Part shown: one piece after another, positions 1 to 44,055 of the stretch
Layout: every line of letters begins with the position of its first letter
How positions within the stretch are numbered: position 1 is the first letter of the stretch
Assembly (NCBI GenBank): GCA_903929315.1
Contig: CAIYUC010000228.1
Coordinates: forward strand, 1-44,055
Length of the DNA: 44,055 bases
Source of the DNA: an uncultured Bacteroidales bacterium
GTDB lineage: Bacteria > Bacteroidota > Bacteroidia > Bacteroidales > FEN-979
Reading direction: 5' to 3'
The notes under the pieces: model-generated
The model's input: the letters and a program-made list of their open reading frames with translations, nothing else
Told to the model about the DNA's origin: nothing
Databases searched by the model: none
Made by a program: the position numbers and the translations under genes

Positions 1-141
1 CGGGTTCCGGTAAGCTTTGTAGGCTCCATCGCATATTATTATAAGGAAATCCTGATGGAATCAGCGAAAGAGCATGAGATCAATGTGGGAACCATTCTCC
101 AGTCCCCATTGGAAGGGTTGATAAAGTTTCATTGCAGATAG
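1..141 (+). CDS. N-acetylglucosamine kinase-like (BadF/BadG/BcrA/BcrD ATPase family), 3' end only
   Basis: An open frame runs from the left edge to a TAG at 139-141 and gives 46 residues. The segment reads VPVSFVGSIAYYY, then a helix, then SPLEGLIKFH at the end. This is the usual C-terminus of Bacteroidetes BadF-type sugar kinases annotated as N-acetylglucosamine kinase, which phosphorylate amino sugars in cell-wall recycling. The N-terminal ATP-binding half lies outside the window, so substrate cannot be judged. It is convergent with the next gene, with a gap of only 23 bp. Family assignment rests on the tail pattern alone. Confidence 0.7.
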   Translation, partial: RVPVSFVGSIAYYYKEILMESAKEHEINVGTILQSPLEGLIKFHCR

Positions 142-164
142 TATTGCAAAAGATTTACCAAGAT

Positions 165-548
165 CTAATTTGCCAGAAGTTTTGGTAAAAAAATAATGAT
201 CCCGACAGCCAAAGCCATGATCGAAGCTAACAAAACGCTCCCCGCAGCCAGGTCCTTTATTCTTCCGGCTTTTTCATTTTTTTCAGGAGAGAGGAGATCC
301 ACCATGGTTTCGATAGCCGTATTGATGATTTCCGCCATTAATACTAATCCGGTGGCAATAATGATAAACAACCATTCCACCCGGCTGATGTCAAGATAAA
401 AGCCAAGGACTATTGCAATCACTGCTATTCCGGTTTGAATCCATGAATTATGCTGCGTTTTCAACATATATGCTATCCCTTTAAATGCGAAATGAAAACT
501 TTTCAGGCGCATTTTCCAGGAAAAGGCAGGCTTATTTTCTGTTTCCAT
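165..548 (-). CDS. dgkA: Diacylglycerol/undecaprenol kinase family membrane protein
   Basis: The product is 127 residues, the usual length of the DgkA family. These small trimeric inner-membrane kinases phosphorylate diacylglycerol or, in Gram-positive homologues, undecaprenol. Visible marks are the amphipathic N-terminal stretch with FKGIAYML, three hydrophobic helices (about 38-55, 57-75 and 103-124), and the family motif AEIINTAIETMVDL (about 72-85). That motif carries the Glu/Asn/Glu residues that bind Mg-ATP. KDLAAGSVL follows, as expected. It lies downstream of the methyltransferase-like gene on the same strand. Undecaprenol kinase is an equally good name, since the substrate cannot be read from sequence. 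Confidence 0.92.
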   Translation of the reverse strand: METENKPAFSWKMRLKSFHFAFKGIAYMLKTQHNSWIQTGIAVIAIVLGFYLDISRVEWLFIIIATGLVLMAEIINTAIETMVDLLSPEKNEKAGRIKDLAAGSVLLASIMALAVGIIIFLPKLLAN

Positions 549-576
549 AAGATATTGATAACATCAATTGGCAAAT

Positions 577-611
577 AGTAATTCATATTTCATAACACAT
601 TATTCGTAATT
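577..611. repeat. Degenerate heptad array (5 units)
   Basis: Five 7-bp units in register (agtaatt, catattt, cataaca and two further variants) fill the gap between two minus-strand genes. The array ends one base before the stop codon of the methyltransferase-like gene (613-615). Units vary but keep the period. Confidence 0.5.
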
Positions 612-612
612 C

Positions 613-1176
613 TTAAAGGTATCTCCGCACCTGCTTCCGGTATTCTTCCCATTGTGAGCCAAACCTTGCGGCAAGAAATTTTTCTTCCCCGAGAATGATC
701 TTATGATGAACATAAATTCCATAGGCTGCCAGGACAAGGTTCACCTGGTTAGGATAATACATAAGAGAGGCTATACAAACCAGGTAACCGCTAAGATAGA
801 GTGGATTTCTGCTAAATTGAAAGATCCCTTTAGTTTTTAAAACGGTTTCCTGCCCAGGAAGTCCCACTCTTAATGATGTTCCGAGATTTGCAAAAGAAAT
901 AATGAAGAAAATGACGGCCATACATAAAAGTAATGCGGCAACCCATGATAACGGAGGAGGAACACGGATTAACCCCATCCCGGGAAAAATGGCTTTACAT
1001 ATAAATAAAGTCCAGGAGGCGAACAAACTGAGTTTTCCTGAATAAAAGAAGAATTCGTCTATGGTGGGCTTCCCGAGAAATTTGATGCCTTTCCGGCTGA
1101 TTGTTGCACCAAGGATGATCATCGATAACCCCAGAAATATAAAGGCGGAAATTACGATAAAACCATGTGTTTCCAT
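613..1176 (-). CDS. Isoprenylcysteine carboxyl methyltransferase (ICMT) family membrane protein
   Basis: A polytopic membrane protein whose C-terminal half has the ICMT/phospholipid methyltransferase pattern: GIFQFSRNPLYLSGYLV, then a helix, then EEKFLAARFGSQWEEYRKQVRRYL-type residues that form the SAM-binding C-terminus. Such bacterial proteins methylate unknown lipid or small-molecule substrates. I place the start at the ATG at 1176 (METHGFIV), giving 187 residues beginning directly with the first helix. The frame stays open to an ATG at 1269, but the extra 31 residues are not hydrophobic and do not look like this family. Distance to dgkA is 64 bp, so the two are probably co-transcribed. 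Confidence 0.78.
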   Translation of the reverse strand: METHGFIVISAFIFLGLSMIILGATISRKGIKFLGKPTIDEFFFYSGKLSLFASWTLFICKAIFPGMGLIRVPPPLSWVAALLLCMAVIFFIISFANLGTSLRVGLPGQETVLKTKGIFQFSRNPLYLSGYLVCIASLMYYPNQVNLVLAAYGIYVHHKIILGEEKFLAARFGSQWEEYRKQVRRYL

Positions 1177-1325
1177 ATTTTTTTTGTAAAAATAAAGAAA
1201 ATATTTCAGGAAGGTAAAACCTGTTACAACTTCCGCGATATCGTCCGGGAAGTTGGCACTCCTCGTCAATGGATAGCATTGTTCATAATTTTTTTTGTTT
1301 TTAATCAGTTCGTGAAAATGTTTAC

Positions 1326-1333
1326 TATCTTTG
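1326..1333 (+). promoter_or_regulatory. Bacteroidetes -7 promoter element TATCTTTG
   Basis: Exact match to the TAnnTTTG -7 element, 28 bp before the ATG of the 119-residue secreted protein. No TTG -33 element is visible at the usual 19-21 bp spacing. Confidence 0.6.
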
Positions 1334-1361
1334 CATTAATTTAATCTAAATAAATACAGAT

Positions 1362-1721
1362 ATGAAAACATTGAAGCTTATTATTGCAATCGTTTTGATT
1401 TGCAGCGTCAGCAGTATTATGGCACAGACGGCCAAACCTGCCGCTACAAAGATGAATTACTATTTTGTAATGGCAACTCATACACCTGAACAATGCGCGA
1501 ATAATCTGACAGAACTGAAGGATAAGGGAGATGCGTTTGTTTCAAAATTTTATTTTGGATGTCACCATGGCGATCATACCTGTTATGCAATTTTGCAGGG
1601 AACTTCCGAAGAGGCAGTAAGGAAATCACTCCCGAAAGTCGAGCAGGATGTCGCCAAAATTATGCCGGTGGATAAAATGACGGTGGCTGAACTTCAAAAG
1701 ATGCACAAGGTTATGAAGTAA
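1362..1721 (+). CDS. Small exported protein of unknown function
   Basis: The 119-residue product begins with a clear signal peptide (MKTLKLIIAIVLICSVSSIMAQ, cleavage likely after about residue 21). The mature part contains YYFVMATHTPEQC, a helix, then FYFGCHHGDHTCYAILQG and a final helix. The strand-helix-strand-strand-helix order suggests a ferredoxin-like alpha/beta-barrel, the fold of small dimeric domains such as DUF4242. This is a fold guess, not a family match. Two His and three Cys residues (Cys, Cys-His-His, His-x-Cys) could bind a metal. It has its own promoter and terminator and so forms a single-gene unit. Confidence 0.75.
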   Translation: MKTLKLIIAIVLICSVSSIMAQTAKPAATKMNYYFVMATHTPEQCANNLTELKDKGDAFVSKFYFGCHHGDHTCYAILQGTSEEAVRKSLPKVEQDVAKIMPVDKMTVAELQKMHKVMK

Positions 1722-1755
1722 ACCACTTTTATGTTATCAATACCGGATTCATAAC

Positions 1756-1794
1756 AAAAACGGGCTGTATCGGAAAGCATAGCCCGTTTTTTTT
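1756..1794 (+). terminator. Rho-independent terminator
   Basis: An 11-bp stem (AAAAACGGGCT at 1756-1766 with AGCCCGTTTTT at 1781-1791), a 14-nt loop and a T run to 1794. It lies 35 bp after the stop codon of the small exported protein. Confidence 0.85.
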
Positions 1795-1948
1795 GATCGC
1801 TTGATATTTAATACGTTGACCTGTCCTTGAAAGATAGACAGTTGTTTCAAACAGGGAATATTTATTTTAAAATCTTTTGGAAATAGAAAAATACCTAAAT
1901 TCGAAGTGTCAAACCCTAATATTTGTATAACCTTAAAAATTTAATACT

Positions 1949-2383
1949 ATGGAAAAGAAAAAATTAACCAATCGCTATTTAACATTTTTAACCGGAACAA
2001 TTTTCGGCGGACTACTCTTCGGCGTTTTTCTGCTGATCAGCGGAAGCAAACCACCGGATTCTCCGGCTCAACCAAATAGTTCTCCAGGAATCAGTGCCCG
2101 GATTTATTATCATAAATATCTTAGCAACAAACCACTCAGTATCGACACCTTAAAAGCAATTGCCATTGATCAGAATCAGTTGATTGCTATGAACAGCATC
2201 CATAAAAATCCAAAGTATATAGGTTACAGAATCTACTCCGGACTAGATAATGGAGCCAACAAGATCAGTATAGTCGTGGGCTTCGATAATTTGAACCATG
2301 ATGATACTACGAGTATCCTTATAACATCACGCACCTATGACCCTTGCCCACCGATTTGTGATAAAACCAGCCCGATCAATTAA
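1949..2383 (+). CDS. Membrane-anchored protein of unknown function
   Basis: The 144-residue product has a short basic N-terminus, one hydrophobic segment at about residues 11-31 and a Pro/Ser-rich linker (about 33-46). A periplasmic domain of about 95 residues follows, ending DPCPPICDKTSPIN with two Cys residues that could form a disulfide. I do not recognise the family. The anchor could also be an uncleaved signal. The gene stands alone between the terminator at 1794 and the tRNA. The 154 bp before it are AT-rich and hold no exact TAnnTTTG element that I could find. Confidence 0.65.
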   Translation: MEKKKLTNRYLTFLTGTIFGGLLFGVFLLISGSKPPDSPAQPNSSPGISARIYYHKYLSNKPLSIDTLKAIAIDQNQLIAMNSIHKNPKYIGYRIYSGLDNGANKISIVVGFDNLNHDDTTSILITSRTYDPCPPICDKTSPIN

Positions 2384-2420
2384 TAATTAATCTTGAAGGA
2401 CGAGGAGGAGTATTATTATG

Positions 2421-2448
2421 ATGTACGAAGTACGAAGTACGATGTACG
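2421..2448. repeat. Heptad array (4 units, atgtacg/aagtacg)
   Basis: Four in-register 7-bp units alternate between two variants (atgtacg, aagtacg). The array lies between the 144-residue membrane protein and the tRNA promoter. The following bases continue with weaker heptad character to about 2476. Confidence 0.75.
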
Positions 2449-2477
2449 ATTGAAATGTCAGATTGACGATTAATTCT

Positions 2478-2485
2478 TAGCTTTG
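2478..2485 (+). promoter_or_regulatory. -7 promoter element TAGCTTTG for the tRNA
   Basis: Exact TAnnTTTG match 40 bp before the mature 5' end of tRNA-Gly. No correctly spaced TTG was found upstream. Confidence 0.5.
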
Positions 2486-2525
2486 CACACTCACACTTCC
2501 TCCACACACAAACTCACACTCTATC

Positions 2526-2598
2526 GCGGAAGTAGCTCAGTTGGTAGAGCATCAGCTTCCCAAGCTGAGGGTCGCGGGTCCGAATCCCGTTTTCCGCT
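2526..2598 (+). tRNA. tRNA-Gly (anticodon CCC)
   Basis: A full cloverleaf can be drawn. The 7-bp acceptor stem is GCGGAAG with TTTCCGC, including one G-T pair. The D arm is GCTC/GAGC. The anticodon stem is TCAGC/GCTGA with loop TTCCCAA, which places CCC at positions 34-36. The T stem is GCGGG/CCCGT. The discriminator is T and CCA is not encoded. The T loop reads TCCGAAT where nearly all tRNAs have TTCGAAT, so position 55 is C instead of the universal U that becomes pseudouridine. The gene may be read through into the dimethylargininase gene, since no terminator with a T run separates them. Confidence 0.93.
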
Positions 2599-2610
2599 CA
2601 AACCTCATAT

Positions 2611-2668
2611 TCTGAATCCCTGCATTCTGCTCCCGATAGCTATCGGGACTGAATTCCTGCATTCCTTC
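2611..2668. repeat. Two in-register heptad triplets flanking an 18-bp perfect palindrome
   Basis: Three heptads (tctgaat, ccctgca, ttctgct) occupy 2611-2631. Three closely matching heptads (actgaat, tcctgca, ttccttc) occupy 2648-2668. Between them lies the palindrome TCCCGATAGCTATCGGGA (2631-2648, sharing its end bases with the heptads). A transcript could fold it into a hairpin with no T run. It sits between the tRNA and the dimethylargininase start. Confidence 0.75.
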
Positions 2669-2680
2669 AAACTTTAAATT

Positions 2681-3442
2681 ATGTTAAAACATGCAATTGT
2701 CAGAAAACCTTGCCGGGAAATGGTCAAAGGGCTGACAACAGCGAACCTGGGTCCCCCGGATTATCAGAAAGCATTGGATCAACATAGGAAATATGTTCAA
2801 ATTTTAGAAGAATGCGGGTTACAGGTTTGTGTGCTCGATGCCGATAACCGGTATCCGGATTCGACTTTCGTCGAAGATATTGCACTTTGTACCTCACAAT
2901 GTGCGATAATCACTAATCCCGGAGCTTTGTCGAGAAAAGGAGAAACCCTTGAAATGAAACGAATTCTTGAGGGATTTTATCATGATATTGAGGAAATTAA
3001 GTCACCCGGAACGTTGGATGCCGGTGATGTCATGATGGTTAATGAACATTATTTTATCGGTATATCACAAAGAACGAATCACGAAGGTGCAGATCAATTA
3101 ATAGAAATTCTGCAAGGATATCAAATGACAGGTTCAAAGGTTCAATTAATAAACTTTTTACACCTGAAAACCGGAGTTTCTTACCTGGAGCAGAATAATC
3201 TGTTAATAAGTGGAGAGTTTATTAATAACCCGGAATTTGACCGGTTTAATAAAATTATGGTCCATAAGAATGAAGGATATGCGGCAAATTCATTATGGAT
3301 TAATGGCAAGGTGCTTGTTCCCCAAGGATTCCCTGAAACAAAAAAGAATATAGAAAACGCAGGATATACAACAATAACAGTTGATGTCTTCGAGTTTCAG
3401 AAATTAGACGGCGGATTAAGTTGTCTTTCCCTGAGATTCTGA
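2681..3442 (+). CDS. ddaH: Dimethylarginine dimethylaminohydrolase (DDAH)
   Basis: The product is 253 residues, the same length as the well-studied bacterial DDAHs. These hydrolyse N-omega-methylated arginines to citrulline and (di)methylamine. The catalytic and binding residues of the family are present in order: FVEDIAL with Glu65-Asp66 (guanidinium binding), Arg85, TLDAGDV with Asp113, HLKTGVSYL with His161, and the nucleophile Cys248 in DGGLSCLS near the C-terminus. The acidic triad residue is Asp, as in mammalian DDAH, instead of the Glu of the Pseudomonas enzyme. Arginine deiminase is longer, so it is less likely. The start at 2681 immediately gives the usual MLKHAIVRKP. It converges with the next gene, 78 bp away. 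Confidence 0.9.
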   Translation: MLKHAIVRKPCREMVKGLTTANLGPPDYQKALDQHRKYVQILEECGLQVCVLDADNRYPDSTFVEDIALCTSQCAIITNPGALSRKGETLEMKRILEGFYHDIEEIKSPGTLDAGDVMMVNEHYFIGISQRTNHEGADQLIEILQGYQMTGSKVQLINFLHLKTGVSYLEQNNLLISGEFINNPEFDRFNKIMVHKNEGYAANSLWINGKVLVPQGFPETKKNIENAGYTTITVDVFEFQKLDGGLSCLSLRF

Positions 3443-3520
3443 TGAAACAGGATGACATTTACAGCAAAATAATTAAAAAAAGCAGCAGTATAAAACGTAT
3501 TAAATGTCAAATCGGGTAGG

Positions 3521-4936
3521 CTATTTGGTCTCGCCAGCCTTAAAGGTAGTCCAGGGCTGTGATGGCCGATCTTTTATTATTCCGGTCATCCAGTCGTACT
3601 GCGGATGTGCTTTCAAAAAAGCTTTAGCGTTGAATGGCATTCCGCACGAGGAGCCCCATCTTGCAACGAACGACATTTGTTTTGCCATCTTCGAATCAAG
3701 AACTTTCCCATCAAGGGCACCATCCGGGGTAAATGGAAGATATGGACCTGATCGCTCTTCATCAAGATCGCAATGCTGACATAATGTACGGCAGTCCGGG
3801 AGTTCCTTATTAAGATAAGTATCAAAATGATCTGCCTCGAATTTTTCAGCAAGTTCAAGGTTAATCCTACCGGCATATTCTTTCATCAGAGTTTTCCACC
3901 TGACGCGCCTCGCAACACTGCTGAACCGGATGTCTGTTTCAGACCTTTTGACTTCGAATCTCAGAATCCTTAGATCTTCGGGAACATTTGACCCGGTGAA
4001 AAATCCATCTTTTTTCTTCTCAAAACCGATGTATTTCAGACCCAGCTCCAGCCTGGCAATTTCATTTGTATTAACATCACCCAGGAGCCATGCGTTTGCA
4101 TATCCGCCGTTATTGCCTTTTTTCATTATGTTGCACCATTCATCTATCGATGAAGCATATTGTGTAGCAGTGCGCATCCTTGAAAATTCCGGAACTCCAT
4201 TCTTGTCAAAGGGGAAAAAATCTGCAATTGTTGTTTCGGAACCCACAAGACCTGCATCAGTTACAAAGAAATCCGTACCGCTATGAATAAATCCCACTAT
4301 AGCCTGCATCAGCATGTGATGACCTTTCTCAGGTACGATATCCAGAATAAGGTTACAGGGAGGGGAAAAATATTCAGCATGGGTATTGTGTCCGAGTACT
4401 ATCCCGCCATCAGAGGTCATGCTTCCGGTTGCAATAAAAGAACTGCAGGATTGTTTTACTGTTTCGGGTGAATTTATTTTCATGGAGTCCTTTACTGACG
4501 GAAACCAATAATCAATGAGTTCCATAAATCCGTTAAGAGCAATGAGTTCATCCTGGCTGGTTGATATGTTTGCAGCCTTCATGCCTGTGACCATTCCATT
4601 TATTTCCCTGAGATTCTCAGGATCAACTTTTTTACTTAATATCTCACCTGCTTTCTGAACGAGCCAGCTCCACTTAAGTGCACTCTGGTATTCCCATGAA
4701 ACACTCAGTATACGAATTGACTCGTTGATTTCATTTGCCAGCAGGTATCCATATTGGAAACCCCTTTCTTCAGGATTCCCTTCAATGTGAAGATAGATCC
4801 ATCCGGCTTTTTCGTGGCGGTTTGCTTGAGACAGCCATTCTTTCTGCTCATTTGTAAGCTGATTGTAGGTTTGACTAAGGACCCATGAGGAGCAGAAGAA
4901 AACCGTTAAAATGAGAACTACCATCCTTTTTTTCAT
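3521..4936 (-). CDS. Secreted Ntn hydrolase, C45 / phospholipase B-like family
   Basis: The product is 471 residues with a signal peptide (MKKRMVVLILTVFFCSSWVLSQ). I chose the ATG at 4936 because the frame's upstream ATG at 4987 would add 17 polar residues before the signal. Family marks are GNPEERGFQYGYLLANEI (about 53-70), INGMVTGM (about 112-119), and SCSSFIATGSMTSDGG with Cys164 as the likely self-exposed N-terminal nucleophile. GHNTH follows. Relatives are autoproteolytic amidases and acyltransferases, including acyl-CoA:6-aminopenicillanate acyltransferase and phospholipase B-like proteins. The protein is probably periplasmic or secreted and cleaves an amide or ester bond, but its substrate is unknown. 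It is the last gene after the T9SS cargo gene on this strand. Confidence 0.8.
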   Translation of the reverse strand: MKKRMVVLILTVFFCSSWVLSQTYNQLTNEQKEWLSQANRHEKAGWIYLHIEGNPEERGFQYGYLLANEINESIRILSVSWEYQSALKWSWLVQKAGEILSKKVDPENLREINGMVTGMKAANISTSQDELIALNGFMELIDYWFPSVKDSMKINSPETVKQSCSSFIATGSMTSDGGIVLGHNTHAEYFSPPCNLILDIVPEKGHHMLMQAIVGFIHSGTDFFVTDAGLVGSETTIADFFPFDKNGVPEFSRMRTATQYASSIDEWCNIMKKGNNGGYANAWLLGDVNTNEIARLELGLKYIGFEKKKDGFFTGSNVPEDLRILRFEVKRSETDIRFSSVARRVRWKTLMKEYAGRINLELAEKFEADHFDTYLNKELPDCRTLCQHCDLDEERSGPYLPFTPDGALDGKVLDSKMAKQMSFVARWGSSCGMPFNAKAFLKAHPQYDWMTGIIKDRPSQPWTTFKAGETK

Positions 4937-5084
4937 AATATTCTTACTTTTAAGTTCCCGGAAGCGACATGCGCCACTGGTGACCACACGACGGTTGCTT
5001 TATAATTCAAGTGGCAACTTTCCTTGCCTGTCAATGAAACGTAAAACTTGCTAAAGTTGAAGTAATTGTCAATTGTTTTTATGC

Positions 5085-6635
5085 TTAATGCTGTACGAGT
5101 AGCTTTCTGCATGAAACACGGTTACCGGACCTCATTTCAACAAAATAAAAACCTGCATTCCAGTTATCTGTTACCAGTTGATACGTGTTATGTCCGCTCT
5201 TTATGGTTTGCCCGAATACTGTTTTGCCTGACAAATCAAATACCTTTAGCCGCACTTCTTCATTCCCACCGGATTGATATTTTATTATCACATAATTATC
5301 TGCCGGATCAGGATAAAGCGAAAAATCAACCGAATGTACTGTCTCGTTTATACCCGCTACAAAACCGCTATAATTATAACGGGATAACCATGTAAGGGAT
5401 TGTTGGGTTGACCCTGCCAGCAATATTTTGTTTCCGGCCAGTAGGATCATAGGGCCGACATTCGTATATTGGCTTCCGGCAGAATTGGGATCATATTGAA
5501 AATAAATAAATGGCATACGACTTGCAAATACCGAATCGGATTTGCCTGATGTGTTCAACACCGTTAATTGACCCGCATAAGTTTGAAAAGTACCCGTACT
5601 GATACTTTGGCCGGAAATCAGCACCTCTCCATTGTCAAGCGCCATACCCCCCGTCATTATTGTACTCCAGAATAAGTTTACAGCTGCAAGTCCATTCATG
5701 CCATAACTCATATCCTGTGTGCCATCGGTTTTTACATGAATGGCAAATGAAAACCGACTACCCGCGACATAATTTAATAAGATAACTGCACTATTATCGG
5801 GCAAGGCTACACCAATGGCTGACCTTACCCCGAGTTGTGTTGTTTGCGTGGAATCGGGGCGGATATAATTGTAACCACTACTCCCAAATGAATTATCAAT
5901 GCTGCCATTTGGCAAAATGCGTGTTACGAGAACATAACCGGAAGGGGTTGGGGTTGACATTACAATCCTGTCATTATGATCGAGGATGAAACTACAGGCT
6001 GCCCAAACAGTTTGGTTGATGATTACCCTGCCAGCCGTGCCAAAGGCGTTGTCCACAATACCATCGCTATTCATTTTAATGATCATAGCGGTGTCATTCT
6101 GAAGCCCGAAATTAGTAAATACCAACCGGATAGTGTTGTCAGACAGAACCTTTATATCAGGATTCATAACCGCACCTCCCCAATCCGGATGTACCTCATT
6201 CCCAAACGTAGTATATCCGGATGTACCGAACGTTGAATCGAGGGCTCCCTCAGATGTCAATCTCGCTATATAGCATCCGAAATTCGAAACAGGACCGAAA
6301 CAGGCCAGGATTTTTCCATTGGGTAGTACTTTGACAGAGGGCCCCTGAATAGCATAAGGAAGGACTGCATATCCATTAACGCCAAATGTAGTGTCAAGCG
6401 TGCCGTTGGCAAAAAACCGCCTCACCGCTGGGTATTGAATACCTTTTACTCCCTGCACTATCTTGCCATCGGTCTGCACATCCATTCCGTATGGGGTTCC
6501 GGTGTAAGTAGCATTAAAGCTATTGAGGAGCACTCCGCCGATACCAAAACTGCTGTCGGGCAGTATCGACTTCATTTGTGCAAAAACATTTGTGGTAATT
6601 AATAATACTGCTAAAATTGTGATTATTTTTTTCAT
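5085..6635 (-). CDS. Delta-60 repeat protein with T9SS type A sorting tail
   Basis: The 516-residue product has a signal peptide (MKKIITILAVLLITTNVFAQ) and a series of delta-60 repeats. At least six copies of a pattern like NGTLDTTFGVNGY are visible (PDSSFGIGG, GTLDTTFGVNG, GALDSTFGTSG, GIVDNAFGTAG, GSIDNSFGSSG, GTQDMSYGMNG). These build a beta-propeller-like structure. The last 80 residues are a Por-type secretion tail (FSLYPDPADNYVIIKY, LKVFDLSGKTVF, AGFYFVEMRSG, ending RKLLVQH). The protein should be exported through Sec, carried across the outer membrane by the type IX system and fixed to the surface. Its function is unknown. It is a single gene with a weak -7-like sequence (TACCTTTA, complement 6678-6685). 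Confidence 0.85.
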   Translation of the reverse strand: MKKIITILAVLLITTNVFAQMKSILPDSSFGIGGVLLNSFNATYTGTPYGMDVQTDGKIVQGVKGIQYPAVRRFFANGTLDTTFGVNGYAVLPYAIQGPSVKVLPNGKILACFGPVSNFGCYIARLTSEGALDSTFGTSGYTTFGNEVHPDWGGAVMNPDIKVLSDNTIRLVFTNFGLQNDTAMIIKMNSDGIVDNAFGTAGRVIINQTVWAACSFILDHNDRIVMSTPTPSGYVLVTRILPNGSIDNSFGSSGYNYIRPDSTQTTQLGVRSAIGVALPDNSAVILLNYVAGSRFSFAIHVKTDGTQDMSYGMNGLAAVNLFWSTIMTGGMALDNGEVLISGQSISTGTFQTYAGQLTVLNTSGKSDSVFASRMPFIYFQYDPNSAGSQYTNVGPMILLAGNKILLAGSTQQSLTWLSRYNYSGFVAGINETVHSVDFSLYPDPADNYVIIKYQSGGNEEVRLKVFDLSGKTVFGQTIKSGHNTYQLVTDNWNAGFYFVEMRSGNRVSCRKLLVQH

Positions 6636-7013
6636 TTATGTTTTGTTAAAATTAGGTTGTTTGTTTTAAATTTTTTGTAAAGGTAATATTTATTTTGTTA
6701 ATGTAAGTTCGGTCTTCGGCATTACAGCTAAAGGTTTGCGAGTTTAGGGCTACTATAACATTAGTAATTAGTCATATATGATAATTTATAAATATATAAC
6801 AAAATTCAATTTACATCATATTCATATTAAAATCGGGTAACTTTTAAACCATTTATTTTACAGCGGGTTAAGAAATGAAGCTTAAACTTTTCGTTATCGA
6901 AGTTCACGGGAATTTTCACACGGTTTACAATAATAGTCAGTTATTACAAATGATCCATACTTTTGTACCCAGAAATCCCGTTTACAGGGATCGGGTGAAG
7001 GAATGGCCGGAAT

Positions 7014-7063
7014 GTGGACAAACGGACACAAGCAGTCAGGCGGACGGGCGGACAAGCGGACAA
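7014..7063. repeat. Degenerate 7-8 bp array, GCGGACAA-like units
   Basis: About six units related to gcggacaa (gtggacaa, acggacac, ggcggacg, ggcggaca, gcggacaa) follow one another with 7- or 8-bp spacing, in the leader of the ABC transporter operon. Confidence 0.6.
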
Positions 7064-7092
7064 AATCAATTACTGATTAAATAGTTAATTTT

Positions 7093-7124
7093 TTTCGCTA
7101 TTTCGCCATCTCGCTATTTCGCTA
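7093..7124. repeat. Octamer array TTTCGCTA (4 units)
   Basis: Four 8-bp units in exact register: tttcgcta, tttcgcca, tctcgcta, tttcgcta. The same family appears in reverse orientation at 43419-43449. The array ends 29 bp before the ABC ATPase start. Confidence 0.8.
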
Positions 7125-7153
7125 CTTTACCAGTAATTTAATAGGAACCATGA

Positions 7154-8170
7154 ATGAATAATATCATAGAAGCAGTAGGTCTTACAAAGGTATTTCCTGG
7201 CGGTCTGATTGCAGTCAATGACATCAGCTTTTCGGTGGAAGAGGGGGAAATATTCGGTTTCCTGGGACCCAATGGAGCCGGGAAATCAACTACTATTGCA
7301 ATGCTTACCACCCTGATAAAGCCTACCAGGGGAATGGCAAAGGTAACGGGGATAGATATTATAAAACAACCCTACCAGGCACGGCTTGCCATTGGATATG
7401 TATCGCAGGATCTTGCTGTGGAAGATGCTCTTACAGGTTACGAAAACCTGAAACTCCAGGCCGGTTTTTATCATATCCCCAAAGCCGAAGCGGTAAAACG
7501 GATCGCGGAGGTGCTCACAATGGTTGAGCTGACCGACAGGGCAAAAGATAAGGTTGAGACCTATTCAGGAGGTATGCGGAAAAGGCTGGATATTGCCTGC
7601 GGACTGATACACCGTCCGAAGCTGTTGTTCCTCGATGAACCTACACTGGGTCTTGACATCCAGACAAGGCGTGAGATCTGGAAATATATAAATCATCTCA
7701 GGGAGGAGATCCGTATGACTATCTTCATGACAACGCATTATATGGATGAAGCTGATTCATTGTGCGACAGGATCGCAATTATTGACAAAGGGATCATTAA
7801 AACCCTCGACACTCCTGCTACCTTGAAAGGATCACTTGGAAATGAAATTGTAGAATTCACTTTTTCCAGGGGAAGCTCATCTGACATAGAGACTGCCATT
7901 GGTCATATTAAACACCTTGATTTCATCGAAGATATAAAATTTACAGAAGAAAGAGGATATATGGCTTCTGTCACCAATGGTGAATCTTCGGTTCCCGCTA
8001 TCTTTGAAGCAATCCATGATTTCCCGGTGACCATTGGCTCCATTTCCCATACCCAGCCTTCCCTTGACGATGTATTTCTTCATTATACAGGTCATGAGAT
8101 CAGGGAAGAAAAAGTAGATAAAGAATCCGGATTCAGAAACAGAATGATCATGAGGAGGACAAGAAAATGA
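7154..8170 (+). CDS. ABC exporter ATP-binding subunit (DrrA type)
   Basis: The 338-residue product is the ATPase of a two-gene ABC-2 exporter. Walker A is GPNGAGKST (38-46), the Q-loop region is GYVSQDL (81-87), the signature is YSGGMRKR (137-144), Walker B is LLFLDEP (157-163) and the H-loop is TTHYMDEAD (His195). The C-terminal 100 residues match the extra domain of DrrA-type ATPases (DUF4162), ending near QPSLDDVFLHYTG. DrrAB systems export drugs, lipids or polysaccharide-linked compounds, and the cargo cannot be told here. An ATG 4 bp upstream (7150) meets a stop after three codons, so 7154 is the start. Confidence 0.93.
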   Translation: MNNIIEAVGLTKVFPGGLIAVNDISFSVEEGEIFGFLGPNGAGKSTTIAMLTTLIKPTRGMAKVTGIDIIKQPYQARLAIGYVSQDLAVEDALTGYENLKLQAGFYHIPKAEAVKRIAEVLTMVELTDRAKDKVETYSGGMRKRLDIACGLIHRPKLLFLDEPTLGLDIQTRREIWKYINHLREEIRMTIFMTTHYMDEADSLCDRIAIIDKGIIKTLDTPATLKGSLGNEIVEFTFSRGSSSDIETAIGHIKHLDFIEDIKFTEERGYMASVTNGESSVPAIFEAIHDFPVTIGSISHTQPSLDDVFLHYTGHEIREEKVDKESGFRNRMIMRRTRK

Positions 8171-8955
8171 CAAGAGCAGTTATTTTCCAGGATATATATT
8201 GGGTTTTCTGGCGTGAATTTAAGAAGTTCACCCAGCAGCGGGCCAGGATACTTATGATTGTTATACAACCATTGGTGTGGCTGGTTCTGATGGGGAATTC
8301 CATGTCGGGCCTCACCCGTAACCCGGCGGCAATGAAGATGTTAGGAACGGGTAACTATCTTGAATTCATGACCCCCGGAATTATGATCATGACCGCCCTT
8401 TTTGGCGGTGTTTTTGGCGGAACTACCATATTATGGGACAGGCGCCTTGGTTTTCTTCATAAAATGCTGTCGGCCCCCATCCACAGGGCCGCCATACCCC
8501 TCGGGAAACTGATGTCCATTGGTTTGCAAACCATGCTCCAGGCACTTGTCATCGTCATTATTTCCCTCTTTCTCGGAGTTCATTTCATCACAGGTATACC
8601 CGGGGTCTTTTGCTTGTTATTGATCTCGGGCTTATTTGGAATAATCATGGGTAGCATTTCCTTATCCCTTGCCGCGAATCTGAAATCCATAGAAACATTG
8701 ATGGCTATTTCGAACTTTCTTACCATGCCGCTAATGCTGACCAGCAACGCCATGTTCCCGGTCAACGCCATGCCGGTCTGGCTGAGAGCAATAGCAAATG
8801 TGAATCCGCTTTCGTATGCAGTAAGCGCCATGAGAACCATAGCAACCCAGGGTTGGTTTTTCCACCAGATCTGGCTTCCGGTTGTGGCACTTTTGGGTAT
8901 CGCAATGATAACGATCGGTGTTTCTGTGAAGATGTTCTACCGGTCGGTATCTTAA
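8167..8955 (+). CDS. ABC-2 type exporter permease (DrrB type)
   Basis: The 262-residue inner-membrane protein has six predicted helices. The first follows FKKFTQQRARILMIVIQPLVWLVLMG. The ABC-2 signature region is LTMPLMLTSNAMFPVNAMPVWLRAIANVNPLSYAVSAMR (seen at about residues 184-222). The start codon overlaps the ATPase stop by 4 bp (ATGA), so the two subunits are translationally coupled. This is the membrane half of the exporter. No accessory membrane-fusion or outer-membrane gene lies beside it. Confidence 0.92.
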   Translation: MTRAVIFQDIYWVFWREFKKFTQQRARILMIVIQPLVWLVLMGNSMSGLTRNPAAMKMLGTGNYLEFMTPGIMIMTALFGGVFGGTTILWDRRLGFLHKMLSAPIHRAAIPLGKLMSIGLQTMLQALVIVIISLFLGVHFITGIPGVFCLLLISGLFGIIMGSISLSLAANLKSIETLMAISNFLTMPLMLTSNAMFPVNAMPVWLRAIANVNPLSYAVSAMRTIATQGWFFHQIWLPVVALLGIAMITIGVSVKMFYRSVS

Positions 8956-9058
8956 AAAAGGATTATCCAATCTCCAACTGTTAGCCAAAGCCTACCGGTT
9001 ATCAAATAATTACTACTAACTTATCCTCTTTGGGATTCATTGTGTAACTTTTTTATTA

Positions 9059-9088
9059 CACAGAGGTCCACAGAGTAACACAGAGGGT
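9059..9088. repeat. 10-bp tandem array CACAGAGnnn (3 units)
   Basis: Three exact-register decamers (cacagaggtc, cacagagtaa, cacagagggt) lie in the gap before the phosphatase-like gene. The gap 8956-9149 contains nothing else recognisable. Confidence 0.8.
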
Positions 9089-9149
9089 GAGAGGGAGATA
9101 CCCCATAATGAGTAATTTTACAAAAAAATTCCTTCTGAAAAATCACTCC

Positions 9150-10250
9150 ATGAAGAAATTTCTTTGTCTACTGATTATCATTGTTTCTTCCCAATTTGTC
9201 ACAGGAAGGATCCTCATGAAGCCATACCTGCAGGCAGTTTCTGCCAACTCAATATATATTATGGTTGAATGTAACAGTCCTGATGCTGTAACAGTGAATT
9301 TCGGACTTACACCGTACTATGGATATACAGCAAGAACGCAAATTATTGCCGCTACCACGGCATCACCGGTCACTTATATCCATAAAGTGAAGCTGGACGG
9401 TTTAACAGCGGATACCAAATATTTTTATGAAGCGATCCAGGGCAATTCGATCCTGAGTGGTTTTAGTTTTCATACTGCTGTAAATCCTGGTACAAGCTTC
9501 AGGTTTACGTGGATGGCTGATTGCAGAACCGGTAACACCGTCCACGATAGGATTTCGGATTTGATAATTGCTGCTAACCCTTTGTTTTCCTTGTATGGAG
9601 GCGATCTTTGTTTTAATTCCTCCTACCATGCATGGAAAAGGGAATTTTTCAGAAGTAATGAACTTAAACTTATCTCGGTTGTCCCATTTTTTAACGCCAC
9701 CGGGAACCATGAAGGGATTGGTCAAAACACTGATGTATTCCTCCAAAATCCTTCATCGGCTTCTAATACTCAGGATTATTATTCATTTGATTACGGGGAT
9801 ATTCATTTTTTATGCATTAATACCGAACTGTCATGTGCTGAAGGCAGTCCTCAATTTAAATTTGCTGAAAAAGATCTGGCATCTGCAAAGCAACTATGGA
9901 AGATAGTTTTTTCCCACATTCCCGGTTATGGCTCCGGTGGTCATGGTGAAGATTCGGTTATCATCAATATGATTAAAAAAATATTTGAACCCAATCATGT
10001 GAATCTTTTGTTTGCTGGACATTCCCACTTTTATCAGCACAATCTTGTAAACGGAATACACCACCTGATCATCGGTTCTGCCGGAGCACCTCTTTACAAC
10101 CCTACGAATGCTTCCTATACGATCAAATCTGTAAAAGATTATAATTTCGCCGTTATTGATGTGACAACTGACTCTCTGACCATCAATGTGTACAATGATA
10201 AAAATTTCAAACTTGATTCCCTTAAATTGACCAGAAATACGGGTAAATGA
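9150..10250 (+). CDS. Secreted metallophosphoesterase, purple acid phosphatase-like, with N-terminal FnIII domain
   Basis: I start at the ATG at 9150, which gives 366 residues opening with a signal peptide (MKKFLCLLIIIVSSQFVTG). The upstream ATG at 9087 adds 21 residues partly next to the decamer array. Residues 20-110 form a fibronectin-III-like domain typical of purple acid phosphatases (KPYLQAVSANSIYIMVEC, LDGLTADTKYFYEA). Metal motifs follow: ADCRTG (Asp124), GGDLCF (Asp152), GNHE (185-188), FSHIP (His256) and AGHSHFY (291, 293). The Tyr of the classical GDxxY motif is Phe155, so the Fe-tyrosinate that gives these enzymes their colour should be absent. It is probably a periplasmic phosphomono- or diesterase. 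Confidence 0.85.
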   Translation: MKKFLCLLIIIVSSQFVTGRILMKPYLQAVSANSIYIMVECNSPDAVTVNFGLTPYYGYTARTQIIAATTASPVTYIHKVKLDGLTADTKYFYEAIQGNSILSGFSFHTAVNPGTSFRFTWMADCRTGNTVHDRISDLIIAANPLFSLYGGDLCFNSSYHAWKREFFRSNELKLISVVPFFNATGNHEGIGQNTDVFLQNPSSASNTQDYYSFDYGDIHFLCINTELSCAEGSPQFKFAEKDLASAKQLWKIVFSHIPGYGSGGHGEDSVIINMIKKIFEPNHVNLLFAGHSHFYQHNLVNGIHHLIIGSAGAPLYNPTNASYTIKSVKDYNFAVIDVTTDSLTINVYNDKNFKLDSLKLTRNTGK

Positions 10251-10345
10251 ATGTGATACACCACCGGTTCTCGGTTCCATCACATAATCCGCCTCTTCCA
10301 AAAATAATCTATGAAACCCGATATTTGCACGTTAATCCTGTAATC

Positions 10346-10394
10346 GTGACGTGTCACGTGTCACGCGTCACGTTCTATTGCCTGGTGCCTATTG
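10346..10394. repeat. Heptad array (7 units), GTCACGT-like then CCTATTG-like
   Basis: Seven 7-bp units in perfect register: four of the gtcacgt type (10346-10373) and then three of the cctattg type (10374-10394), so the consensus changes within one array while the period holds. The array contains the stop codon (10361-10363) and the last codons of the macrodomain gene on the minus strand. Confidence 0.85.
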
Positions 10395-10900
10395 CCTTTA
10401 ATCAGACCTTTGTATATATCAAAATTGTCTTGGTCAAAACAAACGAATATCACCACCTCGGGAACTTTGTTCTTTTCAAGAAACAACGTAATTTCACGAA
10501 CAGCAATTTTTGCGGCCAGATCTTTAGGAAAGTGATATACTCCCGTACTGATATTCGGGAAAGCGACTATTTTACAGTCATTCTCTGCAGCTAATTGCAG
10601 GCTGTTTTTGTAACAATTTGCCAGCAATTGTTCCTCATCCTGTGTACCCTCTCTCCAGACCGGGCCGACCGTGTGAATGATGAATTTTGCAGCCAATTTA
10701 AAAGCTTTCGTAACTTTCGCTTCACCGGTCTCACAACCACCCAGAAGCTGGCATACAGCAAGCAATTCAGGCCCTGCTGCTCGATGTATGGCACCATCAA
10801 CACCACCACCTCCGAGTAATGAAGTATTTGCTGCATTTACAATAGCATCAACCTGAAGTTTTGTAATATCCCCCTGAATTAATTCAATACGATTTGTCAT
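10361..10900 (-). CDS. Macrodomain protein, O-acetyl-ADP-ribose deacetylase type
   Basis: Macrodomain of the YmdB/MacroD class, which removes acetyl or ADP-ribose groups. It shows [21 protein letters not shown] at the start, then [17 protein letters not shown] (substrate loop with catalytic Asp), [17 protein letters not shown] and [13 protein letters not shown] prefer the ATG at 10900 ([13 protein letters not shown], 179 residues). The frame opens four codons earlier at 10912, but those codons belong to the heptad array. The last 11 residues ([11 protein letters not shown]) and the stop are encoded by the other array at 10346-10394, so the natural C-terminus has probably been replaced. It is the last gene of the mtaB-led run. 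Confidence 0.9.
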
Positions 10901-10903
10901 TGT

Positions 10904-10980
10904 ATTCATCATCCGTCATTCTTGAATTCATAATTGGTTAAATAACTCACCATTTCACCAGTTCATTGGCCGATTGACAA
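10904..10980. repeat. Heptad array (11 units) between macrodomain and inositol-phosphatase genes
   Basis: Eleven consecutive 7-bp blocks, beginning attcatc, atccgtc, attcttg, fill the gap and end exactly at base 10980, next to the stop codon of the downstream-numbered gene (10981-10983). The first 50 bp are closely similar to 15633-15690. The later units (ctcacca, tttcacc, agttcat) are more divergent. Confidence 0.7.
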
Positions 10981-11775
10981 CTAAGTTTGCCTGAATTTCT
11001 CCTTAAAAGCTTGTATAAAATTATTAAAAACGTTCTTGTTAGTAGCAATAATTTCCTTCCCGAATATATAATCATCTCCCAACCGGAAATCACAGATTTT
11101 ACCCCCTGCATTCTCCACTAACAGGCATCCGGCAGCCACATCCCATGGATTCAGCCCGTATTCATAGAATCCATCGAATCGTCCACAGGCAACATAGGCA
11201 AGATCCGCAGCGGCTGAACCCAACCGCCGGATGCCATGGGTAGTTCCCATAAAATACCGGAAGACCGAAAGATAAGCATCAAGCCGGTCGAAATCGTAAT
11301 AGGGAAATCCCGTGGCTAAAAGGCAATCGCAGAGTAAAGCCGCTTCCGATACTTTTATGACCTTCCCATTTAAAAAAGAAGGAGAATCTTTCCAGGTATA
11401 AAAGCATTCATTCCTGTTAATTTCAAAAACGACCCCTGCGAGCACTTCCTTATTTTCCATCAGCCCGACACTGATGGAGAAAACAGGAATACCATGGATG
11501 AAGTTAGTCGTCCCGTCGAGAGGATCGATCACCCAGTTTATCTCACCGGTTTTAAGAGCAGGGCTCTCTTCAGCGATAAAGCCTGTACCGGGCAATATGG
11601 ATGCGAGACCCGAGATCAACCGTTCTTCGGATTGTTTATCGACATAGGTAACAAAATTATTATAGCTCTTGCGCTCTATATCGGAGGTATGAAAAGTAGC
11701 TGTTTCTTCCCGGATATATGCACCGGTCTTGACCACCAGATCACAAACCCTTCCGGTAATATTCTTCAGGTCCAT
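10981..11775 (-). CDS. suhB: Inositol monophosphatase family protein
   Basis: The 264-residue product has all Mg2+ ligands of the family: AEES (Glu69, Glu70), WVIDPLDGTTNF (Asp84, Asp87) and NPWDVAAGCLLVENAGG (about residues 205-221). Such enzymes dephosphorylate inositol phosphates or related sugar and nucleotide phosphates. SuhB in E. coli also acts in rRNA transcription. In Bacteroidetes the physiological substrate is usually unproven. The ATG at 11775 is 3 bp after the Lgt-like stop, which supports translation from one mRNA with mtaB and the Lgt-like gene. The symbol is by family only. Confidence 0.9.
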   Translation of the reverse strand: MDLKNITGRVCDLVVKTGAYIREETATFHTSDIERKSYNNFVTYVDKQSEERLISGLASILPGTGFIAEESPALKTGEINWVIDPLDGTTNFIHGIPVFSISVGLMENKEVLAGVVFEINRNECFYTWKDSPSFLNGKVIKVSEAALLCDCLLATGFPYYDFDRLDAYLSVFRYFMGTTHGIRRLGSAAADLAYVACGRFDGFYEYGLNPWDVAAGCLLVENAGGKICDFRLGDDYIFGKEIIATNKNVFNNFIQAFKEKFRQT

Positions 11776-11778
11776 AAA

Positions 11779-12936
11779 TTAATTTAACCTTTGCTTCTCC
11801 AACCATTTGAAATACCAAAACCCGGCTGATCCTAAAACTATCAGGACCAATGCAATGATTTCCGCTTGTGTAAAATGCATTCCTAAAACAGGATAAATTC
11901 TGTTCATCCTTATTTTTTCTATGAAATACCTTTCTGTACCGTTTAATATAAGATAGAGGCAAAATAAATAGCCCGGAATTTTGAGTTTCTTTCTTATACT
12001 CCAAAGGGTAACGAAAATCAGTAACCCTAAAACTGTCTCATAAAATGAAGTAGGAAAAACCGCATATTGCAAGGTAAAACAGTGGTCACCACTACAACCT
12101 GGTATAAGGATCCCTTCATTAATTACGTTATGGGGAAATTTGAATGCCCACATCCAGTCGGGCAGGAAACCAAGCCAGGAAGGCTTTGGAGCAATATTAA
12201 TTACACCCCAGCACCCGTCTCCTGAAAGTTGACAACCAATACGACCGACAGCATATGCAAGAATAAGCCCGGGTGCAACGGCATCAGTAATGTAAGGGAA
12301 ACGAATTTTATTCCGGTGGGCATAATAAACCAAAGCAAATCCGGCAAAGATCAATCCTCCATAAAAACTCAGTCCTGAAAGAGAGAAAATCGTTCCGAAC
12401 GGGTCCCTGAACAGATCCTCAATATGTTCGATCATATCAAAGACCTTTGACCCGGCTATTCCGGTAACTGCCGCTATTATAGTAAAGTTTATTGTTAGCT
12501 GAGATGGATGAACCGTTGTCATGATAATAACCGGTTCTTTAAGACGCTTTTTCTTCTTCTGATAATACGTTAAAAAAATGAAAAACCCGGTGAGGATAAA
12601 AGCTCCGATCAGGTTTCCTTTAGCCGAAAAGATATATTCCTGTGGATTTGAACTGAAAGCAGGATAATCAATTAGTAAACCAATAGCTTTCCATCCTATA
12701 ATAAAACCTGATATCCCTGAGAATAGCATTTCTGTGAAACCGGCAGGTGCTCCGCTCAAACTCTTCCTTTGTTGTGCCGGGATCTTGTTTTCTTTCTCCA
12801 GGCGTTTCAATTCATGATGAAGGATCATAGCTGCGATGATAAAAGCAGAAGCCAGCATGAATCCATAACTCTGGACAGGCAGTGTTAAATGCGTACCGAA
12901 AAGATAATTGATCAGATCGCTGATATGAGGAAACAT
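11779..12936 (-). CDS. Lgt-like (prolipoprotein diacylglyceryl transferase family) membrane protein, divergent
   Basis: The 385-residue polytopic protein has the Lgt layout: LPVQSYGFMLASAF at the start, GLSFYGGLI mid-protein, AYAVGRIGCQLSGDGCWG and NGTERYFIEKIR near the end. True Lgt moves diacylglycerol from phosphatidylglycerol onto the lipobox Cys. Here the His of the canonical HGG motif is Tyr and the Asn after GRxG is Cys. There is an inserted periplasmic segment with a Cys pair (PGCSGDHCFTLQY). It may therefore be a paralogue with another acceptor, and a canonical Lgt probably lies elsewhere. It is 10 bp from mtaB and 4 bp from suhB. Confidence 0.8.
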   Translation of the reverse strand: MFPHISDLINYLFGTHLTLPVQSYGFMLASAFIIAAMILHHELKRLEKENKIPAQQRKSLSGAPAGFTEMLFSGISGFIIGWKAIGLLIDYPAFSSNPQEYIFSAKGNLIGAFILTGFFIFLTYYQKKKKRLKEPVIIMTTVHPSQLTINFTIIAAVTGIAGSKVFDMIEHIEDLFRDPFGTIFSLSGLSFYGGLIFAGFALVYYAHRNKIRFPYITDAVAPGLILAYAVGRIGCQLSGDGCWGVINIAPKPSWLGFLPDWMWAFKFPHNVINEGILIPGCSGDHCFTLQYAVFPTSFYETVLGLLIFVTLWSIRKKLKIPGYLFCLYLILNGTERYFIEKIRMNRIYPVLGMHFTQAEIIALVLIVLGSAGFWYFKWLEKQRLN

Positions 12937-12945
12937 CTTTCTGGT

Positions 12946-14232
12946 TTAATATAAATAATTCCCGTCCTCATCAAGCTGTTCCAGCTTAACCCGGATGATC
13001 CGGTTTATATATTCAGATTTATACGGGGTTTTGACTTTGATGTAATTTTCGGTAAACCCATGCATAAAACCATTGGTATTACCGGATTCGAATAGAACAT
13101 TTACCTCCGCTCCCTGATTCATCCGGTAGAAATAGTGCTTTTTATTTTCAGAAAGCCGGTGGAGCTTTTCACTGCGTTCTTTCTTTACTTTATCCTGCAC
13201 TATTTCTTTCATCGTTATTGCGAGGGTATTTTCTCTCGGTGAATATGTGAAAACGTGCATATAGGAAATATTCAGATTTTCAAGAAAAGAAAAGGTATCG
13301 GCAAAATCCTCATCGGTTTCACCCGGAAACCCGACAATGACATCTGTAGCGATACAAGCAGCAGGGAGCTTCCAGTTGAGGGTTTGAATTCTTGATTTAA
13401 ATAATGATGTATCATATTTTCTTTTCATTTTCCCGAGGATCTTATCAGAACCCGATTGAAGAGGTATATGAAAATGAGGCATGAATCTGTCTGACCGGGA
13501 GATAAAATCAATGATCTCATCCGTCAATAGATCCGGTTCAATAGAAGAAAGACGGATCCTTTGGATTTCCCTGATCTTATCCAATTCCCGGATGAGCCAA
13601 AGAAGGTTTTCATGATTGTGTTTTCCGAAATCACCTATATTGACACCGGTGAGAATGATTTCCTTTACTCCGGCAACTGCAATTTTCCTGGCATTTTTTA
13701 CTGCATTTTCGATGGTATCGCTTCTGCTGTGTCCACGTGCCAGGGGTATTGTGCAATAAGCACAGTAATAATCGCACCCATCCTGGATCTTTAAAAATGA
13801 CCGGGTACGATCACCATAGGAATAGGAGGGAATGAACCGGTTCTCCGGGAGGGCAGGTTTATCAGGTACGAGTATTTCCCGTGCAGAGTCAAAGTACTCA
13901 ATTTGTTCGAGAAGATTGAATTTTCCCTGATGACCCAATATCAGATCCACACCTTCGATTTTCGCTATTTCCTTGGGTTTAAGCTCAGAAAAACATCCGA
14001 TCACAGCAATTTTTGCCTGTGGATTGATCTTGTGTGCCTGCCGGATAGCAGCGCGACATTTTTTCTCAGCAACACCTGTTACAATACAACTGCTGATGAC
14101 ATAAATATCTGCTTTGTCTTTAAAATTCATGATTTCATAACCTTTGTCTTTGAATTGACGCGATAAAGCAGAGGTTTCAGCGAAGTTGACCTTGCAACCA
14201 AAATGATGAAATGCGATGGTTTTACGATTCAC
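12946..14232 (-). CDS. mtaB: tRNA N6-threonylcarbamoyladenosine methylthiotransferase MtaB
   Basis: The 428-residue radical-SAM methylthiotransferase adds the 2-methylthio group to t6A37 in ANN-decoding tRNAs. The N-terminal domain supplies Cys13 (HHFGCKVN), Cys49 and Cys80 for the auxiliary 4Fe-4S cluster. The radical SAM motif is CDYYCAYC (Cys153, 157, 160). GVNIGDFG and PHFHIPLQSGSDKILGKMKR follow, and a TRAM domain lies at the C-terminus. GCKVN and the lack of MiaB-specific features favour MtaB over MiaB. The start is a GTG at 14232, as no ATG precedes the conserved IAFHHFGCKVN. A near-match -7 element (TATCTTTA) lies just upstream. It heads the mtaB-lgt-like-suhB-macrodomain run. Confidence 0.92.
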   Translation of the reverse strand: MNRKTIAFHHFGCKVNFAETSALSRQFKDKGYEIMNFKDKADIYVISSCIVTGVAEKKCRAAIRQAHKINPQAKIAVIGCFSELKPKEIAKIEGVDLILGHQGKFNLLEQIEYFDSAREILVPDKPALPENRFIPSYSYGDRTRSFLKIQDGCDYYCAYCTIPLARGHSRSDTIENAVKNARKIAVAGVKEIILTGVNIGDFGKHNHENLLWLIRELDKIREIQRIRLSSIEPDLLTDEIIDFISRSDRFMPHFHIPLQSGSDKILGKMKRKYDTSLFKSRIQTLNWKLPAACIATDVIVGFPGETDEDFADTFSFLENLNISYMHVFTYSPRENTLAITMKEIVQDKVKKERSEKLHRLSENKKHYFYRMNQGAEVNVLFESGNTNGFMHGFTENYIKVKTPYKSEYINRIIRVKLEQLDEDGNYLY

Positions 14233-14277
14233 GTTGTAAAGATACGATAAGAGATGAAACGCTGCCGGATTTGGGTA

Positions 14278-14534
14278 TTAACTGACTTTCTGCTGCATAA
14301 AGATCCCGCTTACAATAAAAATCAGCCCTTTTATCGTAGAAATGAAAATTGTTTCACTCACAATGAAATGAATCAAAACGAGTGAAATAAATGGAGAAAG
14401 GTAAATTAAATTCGATACTATGGCGGTTGTTTTGGATAGTTTTAATGGATTGATATTTTAAAGGCAGAGCCTATGGTTGACCAGCAAAGAATTGCAAGTA
14501 AAGCATATAGATAAGCCTGGTTTTGTTTTTTCAT
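14278..14534 (-). pseudogene. Internally deleted EamA/DMT transporter remnant
   Basis: Reading down from an ATG at 14534, the first 25 codons give MKKQNQAYLYALLAILCW and continue STIGSAFKI. This is a typical EamA N-terminus, ending at a stop just below 14460. In another frame the DNA continues as LSKTTAIVSNLIYLSPFIS, then LVLIHFIVSETIFI and GLIFIVSGIFMQQ, up to a TAA at 14278-14280. That is the last two or three helices of the same family. About 200 central residues are missing and the two ends are out of frame. An intact EamA gene lies at 18968-19855. Confidence 0.75.
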
Positions 14535-14558
14535 GGCCCAAAGTTGAATATTTTTTTC

Positions 14559-14566
14559 TAATTTTG
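14559..14566 (+). promoter_or_regulatory. -7 promoter element TAATTTTG for carbamate kinase
   Basis: Exact TAnnTTTG match 98 bp before the arcC start. The resulting leader RNA would contain the GC-rich hairpin at 14591-14641. No well-spaced TTG is visible. Confidence 0.4.
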
Positions 14567-14590
14567 ATGTTTGTTAATGGTTTTAATACA

Positions 14591-14641
14591 CCTCACCCCC
14601 TTTCTCCCCCTCTCCTTCAGGAGAGGGGCCGGGGGGTGAGG
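14591..14641. repeat. GC-rich long inverted repeat (REP-like hairpin)
   Basis: The outer arms are CCTCACCCCC (14591-14600) and GGGGGTGAGG (14632-14641). The inner arms are CCCCTCTCC (14607-14615) and GGAGAGGGG (14620-14628), with a 4-nt loop. Its composition is strikingly GC-rich against the AT-rich surroundings. It lies 22 bp before the arcC start and would fold strongly in the leader RNA. It resembles mobile REP-type hairpins found in many bacterial genomes. Confidence 0.8.
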
Positions 14642-14663
14642 CTAATAAAAATCCAACCGAACG

Positions 14664-15608
14664 ATGAAAAAACTTGCTGTTGTTGCACTCGGAGGTAATG
14701 CTCTGTTACAAAGTAATCAGACAGGAACGATTGACGAACAGGAAGCCAATGCATATGCTACGGCCGAATGTCTGGTCAAACTGTTACAAAGGGATTACAA
14801 CATTGTTATAACGCACGGGAACGGACCTCAGGTAGGTAATATTATGCTGGCCAATACAGCAGGTAATAAGCTTTATGGACTTCCCGAAATGCCAATGGAT
14901 ATCTGCGTTGCATATTCACAGGGTTTTATTGGTTATATCATAGAGCAACAGTTGAAAAACGTACTGGAGGCCTGCGATATGGACAGGGATATTATTACCA
15001 TTGCCACCCAGGTGCTGGTTAACAAGGATGACCGTGCATTTCAGAAACCGTCGAAACCCGTTGGCCCATTTTATGTGAAAGAAGATGCTGACAAGATTAA
15101 AACCGAGACCGGCGCTTTATTCATGGAAGATTCCAGGGGAAGAGGATGGAGAAAAGTGGTAGCTTCACCGCGTCCTTTGGTTATTATTAATAAAAAGACA
15201 ATTGAAAAAATTGCGCGTGAAGGACATATCGTAATTGCAGTGGGAGGAGGAGGGATACCTGTTTTTTACGTTAAACCTCATAAATTACAAGGTATAGATG
15301 CTGTAATTGATAAAGATCTTGCATCCGCATTGCTTGCTTCACAGATCAATGCTGATAAATTCTTTATCCTGACGGATGTGCCAAAAGTTTGTCTTAATTA
15401 CAATACTCCCGAGGAAAAAGCAATCGATAGGATGACGATCGCAGAAGCGCAAGATTATCTTGACGAAGGCCAGTTCCCCGACGGAAGTATGGGACCCAAA
15501 ATCAAGGCTGCAATACACTTCGTCGAACACTCAGGAAAGGATACCATTATCACAAAAACAACCTTATTGGGCATCGATAATGGTGGAACGAGAATCACCT
15601 TGGTTTAA
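14664..15608 (+). CDS. arcC: Carbamate kinase
   Basis: The 314-residue amino-acid-kinase family enzyme makes ATP and carbamate from carbamoyl phosphate and ADP. Seen in order: VVALGGNALL (about 6-15), VITHGNGPQVGNI (about 48-60), PMDICVAYSQGFIGY, then RGWRKVVASPRP, VIAVGGGGIPV, AVIDKDLASALLA, FFILTDVPKVCLN, and GQFPDGSMGPKIKAA near the end. These features are specific for carbamate kinase among its relatives. No arginine deiminase or ornithine carbamoyltransferase is adjacent, but a citrulline-forming DDAH lies 11 kb away. Its stop codon is the first part of a long heptad array. Confidence 0.95.
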   Translation: MKKLAVVALGGNALLQSNQTGTIDEQEANAYATAECLVKLLQRDYNIVITHGNGPQVGNIMLANTAGNKLYGLPEMPMDICVAYSQGFIGYIIEQQLKNVLEACDMDRDIITIATQVLVNKDDRAFQKPSKPVGPFYVKEDADKIKTETGALFMEDSRGRGWRKVVASPRPLVIINKKTIEKIAREGHIVIAVGGGGIPVFYVKPHKLQGIDAVIDKDLASALLASQINADKFFILTDVPKVCLNYNTPEEKAIDRMTIAEAQDYLDEGQFPDGSMGPKIKAAIHFVEHSGKDTIITKTTLLGIDNGGTRITLV

Positions 15609-15696
15609 TTACTGATTACGAATTACGGATTATGTATTCGTCATCCGTCATTCTCGAATTCGTCATTGGTTAAAATAACTCACCAGTTCTTATTGC
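15606..15696. repeat. Long heptad array (13 units) starting at the arcC stop codon
   Basis: Thirteen consecutive heptads begin with the arcC TAA (taattac, tgattac, then gaattac) and drift gradually to tcatccg, tcattct, gtcattg and ccagttc. It ends 10 bp before the stop of the convergent histidine kinase gene. The central 50 bp match the array at 10904-10980 in the same orientation. Confidence 0.8.
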
Positions 15697-15706
15697 CTTA
15701 AGCCTG

Positions 15707-17368
15707 CTAGACATTTAGGTTTTGGAATGAGATATGAAAACTTGTTCCTTTATTTTTTTCGATCTCCAATTTTGCCCCGAGTTGTTCAATCAATAGTTTA
15801 ACAATGAACATTCCTGTAGAAGCTGGCTTCTCAAATGAAAAATCAACAGGAAGTCCTACACCATTATCTTCAATCGTCAGCCTGTAATATCCGCCGTTAT
15901 TGATCTCCGGTTTAAGAATAATATGAACTTCACCCTCCTGGTGATCGGGGAATGCATATTTGATCGCATTTGTAATGAGTTCGTTGGTGATCAATCCTAA
16001 AGGTAATGCTGTTTTAATAGATATGTTAATGGGTGCTATATCTGTTGCCAGTTGGATGTTACCTTCTCCTAGAGTACCTAAGATGACAGATGCTAAGGAA
16101 TAAAGATAATTTGACAAGGGTATGCGGTCAAGAATATCAGAACGGTAAAGATATTCGTGGATCAGGGCCATCGAACGGATCCGCATTTCAATATCTTTCA
16201 TGGGTTTCCTGAGTTCCGGGTTCGGGTAATTACGAATTTGGATGCTTATTAGACTAATTACAATGGCAAGATTGTTTTTCACCCGGTGGTGAATTTCCCT
16301 GAGCATGATTTCCTTCTGTTCCGCGCTCCTCAGTTTAAGCTCCTCCACCTCCTTTTTCCTGGAAACGTCCCTGAAGATCATCATTACCTGAACTATTTTT
16401 TTATTGCTGATAATCGGTATTTTGCGAATTTCGATATAGAACGTTTCCTCGTTGATGTTATATTTTATTTCACAAATATGAGTATTGCCGGTAGAAAGAA
16501 CAAAATCCATCTTCTCAAAAAAAGAATCAACTAATTCCGGATAAAGTTCAGAAAATTGCTTTCCTTTCAATTCATAATGCTTTCTGTAACCCGCATCCCA
16601 TTCCATAAATGCAGCATTCACAAGAACAATTCGCATATCCATGTCAACAACAAAAACCATATCTGGAATCGCATCGATCGCATCGTGATATTTTTGCTTG
16701 GATTGAATCAACGCAGTTTCTGCAAATTCCTTTTTTTCCATTTCATTTTTCAGTACTGCGTAATTTCCTGTAAGTTCATTCTGCTGCATAAAATCTTTCC
16801 TGTTCTTCTTCTCAAAGATGTAAGCAATAAAAAAGCCTACCGAAGTCATAGAGATTACAAACAGAAGCTGACTAAGGAAAACTTCAGGGTCATCCTGGTA
16901 ACTTTTGTTATAGATAATTGCAAGAATGTAAGATAATAGACATATTGTGCCAATTATCAAAAGGTTTCTTAACCGGATCCGGTAAAAAGTAAAAACCCCG
17001 ACGATAACAAGGCCAACCCAGGTATAGTAAAAACTGTATCCTTTCTGATGAACATCCGTAAATGCACCGATCGAAAAAATAGCAATAGCCACGAGAAGGT
17101 TAACAATGGTTAATGAAGTATTCAGCCCTTTTTGGAGCGCTTTTATGGATATTATGGCAATTGAAATTAGTAAGTAGGGAAAAATGACACCAAATCGAAG
17201 AAAAAATATGTCAAAATCGGAACCGGGGAAAAGGGCTTCATTTATTAAGGCATTGAGGAAAAAAAGACAGAGTGTAAGGATCAGTCCAATCCTCATTATC
17301 GGGATTGAACCTTGTAAATGATAGTCAAGAAACTCTTTTTCAAAATTATTTTTTGACTTTGCATCCAT
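15707..17368 (-). CDS. Membrane sensor histidine kinase (PAS, HisKA_2/HATPase_c)
   Basis: I start at the ATG at 17368 (MDAKSKNNFEKEF), giving 553 residues. The frame extends eight codons further, but only to a TTG. Residues 20-190 hold about six hydrophobic helices. A short coiled region and a PAS domain follow (about 230-345, ALIQSKQKYHDAIDAIPDMV). Then comes the HisKA_2 box EIHHRVKNNLAIVISLISIQ with phosphoacceptor His, and a HATPase domain (NELITNAIKYAF, DNGVGLP, STGMFIVKLL). This subfamily is common in Bacteroidetes. No response regulator is adjacent. It lies 80-90 bp downstream of hydG on the same strand and may be co-transcribed. Its stimulus is unknown. Confidence 0.9.
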   Translation of the reverse strand: MDAKSKNNFEKEFLDYHLQGSIPIMRIGLILTLCLFFLNALINEALFPGSDFDIFFLRFGVIFPYLLISIAIISIKALQKGLNTSLTIVNLLVAIAIFSIGAFTDVHQKGYSFYYTWVGLVIVGVFTFYRIRLRNLLIIGTICLLSYILAIIYNKSYQDDPEVFLSQLLFVISMTSVGFFIAYIFEKKNRKDFMQQNELTGNYAVLKNEMEKKEFAETALIQSKQKYHDAIDAIPDMVFVVDMDMRIVLVNAAFMEWDAGYRKHYELKGKQFSELYPELVDSFFEKMDFVLSTGNTHICEIKYNINEETFYIEIRKIPIISNKKIVQVMMIFRDVSRKKEVEELKLRSAEQKEIMLREIHHRVKNNLAIVISLISIQIRNYPNPELRKPMKDIEMRIRSMALIHEYLYRSDILDRIPLSNYLYSLASVILGTLGEGNIQLATDIAPINISIKTALPLGLITNELITNAIKYAFPDHQEGEVHIILKPEINNGGYYRLTIEDNGVGLPVDFSFEKPASTGMFIVKLLIEQLGAKLEIEKNKGTSFHISFQNLNV

Positions 17369-17459
17369 CGGATGGCTACGATTTTGATGCAATATAATAA
17401 AAAAATTAATGGAACAGCAAGAAATTCGATAAAACTATTAAATTTCATTTTTAATTAAA

Positions 17460-18890
17460 CTAAAAATAAAGATCGCGCTTCCCTTCTTTTATTAATTGAA
17501 TCTTTTGAATAAGCTTATTTTTAAGGGCACCCGGGCCCATTTCAGCCAGTTTTTCTTCCAGTAACTGATTTCCTTTAATTTTTGTTTCGGGTGGCGCATA
17601 ATCTTCAAGGTATTCTGCCATGGTGAGTAAAGCATTCGGTTGACAGTATCTTTTAATGAATCCGGGAACAGAGAATTCCATAAAATGTTCCCCGGTTCTT
17701 CCCAGCCGGTAACATGCCGTACAAAATGAAGGGATATATTTATGATCGATCAGCTCTTCCATTATTTCGTTCAGAGAACGGTTGTCATTGATCTGGAATT
17801 GTTCAAAGTCGATATCCTGTCTTTCACCGTCAATATGTTTCGAATAACCGCCCATCTCAATATTGGTTCCCCCATCGATCTGTGAAACCCCGAATTGAAG
17901 AATTTCATCACGGATGGCCGATGATTCACGCGCTGTAAGTATCAACCCGGTGTATGGAACGGATAAACGAAGGATTGCCACCAGTCTAGTAAAATCGTAA
18001 TCGCTGACGATATAACCCTGATCGATAGTAAGCTGGGATGCATTTTGCAGTCTTGGAAACGAAATGGTATGCGGACCTACGTTATAAACAGCCTCAAAAT
18101 GATTCGTATGCCTGACTAATCCCATGACGTCGAAACGCCAGTCGTACAATCCGAATAAAGTTCCGATGCCGACATCATCAATTCCCGCTTCCTGTGCCCT
18201 GTCCAGCGAAGTAACCCTCCATTCATAGTTGTGTTTTATCCCTCCCTGATGAACTTTACTATAGATTTCCTGGTGATAAGTTTCCTGGAATATCTGGTAA
18301 GTACCGATCTTTGCATTCTTTACGATCCTGAATCCGTCAATATCAAGTGGTGCCGCATTGATATTGACCCTCCTTATTTCGCCGTGTCCGCTTTTAACTC
18401 CATAAACAATACCTACTGTCTCAGCGATGAATTCAGCATTGTATCTGGGATGTTCCCCATAAACCAGGATCAATCGCTTATGACCGGAGTCTTCAAGGGC
18501 TTTTACCTGTTCGATAAGCTCCTCCCTGCTGAGAGTAATCCTTTTAATAATTTTATTGGATGTTTTAAATCCGCAATATTCACAATTGTTGATACAATAA
18601 TTTCCGATATAGAGCGGTGCAAATAATACGATTCTCTCTCCGTAAACTTTTTGTTTAAGCGTTTTTGCACCCTCCTTGATCTCCTCCACCAGTTCCGGAT
18701 CGCCGGCATTGATAAGAATAGCGGTTTCTTCCAGGGTGAGACGGTTTTTATCCAAGGATTTGGCAATGATCTCCCGTACCCTTTCCTTTGTGGGAATGGC
18801 AGAATGTATGATTTCCCATATTTCATCAACGTCAATGAAAGGTTTCATCCGTTCATCCCTAATCTTTAATATTTCTGGACTGAATAACAT
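17460..18890 (-). CDS. hydG: [FeFe]-hydrogenase H-cluster maturation radical SAM enzyme HydG
   Basis: HydG cleaves tyrosine to make the CO and CN ligands of the hydrogenase H-cluster. The radical SAM motif is CINNCEYC. YGEHPRYNAEFI and the C-terminal second cluster motif are present: FCTACYRLGRTGEHFME to KRYC, an exact CX2CX22C spacing that distinguishes HydG from ThiH. I choose the ATG at 18890 (476 residues, near the usual length). The longer frame starts at a TTG at 18917 that lies inside the -7 promoter element. An internal ATG at 18848 is possible. hydE, hydF and hydrogenase genes are not in the window. Confidence 0.93.
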   Translation of the reverse strand: MLFSPEILKIRDERMKPFIDVDEIWEIIHSAIPTKERVREIIAKSLDKNRLTLEETAILINAGDPELVEEIKEGAKTLKQKVYGERIVLFAPLYIGNYCINNCEYCGFKTSNKIIKRITLSREELIEQVKALEDSGHKRLILVYGEHPRYNAEFIAETVGIVYGVKSGHGEIRRVNINAAPLDIDGFRIVKNAKIGTYQIFQETYHQEIYSKVHQGGIKHNYEWRVTSLDRAQEAGIDDVGIGTLFGLYDWRFDVMGLVRHTNHFEAVYNVGPHTISFPRLQNASQLTIDQGYIVSDYDFTRLVAILRLSVPYTGLILTARESSAIRDEILQFGVSQIDGGTNIEMGGYSKHIDGERQDIDFEQFQINDNRSLNEIMEELIDHKYIPSFCTACYRLGRTGEHFMEFSVPGFIKRYCQPNALLTMAEYLEDYAPPETKIKGNQLLEEKLAEMGPGALKNKLIQKIQLIKEGKRDLYF

Positions 18891-18914
18891 TTCCGGAGTT
18901 TTCGGTTTCCCGTG

Positions 18915-18922
18915 CAAAGGTA
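18915..18922 (-). promoter_or_regulatory. -7 promoter element TACCTTTG for hydG
   Basis: Exact TAnnTTTG on the minus strand. Transcription would begin near 18908, about 18 nt before the ATG at 18890. This makes the TTG at 18917 impossible as a start codon for this transcript. Confidence 0.6.
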
Positions 18923-18967
18923 CAAAAACCAGGAAAACAGCAGTTAAAACCTTATGAAAATCAATTT

Positions 18968-19855
18968 TTATTGGCGTCTTAGCTTCTTTTCGGAAATAAA
19001 AACACCGGCAATTACCATGAGAATACCGGCGATTTTTCCTGCTGTAAATAATTCTGAAATGATAAAATAAGAAAAGACAGTTGTAAAAACCGGGATAAGA
19101 TTTGTATATATGTTGGCTTTGCTGATACCAATAGACCTTAGCGTGATAGTATAAAAAATATAAGAAACAGAGGAAGCAAGAATCGCAAGCAGAAAGAGTG
19201 AAGAGAGAATTTCAAAATTCATCCGGACCTTCATAAAATGCTGAAAATTAAAGACCAGGAAAAGAGGTAAAAAAAGGAATACCCCGATCAGATTTTGCAA
19301 GGAAATGATGGTAAGGGGGGAATAACGATACGTGAGCTTTTTCAGGAGGACTGAATAAATCAGTGCAGCCAGAACAGCTCCTGACAGGAAATAAAGTCCC
19401 CTTGGATCTACCATCAATGAATATTGCTTATTGATCAGCATGATAATGATCCCGGAAAAGCAGAGCACGATACCTGCGATATGCGGAAATGATATTTTTT
19501 CACGGAAATAGACATAAGCAACAACTGGTGAAAAAACAGGGATCGTCGCAATGATCGCCGATGTTATGGCAGGTGTGGTAAACTTTAAACCGTTATTTTC
19601 ACCCAGAAAATATAAAAAAGGATTAAATACAGCACTGAGAAGTAATAATCCAAAATCTTTTTTTTGGATATGTTCATATTTCCTGAAAAACAAAATAATC
19701 AGAAAAAGAAAACAGGATGAAATGACCAGACGCAGAAAAATAATGGTGACCGGTTGGTAATAACGCAGGAGGATAGTAGTCCAGATGAATGACATTCCCC
19801 AGAAAAGCATGGCCGTGAAACCATAGAAATAAACCGGTAGATTCAGTTTTTTCAT
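18968..19855 (-). CDS. EamA/DMT-family transporter
   Basis: The 295-residue protein has about ten transmembrane helices in two EamA repeats. The first repeat has FWGMSFIWTTILLRYYQPVTIIFLRLVISS, and GENNGLKFTTPAITSAIIATIPVFSPVVAYVYFREK closes its half. The second repeat ends NIYTNLIPVFTTVFSYFIISELFTAGKIAGILMVIAGVFISE. Members export amino acids, nucleosides or other metabolites, and the substrate is unknown. It precedes hydG on the same strand, but the promoter at 18915-18922 suggests that hydG starts its own transcript. It is intact, unlike the remnant at 14278-14534. Confidence 0.9.
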   Translation of the reverse strand: MKKLNLPVYFYGFTAMLFWGMSFIWTTILLRYYQPVTIIFLRLVISSCFLFLIILFFRKYEHIQKKDFGLLLLSAVFNPFLYFLGENNGLKFTTPAITSAIIATIPVFSPVVAYVYFREKISFPHIAGIVLCFSGIIIMLINKQYSLMVDPRGLYFLSGAVLAALIYSVLLKKLTYRYSPLTIISLQNLIGVFLFLPLFLVFNFQHFMKVRMNFEILSSLFLLAILASSVSYIFYTITLRSIGISKANIYTNLIPVFTTVFSYFIISELFTAGKIAGILMVIAGVFISEKKLRRQ

Positions 19856-19945
19856 ACTGCAGTAAAATTACTTTTTTTCCGTATCTTTAAAAAAAGTTGT
19901 AACATTCGAAAATTCATCAAGTCTTTCGATAAAAGTTCAGGGATT

Positions 19946-20518
19946 TTGAGACCACTTTATAAAGACATCCACCTTGATCTGATAAATGAGTGCAAGACGG
20001 GAAGTCGTACCGCCCAGTACAAAATATATAAATTATATTATAAAGCCATGTTCAACACCAGTCTGAGAATCGTCAACGATATAGCCGAAGCACAAGATGT
20101 CATGCAGGAATCCTTCCTCGATGCTTTTCAGAAGATTGACACCTATTCCGGAGAAGGCAGTTTCGGTTCCTGGTTAAAACGGATCGTGGTCAATAACTCG
20201 TTGGATGTACTTCGAAAGTCGAAAGATATTATTTCTCTTGAAGACAATGAAATCGACCTTATCGCTGAAGAAGATCAGGTTGACGAAACAGAGATCCAAT
20301 TCCAGGTGGACGAAATTAAAAAAGCAATCATGTTGCTGCCTGATGAATACCGTGTCGTCATCTCATTGTTTTTGCTTGAAGGATATGACCATGAGGAAAT
20401 CAGTACTATATTGAATATTTCCAACAATTCATCCAGAACAAGGTATTCGAGGGCAAGGCAGAAAGTTTTACAGATATTAAAAGCGGAGAAAGTCAAAAAA
20501 AGCTTTAGCAGGAATTAA
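19946..20518 (+). CDS. ECF-type RNA polymerase sigma factor
   Basis: The 190-residue sigma-70 family protein has region 2 (YKIYKLYYKAMFNTSLRI, then DIAEAQDVMQESFLDAFQKI, then WLKRIVVNNSLDVLRK). Region 4 is LLPDEYRVVISLFLLEGYDHEEISTILNIS followed by RTRYSRARQKVLQ. The start is a TTG at 19946. It is the only sensible start before the conserved region, because no ATG lies in frame upstream. A near -7 element (TATCTTTA) lies about 65 bp before it. It heads a four-gene set with a probable anti-sigma protein and two envelope proteins, and is expected to control them in response to an envelope signal. Confidence 0.92.
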   Translation: MRPLYKDIHLDLINECKTGSRTAQYKIYKLYYKAMFNTSLRIVNDIAEAQDVMQESFLDAFQKIDTYSGEGSFGSWLKRIVVNNSLDVLRKSKDIISLEDNEIDLIAEEDQVDETEIQFQVDEIKKAIMLLPDEYRVVISLFLLEGYDHEEISTILNISNNSSRTRYSRARQKVLQILKAEKVKKSFSRN

Positions 20519-20580
20519 TCATCATCATTAAACAGGAATCAATAAATAGCATGCAGTAAATGTTAATCATATAAAATCCT

Positions 20581-21120
20581 ATGAAAGATCTTGAAAAATA
20601 TGTAAAAGACAACCTGGAACTTTTCAATGATGCCGAACCGGAGCCGGATCACTTTGAGAAGTTCAGGAATAAGCTTGAACTGCAGGGAAACGGAGGTTAC
20701 AATATTCAAAGATCGGGAATGATGCTTAAAATTGCCGCTGCCATTTTGATATTTCTAATGACTGCAGTTTTTATTTTCGATTACTCCATCCATGGGTTGA
20801 GAAACATGCTTGCCCCGCAAACTGCAGCAGTTGTTTTTCCTGCTGATGTCAGTGACGCTATGCAATACTATTCCCAGGAAGCCTCACAAGGGATGAATGA
20901 AATAAATCAATTGGCCGGATCAGGTGAAGAAGCCCAACAGTTAAAGGCTATGGCATCAAAAGACCTGAGATCATTGGATGCCAATACATCAGAACTGACC
21001 AGGGCCTACCGGGACAATCCGGATGATGAACGTATCACTGCCGCAATAATAAGGAATCAACAAATGAAAGAAACCATTATCAAAAATATAATTCAGGAGA
21101 TGAACCAAACAAAAAAATGA
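20581..21120 (+). CDS. Single-pass membrane protein, probable anti-sigma factor
   Basis: The 179-residue product starts MKDLEKYVKDNLELFNDAEP and has EPDHFEKFRNKLE, a short cytoplasmic region like those of Bacteroidetes anti-sigma or regulatory proteins. One membrane helix follows at about residues 47-67 (MMLKIAAAILIFLMTAVFIF). A periplasmic helical domain follows, with SDAMQYYSQEASQGMNEI and repeated Gln/Asn-rich helices. There is no zinc-binding anti-sigma motif (HxxxCxxC). Its position 62 bp behind the ECF gene is the main reason for the functional suggestion. I do not recognise the periplasmic part. Confidence 0.75.
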   Translation: MKDLEKYVKDNLELFNDAEPEPDHFEKFRNKLELQGNGGYNIQRSGMMLKIAAAILIFLMTAVFIFDYSIHGLRNMLAPQTAAVVFPADVSDAMQYYSQEASQGMNEINQLAGSGEEAQQLKAMASKDLRSLDANTSELTRAYRDNPDDERITAAIIRNQQMKETIIKNIIQEMNQTKK

Positions 21121-21125
21121 ATTCA

Positions 21126-21188
21126 GAATTTAAAAAGCAAAAATCAAAAAGCAAAAAGCAAAATGCAAAATGCAAAATGCAAAATTAA
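21126..21188. repeat. Heptad array (9 units), AAAAGCA to AAATGCA
   Basis: Nine in-register heptads: gaattta, then aaaagca variants, then three identical aaatgca copies, then aaattaa. It begins 5 bp after the stop codon of the putative anti-sigma gene. Confidence 0.8.
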
Positions 21189-21235
21189 AAAATCATTATC
21201 AGTCTCAATTACAATTAATTACTATATTGACCATA

Positions 21236-21295
21236 ATAACAACGAATAACTATGAATAACAACGAATAATAACGAATAACAAAAAATAACAACAA
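21236..21295. repeat. Decamer array ATAACAACGA (6 units)
   Basis: Six 10-bp units in exact register (ataacaacga, ataactatga and variants). The array ends on the A of an ATG at 21295-21297, so it creates a false upstream start for the next gene. Confidence 0.85.
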
Positions 21296-21306
21296 TGACC
21301 AATCCC

Positions 21307-22356
21307 ATGAAAGCAATACTTAAATATTCAGCAGCAATCGTAATTCTTTTTTTCACGGGAATTAATACGCTGACTGCCCATGATGATTTTTTGAAGGTCA
21401 TCAAAAAGGAGTATACAATCAACCCGGATGCTAAACTTATCATTGATAACAAATTTGGCGAAGTTCATTGCGACAATTGGGAAAAGAACAGTATATCGAT
21501 CGAAGTAATAATAACGGTCGAGGCTTTAAATGAAAGTGCTGCAGCCAGGATACTGGACAAAATTTCTATAGTTATTAATGGATCTTTATCGCAGGTTGAA
21601 GCCAGAACGGTTTTTGCAGAGGGTGATTTTCATGGAAAAAACAGGATCCACATCGATTATAAGATCCACATGCCAGTGAGCATCAACCTTGACCTTACCA
21701 ATAAATTCGGGGATATTTACATCAATGAATTGGGAGGTACAGGAAAAATCGATCTTTCTTATGGTAATATGGAGGTGAATAAATTAACCAATTCCGATAA
21801 CCTTCTTAACATCAAATTCAGTAAAGCCAATATAGCATCCATCCGGGGCGCTGTTTTAACTTTAAAGTATTCTGATATACAGATTGAATATGCCGGAAGC
21901 CTGAGGATGGATTCAAAATATTCTACTATTGATGCGGCACAGGTCATATCCATTACAGGTTCCTATGAAGGGGGAAAATTGAATATGGAAAGTTCCACTG
22001 CGGTCGACAGCAAATCAAAATTCTCAGATTTAAATATCACCCGGATAAGCAAATCACTAACTCTGGATCTTCAATATGGAAACTGTGATGTTCATGAGAT
22101 GCCTGCAGATTTTACAAATATCAGCATCCTGAATAAATATGGGAATGTTTCGATAGGGATCAGTAAAGAAGCCAGTTATAACCTTGATGCGGACCTCAAA
22201 TTCTGTGACCTGGATTTCCCTGAAGACAAAGCGAATCTGACCCGGAAAGTCGTTACCAACACTACGAAATCCTATAAGGCAACCGTCGGAAAAGACGTAA
22301 ATCCATCTGCCAGGGTGACCATCCAAAGCGAGTATGGAAATGTCTCCCTGGAATAA
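21307..22356 (+). CDS. Exported beta-helix protein, DUF4097-like
   Basis: The 349-residue protein starts at the ATG at 21307 (MKAILKYSAAIVILFFTGIN, signal peptide). The ATG at 21295 belongs to the decamer array. The mature protein is built from short repeats of about 20 residues around [KNY]-[FY]-G/S-[DN]-[IVL]: NKFGEVHCDNW, NKFGDIYINEL, SYGNMEVNKL, KYSDIQIEYA, KFSDLNITRI, QYGNCDVHEM, NKYGNVSIGI, SEYGNVSLE. This periodicity fits a right-handed beta-helix as in DUF4097 adhesin-like proteins. It should sit in the periplasm or on the surface. It belongs to the ECF sigma set, and its molecular role is unknown. Confidence 0.85.
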   Translation: MKAILKYSAAIVILFFTGINTLTAHDDFLKVIKKEYTINPDAKLIIDNKFGEVHCDNWEKNSISIEVIITVEALNESAAARILDKISIVINGSLSQVEARTVFAEGDFHGKNRIHIDYKIHMPVSINLDLTNKFGDIYINELGGTGKIDLSYGNMEVNKLTNSDNLLNIKFSKANIASIRGAVLTLKYSDIQIEYAGSLRMDSKYSTIDAAQVISITGSYEGGKLNMESSTAVDSKSKFSDLNITRISKSLTLDLQYGNCDVHEMPADFTNISILNKYGNVSIGISKEASYNLDADLKFCDLDFPEDKANLTRKVVTNTTKSYKATVGKDVNPSARVTIQSEYGNVSLE

Positions 22357-22429
22357 TTCAGTCAGTTAATAAACCAATAATTCACATATCAACAAATCAA
22401 AAATTCAACAATTCTAAAAAATAGGTGCT

Positions 22430-23161
22430 ATGAAAAATAATAGAATTTTATCCATCGTAATTCTGGCAATTCTCCTGGTCAATATTTCCACATTAACCTC
22501 CGGCTGCCGTATGTTCGGTGAACATGGAAGCGGCAACGTCATTAAGCAGGAGAGATTCGTTCCTGCATTTAAGGCAATCAGGATCTCCGGCGCCTTCCAT
22601 GTGATATTAAGCCAGGGAACCACTCAATCAGTAACAGTTGAAGCTGACGACAACCTGATGTCAATAATCAAGACAGAAGTTAAAGGTGAGGAACTAAGAA
22701 TAGAAAACACCAAACCGGTCTACAATTCACGTTCATTGAAAGTTTATGTCACGGTTATAGAACTGAAAAAGATCGATATCAGTGGTGCTGTTGACCTTGA
22801 AACCAGCGGAAAACTGACGATGGATGAACTTTCTATCGATGGGAGCGGAGCTTCGGATTCGAAAATGGAACTCAACGTAAAGAAACTGGATATTGATTGC
22901 AGTGGCGGCAGCAAATTGAAATTTTCTGGTACCGCAACAAATGTGACAATGGATGTTTCGGGCGCTGTTGATATTTATGCATACGGTCTTCTTACTGAAA
23001 GCTTTCACCTGGATATCAGCGGTGCCGGAAATGCTGAGATCAATGTTAGTAAGGAATTAAATGTGGATATTTCCGGGGCTGCTTCCGTGCATTATAAAGG
23101 GAATCCTTCGAAATTCGTTGAAAACGTAAGTGGCGCGGGATCGATTAAAAAGGTTGAATAA
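22430..23161 (+). CDS. DUF2807 (GIN domain) lipoprotein
   Basis: The 243-residue product has a lipoprotein signal (hydrophobic stretch then LTSGC, lipid-modified Cys at about 26). The mature protein is a DUF2807 head domain: FKAIRISGAFHVILSQG at the start, then repeated SGA turns (DISGAVDLETSG, DGSGASDSKM, DVSGAVDIYAYG, DISGAGNAEINVS, DISGAASVHYKG, NVSGAGSIKKVE), again a beta-helix. The protein should be anchored in the inner leaflet of the outer membrane or on the surface. ECF sigma + membrane regulator + DUF4097-like + DUF2807 is a recurrent Bacteroidetes arrangement. This is the last gene of the set. The 73-bp gap before it is AT-rich with weak heptad character. Confidence 0.9.
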   Translation: MKNNRILSIVILAILLVNISTLTSGCRMFGEHGSGNVIKQERFVPAFKAIRISGAFHVILSQGTTQSVTVEADDNLMSIIKTEVKGEELRIENTKPVYNSRSLKVYVTVIELKKIDISGAVDLETSGKLTMDELSIDGSGASDSKMELNVKKLDIDCSGGSKLKFSGTATNVTMDVSGAVDIYAYGLLTESFHLDISGAGNAEINVSKELNVDISGAASVHYKGNPSKFVENVSGAGSIKKVE

Positions 23162-23196
23162 CAAAATAAGGAAATATACGGGCAGGTAGGGGGGAT

Positions 23197-26809
<3,613 letters not shown>

Positions 26810-26833
26810 ATGAAAATTTGTATCAGGGAGGAT

Positions 26834-27484
26834 TCAAATATTTTTAAGGAGACGAATGGTCTCGGAAGGATTTGGAGATGAAAAAACCGTATTCCCGGCG
26901 ACGAGAACATCAACTCCGGATTTAAGCAGACCGGATGCATTTACAAGGTCGACGCCTCCATCAACTTCGATCATTGCCTGAGATTCATTATCGAGGATAA
27001 GTTTTTTCAGCCGGGATATTTTCGTATAGGTCCGTTCAATAAATTTTTGACCTCCAAACCCAGGGTTGACGGACATGATTAAAACAAGATCGACATCTTT
27101 TATAATATTTTCAAGAAGATTTACGGATGTATGAGGATTCAAAACTACACCGGCTTTTGCTCCGAGGTCATGGATGGCATGGATGGTGCGGTGAAGATGA
27201 ATGCACGCTTCGTAATGAACAGACAAAAGGAAAGCTCCGGATTTAATGAACCGTTCGAGGTACCTGTCGGGATCAACGATCATCAAATGAATATCCAGGG
27301 GTTTATTGGCAATTTTTCGGATCTTTTCGATAATAGGAAATCCAAAGGAAATATTCGGGACAAATACACCGTCCATCACGTCAAGATGAAACCAGTCGGC
27401 TTCACTCTTATTAACCATTTCAATATCCTTCGCGAGATTTAAAAAATCCGCGGACAACATGGAAGGAGCTACAAGATGATTCAT
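26834..27484 (-). CDS. rpe: Ribulose-phosphate 3-epimerase
   Basis: The 216-residue TIM-barrel enzyme interconverts ribulose 5-phosphate and xylulose 5-phosphate in the pentose phosphate pathway. Features are VAPSMLSADFLNL, then WFHLDVMDGVFVPNISFG (metal-binding His and catalytic Asp), PLDIHLMIVDPDRYLE, SVHYEA, LVLIMSVNPGFGGQKF, and IEVDGGVD followed by LVAGNTVF (phosphate binding). It sits 11 bp after the rpoD stop on the same strand, and read-through from rpoD is likely. Confidence 0.96.
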   Translation of the reverse strand: MNHLVAPSMLSADFLNLAKDIEMVNKSEADWFHLDVMDGVFVPNISFGFPIIEKIRKIANKPLDIHLMIVDPDRYLERFIKSGAFLLSVHYEACIHLHRTIHAIHDLGAKAGVVLNPHTSVNLLENIIKDVDLVLIMSVNPGFGGQKFIERTYTKISRLKKLILDNESQAMIEVDGGVDLVNASGLLKSGVDVLVAGNTVFSSPNPSETIRLLKNI

Positions 27485-27495
27485 TCCCTAAAGGC

Positions 27496-28359
27496 TTAGC
27501 CCAGGTAAGTTTTCAGGATTTTGCTTCGTGAGGTATGTTTTAGCCTGCGGATGGCTTTTTCCTTGATCTGGCGGACTCTTTCTCTTGTCAGATCAAATTT
27601 TTCTCCAATCTCTTCGAGTGTCATAGGATGACTGCCATTCAGTCCGAAATAAAGCCGGATTACATCCGCTTCCCGCTGGGTGAGAGTAGATACAGCCCTT
27701 TCAATTTCCCTTCTCAGGGACTCATACAGCAAGCCATTGTCAGGAGTTGTATTCTCTTCACTTCTCAGGACATCATACATGGTGTTATCTTCATCCTGAA
27801 CAAGAGGTGCATCCATAGAAACATGGCGGCCGGAATTTTTCATGGATTCCTTTACCTCATTTTCTGAGATCTCAAGCAGATGTGCTATTTCATCGGCATT
27901 AGGCTCTCTTTCGTACTTCTGTTCAAGTTGGGCATAGGCCTTGTTGATCTTGTTGATGGAGCCGATTTTGTTTAAAGGAAGCCTTACAATACGGGATTGT
28001 TCAGCCAATGCCTGGAGTATGGATTGCCTGATCCACCATACTGCATAGGAAATGAATTTAAAACCTCTTGTCTCGTCAAAGCGCTGAGCAGCCTTAATTA
28101 ATCCAAGATTTCCCTCATTAATCAAATCGGGTAAGCTTAGTCCCTGGTTCTGGTATTGCTTGGAGACAGAAACAACGAAACGAAGGTTAGCTTTTGTTAA
28201 TTTTTCCAATGCGGACTGATCGCCTTGTTTGATACGCTGAGCCAGGGCAACTTCGTCATCTGCTGTAATTAATTCAACTTTGCCGATCTCCTGAAGGTAT
28301 TTGTCCAGTGAAGCAGTCTCGCGATTCGTAACTTGTTTGGTAATTTTTAATTGTCTCAT
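27496..28359 (-). CDS. rpoD: Primary RNA polymerase sigma factor (Bacteroidetes RpoD/SigA)
   Basis: The 287-residue sigma factor is the short primary sigma of Bacteroidetes and lacks the long acidic region 1.1. Region 1.2 is [15 protein letters not shown]. Region 2 is [57 protein letters not shown]. Region 3 follows with [16 protein letters not shown]. Region 4 is [15 protein letters not shown], then [28 protein letters not shown]. It recognises the TAnnTTTG promoters seen in this window. A heptad array fills the 73-bp gap to pnp. Confidence 0.96.
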
Positions 28360-28390
28360 GCGACATTCCTTAAATTAAACCTGATATATT

Positions 28391-28432
28391 GAGTTACGTT
28401 ATACGAAAATAGCAGTTACGAGTTACAAAAAA
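28391..28432. repeat. Heptad array (about 6 units, gagttac-like)
   Basis: Blocks gagttac, gttatac, gaaaata, gcagtta and cgagtta are in register. It fills the gap between rpoD and pnp and ends at the pnp stop codon (28433-28435). Confidence 0.6.
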
Positions 28433-30574
28433 TTACTTCTTTGTAGAATCGGTTGCAGGCTTGGGTAATAATACTTTTCGGGAAAGTTTAAGTTTCCCGG
28501 TCTTTGGATCGACATCAATTAGTTTGACTTCAACTTCGTCCCCTACTTTCAGCACTTCCTCAACGGTGTTAAGACGTTTCCAATCAATTTCAGAGATATG
28601 GAGCAATCCGTCCTGTCCGGGAAGAATCTCAATAAATGCTCCAAAAGGAGCAATATTTTTTACTTTTCCTTTATAAATTTCCCCAATTTCAGGAACGGCT
28701 ACAATCCTTTTAATTTTTTCCACAACTGCATCTTTTGCTTCTGCATTATTGGCTATAATATCAATGACGCCAAATTCACCAACCTCTTCGATGACAATAG
28801 TAGTACCAGTTGTTTTCTGCATCTCCTGGATGACTTTCCCCCCAGGACCGATGATCGCACCGATAAAATCTCTTGGCACTTTCATCTGGAAAATTCTTGG
28901 GACAAAAGGCTTATAGTCAGGACGCGGGGACGAAATAGTATTTTCCATTTCATCGAGAATATGCATTCTGCCTCTTTTGGCCTGGGCGAGAGCTTCTTTT
29001 ACAATTTCGAAGGATAAACCTTCAACTTTTATATCCATCTGGCATGCCGTTATCCCATCGCGCGTACCGCATACTTTGAAATCCATGTCTCCGAGATGGT
29101 CTTCGTCTCCTAAAATATCTGAAAGAACCGCGTATTTCCCGGAAGAATGATCAGTTATCAGACCCATTGCGATCCCGGAAACCGGTTTCAGGATCTTCAC
29201 ACCGGCATCCATGAGCGCCATAGTCCCGGCACAGACTGTAGCCATAGAAGATGATCCATTGGATTCAAGTATATCGGATACGATACGGATGGTATATAAA
29301 TTATCCGTTCCTGAAGGCAAAACATTTTTCAACGCCCTCAGGGCAAGGTTGCCATGGCCAATCTCCCTTCTGCTTGTACCACGGTTCGCTTTTACCTCAC
29401 CTGTTGCAAAAGAAGGGAAATTATAGTGCAGGATAAAACTAATTTTATCTTCAATGACGGCTCCATCAATGACCTGTTCGTCCAATTTGGTTCCAAGAGT
29501 AACTGTCGTTAAGGATTGTGTTTCACCCCTTGTGAATATAGCAGAACCATGGGCGGCCGGTAAATAATCCACTTCCGACCAGATCGGGCGGATTTCATCA
29601 AGTTTGCGACCGTCAACCCGGATACGGGTATCCAGTGTGGAGTTTCGTACAGCGTCTTTCTCTACTTCATGGAAGTAACGGTCGATCATGAATTTTTTGG
29701 CTTCTTTTTCTTCCTCCGGAAGACTACTGATAAATTTTTCTTTAGCATCGGAAAATGCCTTATGCCTCTCTTGTTTATTGGGATTTCCTTTTTTTGCGAG
29801 ATCATAAAGCTGCTGATAGGTTTCAGATCTTAATTTTTCCTTGAATTCAGCATCATTGGTCTCATGGGAATATTCTCTTTTGGTTTTTGGTTCTTTAATA
29901 AGAGTTGCTAATGCCAATTGTGCATTACACTGAACCTTGATAGCTTCATGAGCAAATTTTAGCGCTTCTACCAGATCGTCTTCTGAAATCTCCTTCAGTT
30001 CACCTTCCACCATAATGATGTTGTGGATGGAAGCAGCCACCATAATATCGATGTCAGATTCACCCATCGCCGGCAATGAAGGATTGATCACGAACTTCCC
30101 GTTTATTCTGCCGACACGCACTTCCGAAATGGGTCCATTAAAAGGAATATCACTGATTGTGAGAGCCGAGGAAGCAGCCAGACAAGCTAATGCGTCAGGT
30201 AACATTGTAGTATCTGCAGAAATAAGAGTAATACTCACCTGGACTTCAGCATGAAAATCATCAGGAAACAGAGGCCTTAGTGCACGGTCCACCAGCCGTG
30301 ATATGAGTATCTCATAATCAGATGCGCGGGCTTCCCTCTTAAAAAATCCACCGGGAAAACGTCCGGAAGCAGCATATTTTTCTTTATATTCAACGGAAAG
30401 AGGCATGAAATCAACATTTTCCGCTGTCTCTTGCTTGGCGACTACCGCTGCAAGCAGCATAGTATCGCCCATTTTAACGACAACCGATCCATCGGCTTGT
30501 TTCGCAAGTTTCCCGGTTTCAATCGAAATGGTGCGGCCATCGGGTAATTCAAACGATTTTACAGTACCAGTCAT
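28433..30574 (-). CDS. pnp: Polyribonucleotide nucleotidyltransferase (PNPase)
   Basis: The 713-residue exoribonuclease has two RNase PH domains ([43 protein letters not shown]; second core [60 protein letters not shown]). An all-alpha linker lies between them. KH domain ([21 protein letters not shown]) and S1 domain ([31 protein letters not shown]) form the C-terminus. It degrades RNA and tails it. The order rpsO-pnp is conserved from E. coli, with a strong hairpin in the gap that may attenuate transcription or be an RNase site controlling pnp level. Confidence 0.97.
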
Positions 30575-30607
30575 TATTTTATCATTACTTATTGTATATC
30601 AGAAAGT

Positions 30608-30638
30608 AAAAGAGGCAATTAAATTTATTGCCTCTTTT
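30608..30638 (-). terminator. Perfect 12-bp hairpin between rpsO and pnp
   Basis: The arms AAAAGAGGCAAT (30608-30619) and ATTGCCTCTTTT (30627-30638) enclose a 7-nt loop. On the minus strand the right side ends in four U residues, so the hairpin can act as a partial terminator after rpsO or as a double-stranded processing site in the pnp leader. Confidence 0.75.
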
Positions 30639-30664
30639 CTTGACTAACAGGGTTCTTAATATGA

Positions 30665-30934
30665 TTATTTACGGATCTTAAGCTTTTTGATAATGGCCCT
30701 GTATCGCTCAATATCTTTGGCCTTCAAATAATCCAGTAACTTTCTTCTCTTCCCCACGAGCCGAACCAGTGACCGTTCAGTAGACAGATCTTTTTGGTTT
30801 TCTTTCAGGTGTTCGGTGAGATGTTGGATTTTTCGTGTAAACAAAGAGATTTGCCCTTCAGGAGAGCCCGTATCAAATTCCGATTTACCGAATTCCTTAA
30901 ATGCTTTTTTCTTTATTTCAGGAGCTATATTCAT
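30665..30934 (-). CDS. rpsO: 30S ribosomal protein S15
   Basis: The 89-residue protein is of usual length. It shows FGKSEFDTGSPEGQISLFTRKIQHLTEHLKENQKDLSTERSLVRLVGKRRKLLDYLKAKDIERY in overlapping family motifs, with the His and Asp residues that contact 16S rRNA helix 22. It has its own full promoter and is followed by pnp. No obvious structured S15-binding leader could be drawn from the 50-nt leader. Confidence 0.97.
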   Translation of the reverse strand: MNIAPEIKKKAFKEFGKSEFDTGSPEGQISLFTRKIQHLTEHLKENQKDLSTERSLVRLVGKRRKLLDYLKAKDIERYRAIIKKLKIRK

Positions 30935-30992
30935 GATCTGGATGAATAGAATTAATAATTTCCTAACTGAACATCAAATTTAAAATGGCCTG

Positions 30993-31023
30993 CAAAAGTA
31001 ACAATTTCTTTTGATTTATCCAA
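30993..31023 (-). promoter_or_regulatory. Complete Bacteroidetes promoter for rpsO-pnp
   Basis: The -7 element TACTTTTG (complement 30993-31000) and a -33 TTG (complement 31021-31023) have a 20-bp spacer, within the known 19-21 bp range. The predicted start of transcription is near 30986. Confidence 0.7.
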
Positions 31024-31068
31024 ATAAATCTATTTGTTGTCCTTAGTACAATTCCGTCCTAAATGTTG

Positions 31069-31076
31069 TAATTTTG
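31069..31076 (+). promoter_or_regulatory. -7 promoter element TAATTTTG for the DUF4342 gene
   Basis: Exact TAnnTTTG match 44 bp before the ATG at 31121. It is divergent from the rpsO promoter, and the two -7 elements are about 70 bp apart. Confidence 0.5.
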
Positions 31077-31120
31077 AATTGGAATAACAAAGGTACACAA
31101 TATTATAAAAGAAATTTATT

Positions 31121-31387
31121 ATGGAAGACATTAAGCATGAATTTAAAGTAAAAGGTGAAGAATTGGTTGAAAAGATCAAGCAACTTCTTCATGAAGGAAA
31201 TATCCGGAAGATCATTATCAAGGATGAAGATGGTAAAGTTTACCTTGAAATTCCGGTAACTTTTGGAGTGGTCGGCGTTTTCCTGGCACCTACCATTGCA
31301 GCTCTTGGAGCACTTGCAGCGATGGTCGCTAACCTGAAAGTGGAAGTAATCAAAATGGAAGAACCGGAAAAACCCAAAAAACCCTGA
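31121..31387 (+). CDS. DUF4342 family protein
   Basis: The 88-residue product matches the DUF4342 layout. A charged N-terminus with a helix (EDIKHEFKVKGEELVEKIKQLLHEGN) leads into RKIIIKDEDGKVYLEIPVTFGVVG. A hydrophobic segment follows (VFLAPTIAALGALAAMVA, about 52-70) and then a Lys/Glu/Pro tail. Many relatives carry an N-terminal UBA-like region. The role is unknown, and the hydrophobic stretch suggests loose membrane association. It has its own promoter and converges on aroE with 8 bp between stops. Confidence 0.85.
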   Translation: MEDIKHEFKVKGEELVEKIKQLLHEGNIRKIIIKDEDGKVYLEIPVTFGVVGVFLAPTIAALGALAAMVANLKVEVIKMEEPEKPKKP

Positions 31388-31395
31388 TTCTAACT

Positions 31396-32163
31396 TTATT
31401 CATTTTCCGGAAAATTATCCCCAACCTCCATCTCCCAGAGGCTGTAAGATAGTTCAGCTTGATTATAAAGCATTTGCAATCCATTTTGAACTTTTGCCCC
31501 ATAGGTTTTCCCTTTTTTCAGGAATTCAGTTTGAACGGGATGGTATACCAGGTCGTAAAGAAAATGATCTTTTGAGAGCCAGGCATAGGGAATTAACGGA
31601 TAAGAAGAAGTGTAAGGAACCATTCCCAGGGGGGTTGTATTGATGATGAGTGTGTGTTTCCGGATGACTTCCTTTGATATGTCGGAATAGTTTATTATAT
31701 CGGGAGCAACAATCCTTCTTGACACAAATAAAAATTTGATTCCGGAGCTTTTTAAAACAAAAGCCACGGCTTTTGAGGCTCCACCGGTACCCAGAATAAG
31801 AGCATTTTTATGGTCTTCAAGGTTTACAGAATTACGAAACCCCAGGGCATCGGTATTATAACCTTTCAGGATAGACGGACCCTCTTTCCGGATGATTTTT
31901 ATTGTATTTACAGCCCCTATCTTTTTTGCAACGGGATCAAGGCCATTCAGAAATGGGATGATTTTTTCTTTATATGGAATGGTAACATTTAAACCATAGA
32001 TGTCCGGATGATCCTGCAATAATGTTGTCAAGCTTTTAATTTCCCTTAAAGGAAATAGCTTGTATTGCCTTCCGGTAATCTTTTCTTTGCGAAATTTGTT
32101 TGTAAAATAAACTTGTGATCCTGAATGTAAAAGTGGGTATCCGATCAATCCATAAGTGATCAT
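31396..32163 (-). CDS. aroE: Shikimate dehydrogenase
   Basis: The 255-residue enzyme reduces 3-dehydroshikimate to shikimate with NADPH in aromatic amino-acid synthesis. The substrate site has YGLIGYPLLHSGSQ (Ser14, Ser16), NVTIPYKE (catalytic Lys65) and GYNTDALGF (Asp105). The cofactor site is ALILGTGGASKAV (Rossmann loop), followed by FVSRR and NTTPLGM. QMLYNQAELSYSLW lies near the end. It is 7 bp after the ComA-like gene, as part of the TPR-comA-aroE run. Confidence 0.95.
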   Translation of the reverse strand: MITYGLIGYPLLHSGSQVYFTNKFRKEKITGRQYKLFPLREIKSLTTLLQDHPDIYGLNVTIPYKEKIIPFLNGLDPVAKKIGAVNTIKIIRKEGPSILKGYNTDALGFRNSVNLEDHKNALILGTGGASKAVAFVLKSSGIKFLFVSRRIVAPDIINYSDISKEVIRKHTLIINTTPLGMVPYTSSYPLIPYAWLSKDHFLYDLVYHPVQTEFLKKGKTYGAKVQNGLQMLYNQAELSYSLWEMEVGDNFPENE

Positions 32164-32170
32164 TATGGAA

Positions 32171-32959
32171 TTATTCGAGTTTGAATTTCTTGAATTTTTC
32201 CGGTAAGAAAGTAAAGAATGTATCGCCTCTTAAGCCTAACCGGAGTGTTTCCAAAGGAATAACCTCGGCAGGGGCAATATTGCCAAGGTTCACATTGGCT
32301 CCAAAATGGTTGATAAACCAAACCTGTTGTGATTTCAGCGGGGCTTCCCAGATGATCTTATCATTGTCCACTTTTGATAAAATTTTATTTATCAGGGTCA
32401 CATGGGCTTTACCGGTGGGCCTGTAAATACCAACATTCCCACTTTCTCTCGATTCGCCTATGACTTTAAATGAACCGGCTTCCAACTCTGATCTCATCAT
32501 TTCAATCCAGCGGTTTGGAGCGATCAGAATACCTGCCTCTTTCGATCCAACTTCCGATAAAACTGTGTAATCTTTTGATAAGAGCTGGATATATTCACAT
32601 TTCTTATGATGATCCATTGACATTGATCCATCGGAGATCTCAATGGCATCAATGTTCATTTTATCAATAAAATGCCTATATGTATCGAACATATCACGGA
32701 TAACAAAGGCTTCGAAGAGTGTTCCCCCGACATACACTTTTATGTTCGCTTTTTGATAAACCTTAACTTTTTCTTTCAGATGTGCTGTAATGATTGAAGT
32801 CCCGAATCCCAATTTTATAAAATCAATAAAATCAGCGGAGGAGTCAACGAGATTTTCTGCATCCCGAAGACTTAGGCCTTTGTCCATAACCATAACGATT
32901 CCGTTGTTACGGGGTTTGGCTGGTCTTTCCGGAATATAAGGGAGGTTTATGTTATTCAT
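32171..32959 (-). CDS. Phosphosulfolactate synthase (ComA) family protein
   Basis: The 262-residue TIM-barrel protein matches the ComA family: GIVMVMDKGLSLRDAENLV, then DFIDFIKLGFGTS, then VYVGGTLFEAFVIRD, AIEISDGSMSMDHHKKCEYI, VLSEVGSKEAG, VIGESRESGNVGIYR and WEAPLKSQQVWFINHFG. ComA adds sulfite to phosphoenolpyruvate as the first step of methanogen coenzyme M synthesis. Bacteroidetes do not make coenzyme M. The bacterial homologue could feed a sulfonate such as sulfolactate or cysteate, or act on another substrate. It is close to aroE, and both enzymes belong to routes linked to phosphoenolpyruvate. Catalytic activity cannot be judged from sequence alone. Confidence 0.88.
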   Translation of the reverse strand: MNNINLPYIPERPAKPRNNGIVMVMDKGLSLRDAENLVDSSADFIDFIKLGFGTSIITAHLKEKVKVYQKANIKVYVGGTLFEAFVIRDMFDTYRHFIDKMNIDAIEISDGSMSMDHHKKCEYIQLLSKDYTVLSEVGSKEAGILIAPNRWIEMMRSELEAGSFKVIGESRESGNVGIYRPTGKAHVTLINKILSKVDNDKIIWEAPLKSQQVWFINHFGANVNLGNIAPAEVIPLETLRLGLRGDTFFTFLPEKFKKFKLE

Positions 32960-32986
32960 ATAGGGTGTGTTTTATGGATGTAGGGG

Positions 32987-34396
32987 CTATGATTTGGTTT
33001 TGTGTGATTCTATTATTTCAGCAAATGCTGTATTATTTCTCAGATCAGGATATAAACTATACATTCGCCTGTAACCCTCATGATCCATGCTGAGTGCTTT
33101 TTCAAGAATTTCATAAGACTGTTGAGTCTTACCGGCCTTGAACAGGAAATTTGCAAGTCCATAATAAAAATCAGGATTCCCCTCATGCCATTTCATTCCT
33201 TCCTGCAATGTTTCGGCTGCTTCTCCAAAATTCTCAAGTAAGGAATACGCTACTGAAAGTTCAAGCCATATTTCAGGATCCTCGGGTTCAAGTTCGATGA
33301 CTTTGCGATAAGCTTCAATTCCTTCTTCCACCTTTGAAAGTTTGATCTGAATATCTCCCAGAATAAACCAATAATCAGAAATAGTTGGAGATATTTTAAT
33401 GGCTTTTTTTACGTAAGCGACGGCGATTTGTGATTTCCCCATTGCATCATAAGCCATACCTGTTCCAAGCCATGCATCTGCATATTCAGGATCCAGGTTA
33501 ATTGCCTTTTTATAATAATCAACAGCCGCATCGAACTTTTCGAGCTTTTCATAACACTCTGCGATATAATAGAAAGTTATCGATTCCGGATCCTCATAGA
33601 AAGATGTTTCGAGATAGGTTTCGATCGCTTTACCGTATTCGCCTAAGTTTGCATAGCAATTTGCTTTGTTAAAATAGGCAGAAGCGAAAGTTTCATCAAT
33701 GGCAATTGCATAATCGTAAGCCGGGATTGCCTTTTCAAATAATTCCATGTTACTGTGAGCGATACCGAGATTAAACCATGCTGCCTTTGAAAAAGGTTGC
33801 GTTTCAATAAAAGCGGTAAGGAAATCGATGGCTTTATCCGTCTGTTGAGTAATCTCATAACAAAAAGAAAGCTCATATAAAGCTGAATCATTCTCGGGGT
33901 TGCAATCGATTGCTTTGAGCAGGTATTCGATAGCATGGTCATACTTCCCGAGATTTTCATATTCAAAAGCGATATTGGAATAAATTTCATCCAGGTCATC
34001 AGAACCATGAATAGCCTTTGAATATTCTTCAATGGCTTTTTCGTATTTTTCAAGCTGGCTGTAAAGATTGCCCTTTATCAGGTGCAGATCGTAATCCGAA
34101 TATCCAACATGATCCACTTCCTTAAGGATCTTCAATGCTTTTTCATTCTTATTGCTATAAACAAATAATTGGGCTTTTTTCAGCAGCAGACTCGCACTTG
34201 TAGGATGCTGTATGAGAGAATAATCGATAGATACTCCTGCGTTTTTAAGATCATTCTTGAAAAGGTAGTAATCAATGATTTCTTCAAATTCATCAATGTC
34301 AAAGAAAAAATGTTTATCATTCCGGAGCATCTTTTCAAACCGGTTCACTAATTCCTGTGTTTCCGGGTCAGGATAAGAATCGAAATACTCTTCCAT
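32987..34396 (-). CDS. Tetratricopeptide-repeat protein
   Basis: The 469-residue protein consists almost fully of about twelve TPR units. Examples are LEKYEKAIEEYSKAIHG, LGKYDHAIEYLLKAIDCNPENDSALYELS, MELFEKAIPAYDYAIAIDETFASAYFNKA and LEKFDAAVDYYKKAINLDPEYADAWLGTG. There is no signal peptide or membrane helix, so it should be cytoplasmic and act in protein binding. The N-terminal 70 residues are acidic (EEYFDSYPDPETQELVNRFE) and precede the repeats. It heads the TPR-comA-aroE run with its own promoter. Its partner is unknown. Confidence 0.9.
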   Translation of the reverse strand: MEEYFDSYPDPETQELVNRFEKMLRNDKHFFFDIDEFEEIIDYYLFKNDLKNAGVSIDYSLIQHPTSASLLLKKAQLFVYSNKNEKALKILKEVDHVGYSDYDLHLIKGNLYSQLEKYEKAIEEYSKAIHGSDDLDEIYSNIAFEYENLGKYDHAIEYLLKAIDCNPENDSALYELSFCYEITQQTDKAIDFLTAFIETQPFSKAAWFNLGIAHSNMELFEKAIPAYDYAIAIDETFASAYFNKANCYANLGEYGKAIETYLETSFYEDPESITFYYIAECYEKLEKFDAAVDYYKKAINLDPEYADAWLGTGMAYDAMGKSQIAVAYVKKAIKISPTISDYWFILGDIQIKLSKVEEGIEAYRKVIELEPEDPEIWLELSVAYSLLENFGEAAETLQEGMKWHEGNPDFYYGLANFLFKAGKTQQSYEILEKALSMDHEGYRRMYSLYPDLRNNTAFAEIIESHKTKS

Positions 34397-34434
34397 CTAT
34401 TCAGATCTTGCAGATAATACCCTAAAATACCTTG

Positions 34435-34442
34435 CAAAGGTA
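34435..34442 (-). promoter_or_regulatory. -7 promoter element TACCTTTG for the TPR-comA-aroE run
   Basis: Exact TAnnTTTG on the minus strand, 38 bp before the ATG at 34396. No TTG is found at standard spacing. Confidence 0.55.
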
Positions 34443-34526
34443 AGGAAAATTATGATTAGGGTTAATTGTGACCGGAAGAGATTTCACTTTTTTTTAACAA
34501 TGAATGAGGAAAGCAAAGAATTCTAT

Positions 34527-34534
34527 TATTTTTG
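34527..34534 (+). promoter_or_regulatory. -7 promoter element TATTTTTG for glmM
   Basis: Exact TAnnTTTG match only 14 bp before the ATG at 34549, giving a very short leader. Confidence 0.55.
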
Positions 34535-34548
34535 CTTAAAACTATCCG

Positions 34549-35952
34549 ATGAGCCTGATAAAGTCTATTTCCGGGATAAGAGGAACAATTGGGGGTTATC
34601 CCGGGGAAGGACTTACTCCCGTTGATATTGTCCGGTTTACCTCTGCGTATGGATCGCTCATAAAAACGCGGAATCCGAATAAGAAAATCAGGATTATCGT
34701 TGGAAGAGATGCACGACCATCGGGGAAGATGGTTAGTGATATTGTTACCGGAACGCTGCTTGGTTCAGGTATTGATGTGATTGACATTGGCCTTACAACC
34801 ACACCAACAGCAGAGATAGCTGTTACCGGAGAAAAAGCCCAGGGTGGAATAATTATCACGGCAAGCCATAATCCGGTGAATTGGAATGCATTAAAACTTT
34901 TAAACAAAGAAGGTGAATTTTTATCAGCCGTGGATGGGGAAGAAACTGTCAGGCTTTCAAACGGTCATGATGTAATTTTCTCGGAAGTGAAGGATATCGG
35001 GAAATATACTTTTGATGATACTTATATCCGGAAACATATTGATAAAATTCTTCAGTTGCCTTTTGTGGATACTGAAGCGATCAAAAATGCAAAACTTAAA
35101 GTCACACTAGATGCTGTTAATTCAACCGGTGGTATTGCTGTGCCGTTTTTACTAAATGAATTAGGCATATATAAAATCGATCGGCTTAATTGTGAGTTAT
35201 CAGGTGAGTTTGCACATAATCCTGAACCTTTACCTGAAAATATAACCGAGATCTGCAGAAGGATCGTTCAAAACAAATCTGACCTTGGCATCGTGGTTGA
35301 CCCTGATGTAGACCGGCTTGCTTTGGTCACTGAACTTGGTGAACCCTTTGGTGAAGAGTATACCCTGGTAGCTGTCGCAGATTATATCCTGGAGCACAAC
35401 CCCGGAAATACTGTTTCTAACCTCTCATCAACTCAAGCTTTGAAAACCATTACTGAAGAACGAGGAGGAAAATATTATGCTTCAGCAGTGGGGGAAGTCA
35501 ACGTAGTAGAAATGATGAAGCAAACAAATGCAGTTATCGGGGGCGAAGGGAATGGTGGTGTGATTTATCCTGATTTGCATTATGGACGGGATGCTCTGGC
35601 TGGAATCGCATTATTCCTGACACATCTTGTAAAATCCGGAAAGACTTGCTCGGGATTAAGGAGCACTTATCCTTCCTTCTTTATTTCAAAAAATAAAATT
35701 GGCTTTCCGACGGATTTGGACATTAATGAAATTCTGGGAAAGATCATAAAGAAATATAAAAATTATCCTGTAATAAATATCGATGGCGTAAAGATACAAT
35801 TTGGCAATGAATGGGTACACCTGAGAAAATCCAACACTGAGCCGGTCATCAGAATCTATGCTGAGAGTGACCTTCCCGGTAAAGCCGACAACCTTGCAAA
35901 TATGATCATCAATGATTTGAAACAACTGATAAATGATAACCCGAGCACATGA
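34549..35952 (+). CDS. glmM: Phosphoglucosamine mutase (phosphohexomutase family)
   Basis: The 467-residue alpha-D-phosphohexomutase is most like Bacteroidetes GlmM, which turns glucosamine 6-phosphate into glucosamine 1-phosphate for UDP-GlcNAc. It shows KSISGIRGTIGG at the start and the phosphoserine loop TASHNPVNWNALK (Ser106). The Mg2+ site is DPDVDRLAL (Asp251, 253, 255), the sugar-binding loop GGEGNGGVI (331-339), and the phosphate loop RKSNTEPVIRIYAE near the end. Phosphomannomutase activity cannot be excluded. Its stop overlaps the next small gene by 4 bp. Confidence 0.9.
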   Translation: MSLIKSISGIRGTIGGYPGEGLTPVDIVRFTSAYGSLIKTRNPNKKIRIIVGRDARPSGKMVSDIVTGTLLGSGIDVIDIGLTTTPTAEIAVTGEKAQGGIIITASHNPVNWNALKLLNKEGEFLSAVDGEETVRLSNGHDVIFSEVKDIGKYTFDDTYIRKHIDKILQLPFVDTEAIKNAKLKVTLDAVNSTGGIAVPFLLNELGIYKIDRLNCELSGEFAHNPEPLPENITEICRRIVQNKSDLGIVVDPDVDRLALVTELGEPFGEEYTLVAVADYILEHNPGNTVSNLSSTQALKTITEERGGKYYASAVGEVNVVEMMKQTNAVIGGEGNGGVIYPDLHYGRDALAGIALFLTHLVKSGKTCSGLRSTYPSFFISKNKIGFPTDLDINEILGKIIKKYKNYPVINIDGVKIQFGNEWVHLRKSNTEPVIRIYAESDLPGKADNLANMIINDLKQLINDNPST

Positions 35953-36170
35953 GGAAGAAAACCCGTAAACCCATAAGGTACAAGAGCATTACCTTTAAAG
36001 TGACATCACGTCAAAAAAAATCACTTGATAATTTTTGTAAATCAAGAAAAAGCACCCCGATTAAAGTGATAAAAAGGTATATCCAGCCCTTACTTGATAA
36101 TTATGCACACTCAACTCCTGTGAATAATTTTGTGACAGTTAACCAACTTGAATTGTTCAAACTGGACTGA
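35949..36170 (+). CDS. Small basic protein overlapping glmM, function unknown
   Basis: The 73-residue product is translated from an ATG that overlaps the glmM stop (ATGA, 35949-35952). The N-terminal half is very basic (MRKKTRKPIRYKSITFKV) and followed by TSRQKKSLDNFCKSRKSTPIKVIKRYI, which looks like a strand-helix-helix unit of ribbon-helix-helix type. The tail NQLELFKLD is acidic and hydrophobic. Coupling to glmM and protein-like composition support a real gene. Nucleic-acid binding is an inference from charge and layout. Confidence 0.7.
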   Translation: MRKKTRKPIRYKSITFKVTSRQKKSLDNFCKSRKSTPIKVIKRYIQPLLDNYAHSTPVNNFVTVNQLELFKLD

Positions 36171-36198
36171 CTGGCATCCAAAAATTAATGTCAGGAAA

Positions 36199-36822
36199 TT
36201 ATTTATGGGAAAGAAACGTCTCGTAAGGAGTTCTGTTAAGGATAGATCTTCCAAGTGTAACTTCATCCGTATATTCTAATTCATCTCCGATTGAAATTCC
36301 CCTGGCGATGGTTGTCAGCCGTAGTTCATATTCCTTGAGACGTTTGTAGATATAAAAGTTCGTAGTATCACCTTCTATTGTGGCAGGCATTGCCAGAATG
36401 ATCTCTTTGATGTTGTTCTTCTTCACTCTTATCAGAAGACTTTCAATAGTCAGATCTTCAGGACCGATACCTTCGATGGGTGAAATGATTCCACCGAGAA
36501 CATGATAGATACCATTGTATTGCCCGGTGTTTTCAATGGCCATGACATCCCTGACTGTTTCCACAACACAAACCAGGTCATGAACTCTTTTCGTACTGGA
36601 ACAGATTGCACACTTTACAGAATCGGAAATATTAAAACATTCCTGGCAATAAACGATTTCTTTTCTTAATTTTATAATTGATGAGCCGAATGTTTCCACT
36701 TCATTAACATCTTTTTTCAGGAAATGAAGAGCAAGCCGTAATGCTGTCTTCCGTCCGATACCCGGAAGTTTTGCGAGTTCATTCACGGCATTTTCGAGCA
36801 GTTTGGAGGAGTAAGTGTTCAA
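36199..36822 (-). CDS. recR: Recombination protein RecR
   Basis: The 207-residue protein of the RecFOR pathway loads RecA on gapped DNA with RecO. It has the HhH motif [13 protein letters not shown] (19-31) and a four-Cys zinc finger (Cys59, 62, 71, 74). A Toprim domain follows ([32 protein letters not shown]), and [20 protein letters not shown] lies near the end. The start is a TTG at 36822, directly giving [13 protein letters not shown], which matches the usual length. It converges on the small glmM-linked gene. Confidence 0.95.
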
Positions 36823-36950
36823 GTTTATAAGGTTTTAAAAGCAGATCATAGATAATTCATAAACATTTTATGAGGACTTGCCAAATTTGCAGTCATTGCA
36901 GTGCAATTTATTCTTTATTTTGCAAAAGTAATTTATTCACTGATACAATT

Positions 36951-37661
36951 ATGAACAGGCTCTTCCTTTTCGTTTTCTTATGCTTTTTGACGTTGGATTT
37001 TTTCGGTCAGGATACGGTGAATCGGACCGATGCATTAGGTAACAAGCAAGGTTTCTGGCGTAAGTTGAACAGCAAAGGAGAAAAAGTATATGAAGGTCAT
37101 TTCAGCTCGGATATTCCATATGGGGAGTTCAGATATTATTATCCTGACGGGAAACAAAAGGCAGTCTCCTTAATCAGTGATAGTGGTAAGCTCTCAAAAA
37201 CAATTTCCTATTTTCAAAATGGCAGGAAAATGGCTGAAGGAAATTACTGGAATGAGAAAAAAGACAGTTTATGGAGATTCTATAGCGAGTTTGATGGTGC
37301 CTTGGTTGCAGAAGAATTTTATAAAGAGGGAAAGAAATACGGCATTTCGAAAAACTATTATCCCGGCAAGGGCGTATCGGAAGTGGTCAATTGGAAAAAT
37401 GGAATAAGGGAAGGACAATGGTTGGAATTCTACTCCGACGGAAATATAAAGGTAAATGGCCAGAATAAAGCCGATGAGAAAGACGGCATTTTCAAAGCAT
37501 TTTATGAATCAGGACAGATCATGTCTGTCGGTCTGTATGTTAATGGTCATGCCCAGGGTATGTGGACCTATTTTAATGAAAAAGGAAGCCTGGAGAGGAC
37601 GGAGACTTACAAGGATGGCTTGCTGATTAAGACAGAGGAGAAGAATCCCGAGAAAAAATAA
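36951..37661 (+). CDS. Exported YwqK/MORN-repeat protein
   Basis: I start at the ATG at 36951, which gives a 236-residue protein with a signal peptide (MNRLFLFVFLCFLTLDFFGQ). The in-frame ATG at 36870 adds 27 residues without such a function. The rest is a run of repeats of about 22 residues with YW/YxxDGxxK character: GFWRKLNSKGEKVYEGHF, GEFRYYYPDGKQKAV, SLWRFYSEFDGALVAEEFY, GQWLEFYSDGNIKVNGQ, GIFKAFYESGQIMSVGLYV, GMWTYFNEKGSLERTETYKDG. These match MORN_2/YwqK repeats. Relatives include immunity-type and surface-associated proteins. The role here is unknown. It converges with clpB. Confidence 0.87.
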   Translation: MNRLFLFVFLCFLTLDFFGQDTVNRTDALGNKQGFWRKLNSKGEKVYEGHFSSDIPYGEFRYYYPDGKQKAVSLISDSGKLSKTISYFQNGRKMAEGNYWNEKKDSLWRFYSEFDGALVAEEFYKEGKKYGISKNYYPGKGVSEVVNWKNGIREGQWLEFYSDGNIKVNGQNKADEKDGIFKAFYESGQIMSVGLYVNGHAQGMWTYFNEKGSLERTETYKDGLLIKTEEKNPEKK

Positions 37662-37693
37662 GGTTTCCACTTCCTGGCTTTTGAGGAGACCTG

Positions 37694-40285
37694 TTAAGTA
37701 TTGTTAAATACCAATGTCCCATCCTTTTCATCCACGAGGATTTCCGAATCCTTGTCCACTTTTCCCTCAAGGATCAATTTTGAGAGTTCATTCAGCAGGT
37801 TTTTTTGGATTACACGTTTTATGGGTCTTGCGCCGAATTGTGGATCAAACCCCAGGTCGGCTATGCGTTTTATTGCTTTTTTTGTGACTGTCAGCCTGAT
37901 GTCATTTTTTGCCAGCATCTGTTTTATAATACCGGTCTGTAATTCCACAACTTTAAGGATTTCCTCTTTTGTCAGGGGTTGGAACATGATGATCTCATCA
38001 ATACGGTTCAGGAATTCGGGTCGTATCGTTTTTTTCAGCAGATCAAAAACCTGTTCACGGGTTTTATTAATGATCTCATTCCGATTACGGTCATTCACTT
38101 TCTCAAGGTTTTCTCTGATGATTTGTGAACCAATGTTGGAGGTCATAATAATGATCGTGTTTTTGAAATCAACCAACCGTCCTTTGTTATCTGTCAGCCG
38201 GCCATCATCCAGCAGCTGGAGCAATACGTTGAATATATCAGGATGAGCTTTCTCAATTTCATCCAGTAAAACCACGGAATAGGGTTTTCGGCGGACTGCT
38301 TCTGTGAGCTGCCCGCTTTCTTCATAGCCGACATAGCCCGGAGGTGCACCGATAAGCCGTGACACAGTATGACGTTCCTGGTATTCCGACATATCGATAC
38401 GGACAATGTTGTTCTCATTGTTGAAGAGGAATTCCGCAAGGGCTTTCGCCAATTCGGTTTTGCCGACACCGGTTGTTCCCAGGAAGATAAAAGAACCGAT
38501 AGGTCTTTTCGGATCCTGCATCCCTGCACGGCTTCGCCTGATTGCGTCGGAAATAGCAGTAATTGCTTCTTCCTGGCCTACGACACGCATGTGCAGCTCC
38601 GTTTCAAGATTCAGAAGTTTCTGCTTTTCACTTTGTAACATCCTGCTTACCGGGATGCCGGTCCACCGGGATACGATCTCTGCAATTTCCTCCGCACCAA
38701 CTTCTTCATTGACCATTACTGATTCTTTTTGGAGGGCGGAAAGTTTTTGCTTGAAGGATTCAATCGCCTTTTCATCATCAGGGATCCGGCCATACCTGAT
38801 TTCAGCGACTTTGCCGAGATCACCGGTACGGTTTGCCTGATCCGCTTCGAACCTAAGGTTTTCAATTTCTTTTTTCTTTGCCTGGATTTTTTCGACAAGG
38901 TCCTTTTCCGATTTCCACTTGGCTCTCAGATTCGTTCGTTCATCGTTAAGGTTAGCAATTTCCTCATTTAAAGTTTTAAGCTTTTCTTCATCCTTTTCCC
39001 TTTTTATTGCCTCTCTCTCAATCTCAAGCTGACGGATCCTTCTTTCAATTTTTTCCAGATCTTCAGGAACGGAATTAATTTCCAGCCTTAATTTCGATGC
39101 TGCCTCATCAATTAAATCGATCGCTTTATCCGGAAGAAAGCGGTCGGAAATATAACGGTGTGAAAGTTCGACGGCAGCGATGATCGCTTCATCCTTTATT
39201 CTTACCTGATGATGAGTTTCATAACGCTCCTTCAATCCCCTGAGGATGGAAATGGCATCGAGGGTATCCGGTTCGTTTACCATAACCGGCTGGAAACGAC
39301 GTTCAAGTGCCTTGTCTTTTTCAAAGTACTTCTGGTATTCTTTCAGGGTTGTGGCTCCGATGGCCTTTAATTCTCCTCTTGCAAGAGCGGGTTTAAGAAT
39401 ATTGGCAGCATCCATGGCCCCTTCACTTGCCCCTGCTCCAATGAGCGTGTGGATCTCATCAATAAAAAGAATGATCTCCCCGTCAGCTGAGATCACCTCT
39501 TTAATCACACTCTTCAACCGTTCCTCAAATTCACCTTTATATTTGGCTCCTGCTATCAGGGCTCCCATATCGAGGGAAAAGATCTGTTTCGATTTAAGGT
39601 TTTCAGGTACATCCCCGTTTATGATCCGGTATGCCAAACCTTCTGCTATGGCTGTTTTTCCAACACCAGGTTCACCGATCAGAATCGGGTTATTTTTCGT
39701 TCTCCTGGAAAGTATCTGAAGGATCCGCCGGATCTCTTCGTCACGCCCAATCACAGGATCGAGCTTTCCCCTGCGTGCCAAGTCATTCAGATTCCTGGCG
39801 TATTTATTCAGGGAATTATAATTTTCCTCGGCTGACTGGCTTTTTACCGCGGCACCTTTGCGCAACTGGCGAATGGCTGCTGTTAAATCTTTCTCATTTA
39901 CCCCATTGTCTTTAAGCAAATGCGAGGTTGTATCATTTGTCAGGAGGATCCCAAGCAAAAGAAATTCAATGCTTACAAATTCGTCCTTGAATTCCTGTGT
40001 TAGAGAAAGCGCTTTCTGAAACGCCTTGTTTGTCTCATTACTAAGAAATTGCTGTCCGGGCGTCACTTTGGGATATGATTCAATGATCTTATCGAGAGAC
40101 CGGGAAAAAATATCCATATTGACATTCAGCTTTTTCAGAAGGTATGGGATCACATTTTCATCCACCATCAGCATTCCTTTCAGTAGATGTGATGTCTCAA
40201 CTGCCTGGTTCTGTTTTGCCTGGGCAATTTCCGTTGCCTTCTGAACAGCTTCCTGTGCTTTAATTGTGAAATTATCGAAATTCAT
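37694..40285 (-). CDS. clpB: ATP-dependent disaggregase ClpB
   Basis: The 863-residue Hsp100 chaperone dissolves protein aggregates with DnaK. It has a double Clp N domain ([21 protein letters not shown]), a first AAA+ module ([18 protein letters not shown], Walker [14 protein letters not shown], Walker B) and the coiled M-domain typical of ClpB (about residues 410-525, [21 protein letters not shown]). A second AAA+ module follows ([33 protein letters not shown]). No ClpP-binding tripeptide was seen. Length and the M-domain exclude ClpA and ClpC. The leader carries a heptad array. Confidence 0.97.
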
Positions 40286-40292
40286 ATTTATT

Positions 40293-40334
40293 TTACTATT
40301 TACTATTAACTCTTAACTCTTCACTCTTCACCGT
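40293..40334. repeat. Heptad array (6 units) just upstream of clpB
   Basis: Two identical ttactat, two identical taactct, then tcactct and tcaccgt, all in register. It starts 8 bp before the clpB start codon, within the expected leader. Confidence 0.85.
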
Positions 40335-40456
40335 TGTCAAACTCCTTGCCAACCATGTAAACGATGAATTTAATGAATAACTGTCAGTAATAATGTTAAG
40401 AAAATGTCGTTTTGACTGATTTGGAAATGTTTATTTTTACCGGAAAATAGGATAAA

Positions 40457-40852
40457 GTGACGCCGGATCATGAGTCTAACCTTCATTCCGATCAAAAACG
40501 AACCCTGGTTATAGGGGCAAGCTTGAGAAGGGAACGATTTTCTAATATAGCTGTCAGGATATTATCAGAATATCATATACCGGTCATTGCTGTGGGATTG
40601 AGAGCAGGTGAAATAAATGGTATCACTGTTCATAAACCTTTTCCCGTTGTTGAAAATATCCATACTGTCACACTTTATGTGGGTCCTAAAAATCAGCCTT
40701 TTTGGTATGATTTTATTTTGCATGCAAAACCACAGCGTGTGATATTCAATCCGGGAACTCCAAATGAGGAATTTGAACAAATGCTGATAAGCACCGGGAT
40801 AGAAGTGATTGAGGAATGTACCCTTATTATGTTATCCAGCGGTGATTTTTAA
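40457..40852 (+). CDS. CoA-binding domain protein (CoA_binding_2 / YccU-like)
   Basis: The 131-residue product has a Rossmann-like fold: TLVIGASLRRERFSNIAVRIL at about 16-36, VIAVGLRAGEINGITVHKP, TVTLYVGPKNQPFWYD, RVIFNPGTPNEEFEQ and IEVIEECTLIML. It matches the small CoA-binding family seen next to many unrelated genes, with no established role. The start is a GTG at 40457, which is the only sensible one before the conserved core. A weak promoter-like pair (TTG 40412-40414, TATTTTTA 40432-40439) lies upstream but with a short spacer. Confidence 0.87.
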   Translation: MTPDHESNLHSDQKRTLVIGASLRRERFSNIAVRILSEYHIPVIAVGLRAGEINGITVHKPFPVVENIHTVTLYVGPKNQPFWYDFILHAKPQRVIFNPGTPNEEFEQMLISTGIEVIEECTLIMLSSGDF

Positions 40853-40910
40853 GTTTAACGGTGCCGGCACATAAATAATTCATAATTTTACGGCCGAATT
40901 CTTTTTCCGA

Positions 40911-42038
40911 ATGAAACAATTTTTTTTCTCTGCTTTCCTTTTCATTGGATATTATTCTTCCGGTCAATTAACAATCACTGTTTTTCCTCCTGAAGCGAAA
41001 TTATGTTACGGCATGGATATCACATTTCAGGCACAAATTATTGCCGCTCCGGATTCAGGAACTGTTTCATTCCAATGGTTGAAAAACGGAGCTCTTCTCA
41101 CTGACTCGACCCGCGCATATCTCATATTTAAGAAAGTAACTTTTTCCGATACCGGTATTTATAAATGTGTCGGAACGAACGGGATCCTTTCTGATACCAG
41201 CAATCCTGCTCATCTGCAAATTTTCCCTAAACTCATAATCGATACGCTGTATAGGTTTAATGACCTTGGATGCCCAAGAGATTGTAAAGGACAATTTAAA
41301 ACTCAAATATCAGGCGGAAATCTACCTTATCATTATAATTGGGGTGGTGGTTATTCTCTGGATACAGTCCATGATACATTACATCTCGGATTATGTCCGG
41401 GCTATCATACCCTGATCGTGAAAGACAGCGACTATACCCATTGCATTGCCCGGGATTACTATGTAGATGTGTTAAAGCTGCCGAAAATAACCATTACAAA
41501 AGTCCCAAAAGATACGGTATATCTGACCCATCCGACTTTAAAGTTAAGCTTCCCTGACTCTTCAAAAAAATATCTAACGAATTGGCAATGGAATTTCGGC
41601 GATAGTGCAAAGTTTTCAAATATAAATCCGGCAAGCCATGACTATTCCAAAACAGGAAGATTCATTATAACACTGGGTTTTACGGATCAGAACGGTTGTG
41701 ATACCACCATTACGGATTCAATTCTTGTTAAATTGGTTGACCTTGTTATTCCAAATGTATTTACGCCTAATGGTGATGGCTTCAATGATACATTTCAAAT
41801 GAAGGAAAAAGCAGCCAGCGGATTTAAGACAATTGACTTGTTGGAAGTCTATCTAAGTGATGCCCTCGTTGTGTTTGACCGTTGGGGAAGGAAAGTTTAT
41901 GAAAAAAATAATTACAGGAGTGGCGACTGGAACGGAGACCATCTATCTGACGGTGTTTACTATTATCTTTTCAAGGGTCATGGGCCTTATAACGATGAAG
42001 TTTATAAAGGTGCTGTGACAATTCTCAGAGGACACTGA
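40911..42038 (+). CDS. Surface protein with Ig/PKD-like domains and T9SS type B sorting domain
   Basis: The 375-residue product has a signal peptide (MKQFFFSAFLFIGYYSSGQ). An Ig-like domain follows (about 20-105, VSFQWLKNGALL, SDTGIYKCVGTNG), then a Cys-rich middle part (LGCPRDCKGQFKTQISGGNLPYHYNW). A PKD-like domain follows (NWQWNFGDSAKFSNINPASHDYSKTGRFIITLGFTD). The C-terminal 90 residues are a gliding-motility-associated domain (VIPNVFTPNGDGFNDTF, VFDRWGRKVYE, WNGDHLSDGVYYYLFKG), the type B signal of the type IX system. It is exported and displayed on the surface. It is small for this class. The binding role is unknown. Confidence 0.9.
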   Translation: MKQFFFSAFLFIGYYSSGQLTITVFPPEAKLCYGMDITFQAQIIAAPDSGTVSFQWLKNGALLTDSTRAYLIFKKVTFSDTGIYKCVGTNGILSDTSNPAHLQIFPKLIIDTLYRFNDLGCPRDCKGQFKTQISGGNLPYHYNWGGGYSLDTVHDTLHLGLCPGYHTLIVKDSDYTHCIARDYYVDVLKLPKITITKVPKDTVYLTHPTLKLSFPDSSKKYLTNWQWNFGDSAKFSNINPASHDYSKTGRFIITLGFTDQNGCDTTITDSILVKLVDLVIPNVFTPNGDGFNDTFQMKEKAASGFKTIDLLEVYLSDALVVFDRWGRKVYEKNNYRSGDWNGDHLSDGVYYYLFKGHGPYNDEVYKGAVTILRGH

Positions 42039-42075
42039 GGATCCACGGAAAATTTCATTTTTTTCCACCCTTTCA

Positions 42076-43308
42076 TTACTTAAACAAAAGTTTTATATAA
42101 AATAACGGATTTATAAGCTGCGATTTCACCTCCTGGTTTGTAAACATTTTCGTAAGCATTTTCTTAAGATCATCGTTTTTCCTGGCTTTCCCAACGACAA
42201 AATTAAATAGCCATGGTAAACTTGCCAGTTTTTGAATCCATTGACTTATTTTTAATTCTTTGCCAATTTTCCTTTCGATAATTTTATTATAAGTACTTAA
42301 AAATTCTCCTGAGAAATCTCCTTTCAGGAAGGCCTCTTTTATGACTCGGGCAGCAATTTCACCACTCACCATAGCATTCCCGATTCCTTCACCTGAAAAT
42401 GGATCAATCAGGGATGCAGCGTCACCGGTCAATAAAAAGCGATTACCGGAAAGGATCTTTTTAGCCGGCCCTAATGGAAGTCCGTATCCTCCGATCTTTC
42501 CCGTCATTGTTGCATCCTCGAACCGCCTCTTTAGTCCTGGAGTCCTTTCTATTAATTCCAACAATGTTTTTGAAAGGTTTTGTTTGTGCTTTCTGACACG
42601 GTTGAACATCATTCCCAGGCCCACATTTACTTCATTATTCTGCATGGGAAAGATCCAGAGATAGCCCGGGAGAAGGTCTTTTAAAAAATGAAGCTCAATA
42701 TAACCTTGCGGATGAAGGTCTTTGACATTTTTAAAATATGTCCTTACTGCAATAGAATAATGATGATGATCCAATTTATTATCCGTGAAGGATGACGCAA
42801 TGACCGAATGGATTCCGTCAGCTCCTACTACCATTTTTGCCTTAAATTCTTCTTTGCCATCCGATATTATAATTCCTTCATTACTTACCTCTGCATGGCT
42901 AATCCTGAAATTCCGGAAAACCGAAATATTTTTATACCTCTGCACTTTTTCGAAAAGGAAATTATCGAAATCGATCCTCTTACAGATAAATCCCGAATCG
43001 GTGGTAGCAGGACTTGCGTCGAGGGTAAATGGAACATCGACAAAGTTCTGATCCGGAGCAATGAAGCGGATTCCATTAGAAGATGTTTTCCCGGGGAAAT
43101 CCATGAAATCCTTGTAAATATTATCAGGAAGCCGTTTTAAAACATTCATCACGGTGGCACTCAATGCGTCTCCACAAATTTTATCTCTCGGAAAGGACTC
43201 TTTTTCAACAAGCGCAATAGCCAGATTTGTTCCTGCCAGGCTCAAAGCAGTCGATAACCCGGCAGGACCGGCGCCGGCGATGATGATGTCGTAGATCTTT
43301 TCTGGCAT
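42076..43308 (-). CDS. Geranylgeranyl-reductase-family FAD-dependent oxidoreductase
   Basis: The 410-residue flavoprotein has the FAD motif IIIAGAGPAGLSTALSLAG (8-26), EKESFPRDKICGDALSATVM (family box), VGADGIHSVIASSF, YLWIFPMQNNEVNVGLGMM, GYGLPLGPAKKILSGNRFLLTGDAASLIDPFSGEGIGNAM and a C-terminal helical part. Relatives saturate double bonds in isoprenoid chains such as those of menaquinone or chlorophyll. In heterotrophic Bacteroidetes the substrate has not been settled. Its leader contains a GTGACGC-type heptad array. It converges with the type B cargo gene. Confidence 0.9.
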   Translation of the reverse strand: MPEKIYDIIIAGAGPAGLSTALSLAGTNLAIALVEKESFPRDKICGDALSATVMNVLKRLPDNIYKDFMDFPGKTSSNGIRFIAPDQNFVDVPFTLDASPATTDSGFICKRIDFDNFLFEKVQRYKNISVFRNFRISHAEVSNEGIIISDGKEEFKAKMVVGADGIHSVIASSFTDNKLDHHHYSIAVRTYFKNVKDLHPQGYIELHFLKDLLPGYLWIFPMQNNEVNVGLGMMFNRVRKHKQNLSKTLLELIERTPGLKRRFEDATMTGKIGGYGLPLGPAKKILSGNRFLLTGDAASLIDPFSGEGIGNAMVSGEIAARVIKEAFLKGDFSGEFLSTYNKIIERKIGKELKISQWIQKLASLPWLFNFVVGKARKNDDLKKMLTKMFTNQEVKSQLINPLFYIKLLFK

Positions 43309-43319
43309 GTAATACTATC

Positions 43320-43347
43320 GTAACACGTGACGCGTGACGCGAAAATA
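43320..43347. repeat. Heptad array (4 units), GTGACGC-like
   Basis: gtaacac, two gtgacgc and gaaaata lie in register, 11 bp before the flavoprotein start codon. The reverse complement shares a 14-bp core with the array at 10346-10394. Confidence 0.65.
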
Positions 43348-43418
43348 CTACCTTTTTCACTTTGACTGATTAATAGCCTCGGGAAAATAATATTGAACAC
43401 TGATCAACAATAAATAAA

Positions 43419-43449
43419 TAGCGAAGTAGCGAAAATGCGAATAGCGAAA
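43419..43449. repeat. Array of TAGCGAAA-like units (4)
   Basis: tagcgaag, tagcgaaa, atgcgaa and tagcgaaa. It is the reverse complement of the TTTCGCTA family at 7093-7124. The gap 43309-43528 holds this array, the one at 43320 and a GC-rich segment, with no gene. Confidence 0.8.
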
Positions 43450-43501
43450 TTTATTATTTTTCATAATTGGCGCGTGTGTCTGACGCGTGACAACCTTGCT
43501 C

Positions 43502-43522
43502 GCGCGCGCTTGCAGCGCGTGC
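43502..43522. terminator. GC-rich hairpin downstream of the FISUMP gene
   Basis: The arms GCGCGCGC (43502-43509) and GCGCGTGC (43515-43522) have one mismatch and a 5-nt loop, 7 bp from the stop of the minus-strand gene. There is no U run after it, so termination is a guess. Confidence 0.4.
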
Positions 43523-43528
43523 GTAATC

Positions 43529-44055
43529 CTAATTTTTCAAACACCGGACCGAAAAAGCATTCGTCCTGAAAGCTGGATAAACGGATACACTGGGATCGGT
43601 ATCATTCATCCCGTGACTCCATGCTTTAAGTGTCCCATGTGCTGTAGATGACCAGAAAAATATTGCAAACCCCTGGTAATCCCATGTTTTGTTAAGGTGC
43701 TTTGCACCGTTAAGAAGAGCATTAAAGCCTGAAAATCCTGAATATTTCAGCGGACTGGCTGCAAAACCATTGTTGCCGTAATTTGCAAAAAGTATATTCC
43801 AGTCTGTTTCTGATGGAACATGCCAACCGGGAGGACAGAGGCCCTGGTTGGATACAATTTCATCGTATTGCATAAGTTCGTCCCATTGATAAACGGATGC
43901 TGGATGCTGGATGCTGGATGCCGGATTGTGATATTTCTCGGGGATACAGTTATCTCTCTGATCCAGGTTTGAAGCTATTTCTGTTCCGTTATTCTGGTCT
44001 TCTGCCAACCAGCATTGGCTGCCTATTTGAACAGTTTGATATGTTTTCCCGTCCC
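43529..44055 (-). CDS. FISUMP-domain protein, C-terminal part (5' end outside the window)
   Basis: The frame is open to the right edge and carries the Fibrobacter-succinogenes-major-paralogous-domain pattern: DGKTYQTVQIGSQCWLAEDQNNGTEI from the edge inward, VYQWDELMQYDE, GLCPPGWHVPSETDWNILF, FFWSSTAHGT and SVRCLKN at the end. These are surface-associated repeat-like domains, often in large exported proteins. An internal Met at 44008 is not the start, since the conserved opening lies before it. Between CIPEKY and VYQW the usual CYxNxxxNCxxYGG segment is replaced by about 12 residues encoded by the TGGATGC heptad array at 43894-43928. Confidence 0.88.
   Translation of the reverse strand, partial: DGKTYQTVQIGSQCWLAEDQNNGTEIASNLDQRDNCIPEKYHNPASSIQHPASVYQWDELMQYDEIVSNQGLCPPGWHVPSETDWNILFANYGNNGFAASPLKYSGFSGFNALLNGAKHLNKTWDYQGFAIFFWSSTAHGTLKAWSHGMNDTDPSVSVYPAFRTNAFSVRCLKN
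43894..43928. repeat. Heptad array (5 units, TGGATGC) inside a coding sequence
   Basis: cggatgc, three identical tggatgc and cggattg in register, 35 bp in total, lying within the FISUMP frame. It encodes the stretch NPASSIQHPAS on the minus strand. Confidence 0.9.

Follow-up and report, generated by a model that had tools for sequence, protein, structure and literature searches.

Short tandemly repeated repetitive (STRR) sequences of cyanobacteria are heptanucleotide repeats, several types of which occur in one genome. Three tandem heptanucleotides in Calothrix are mentioned by Rehm et al. (2015, PMC4692102), who described the G-rich heptamers GGGAATC of Xanthomonas and GGGGA(T/C)T of Nostoc. 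These G-rich heptamers are quadruplex formers and are depleted in coding regions and between divergent genes; those downstream of genes are mostly less than 50 bp from the stop codon, some overlap it, and coding-strand copies come closest to it (PMC4692102). Direct repeats of the heptamer TAACTGA were described in Beggiatoaceae, Cyanobacteria and some (five) Bacteroidetes (MacGregor 2015, PMC4679880). The TAACTGA repeats are mostly intergenic and, on one strand, carry a stop in each of the three frames; heptamers were found over stop codons, with some repeat-encoded residues at or near protein C-termini (PMC4679880). In the Bacteroidetes, other heptamer repeats occur beside the TAACTGA ones, one set being located right after a stop codon, and most of the BOGUAY repeats are just upstream of start codons (PMC4679880). 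The occurrence of heptamer repeats at or over stop codons is already published (Rehm 2015; MacGregor 2015).

The window analyzed here (the whole stretch of DNA, 44,055 nt) is one contig, C228, of a 4.31-Mb Bacteroidales genome (G000) that consists of 244 contigs. A search of genome contigs for related loci, in which records of G000 itself may be missing, gave matches of at most 72% identity, and the Bacteroidales metagenome assemblies L177 and L178 were among the closest; the loci obtained were used for the structure alignment. The gene of interest is located on the minus strand and was listed as an ORF of 183 aa beginning at ATG10912 (10361–10912); from the conserved start, ATG10900, it encodes 179 aa (10361–10900). 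Upstream of it, on the same strand, is a gene of the inositol monophosphatase (IMPase) family (10981–11775; PF00459, E 1.9e-55), and a metallophosphoesterase gene on the plus strand, ending at 10250, is convergent with it. The protein contains a macrodomain (PF01661; E 5.1e-48, 162.4 bits against a cut-off of 22). It passes the NCBIfam model of O-acetyl-ADP-ribose deacetylase (NF001664; 229.7 bits, cut-off 200) and scores under the cut-off of each of the other 10 NCBIfam models listed. In 45 aligned sequences, including the query, NAAN and a 10-residue motif were invariant, and S, T, G and Y of the STGVY loop were invariant or nearly so. Fourteen conserved residues, NAAN among them, are presumably those that bind ADP-ribose. 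The mean pLDDT of the AlphaFold2 model was 90.8, and the best match in both sequence and fold was Escherichia coli YmdB (PDB 5cb5 and 1spv; 55–57% identity, TM-score 0.86–0.88), with human MACROD2 being similar (PDB 4iqy; 56% identity, TM-score 0.84). The sequence matches to YmdB and MACROD2 stop at query residue 169–172, short of the array-encoded tail described below. Judged from sequence and model, the gene apart from its tail is a normal MacroD/YmdB-type macrodomain gene, and an ADP-ribosyl hydrolase or deacetylase activity is predicted for its product.

The 3′ end of the gene runs into a heptad array at 10346–10397, in which ACGTGTC-like units are followed by TTGCCTN-like units. The identity of this stretch at a lag of 7 nt was 0.69, and the remaining lags between 4 and 15 gave 0.11–0.36, except for lag 14 (0.58). 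The best lag-7 segment was reached in 0 of 2000 base shuffles, 0.17% of the 52-nt windows of the 44 kb match its lag-7 identity, and TRF identified a repeat of period 7 at 10349–10373. The units recur in the genome: ACGTGTCACGTGTCACG had 11 matches with up to 2 mismatches (0 for the reversed control), and three TTGCCTN units had 114 matches with up to 3 mismatches (18 for the control). A sequence-only reading of the window had held that the last 11 codons and the stop of the gene are read from the array, and this was borne out, since codons 173–183 (10364–10396, of which GN is possibly native) and the stop TGA (10361–10363), both on the minus strand, lie within 10346–10397. On that strand the unit types read CACGTGA and GGCAATA, and both carry a stop, TGA in CACGTGA and TAG in GGCAATAG. 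With a genome in 244 contigs and repeats being prone to misassembly, the array might be an assembly artefact, or the similarity might be due to chance. However, the array is short and internal to the contig, shuffling gave 0/2000, and the pattern recurs at many loci and in other genomes; such an origin is extremely unlikely.

The macrodomain gene was found in 25 of the 43 genomes of the family and in 193 of the 393 genomes of the order. In total, 114 orthologous loci were read, 26 from the family and 88 (28 + 60) from the order, drawn from the 193 order genomes with a match. For the comparison of gene ends, L027, an N-terminal fragment, was omitted, and L023, L024 and L025, which are partial genes, were retained for their C-termini; genome G040 has two copies, of which L026 is the more distant one. 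Relative to query residue 172, the genes at the 113 other loci ended between −1 and +7, with a mode of +1, and the G000 gene ended at +11. The 11-residue tail was present in none of the 113 other family and order loci read, and a search of these loci for array-free orthologues with the same C-terminal residues likewise gave 0/113. One of the two +7 cases is G039, where the C-terminal GLPTAN is encoded by ACTGCCA units; in G032, an array begins directly after the macrodomain stop.

The gene ends were compared in more depth with G028, the only genome of the same genus among the 43 (protein identity approximately 70%), in which the macrodomain gene ends ...CTGATTGCCAATATTACAGGTTAA. The corresponding order in G000 is ...CTGATTAAAGGCAAT, then 46 nt (10390–10345), then ATTACAGGATTAA (10344–10332). 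This last element (10332–10344, minus strand) matched ATTACAGG-TTAA at the G028 stop (P 0.0012, 5000 first-order Markov resamples) and reads as a relic of the ancestral gene end. It is followed by a stretch shared with G028, AAATATCGGGTTTCATAGATTA (10305–10326, minus strand), for which 0 of 2000 resamples were as good; this appears to be the ancestral 3′ flank, and its TTCATCGATT-like part was found in 5 further family loci. With both flanks matched, the 46-nt stretch (10345–10390) can be read as an insertion relative to G028. Pairwise global and family alignments both placed G000-specific extra sequence here, the gaps around the old stop being positioned differently and not uniquely. GGCAAT, which adjoins the array, resembles GCCAAT of G028 (AN in that protein), and because GGCAAT (GN) may be native, 9 to 11 codons would be array-made. 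As the tail is in none of the 113 other loci and the old-end match is located beyond the array, these data indicate that the array replaced the natural C-terminus. The earlier proposal that the C-terminus was overwritten is thus retained as to replacement and revised as to manner: in the comparison with this one distant relative, the array appears to have entered upstream of the old stop and not to have overwritten it. Alternatively, the native stop may have mutated first, so that the ribosome ran into an array already present downstream. Arrays do often begin just past stops (3 to 15 nt past the stop in 9 of the 19 listed near gene 3′ ends in the genome sample below), as the array of G032 also does. 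However, the match to ATTACAGG-TTAA lies beyond the array and not before it, which fits insertion ahead of the stop, and we consider that stop loss came first unlikely.

Taken together, the locus is likely an ordinary macrodomain gene in which a short heptad array has replaced the last codons. We propose that an array of approximately 46 nt arose, through insertion or local expansion, a few codons upstream of the old stop and put that stop out of reach. The array itself would then terminate translation, as both of its unit types carry a minus-strand stop. As 7 is not divisible by 3, regular heptads containing TGA or TAG stop any frame within 21 nt; tails therefore stay short, and an insertion near a gene end costs a short tail only. 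The tail would be disordered and tolerated rather than functional, which fits the AlphaFold2 model: pLDDT was below 50 at residues 1–3 and 180–183 and averaged 65 over 171–180, and ten-residue blocks across 11–170 averaged 81 to 99. The tail is probably inert. Recruitment of the tail for a function, such as localisation, degradation or partner binding, is very improbable. The tail is in frame, and a short strand is predicted at 176–178, in a block of mean pLDDT 65; however, model confidence is low there, the relatives do without the tail, and other arrays yield unrelated tails (GLPTAN in G039, and NEQ and KQ in other genes).

The array might also be mainly a transcription terminator between the two convergent genes, in which case the tail would be a side effect of its position. 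In plus-strand RNA the array can form a hairpin (10345–10372; −20.9 kcal/mol, z −2.2) that is terminator-like for the phosphoesterase gene. Three terminator-like sites, the array among them, were found at 10150–11050 (0.5 expected), and gene 5′ ends are poor in heptad arrays. However, the hairpin has a weak T tract, the z of the minus-strand fold is −1.4, and many of the sampled units are non-palindromic (TTGCCTA, CAATGAA, ATTACGA). The hairpin arises because the CACGTG unit is near-palindromic, which counts against termination as the main role, and we regard this role as an improbable main explanation.

At the other end of the gene, the sequence-only reading had attributed the four residues MMNT and a false start codon to a second heptad array at 10904–10980. 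The lag-7 identity of this region was 0.40 and its lag-8 identity 0.46, with a shuffle P of 0.12; approximately 3% of the 77-nt windows of the 44 kb equal it at lag 7, and 1.7% do so over lags 6–9. Its periodicity exceeds that of most stretches, though no heptad array can be demonstrated, and the array was dropped on the shuffle test in favor of a dispersed repeat. The copy of this repeat at 10904–10929 (plus strand), ATTCATCATCCGTCATTCTTGAATTC, is one of 8 in the genome and gives ATGATGAAT (MMN) on the minus strand. The copies were counted as genomic matches to ATTCNTCATCCGTCATTCTNGAATTC with up to 3 mismatches, of which the control had 0. Two copies of the repeat, ATTCGTCATCCGTCATTCTYGAATTC, are in the window (10904–10929 and 15636–15661; 0.01 expected), and the others are at L357 and L360–L364. 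The MMN codons ATGATGAAT (10904–10912) are inside the repeat, and the T codon (10901–10903) is outside. The repeat-derived origin of MMN, and with it of the extra upstream ATGs, was thereby upheld; a heptad array as their source, and an origin of the T codon in the repeat, were not. In 4 of the 8 copies (L358, L359, L360 and L364), an opposite-strand ORF ends 71–98 nt to the right of the repeat start, so that the repeat lies beyond the stop of that gene, which at the macrodomain locus is the IMPase gene. By eye, the copies at L357–L360 resemble one another over a longer stretch of approximately 60 nt.

The repeat occupies part of the 80 nt (10901–10980) that separate the IMPase stop from ATG10900, a spacer absent from most relatives. 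The spacing of the IMPase and macrodomain genes was measurable in 22 of the 26 family loci; the genes overlap by 4–22 nt in 14 of these and are 5–10 nt apart in 5, and gaps of 47, 80 and 183 nt were found in G032, G000 and G028, respectively. Since most family loci overlap or nearly abut, the spacer was taken to be extra sequence. An ATG was present between 2 codons before and 3 codons after the projected position of ATG10900 in 105 of the 114 loci, the 9 others including partial genes, and an ATG 3 or 4 codons upstream of that position was present in 6 of the 114, the G000 gene included. In the alignment with E. coli YmdB (1spv), the first YmdB residue pairs with query residue 5, which is the Met of ATG10900. 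ATG10900 is thus the conserved start, at which translation most likely still begins, rather than at ATG10912. The N-terminal ATGs come from a dispersed repeat, separate from the array, in the spacer past the IMPase gene.

The placement of heptad arrays was analyzed in 441 kb of G000, comprising the window and contigs chosen because they contain TTGCCT arrays, with 344 genes called by our own ORF-calling script. This sample contained 61 repeat segments at lag 7, 27 at lag 8, 4 at lag 9 and 9 at lag 10, and none at lags 5, 6 and 13; 53 of the 61 lag-7 segments were more than half intergenic. Merging gave 55 heptad arrays, of which the 46 located between two called genes were tested (excluded were 8 mostly within called ORFs and 1 lacking a right-hand gene). 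A gene 3′ end was at most 20 nt away for 19 of the 46 (null 10.9, P 0.0008), and a gene 5′ end for 4 (null 9.2). A stop codon was overlapped by 10 of the 46 (null 5.3, P 0.03), a start codon by none of the 46 (null 4.5, P 0.007), and between same-strand genes 30 of 34 arrays were nearer the 3′ end. When the longest possible starts were used, the counts out of 46 were 19 near 3′ ends, 5 near 5′ ends, 10 over stops and 1 over a start, with 28 of 34 nearer the 3′ end. The notion that arrays can enter coding ends therefore holds for stops (10/46) and not for starts (0/46, or 1/46 with the longest starts), and it is already in print. Lag-8 arrays lacked a 3′ bias: a 3′ end was at most 20 nt away for 6 of 26 (null 5.6) and was the nearer end for 4 of 12, so that a property of short tandem repeats in general was ruled out. 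The G000 arrays near 3′ ends showed no clear preference for the stop-bearing strand (14 vs 11 of 28), and arrays at orthologous gene ends lean to that strand (22 vs 10 of 37); the strand test does not show selection of arrays as stop reserves.

Other repeats were observed in the same material. In the window, an AAAAAGC-type heptad array extends from a stop codon and is followed by a separate 10-nt array, AATAACAACG (together 21119–21302), and 7093–7127 is an example of a lag-8 segment, TTTCGCTA. A GGATGCT array of 4.6 units (43895–43926) lies inside a called ORF near the contig end, and long arrays of this unit are also present on contig C143 (L114, between 6169 and 8955). One intergenic region contains a TTGCCTA array of approximately 18 units (L111 15595–15723; C55:35595–35723).

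Four extra genes, encoding an OmpA-family protein, AtpB, YchF and a GNAT protein, were chosen because an array covers their stop in G000, and each was compared with 24 relatives (25 loci read per gene, out of 41 to 43 genomes with a match). With the macrodomain array counted in, 5 of the 10 stop-overlapping arrays were thus compared with relatives. The OmpA-family protein (C26:30098–32563), in which OmpA was the only Pfam domain at E 1e-10 or better, has its stop in the array and is 2 residues longer than 20 relatives, 1 residue longer than 3 and level with 1. AtpB (C229:15124–16191; PF00119), whose stop is also in an array, ends 1–3 residues past all 24 relatives. Despite the array over the stop, YchF has the same end residue as 24 of 24 relatives, and the GNAT protein is never longer than its 24 relatives.

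Stop regions, running from 21 nt upstream to 70 nt downstream of the stop codon, were then scanned for arrays. Lag-7 arrays were found at 6 of 26 family loci and 1 of 88 order loci of the macrodomain gene, and at 1 of 25 OmpA, 15 of 25 AtpB, 11 of 25 YchF and 4 of 25 GNAT loci; the AtpB and YchF loci, at which stop arrays recur, are L282–L306 and L307–L331, respectively. Over all 214 loci there were 38 arrays at lag 7, 13 at lag 8, 1 to 4 at each of lags 9–13 and none at lags 5 and 6, and the 26 macrodomain family stops had 0 at lags 5 and 6 and 1 at lag 8. Distinct consensus units numbered 5 of 6 at macrodomain, 12 of 15 at AtpB, 10 of 11 at YchF and 3 of 4 at GNAT stops, and an ACGATTT unit at the AtpB stop was common to four loci, three of them from one genus. 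The units therefore often differ, with some sharing by descent visible; at the macrodomain stop, the heptads found in other genera are not those of G000. For the extra genes, arrays were found at 10 of 93 5′ ends and 31 of 100 3′ ends, a contrast biased by the selection of these genes for 3′ arrays in G000. A wider reading of these data is that gene 3′ ends in the family are recurrent birth or landing sites, at which the position (on a conserved stop or directly behind it) and the 7-nt period persist while the heptad often differs between genomes; we consider this unlikely. If it were true, an active, position-guided process would write heptads, perhaps coupled to transcription ends or repair, and protein C-termini would be reshaped as a by-product.

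At the macrodomain gene, the conversion of a non-coding tandem array into the end of a conserved protein can be followed almost to the base. Because the same gene ends carry different heptads in the genomes of one family, the origin of the arrays and their clustering at stops can be tested by comparison. For annotation, C-terminal tails and possible extra starts in such genomes should be viewed with caution, as they may be repeat-derived and functionless. Different heptads at the same orthologous stop were not reported in the titles and abstract beginnings covered by a limited search of the open-access literature.

Compared with the systems described, the G000 arrays resemble the TAACTGA repeats, as both are 7-nt direct repeats that are mostly intergenic and in some cases lie over stops. 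The array units are not TAACTGA, however, and many unit types are present in the G000 genome. The argument that a 7-nt period brings a stop into all three frames is the same as that made for TAACTGA (MacGregor 2015, PMC4679880). Whereas the BOGUAY repeats, as described there, are mostly upstream of starts, the G000 arrays favor gene 3′ ends and avoid starts. The heptamers of Xanthomonas and Nostoc are, in their published description, G-rich and strand-dependent; in contrast, the G000 units vary and show no clear strand preference, and the macrodomain array is not G-rich, no run of three G being present in it on either strand. By description, the G000 arrays also resemble STRR sequences in being heptanucleotide tandem repeats of several types per genome. 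With its 7-nt tandem unit, its many mostly intergenic copies and their location near or over stops, the macrodomain array fits the intergenic heptamer arrays.
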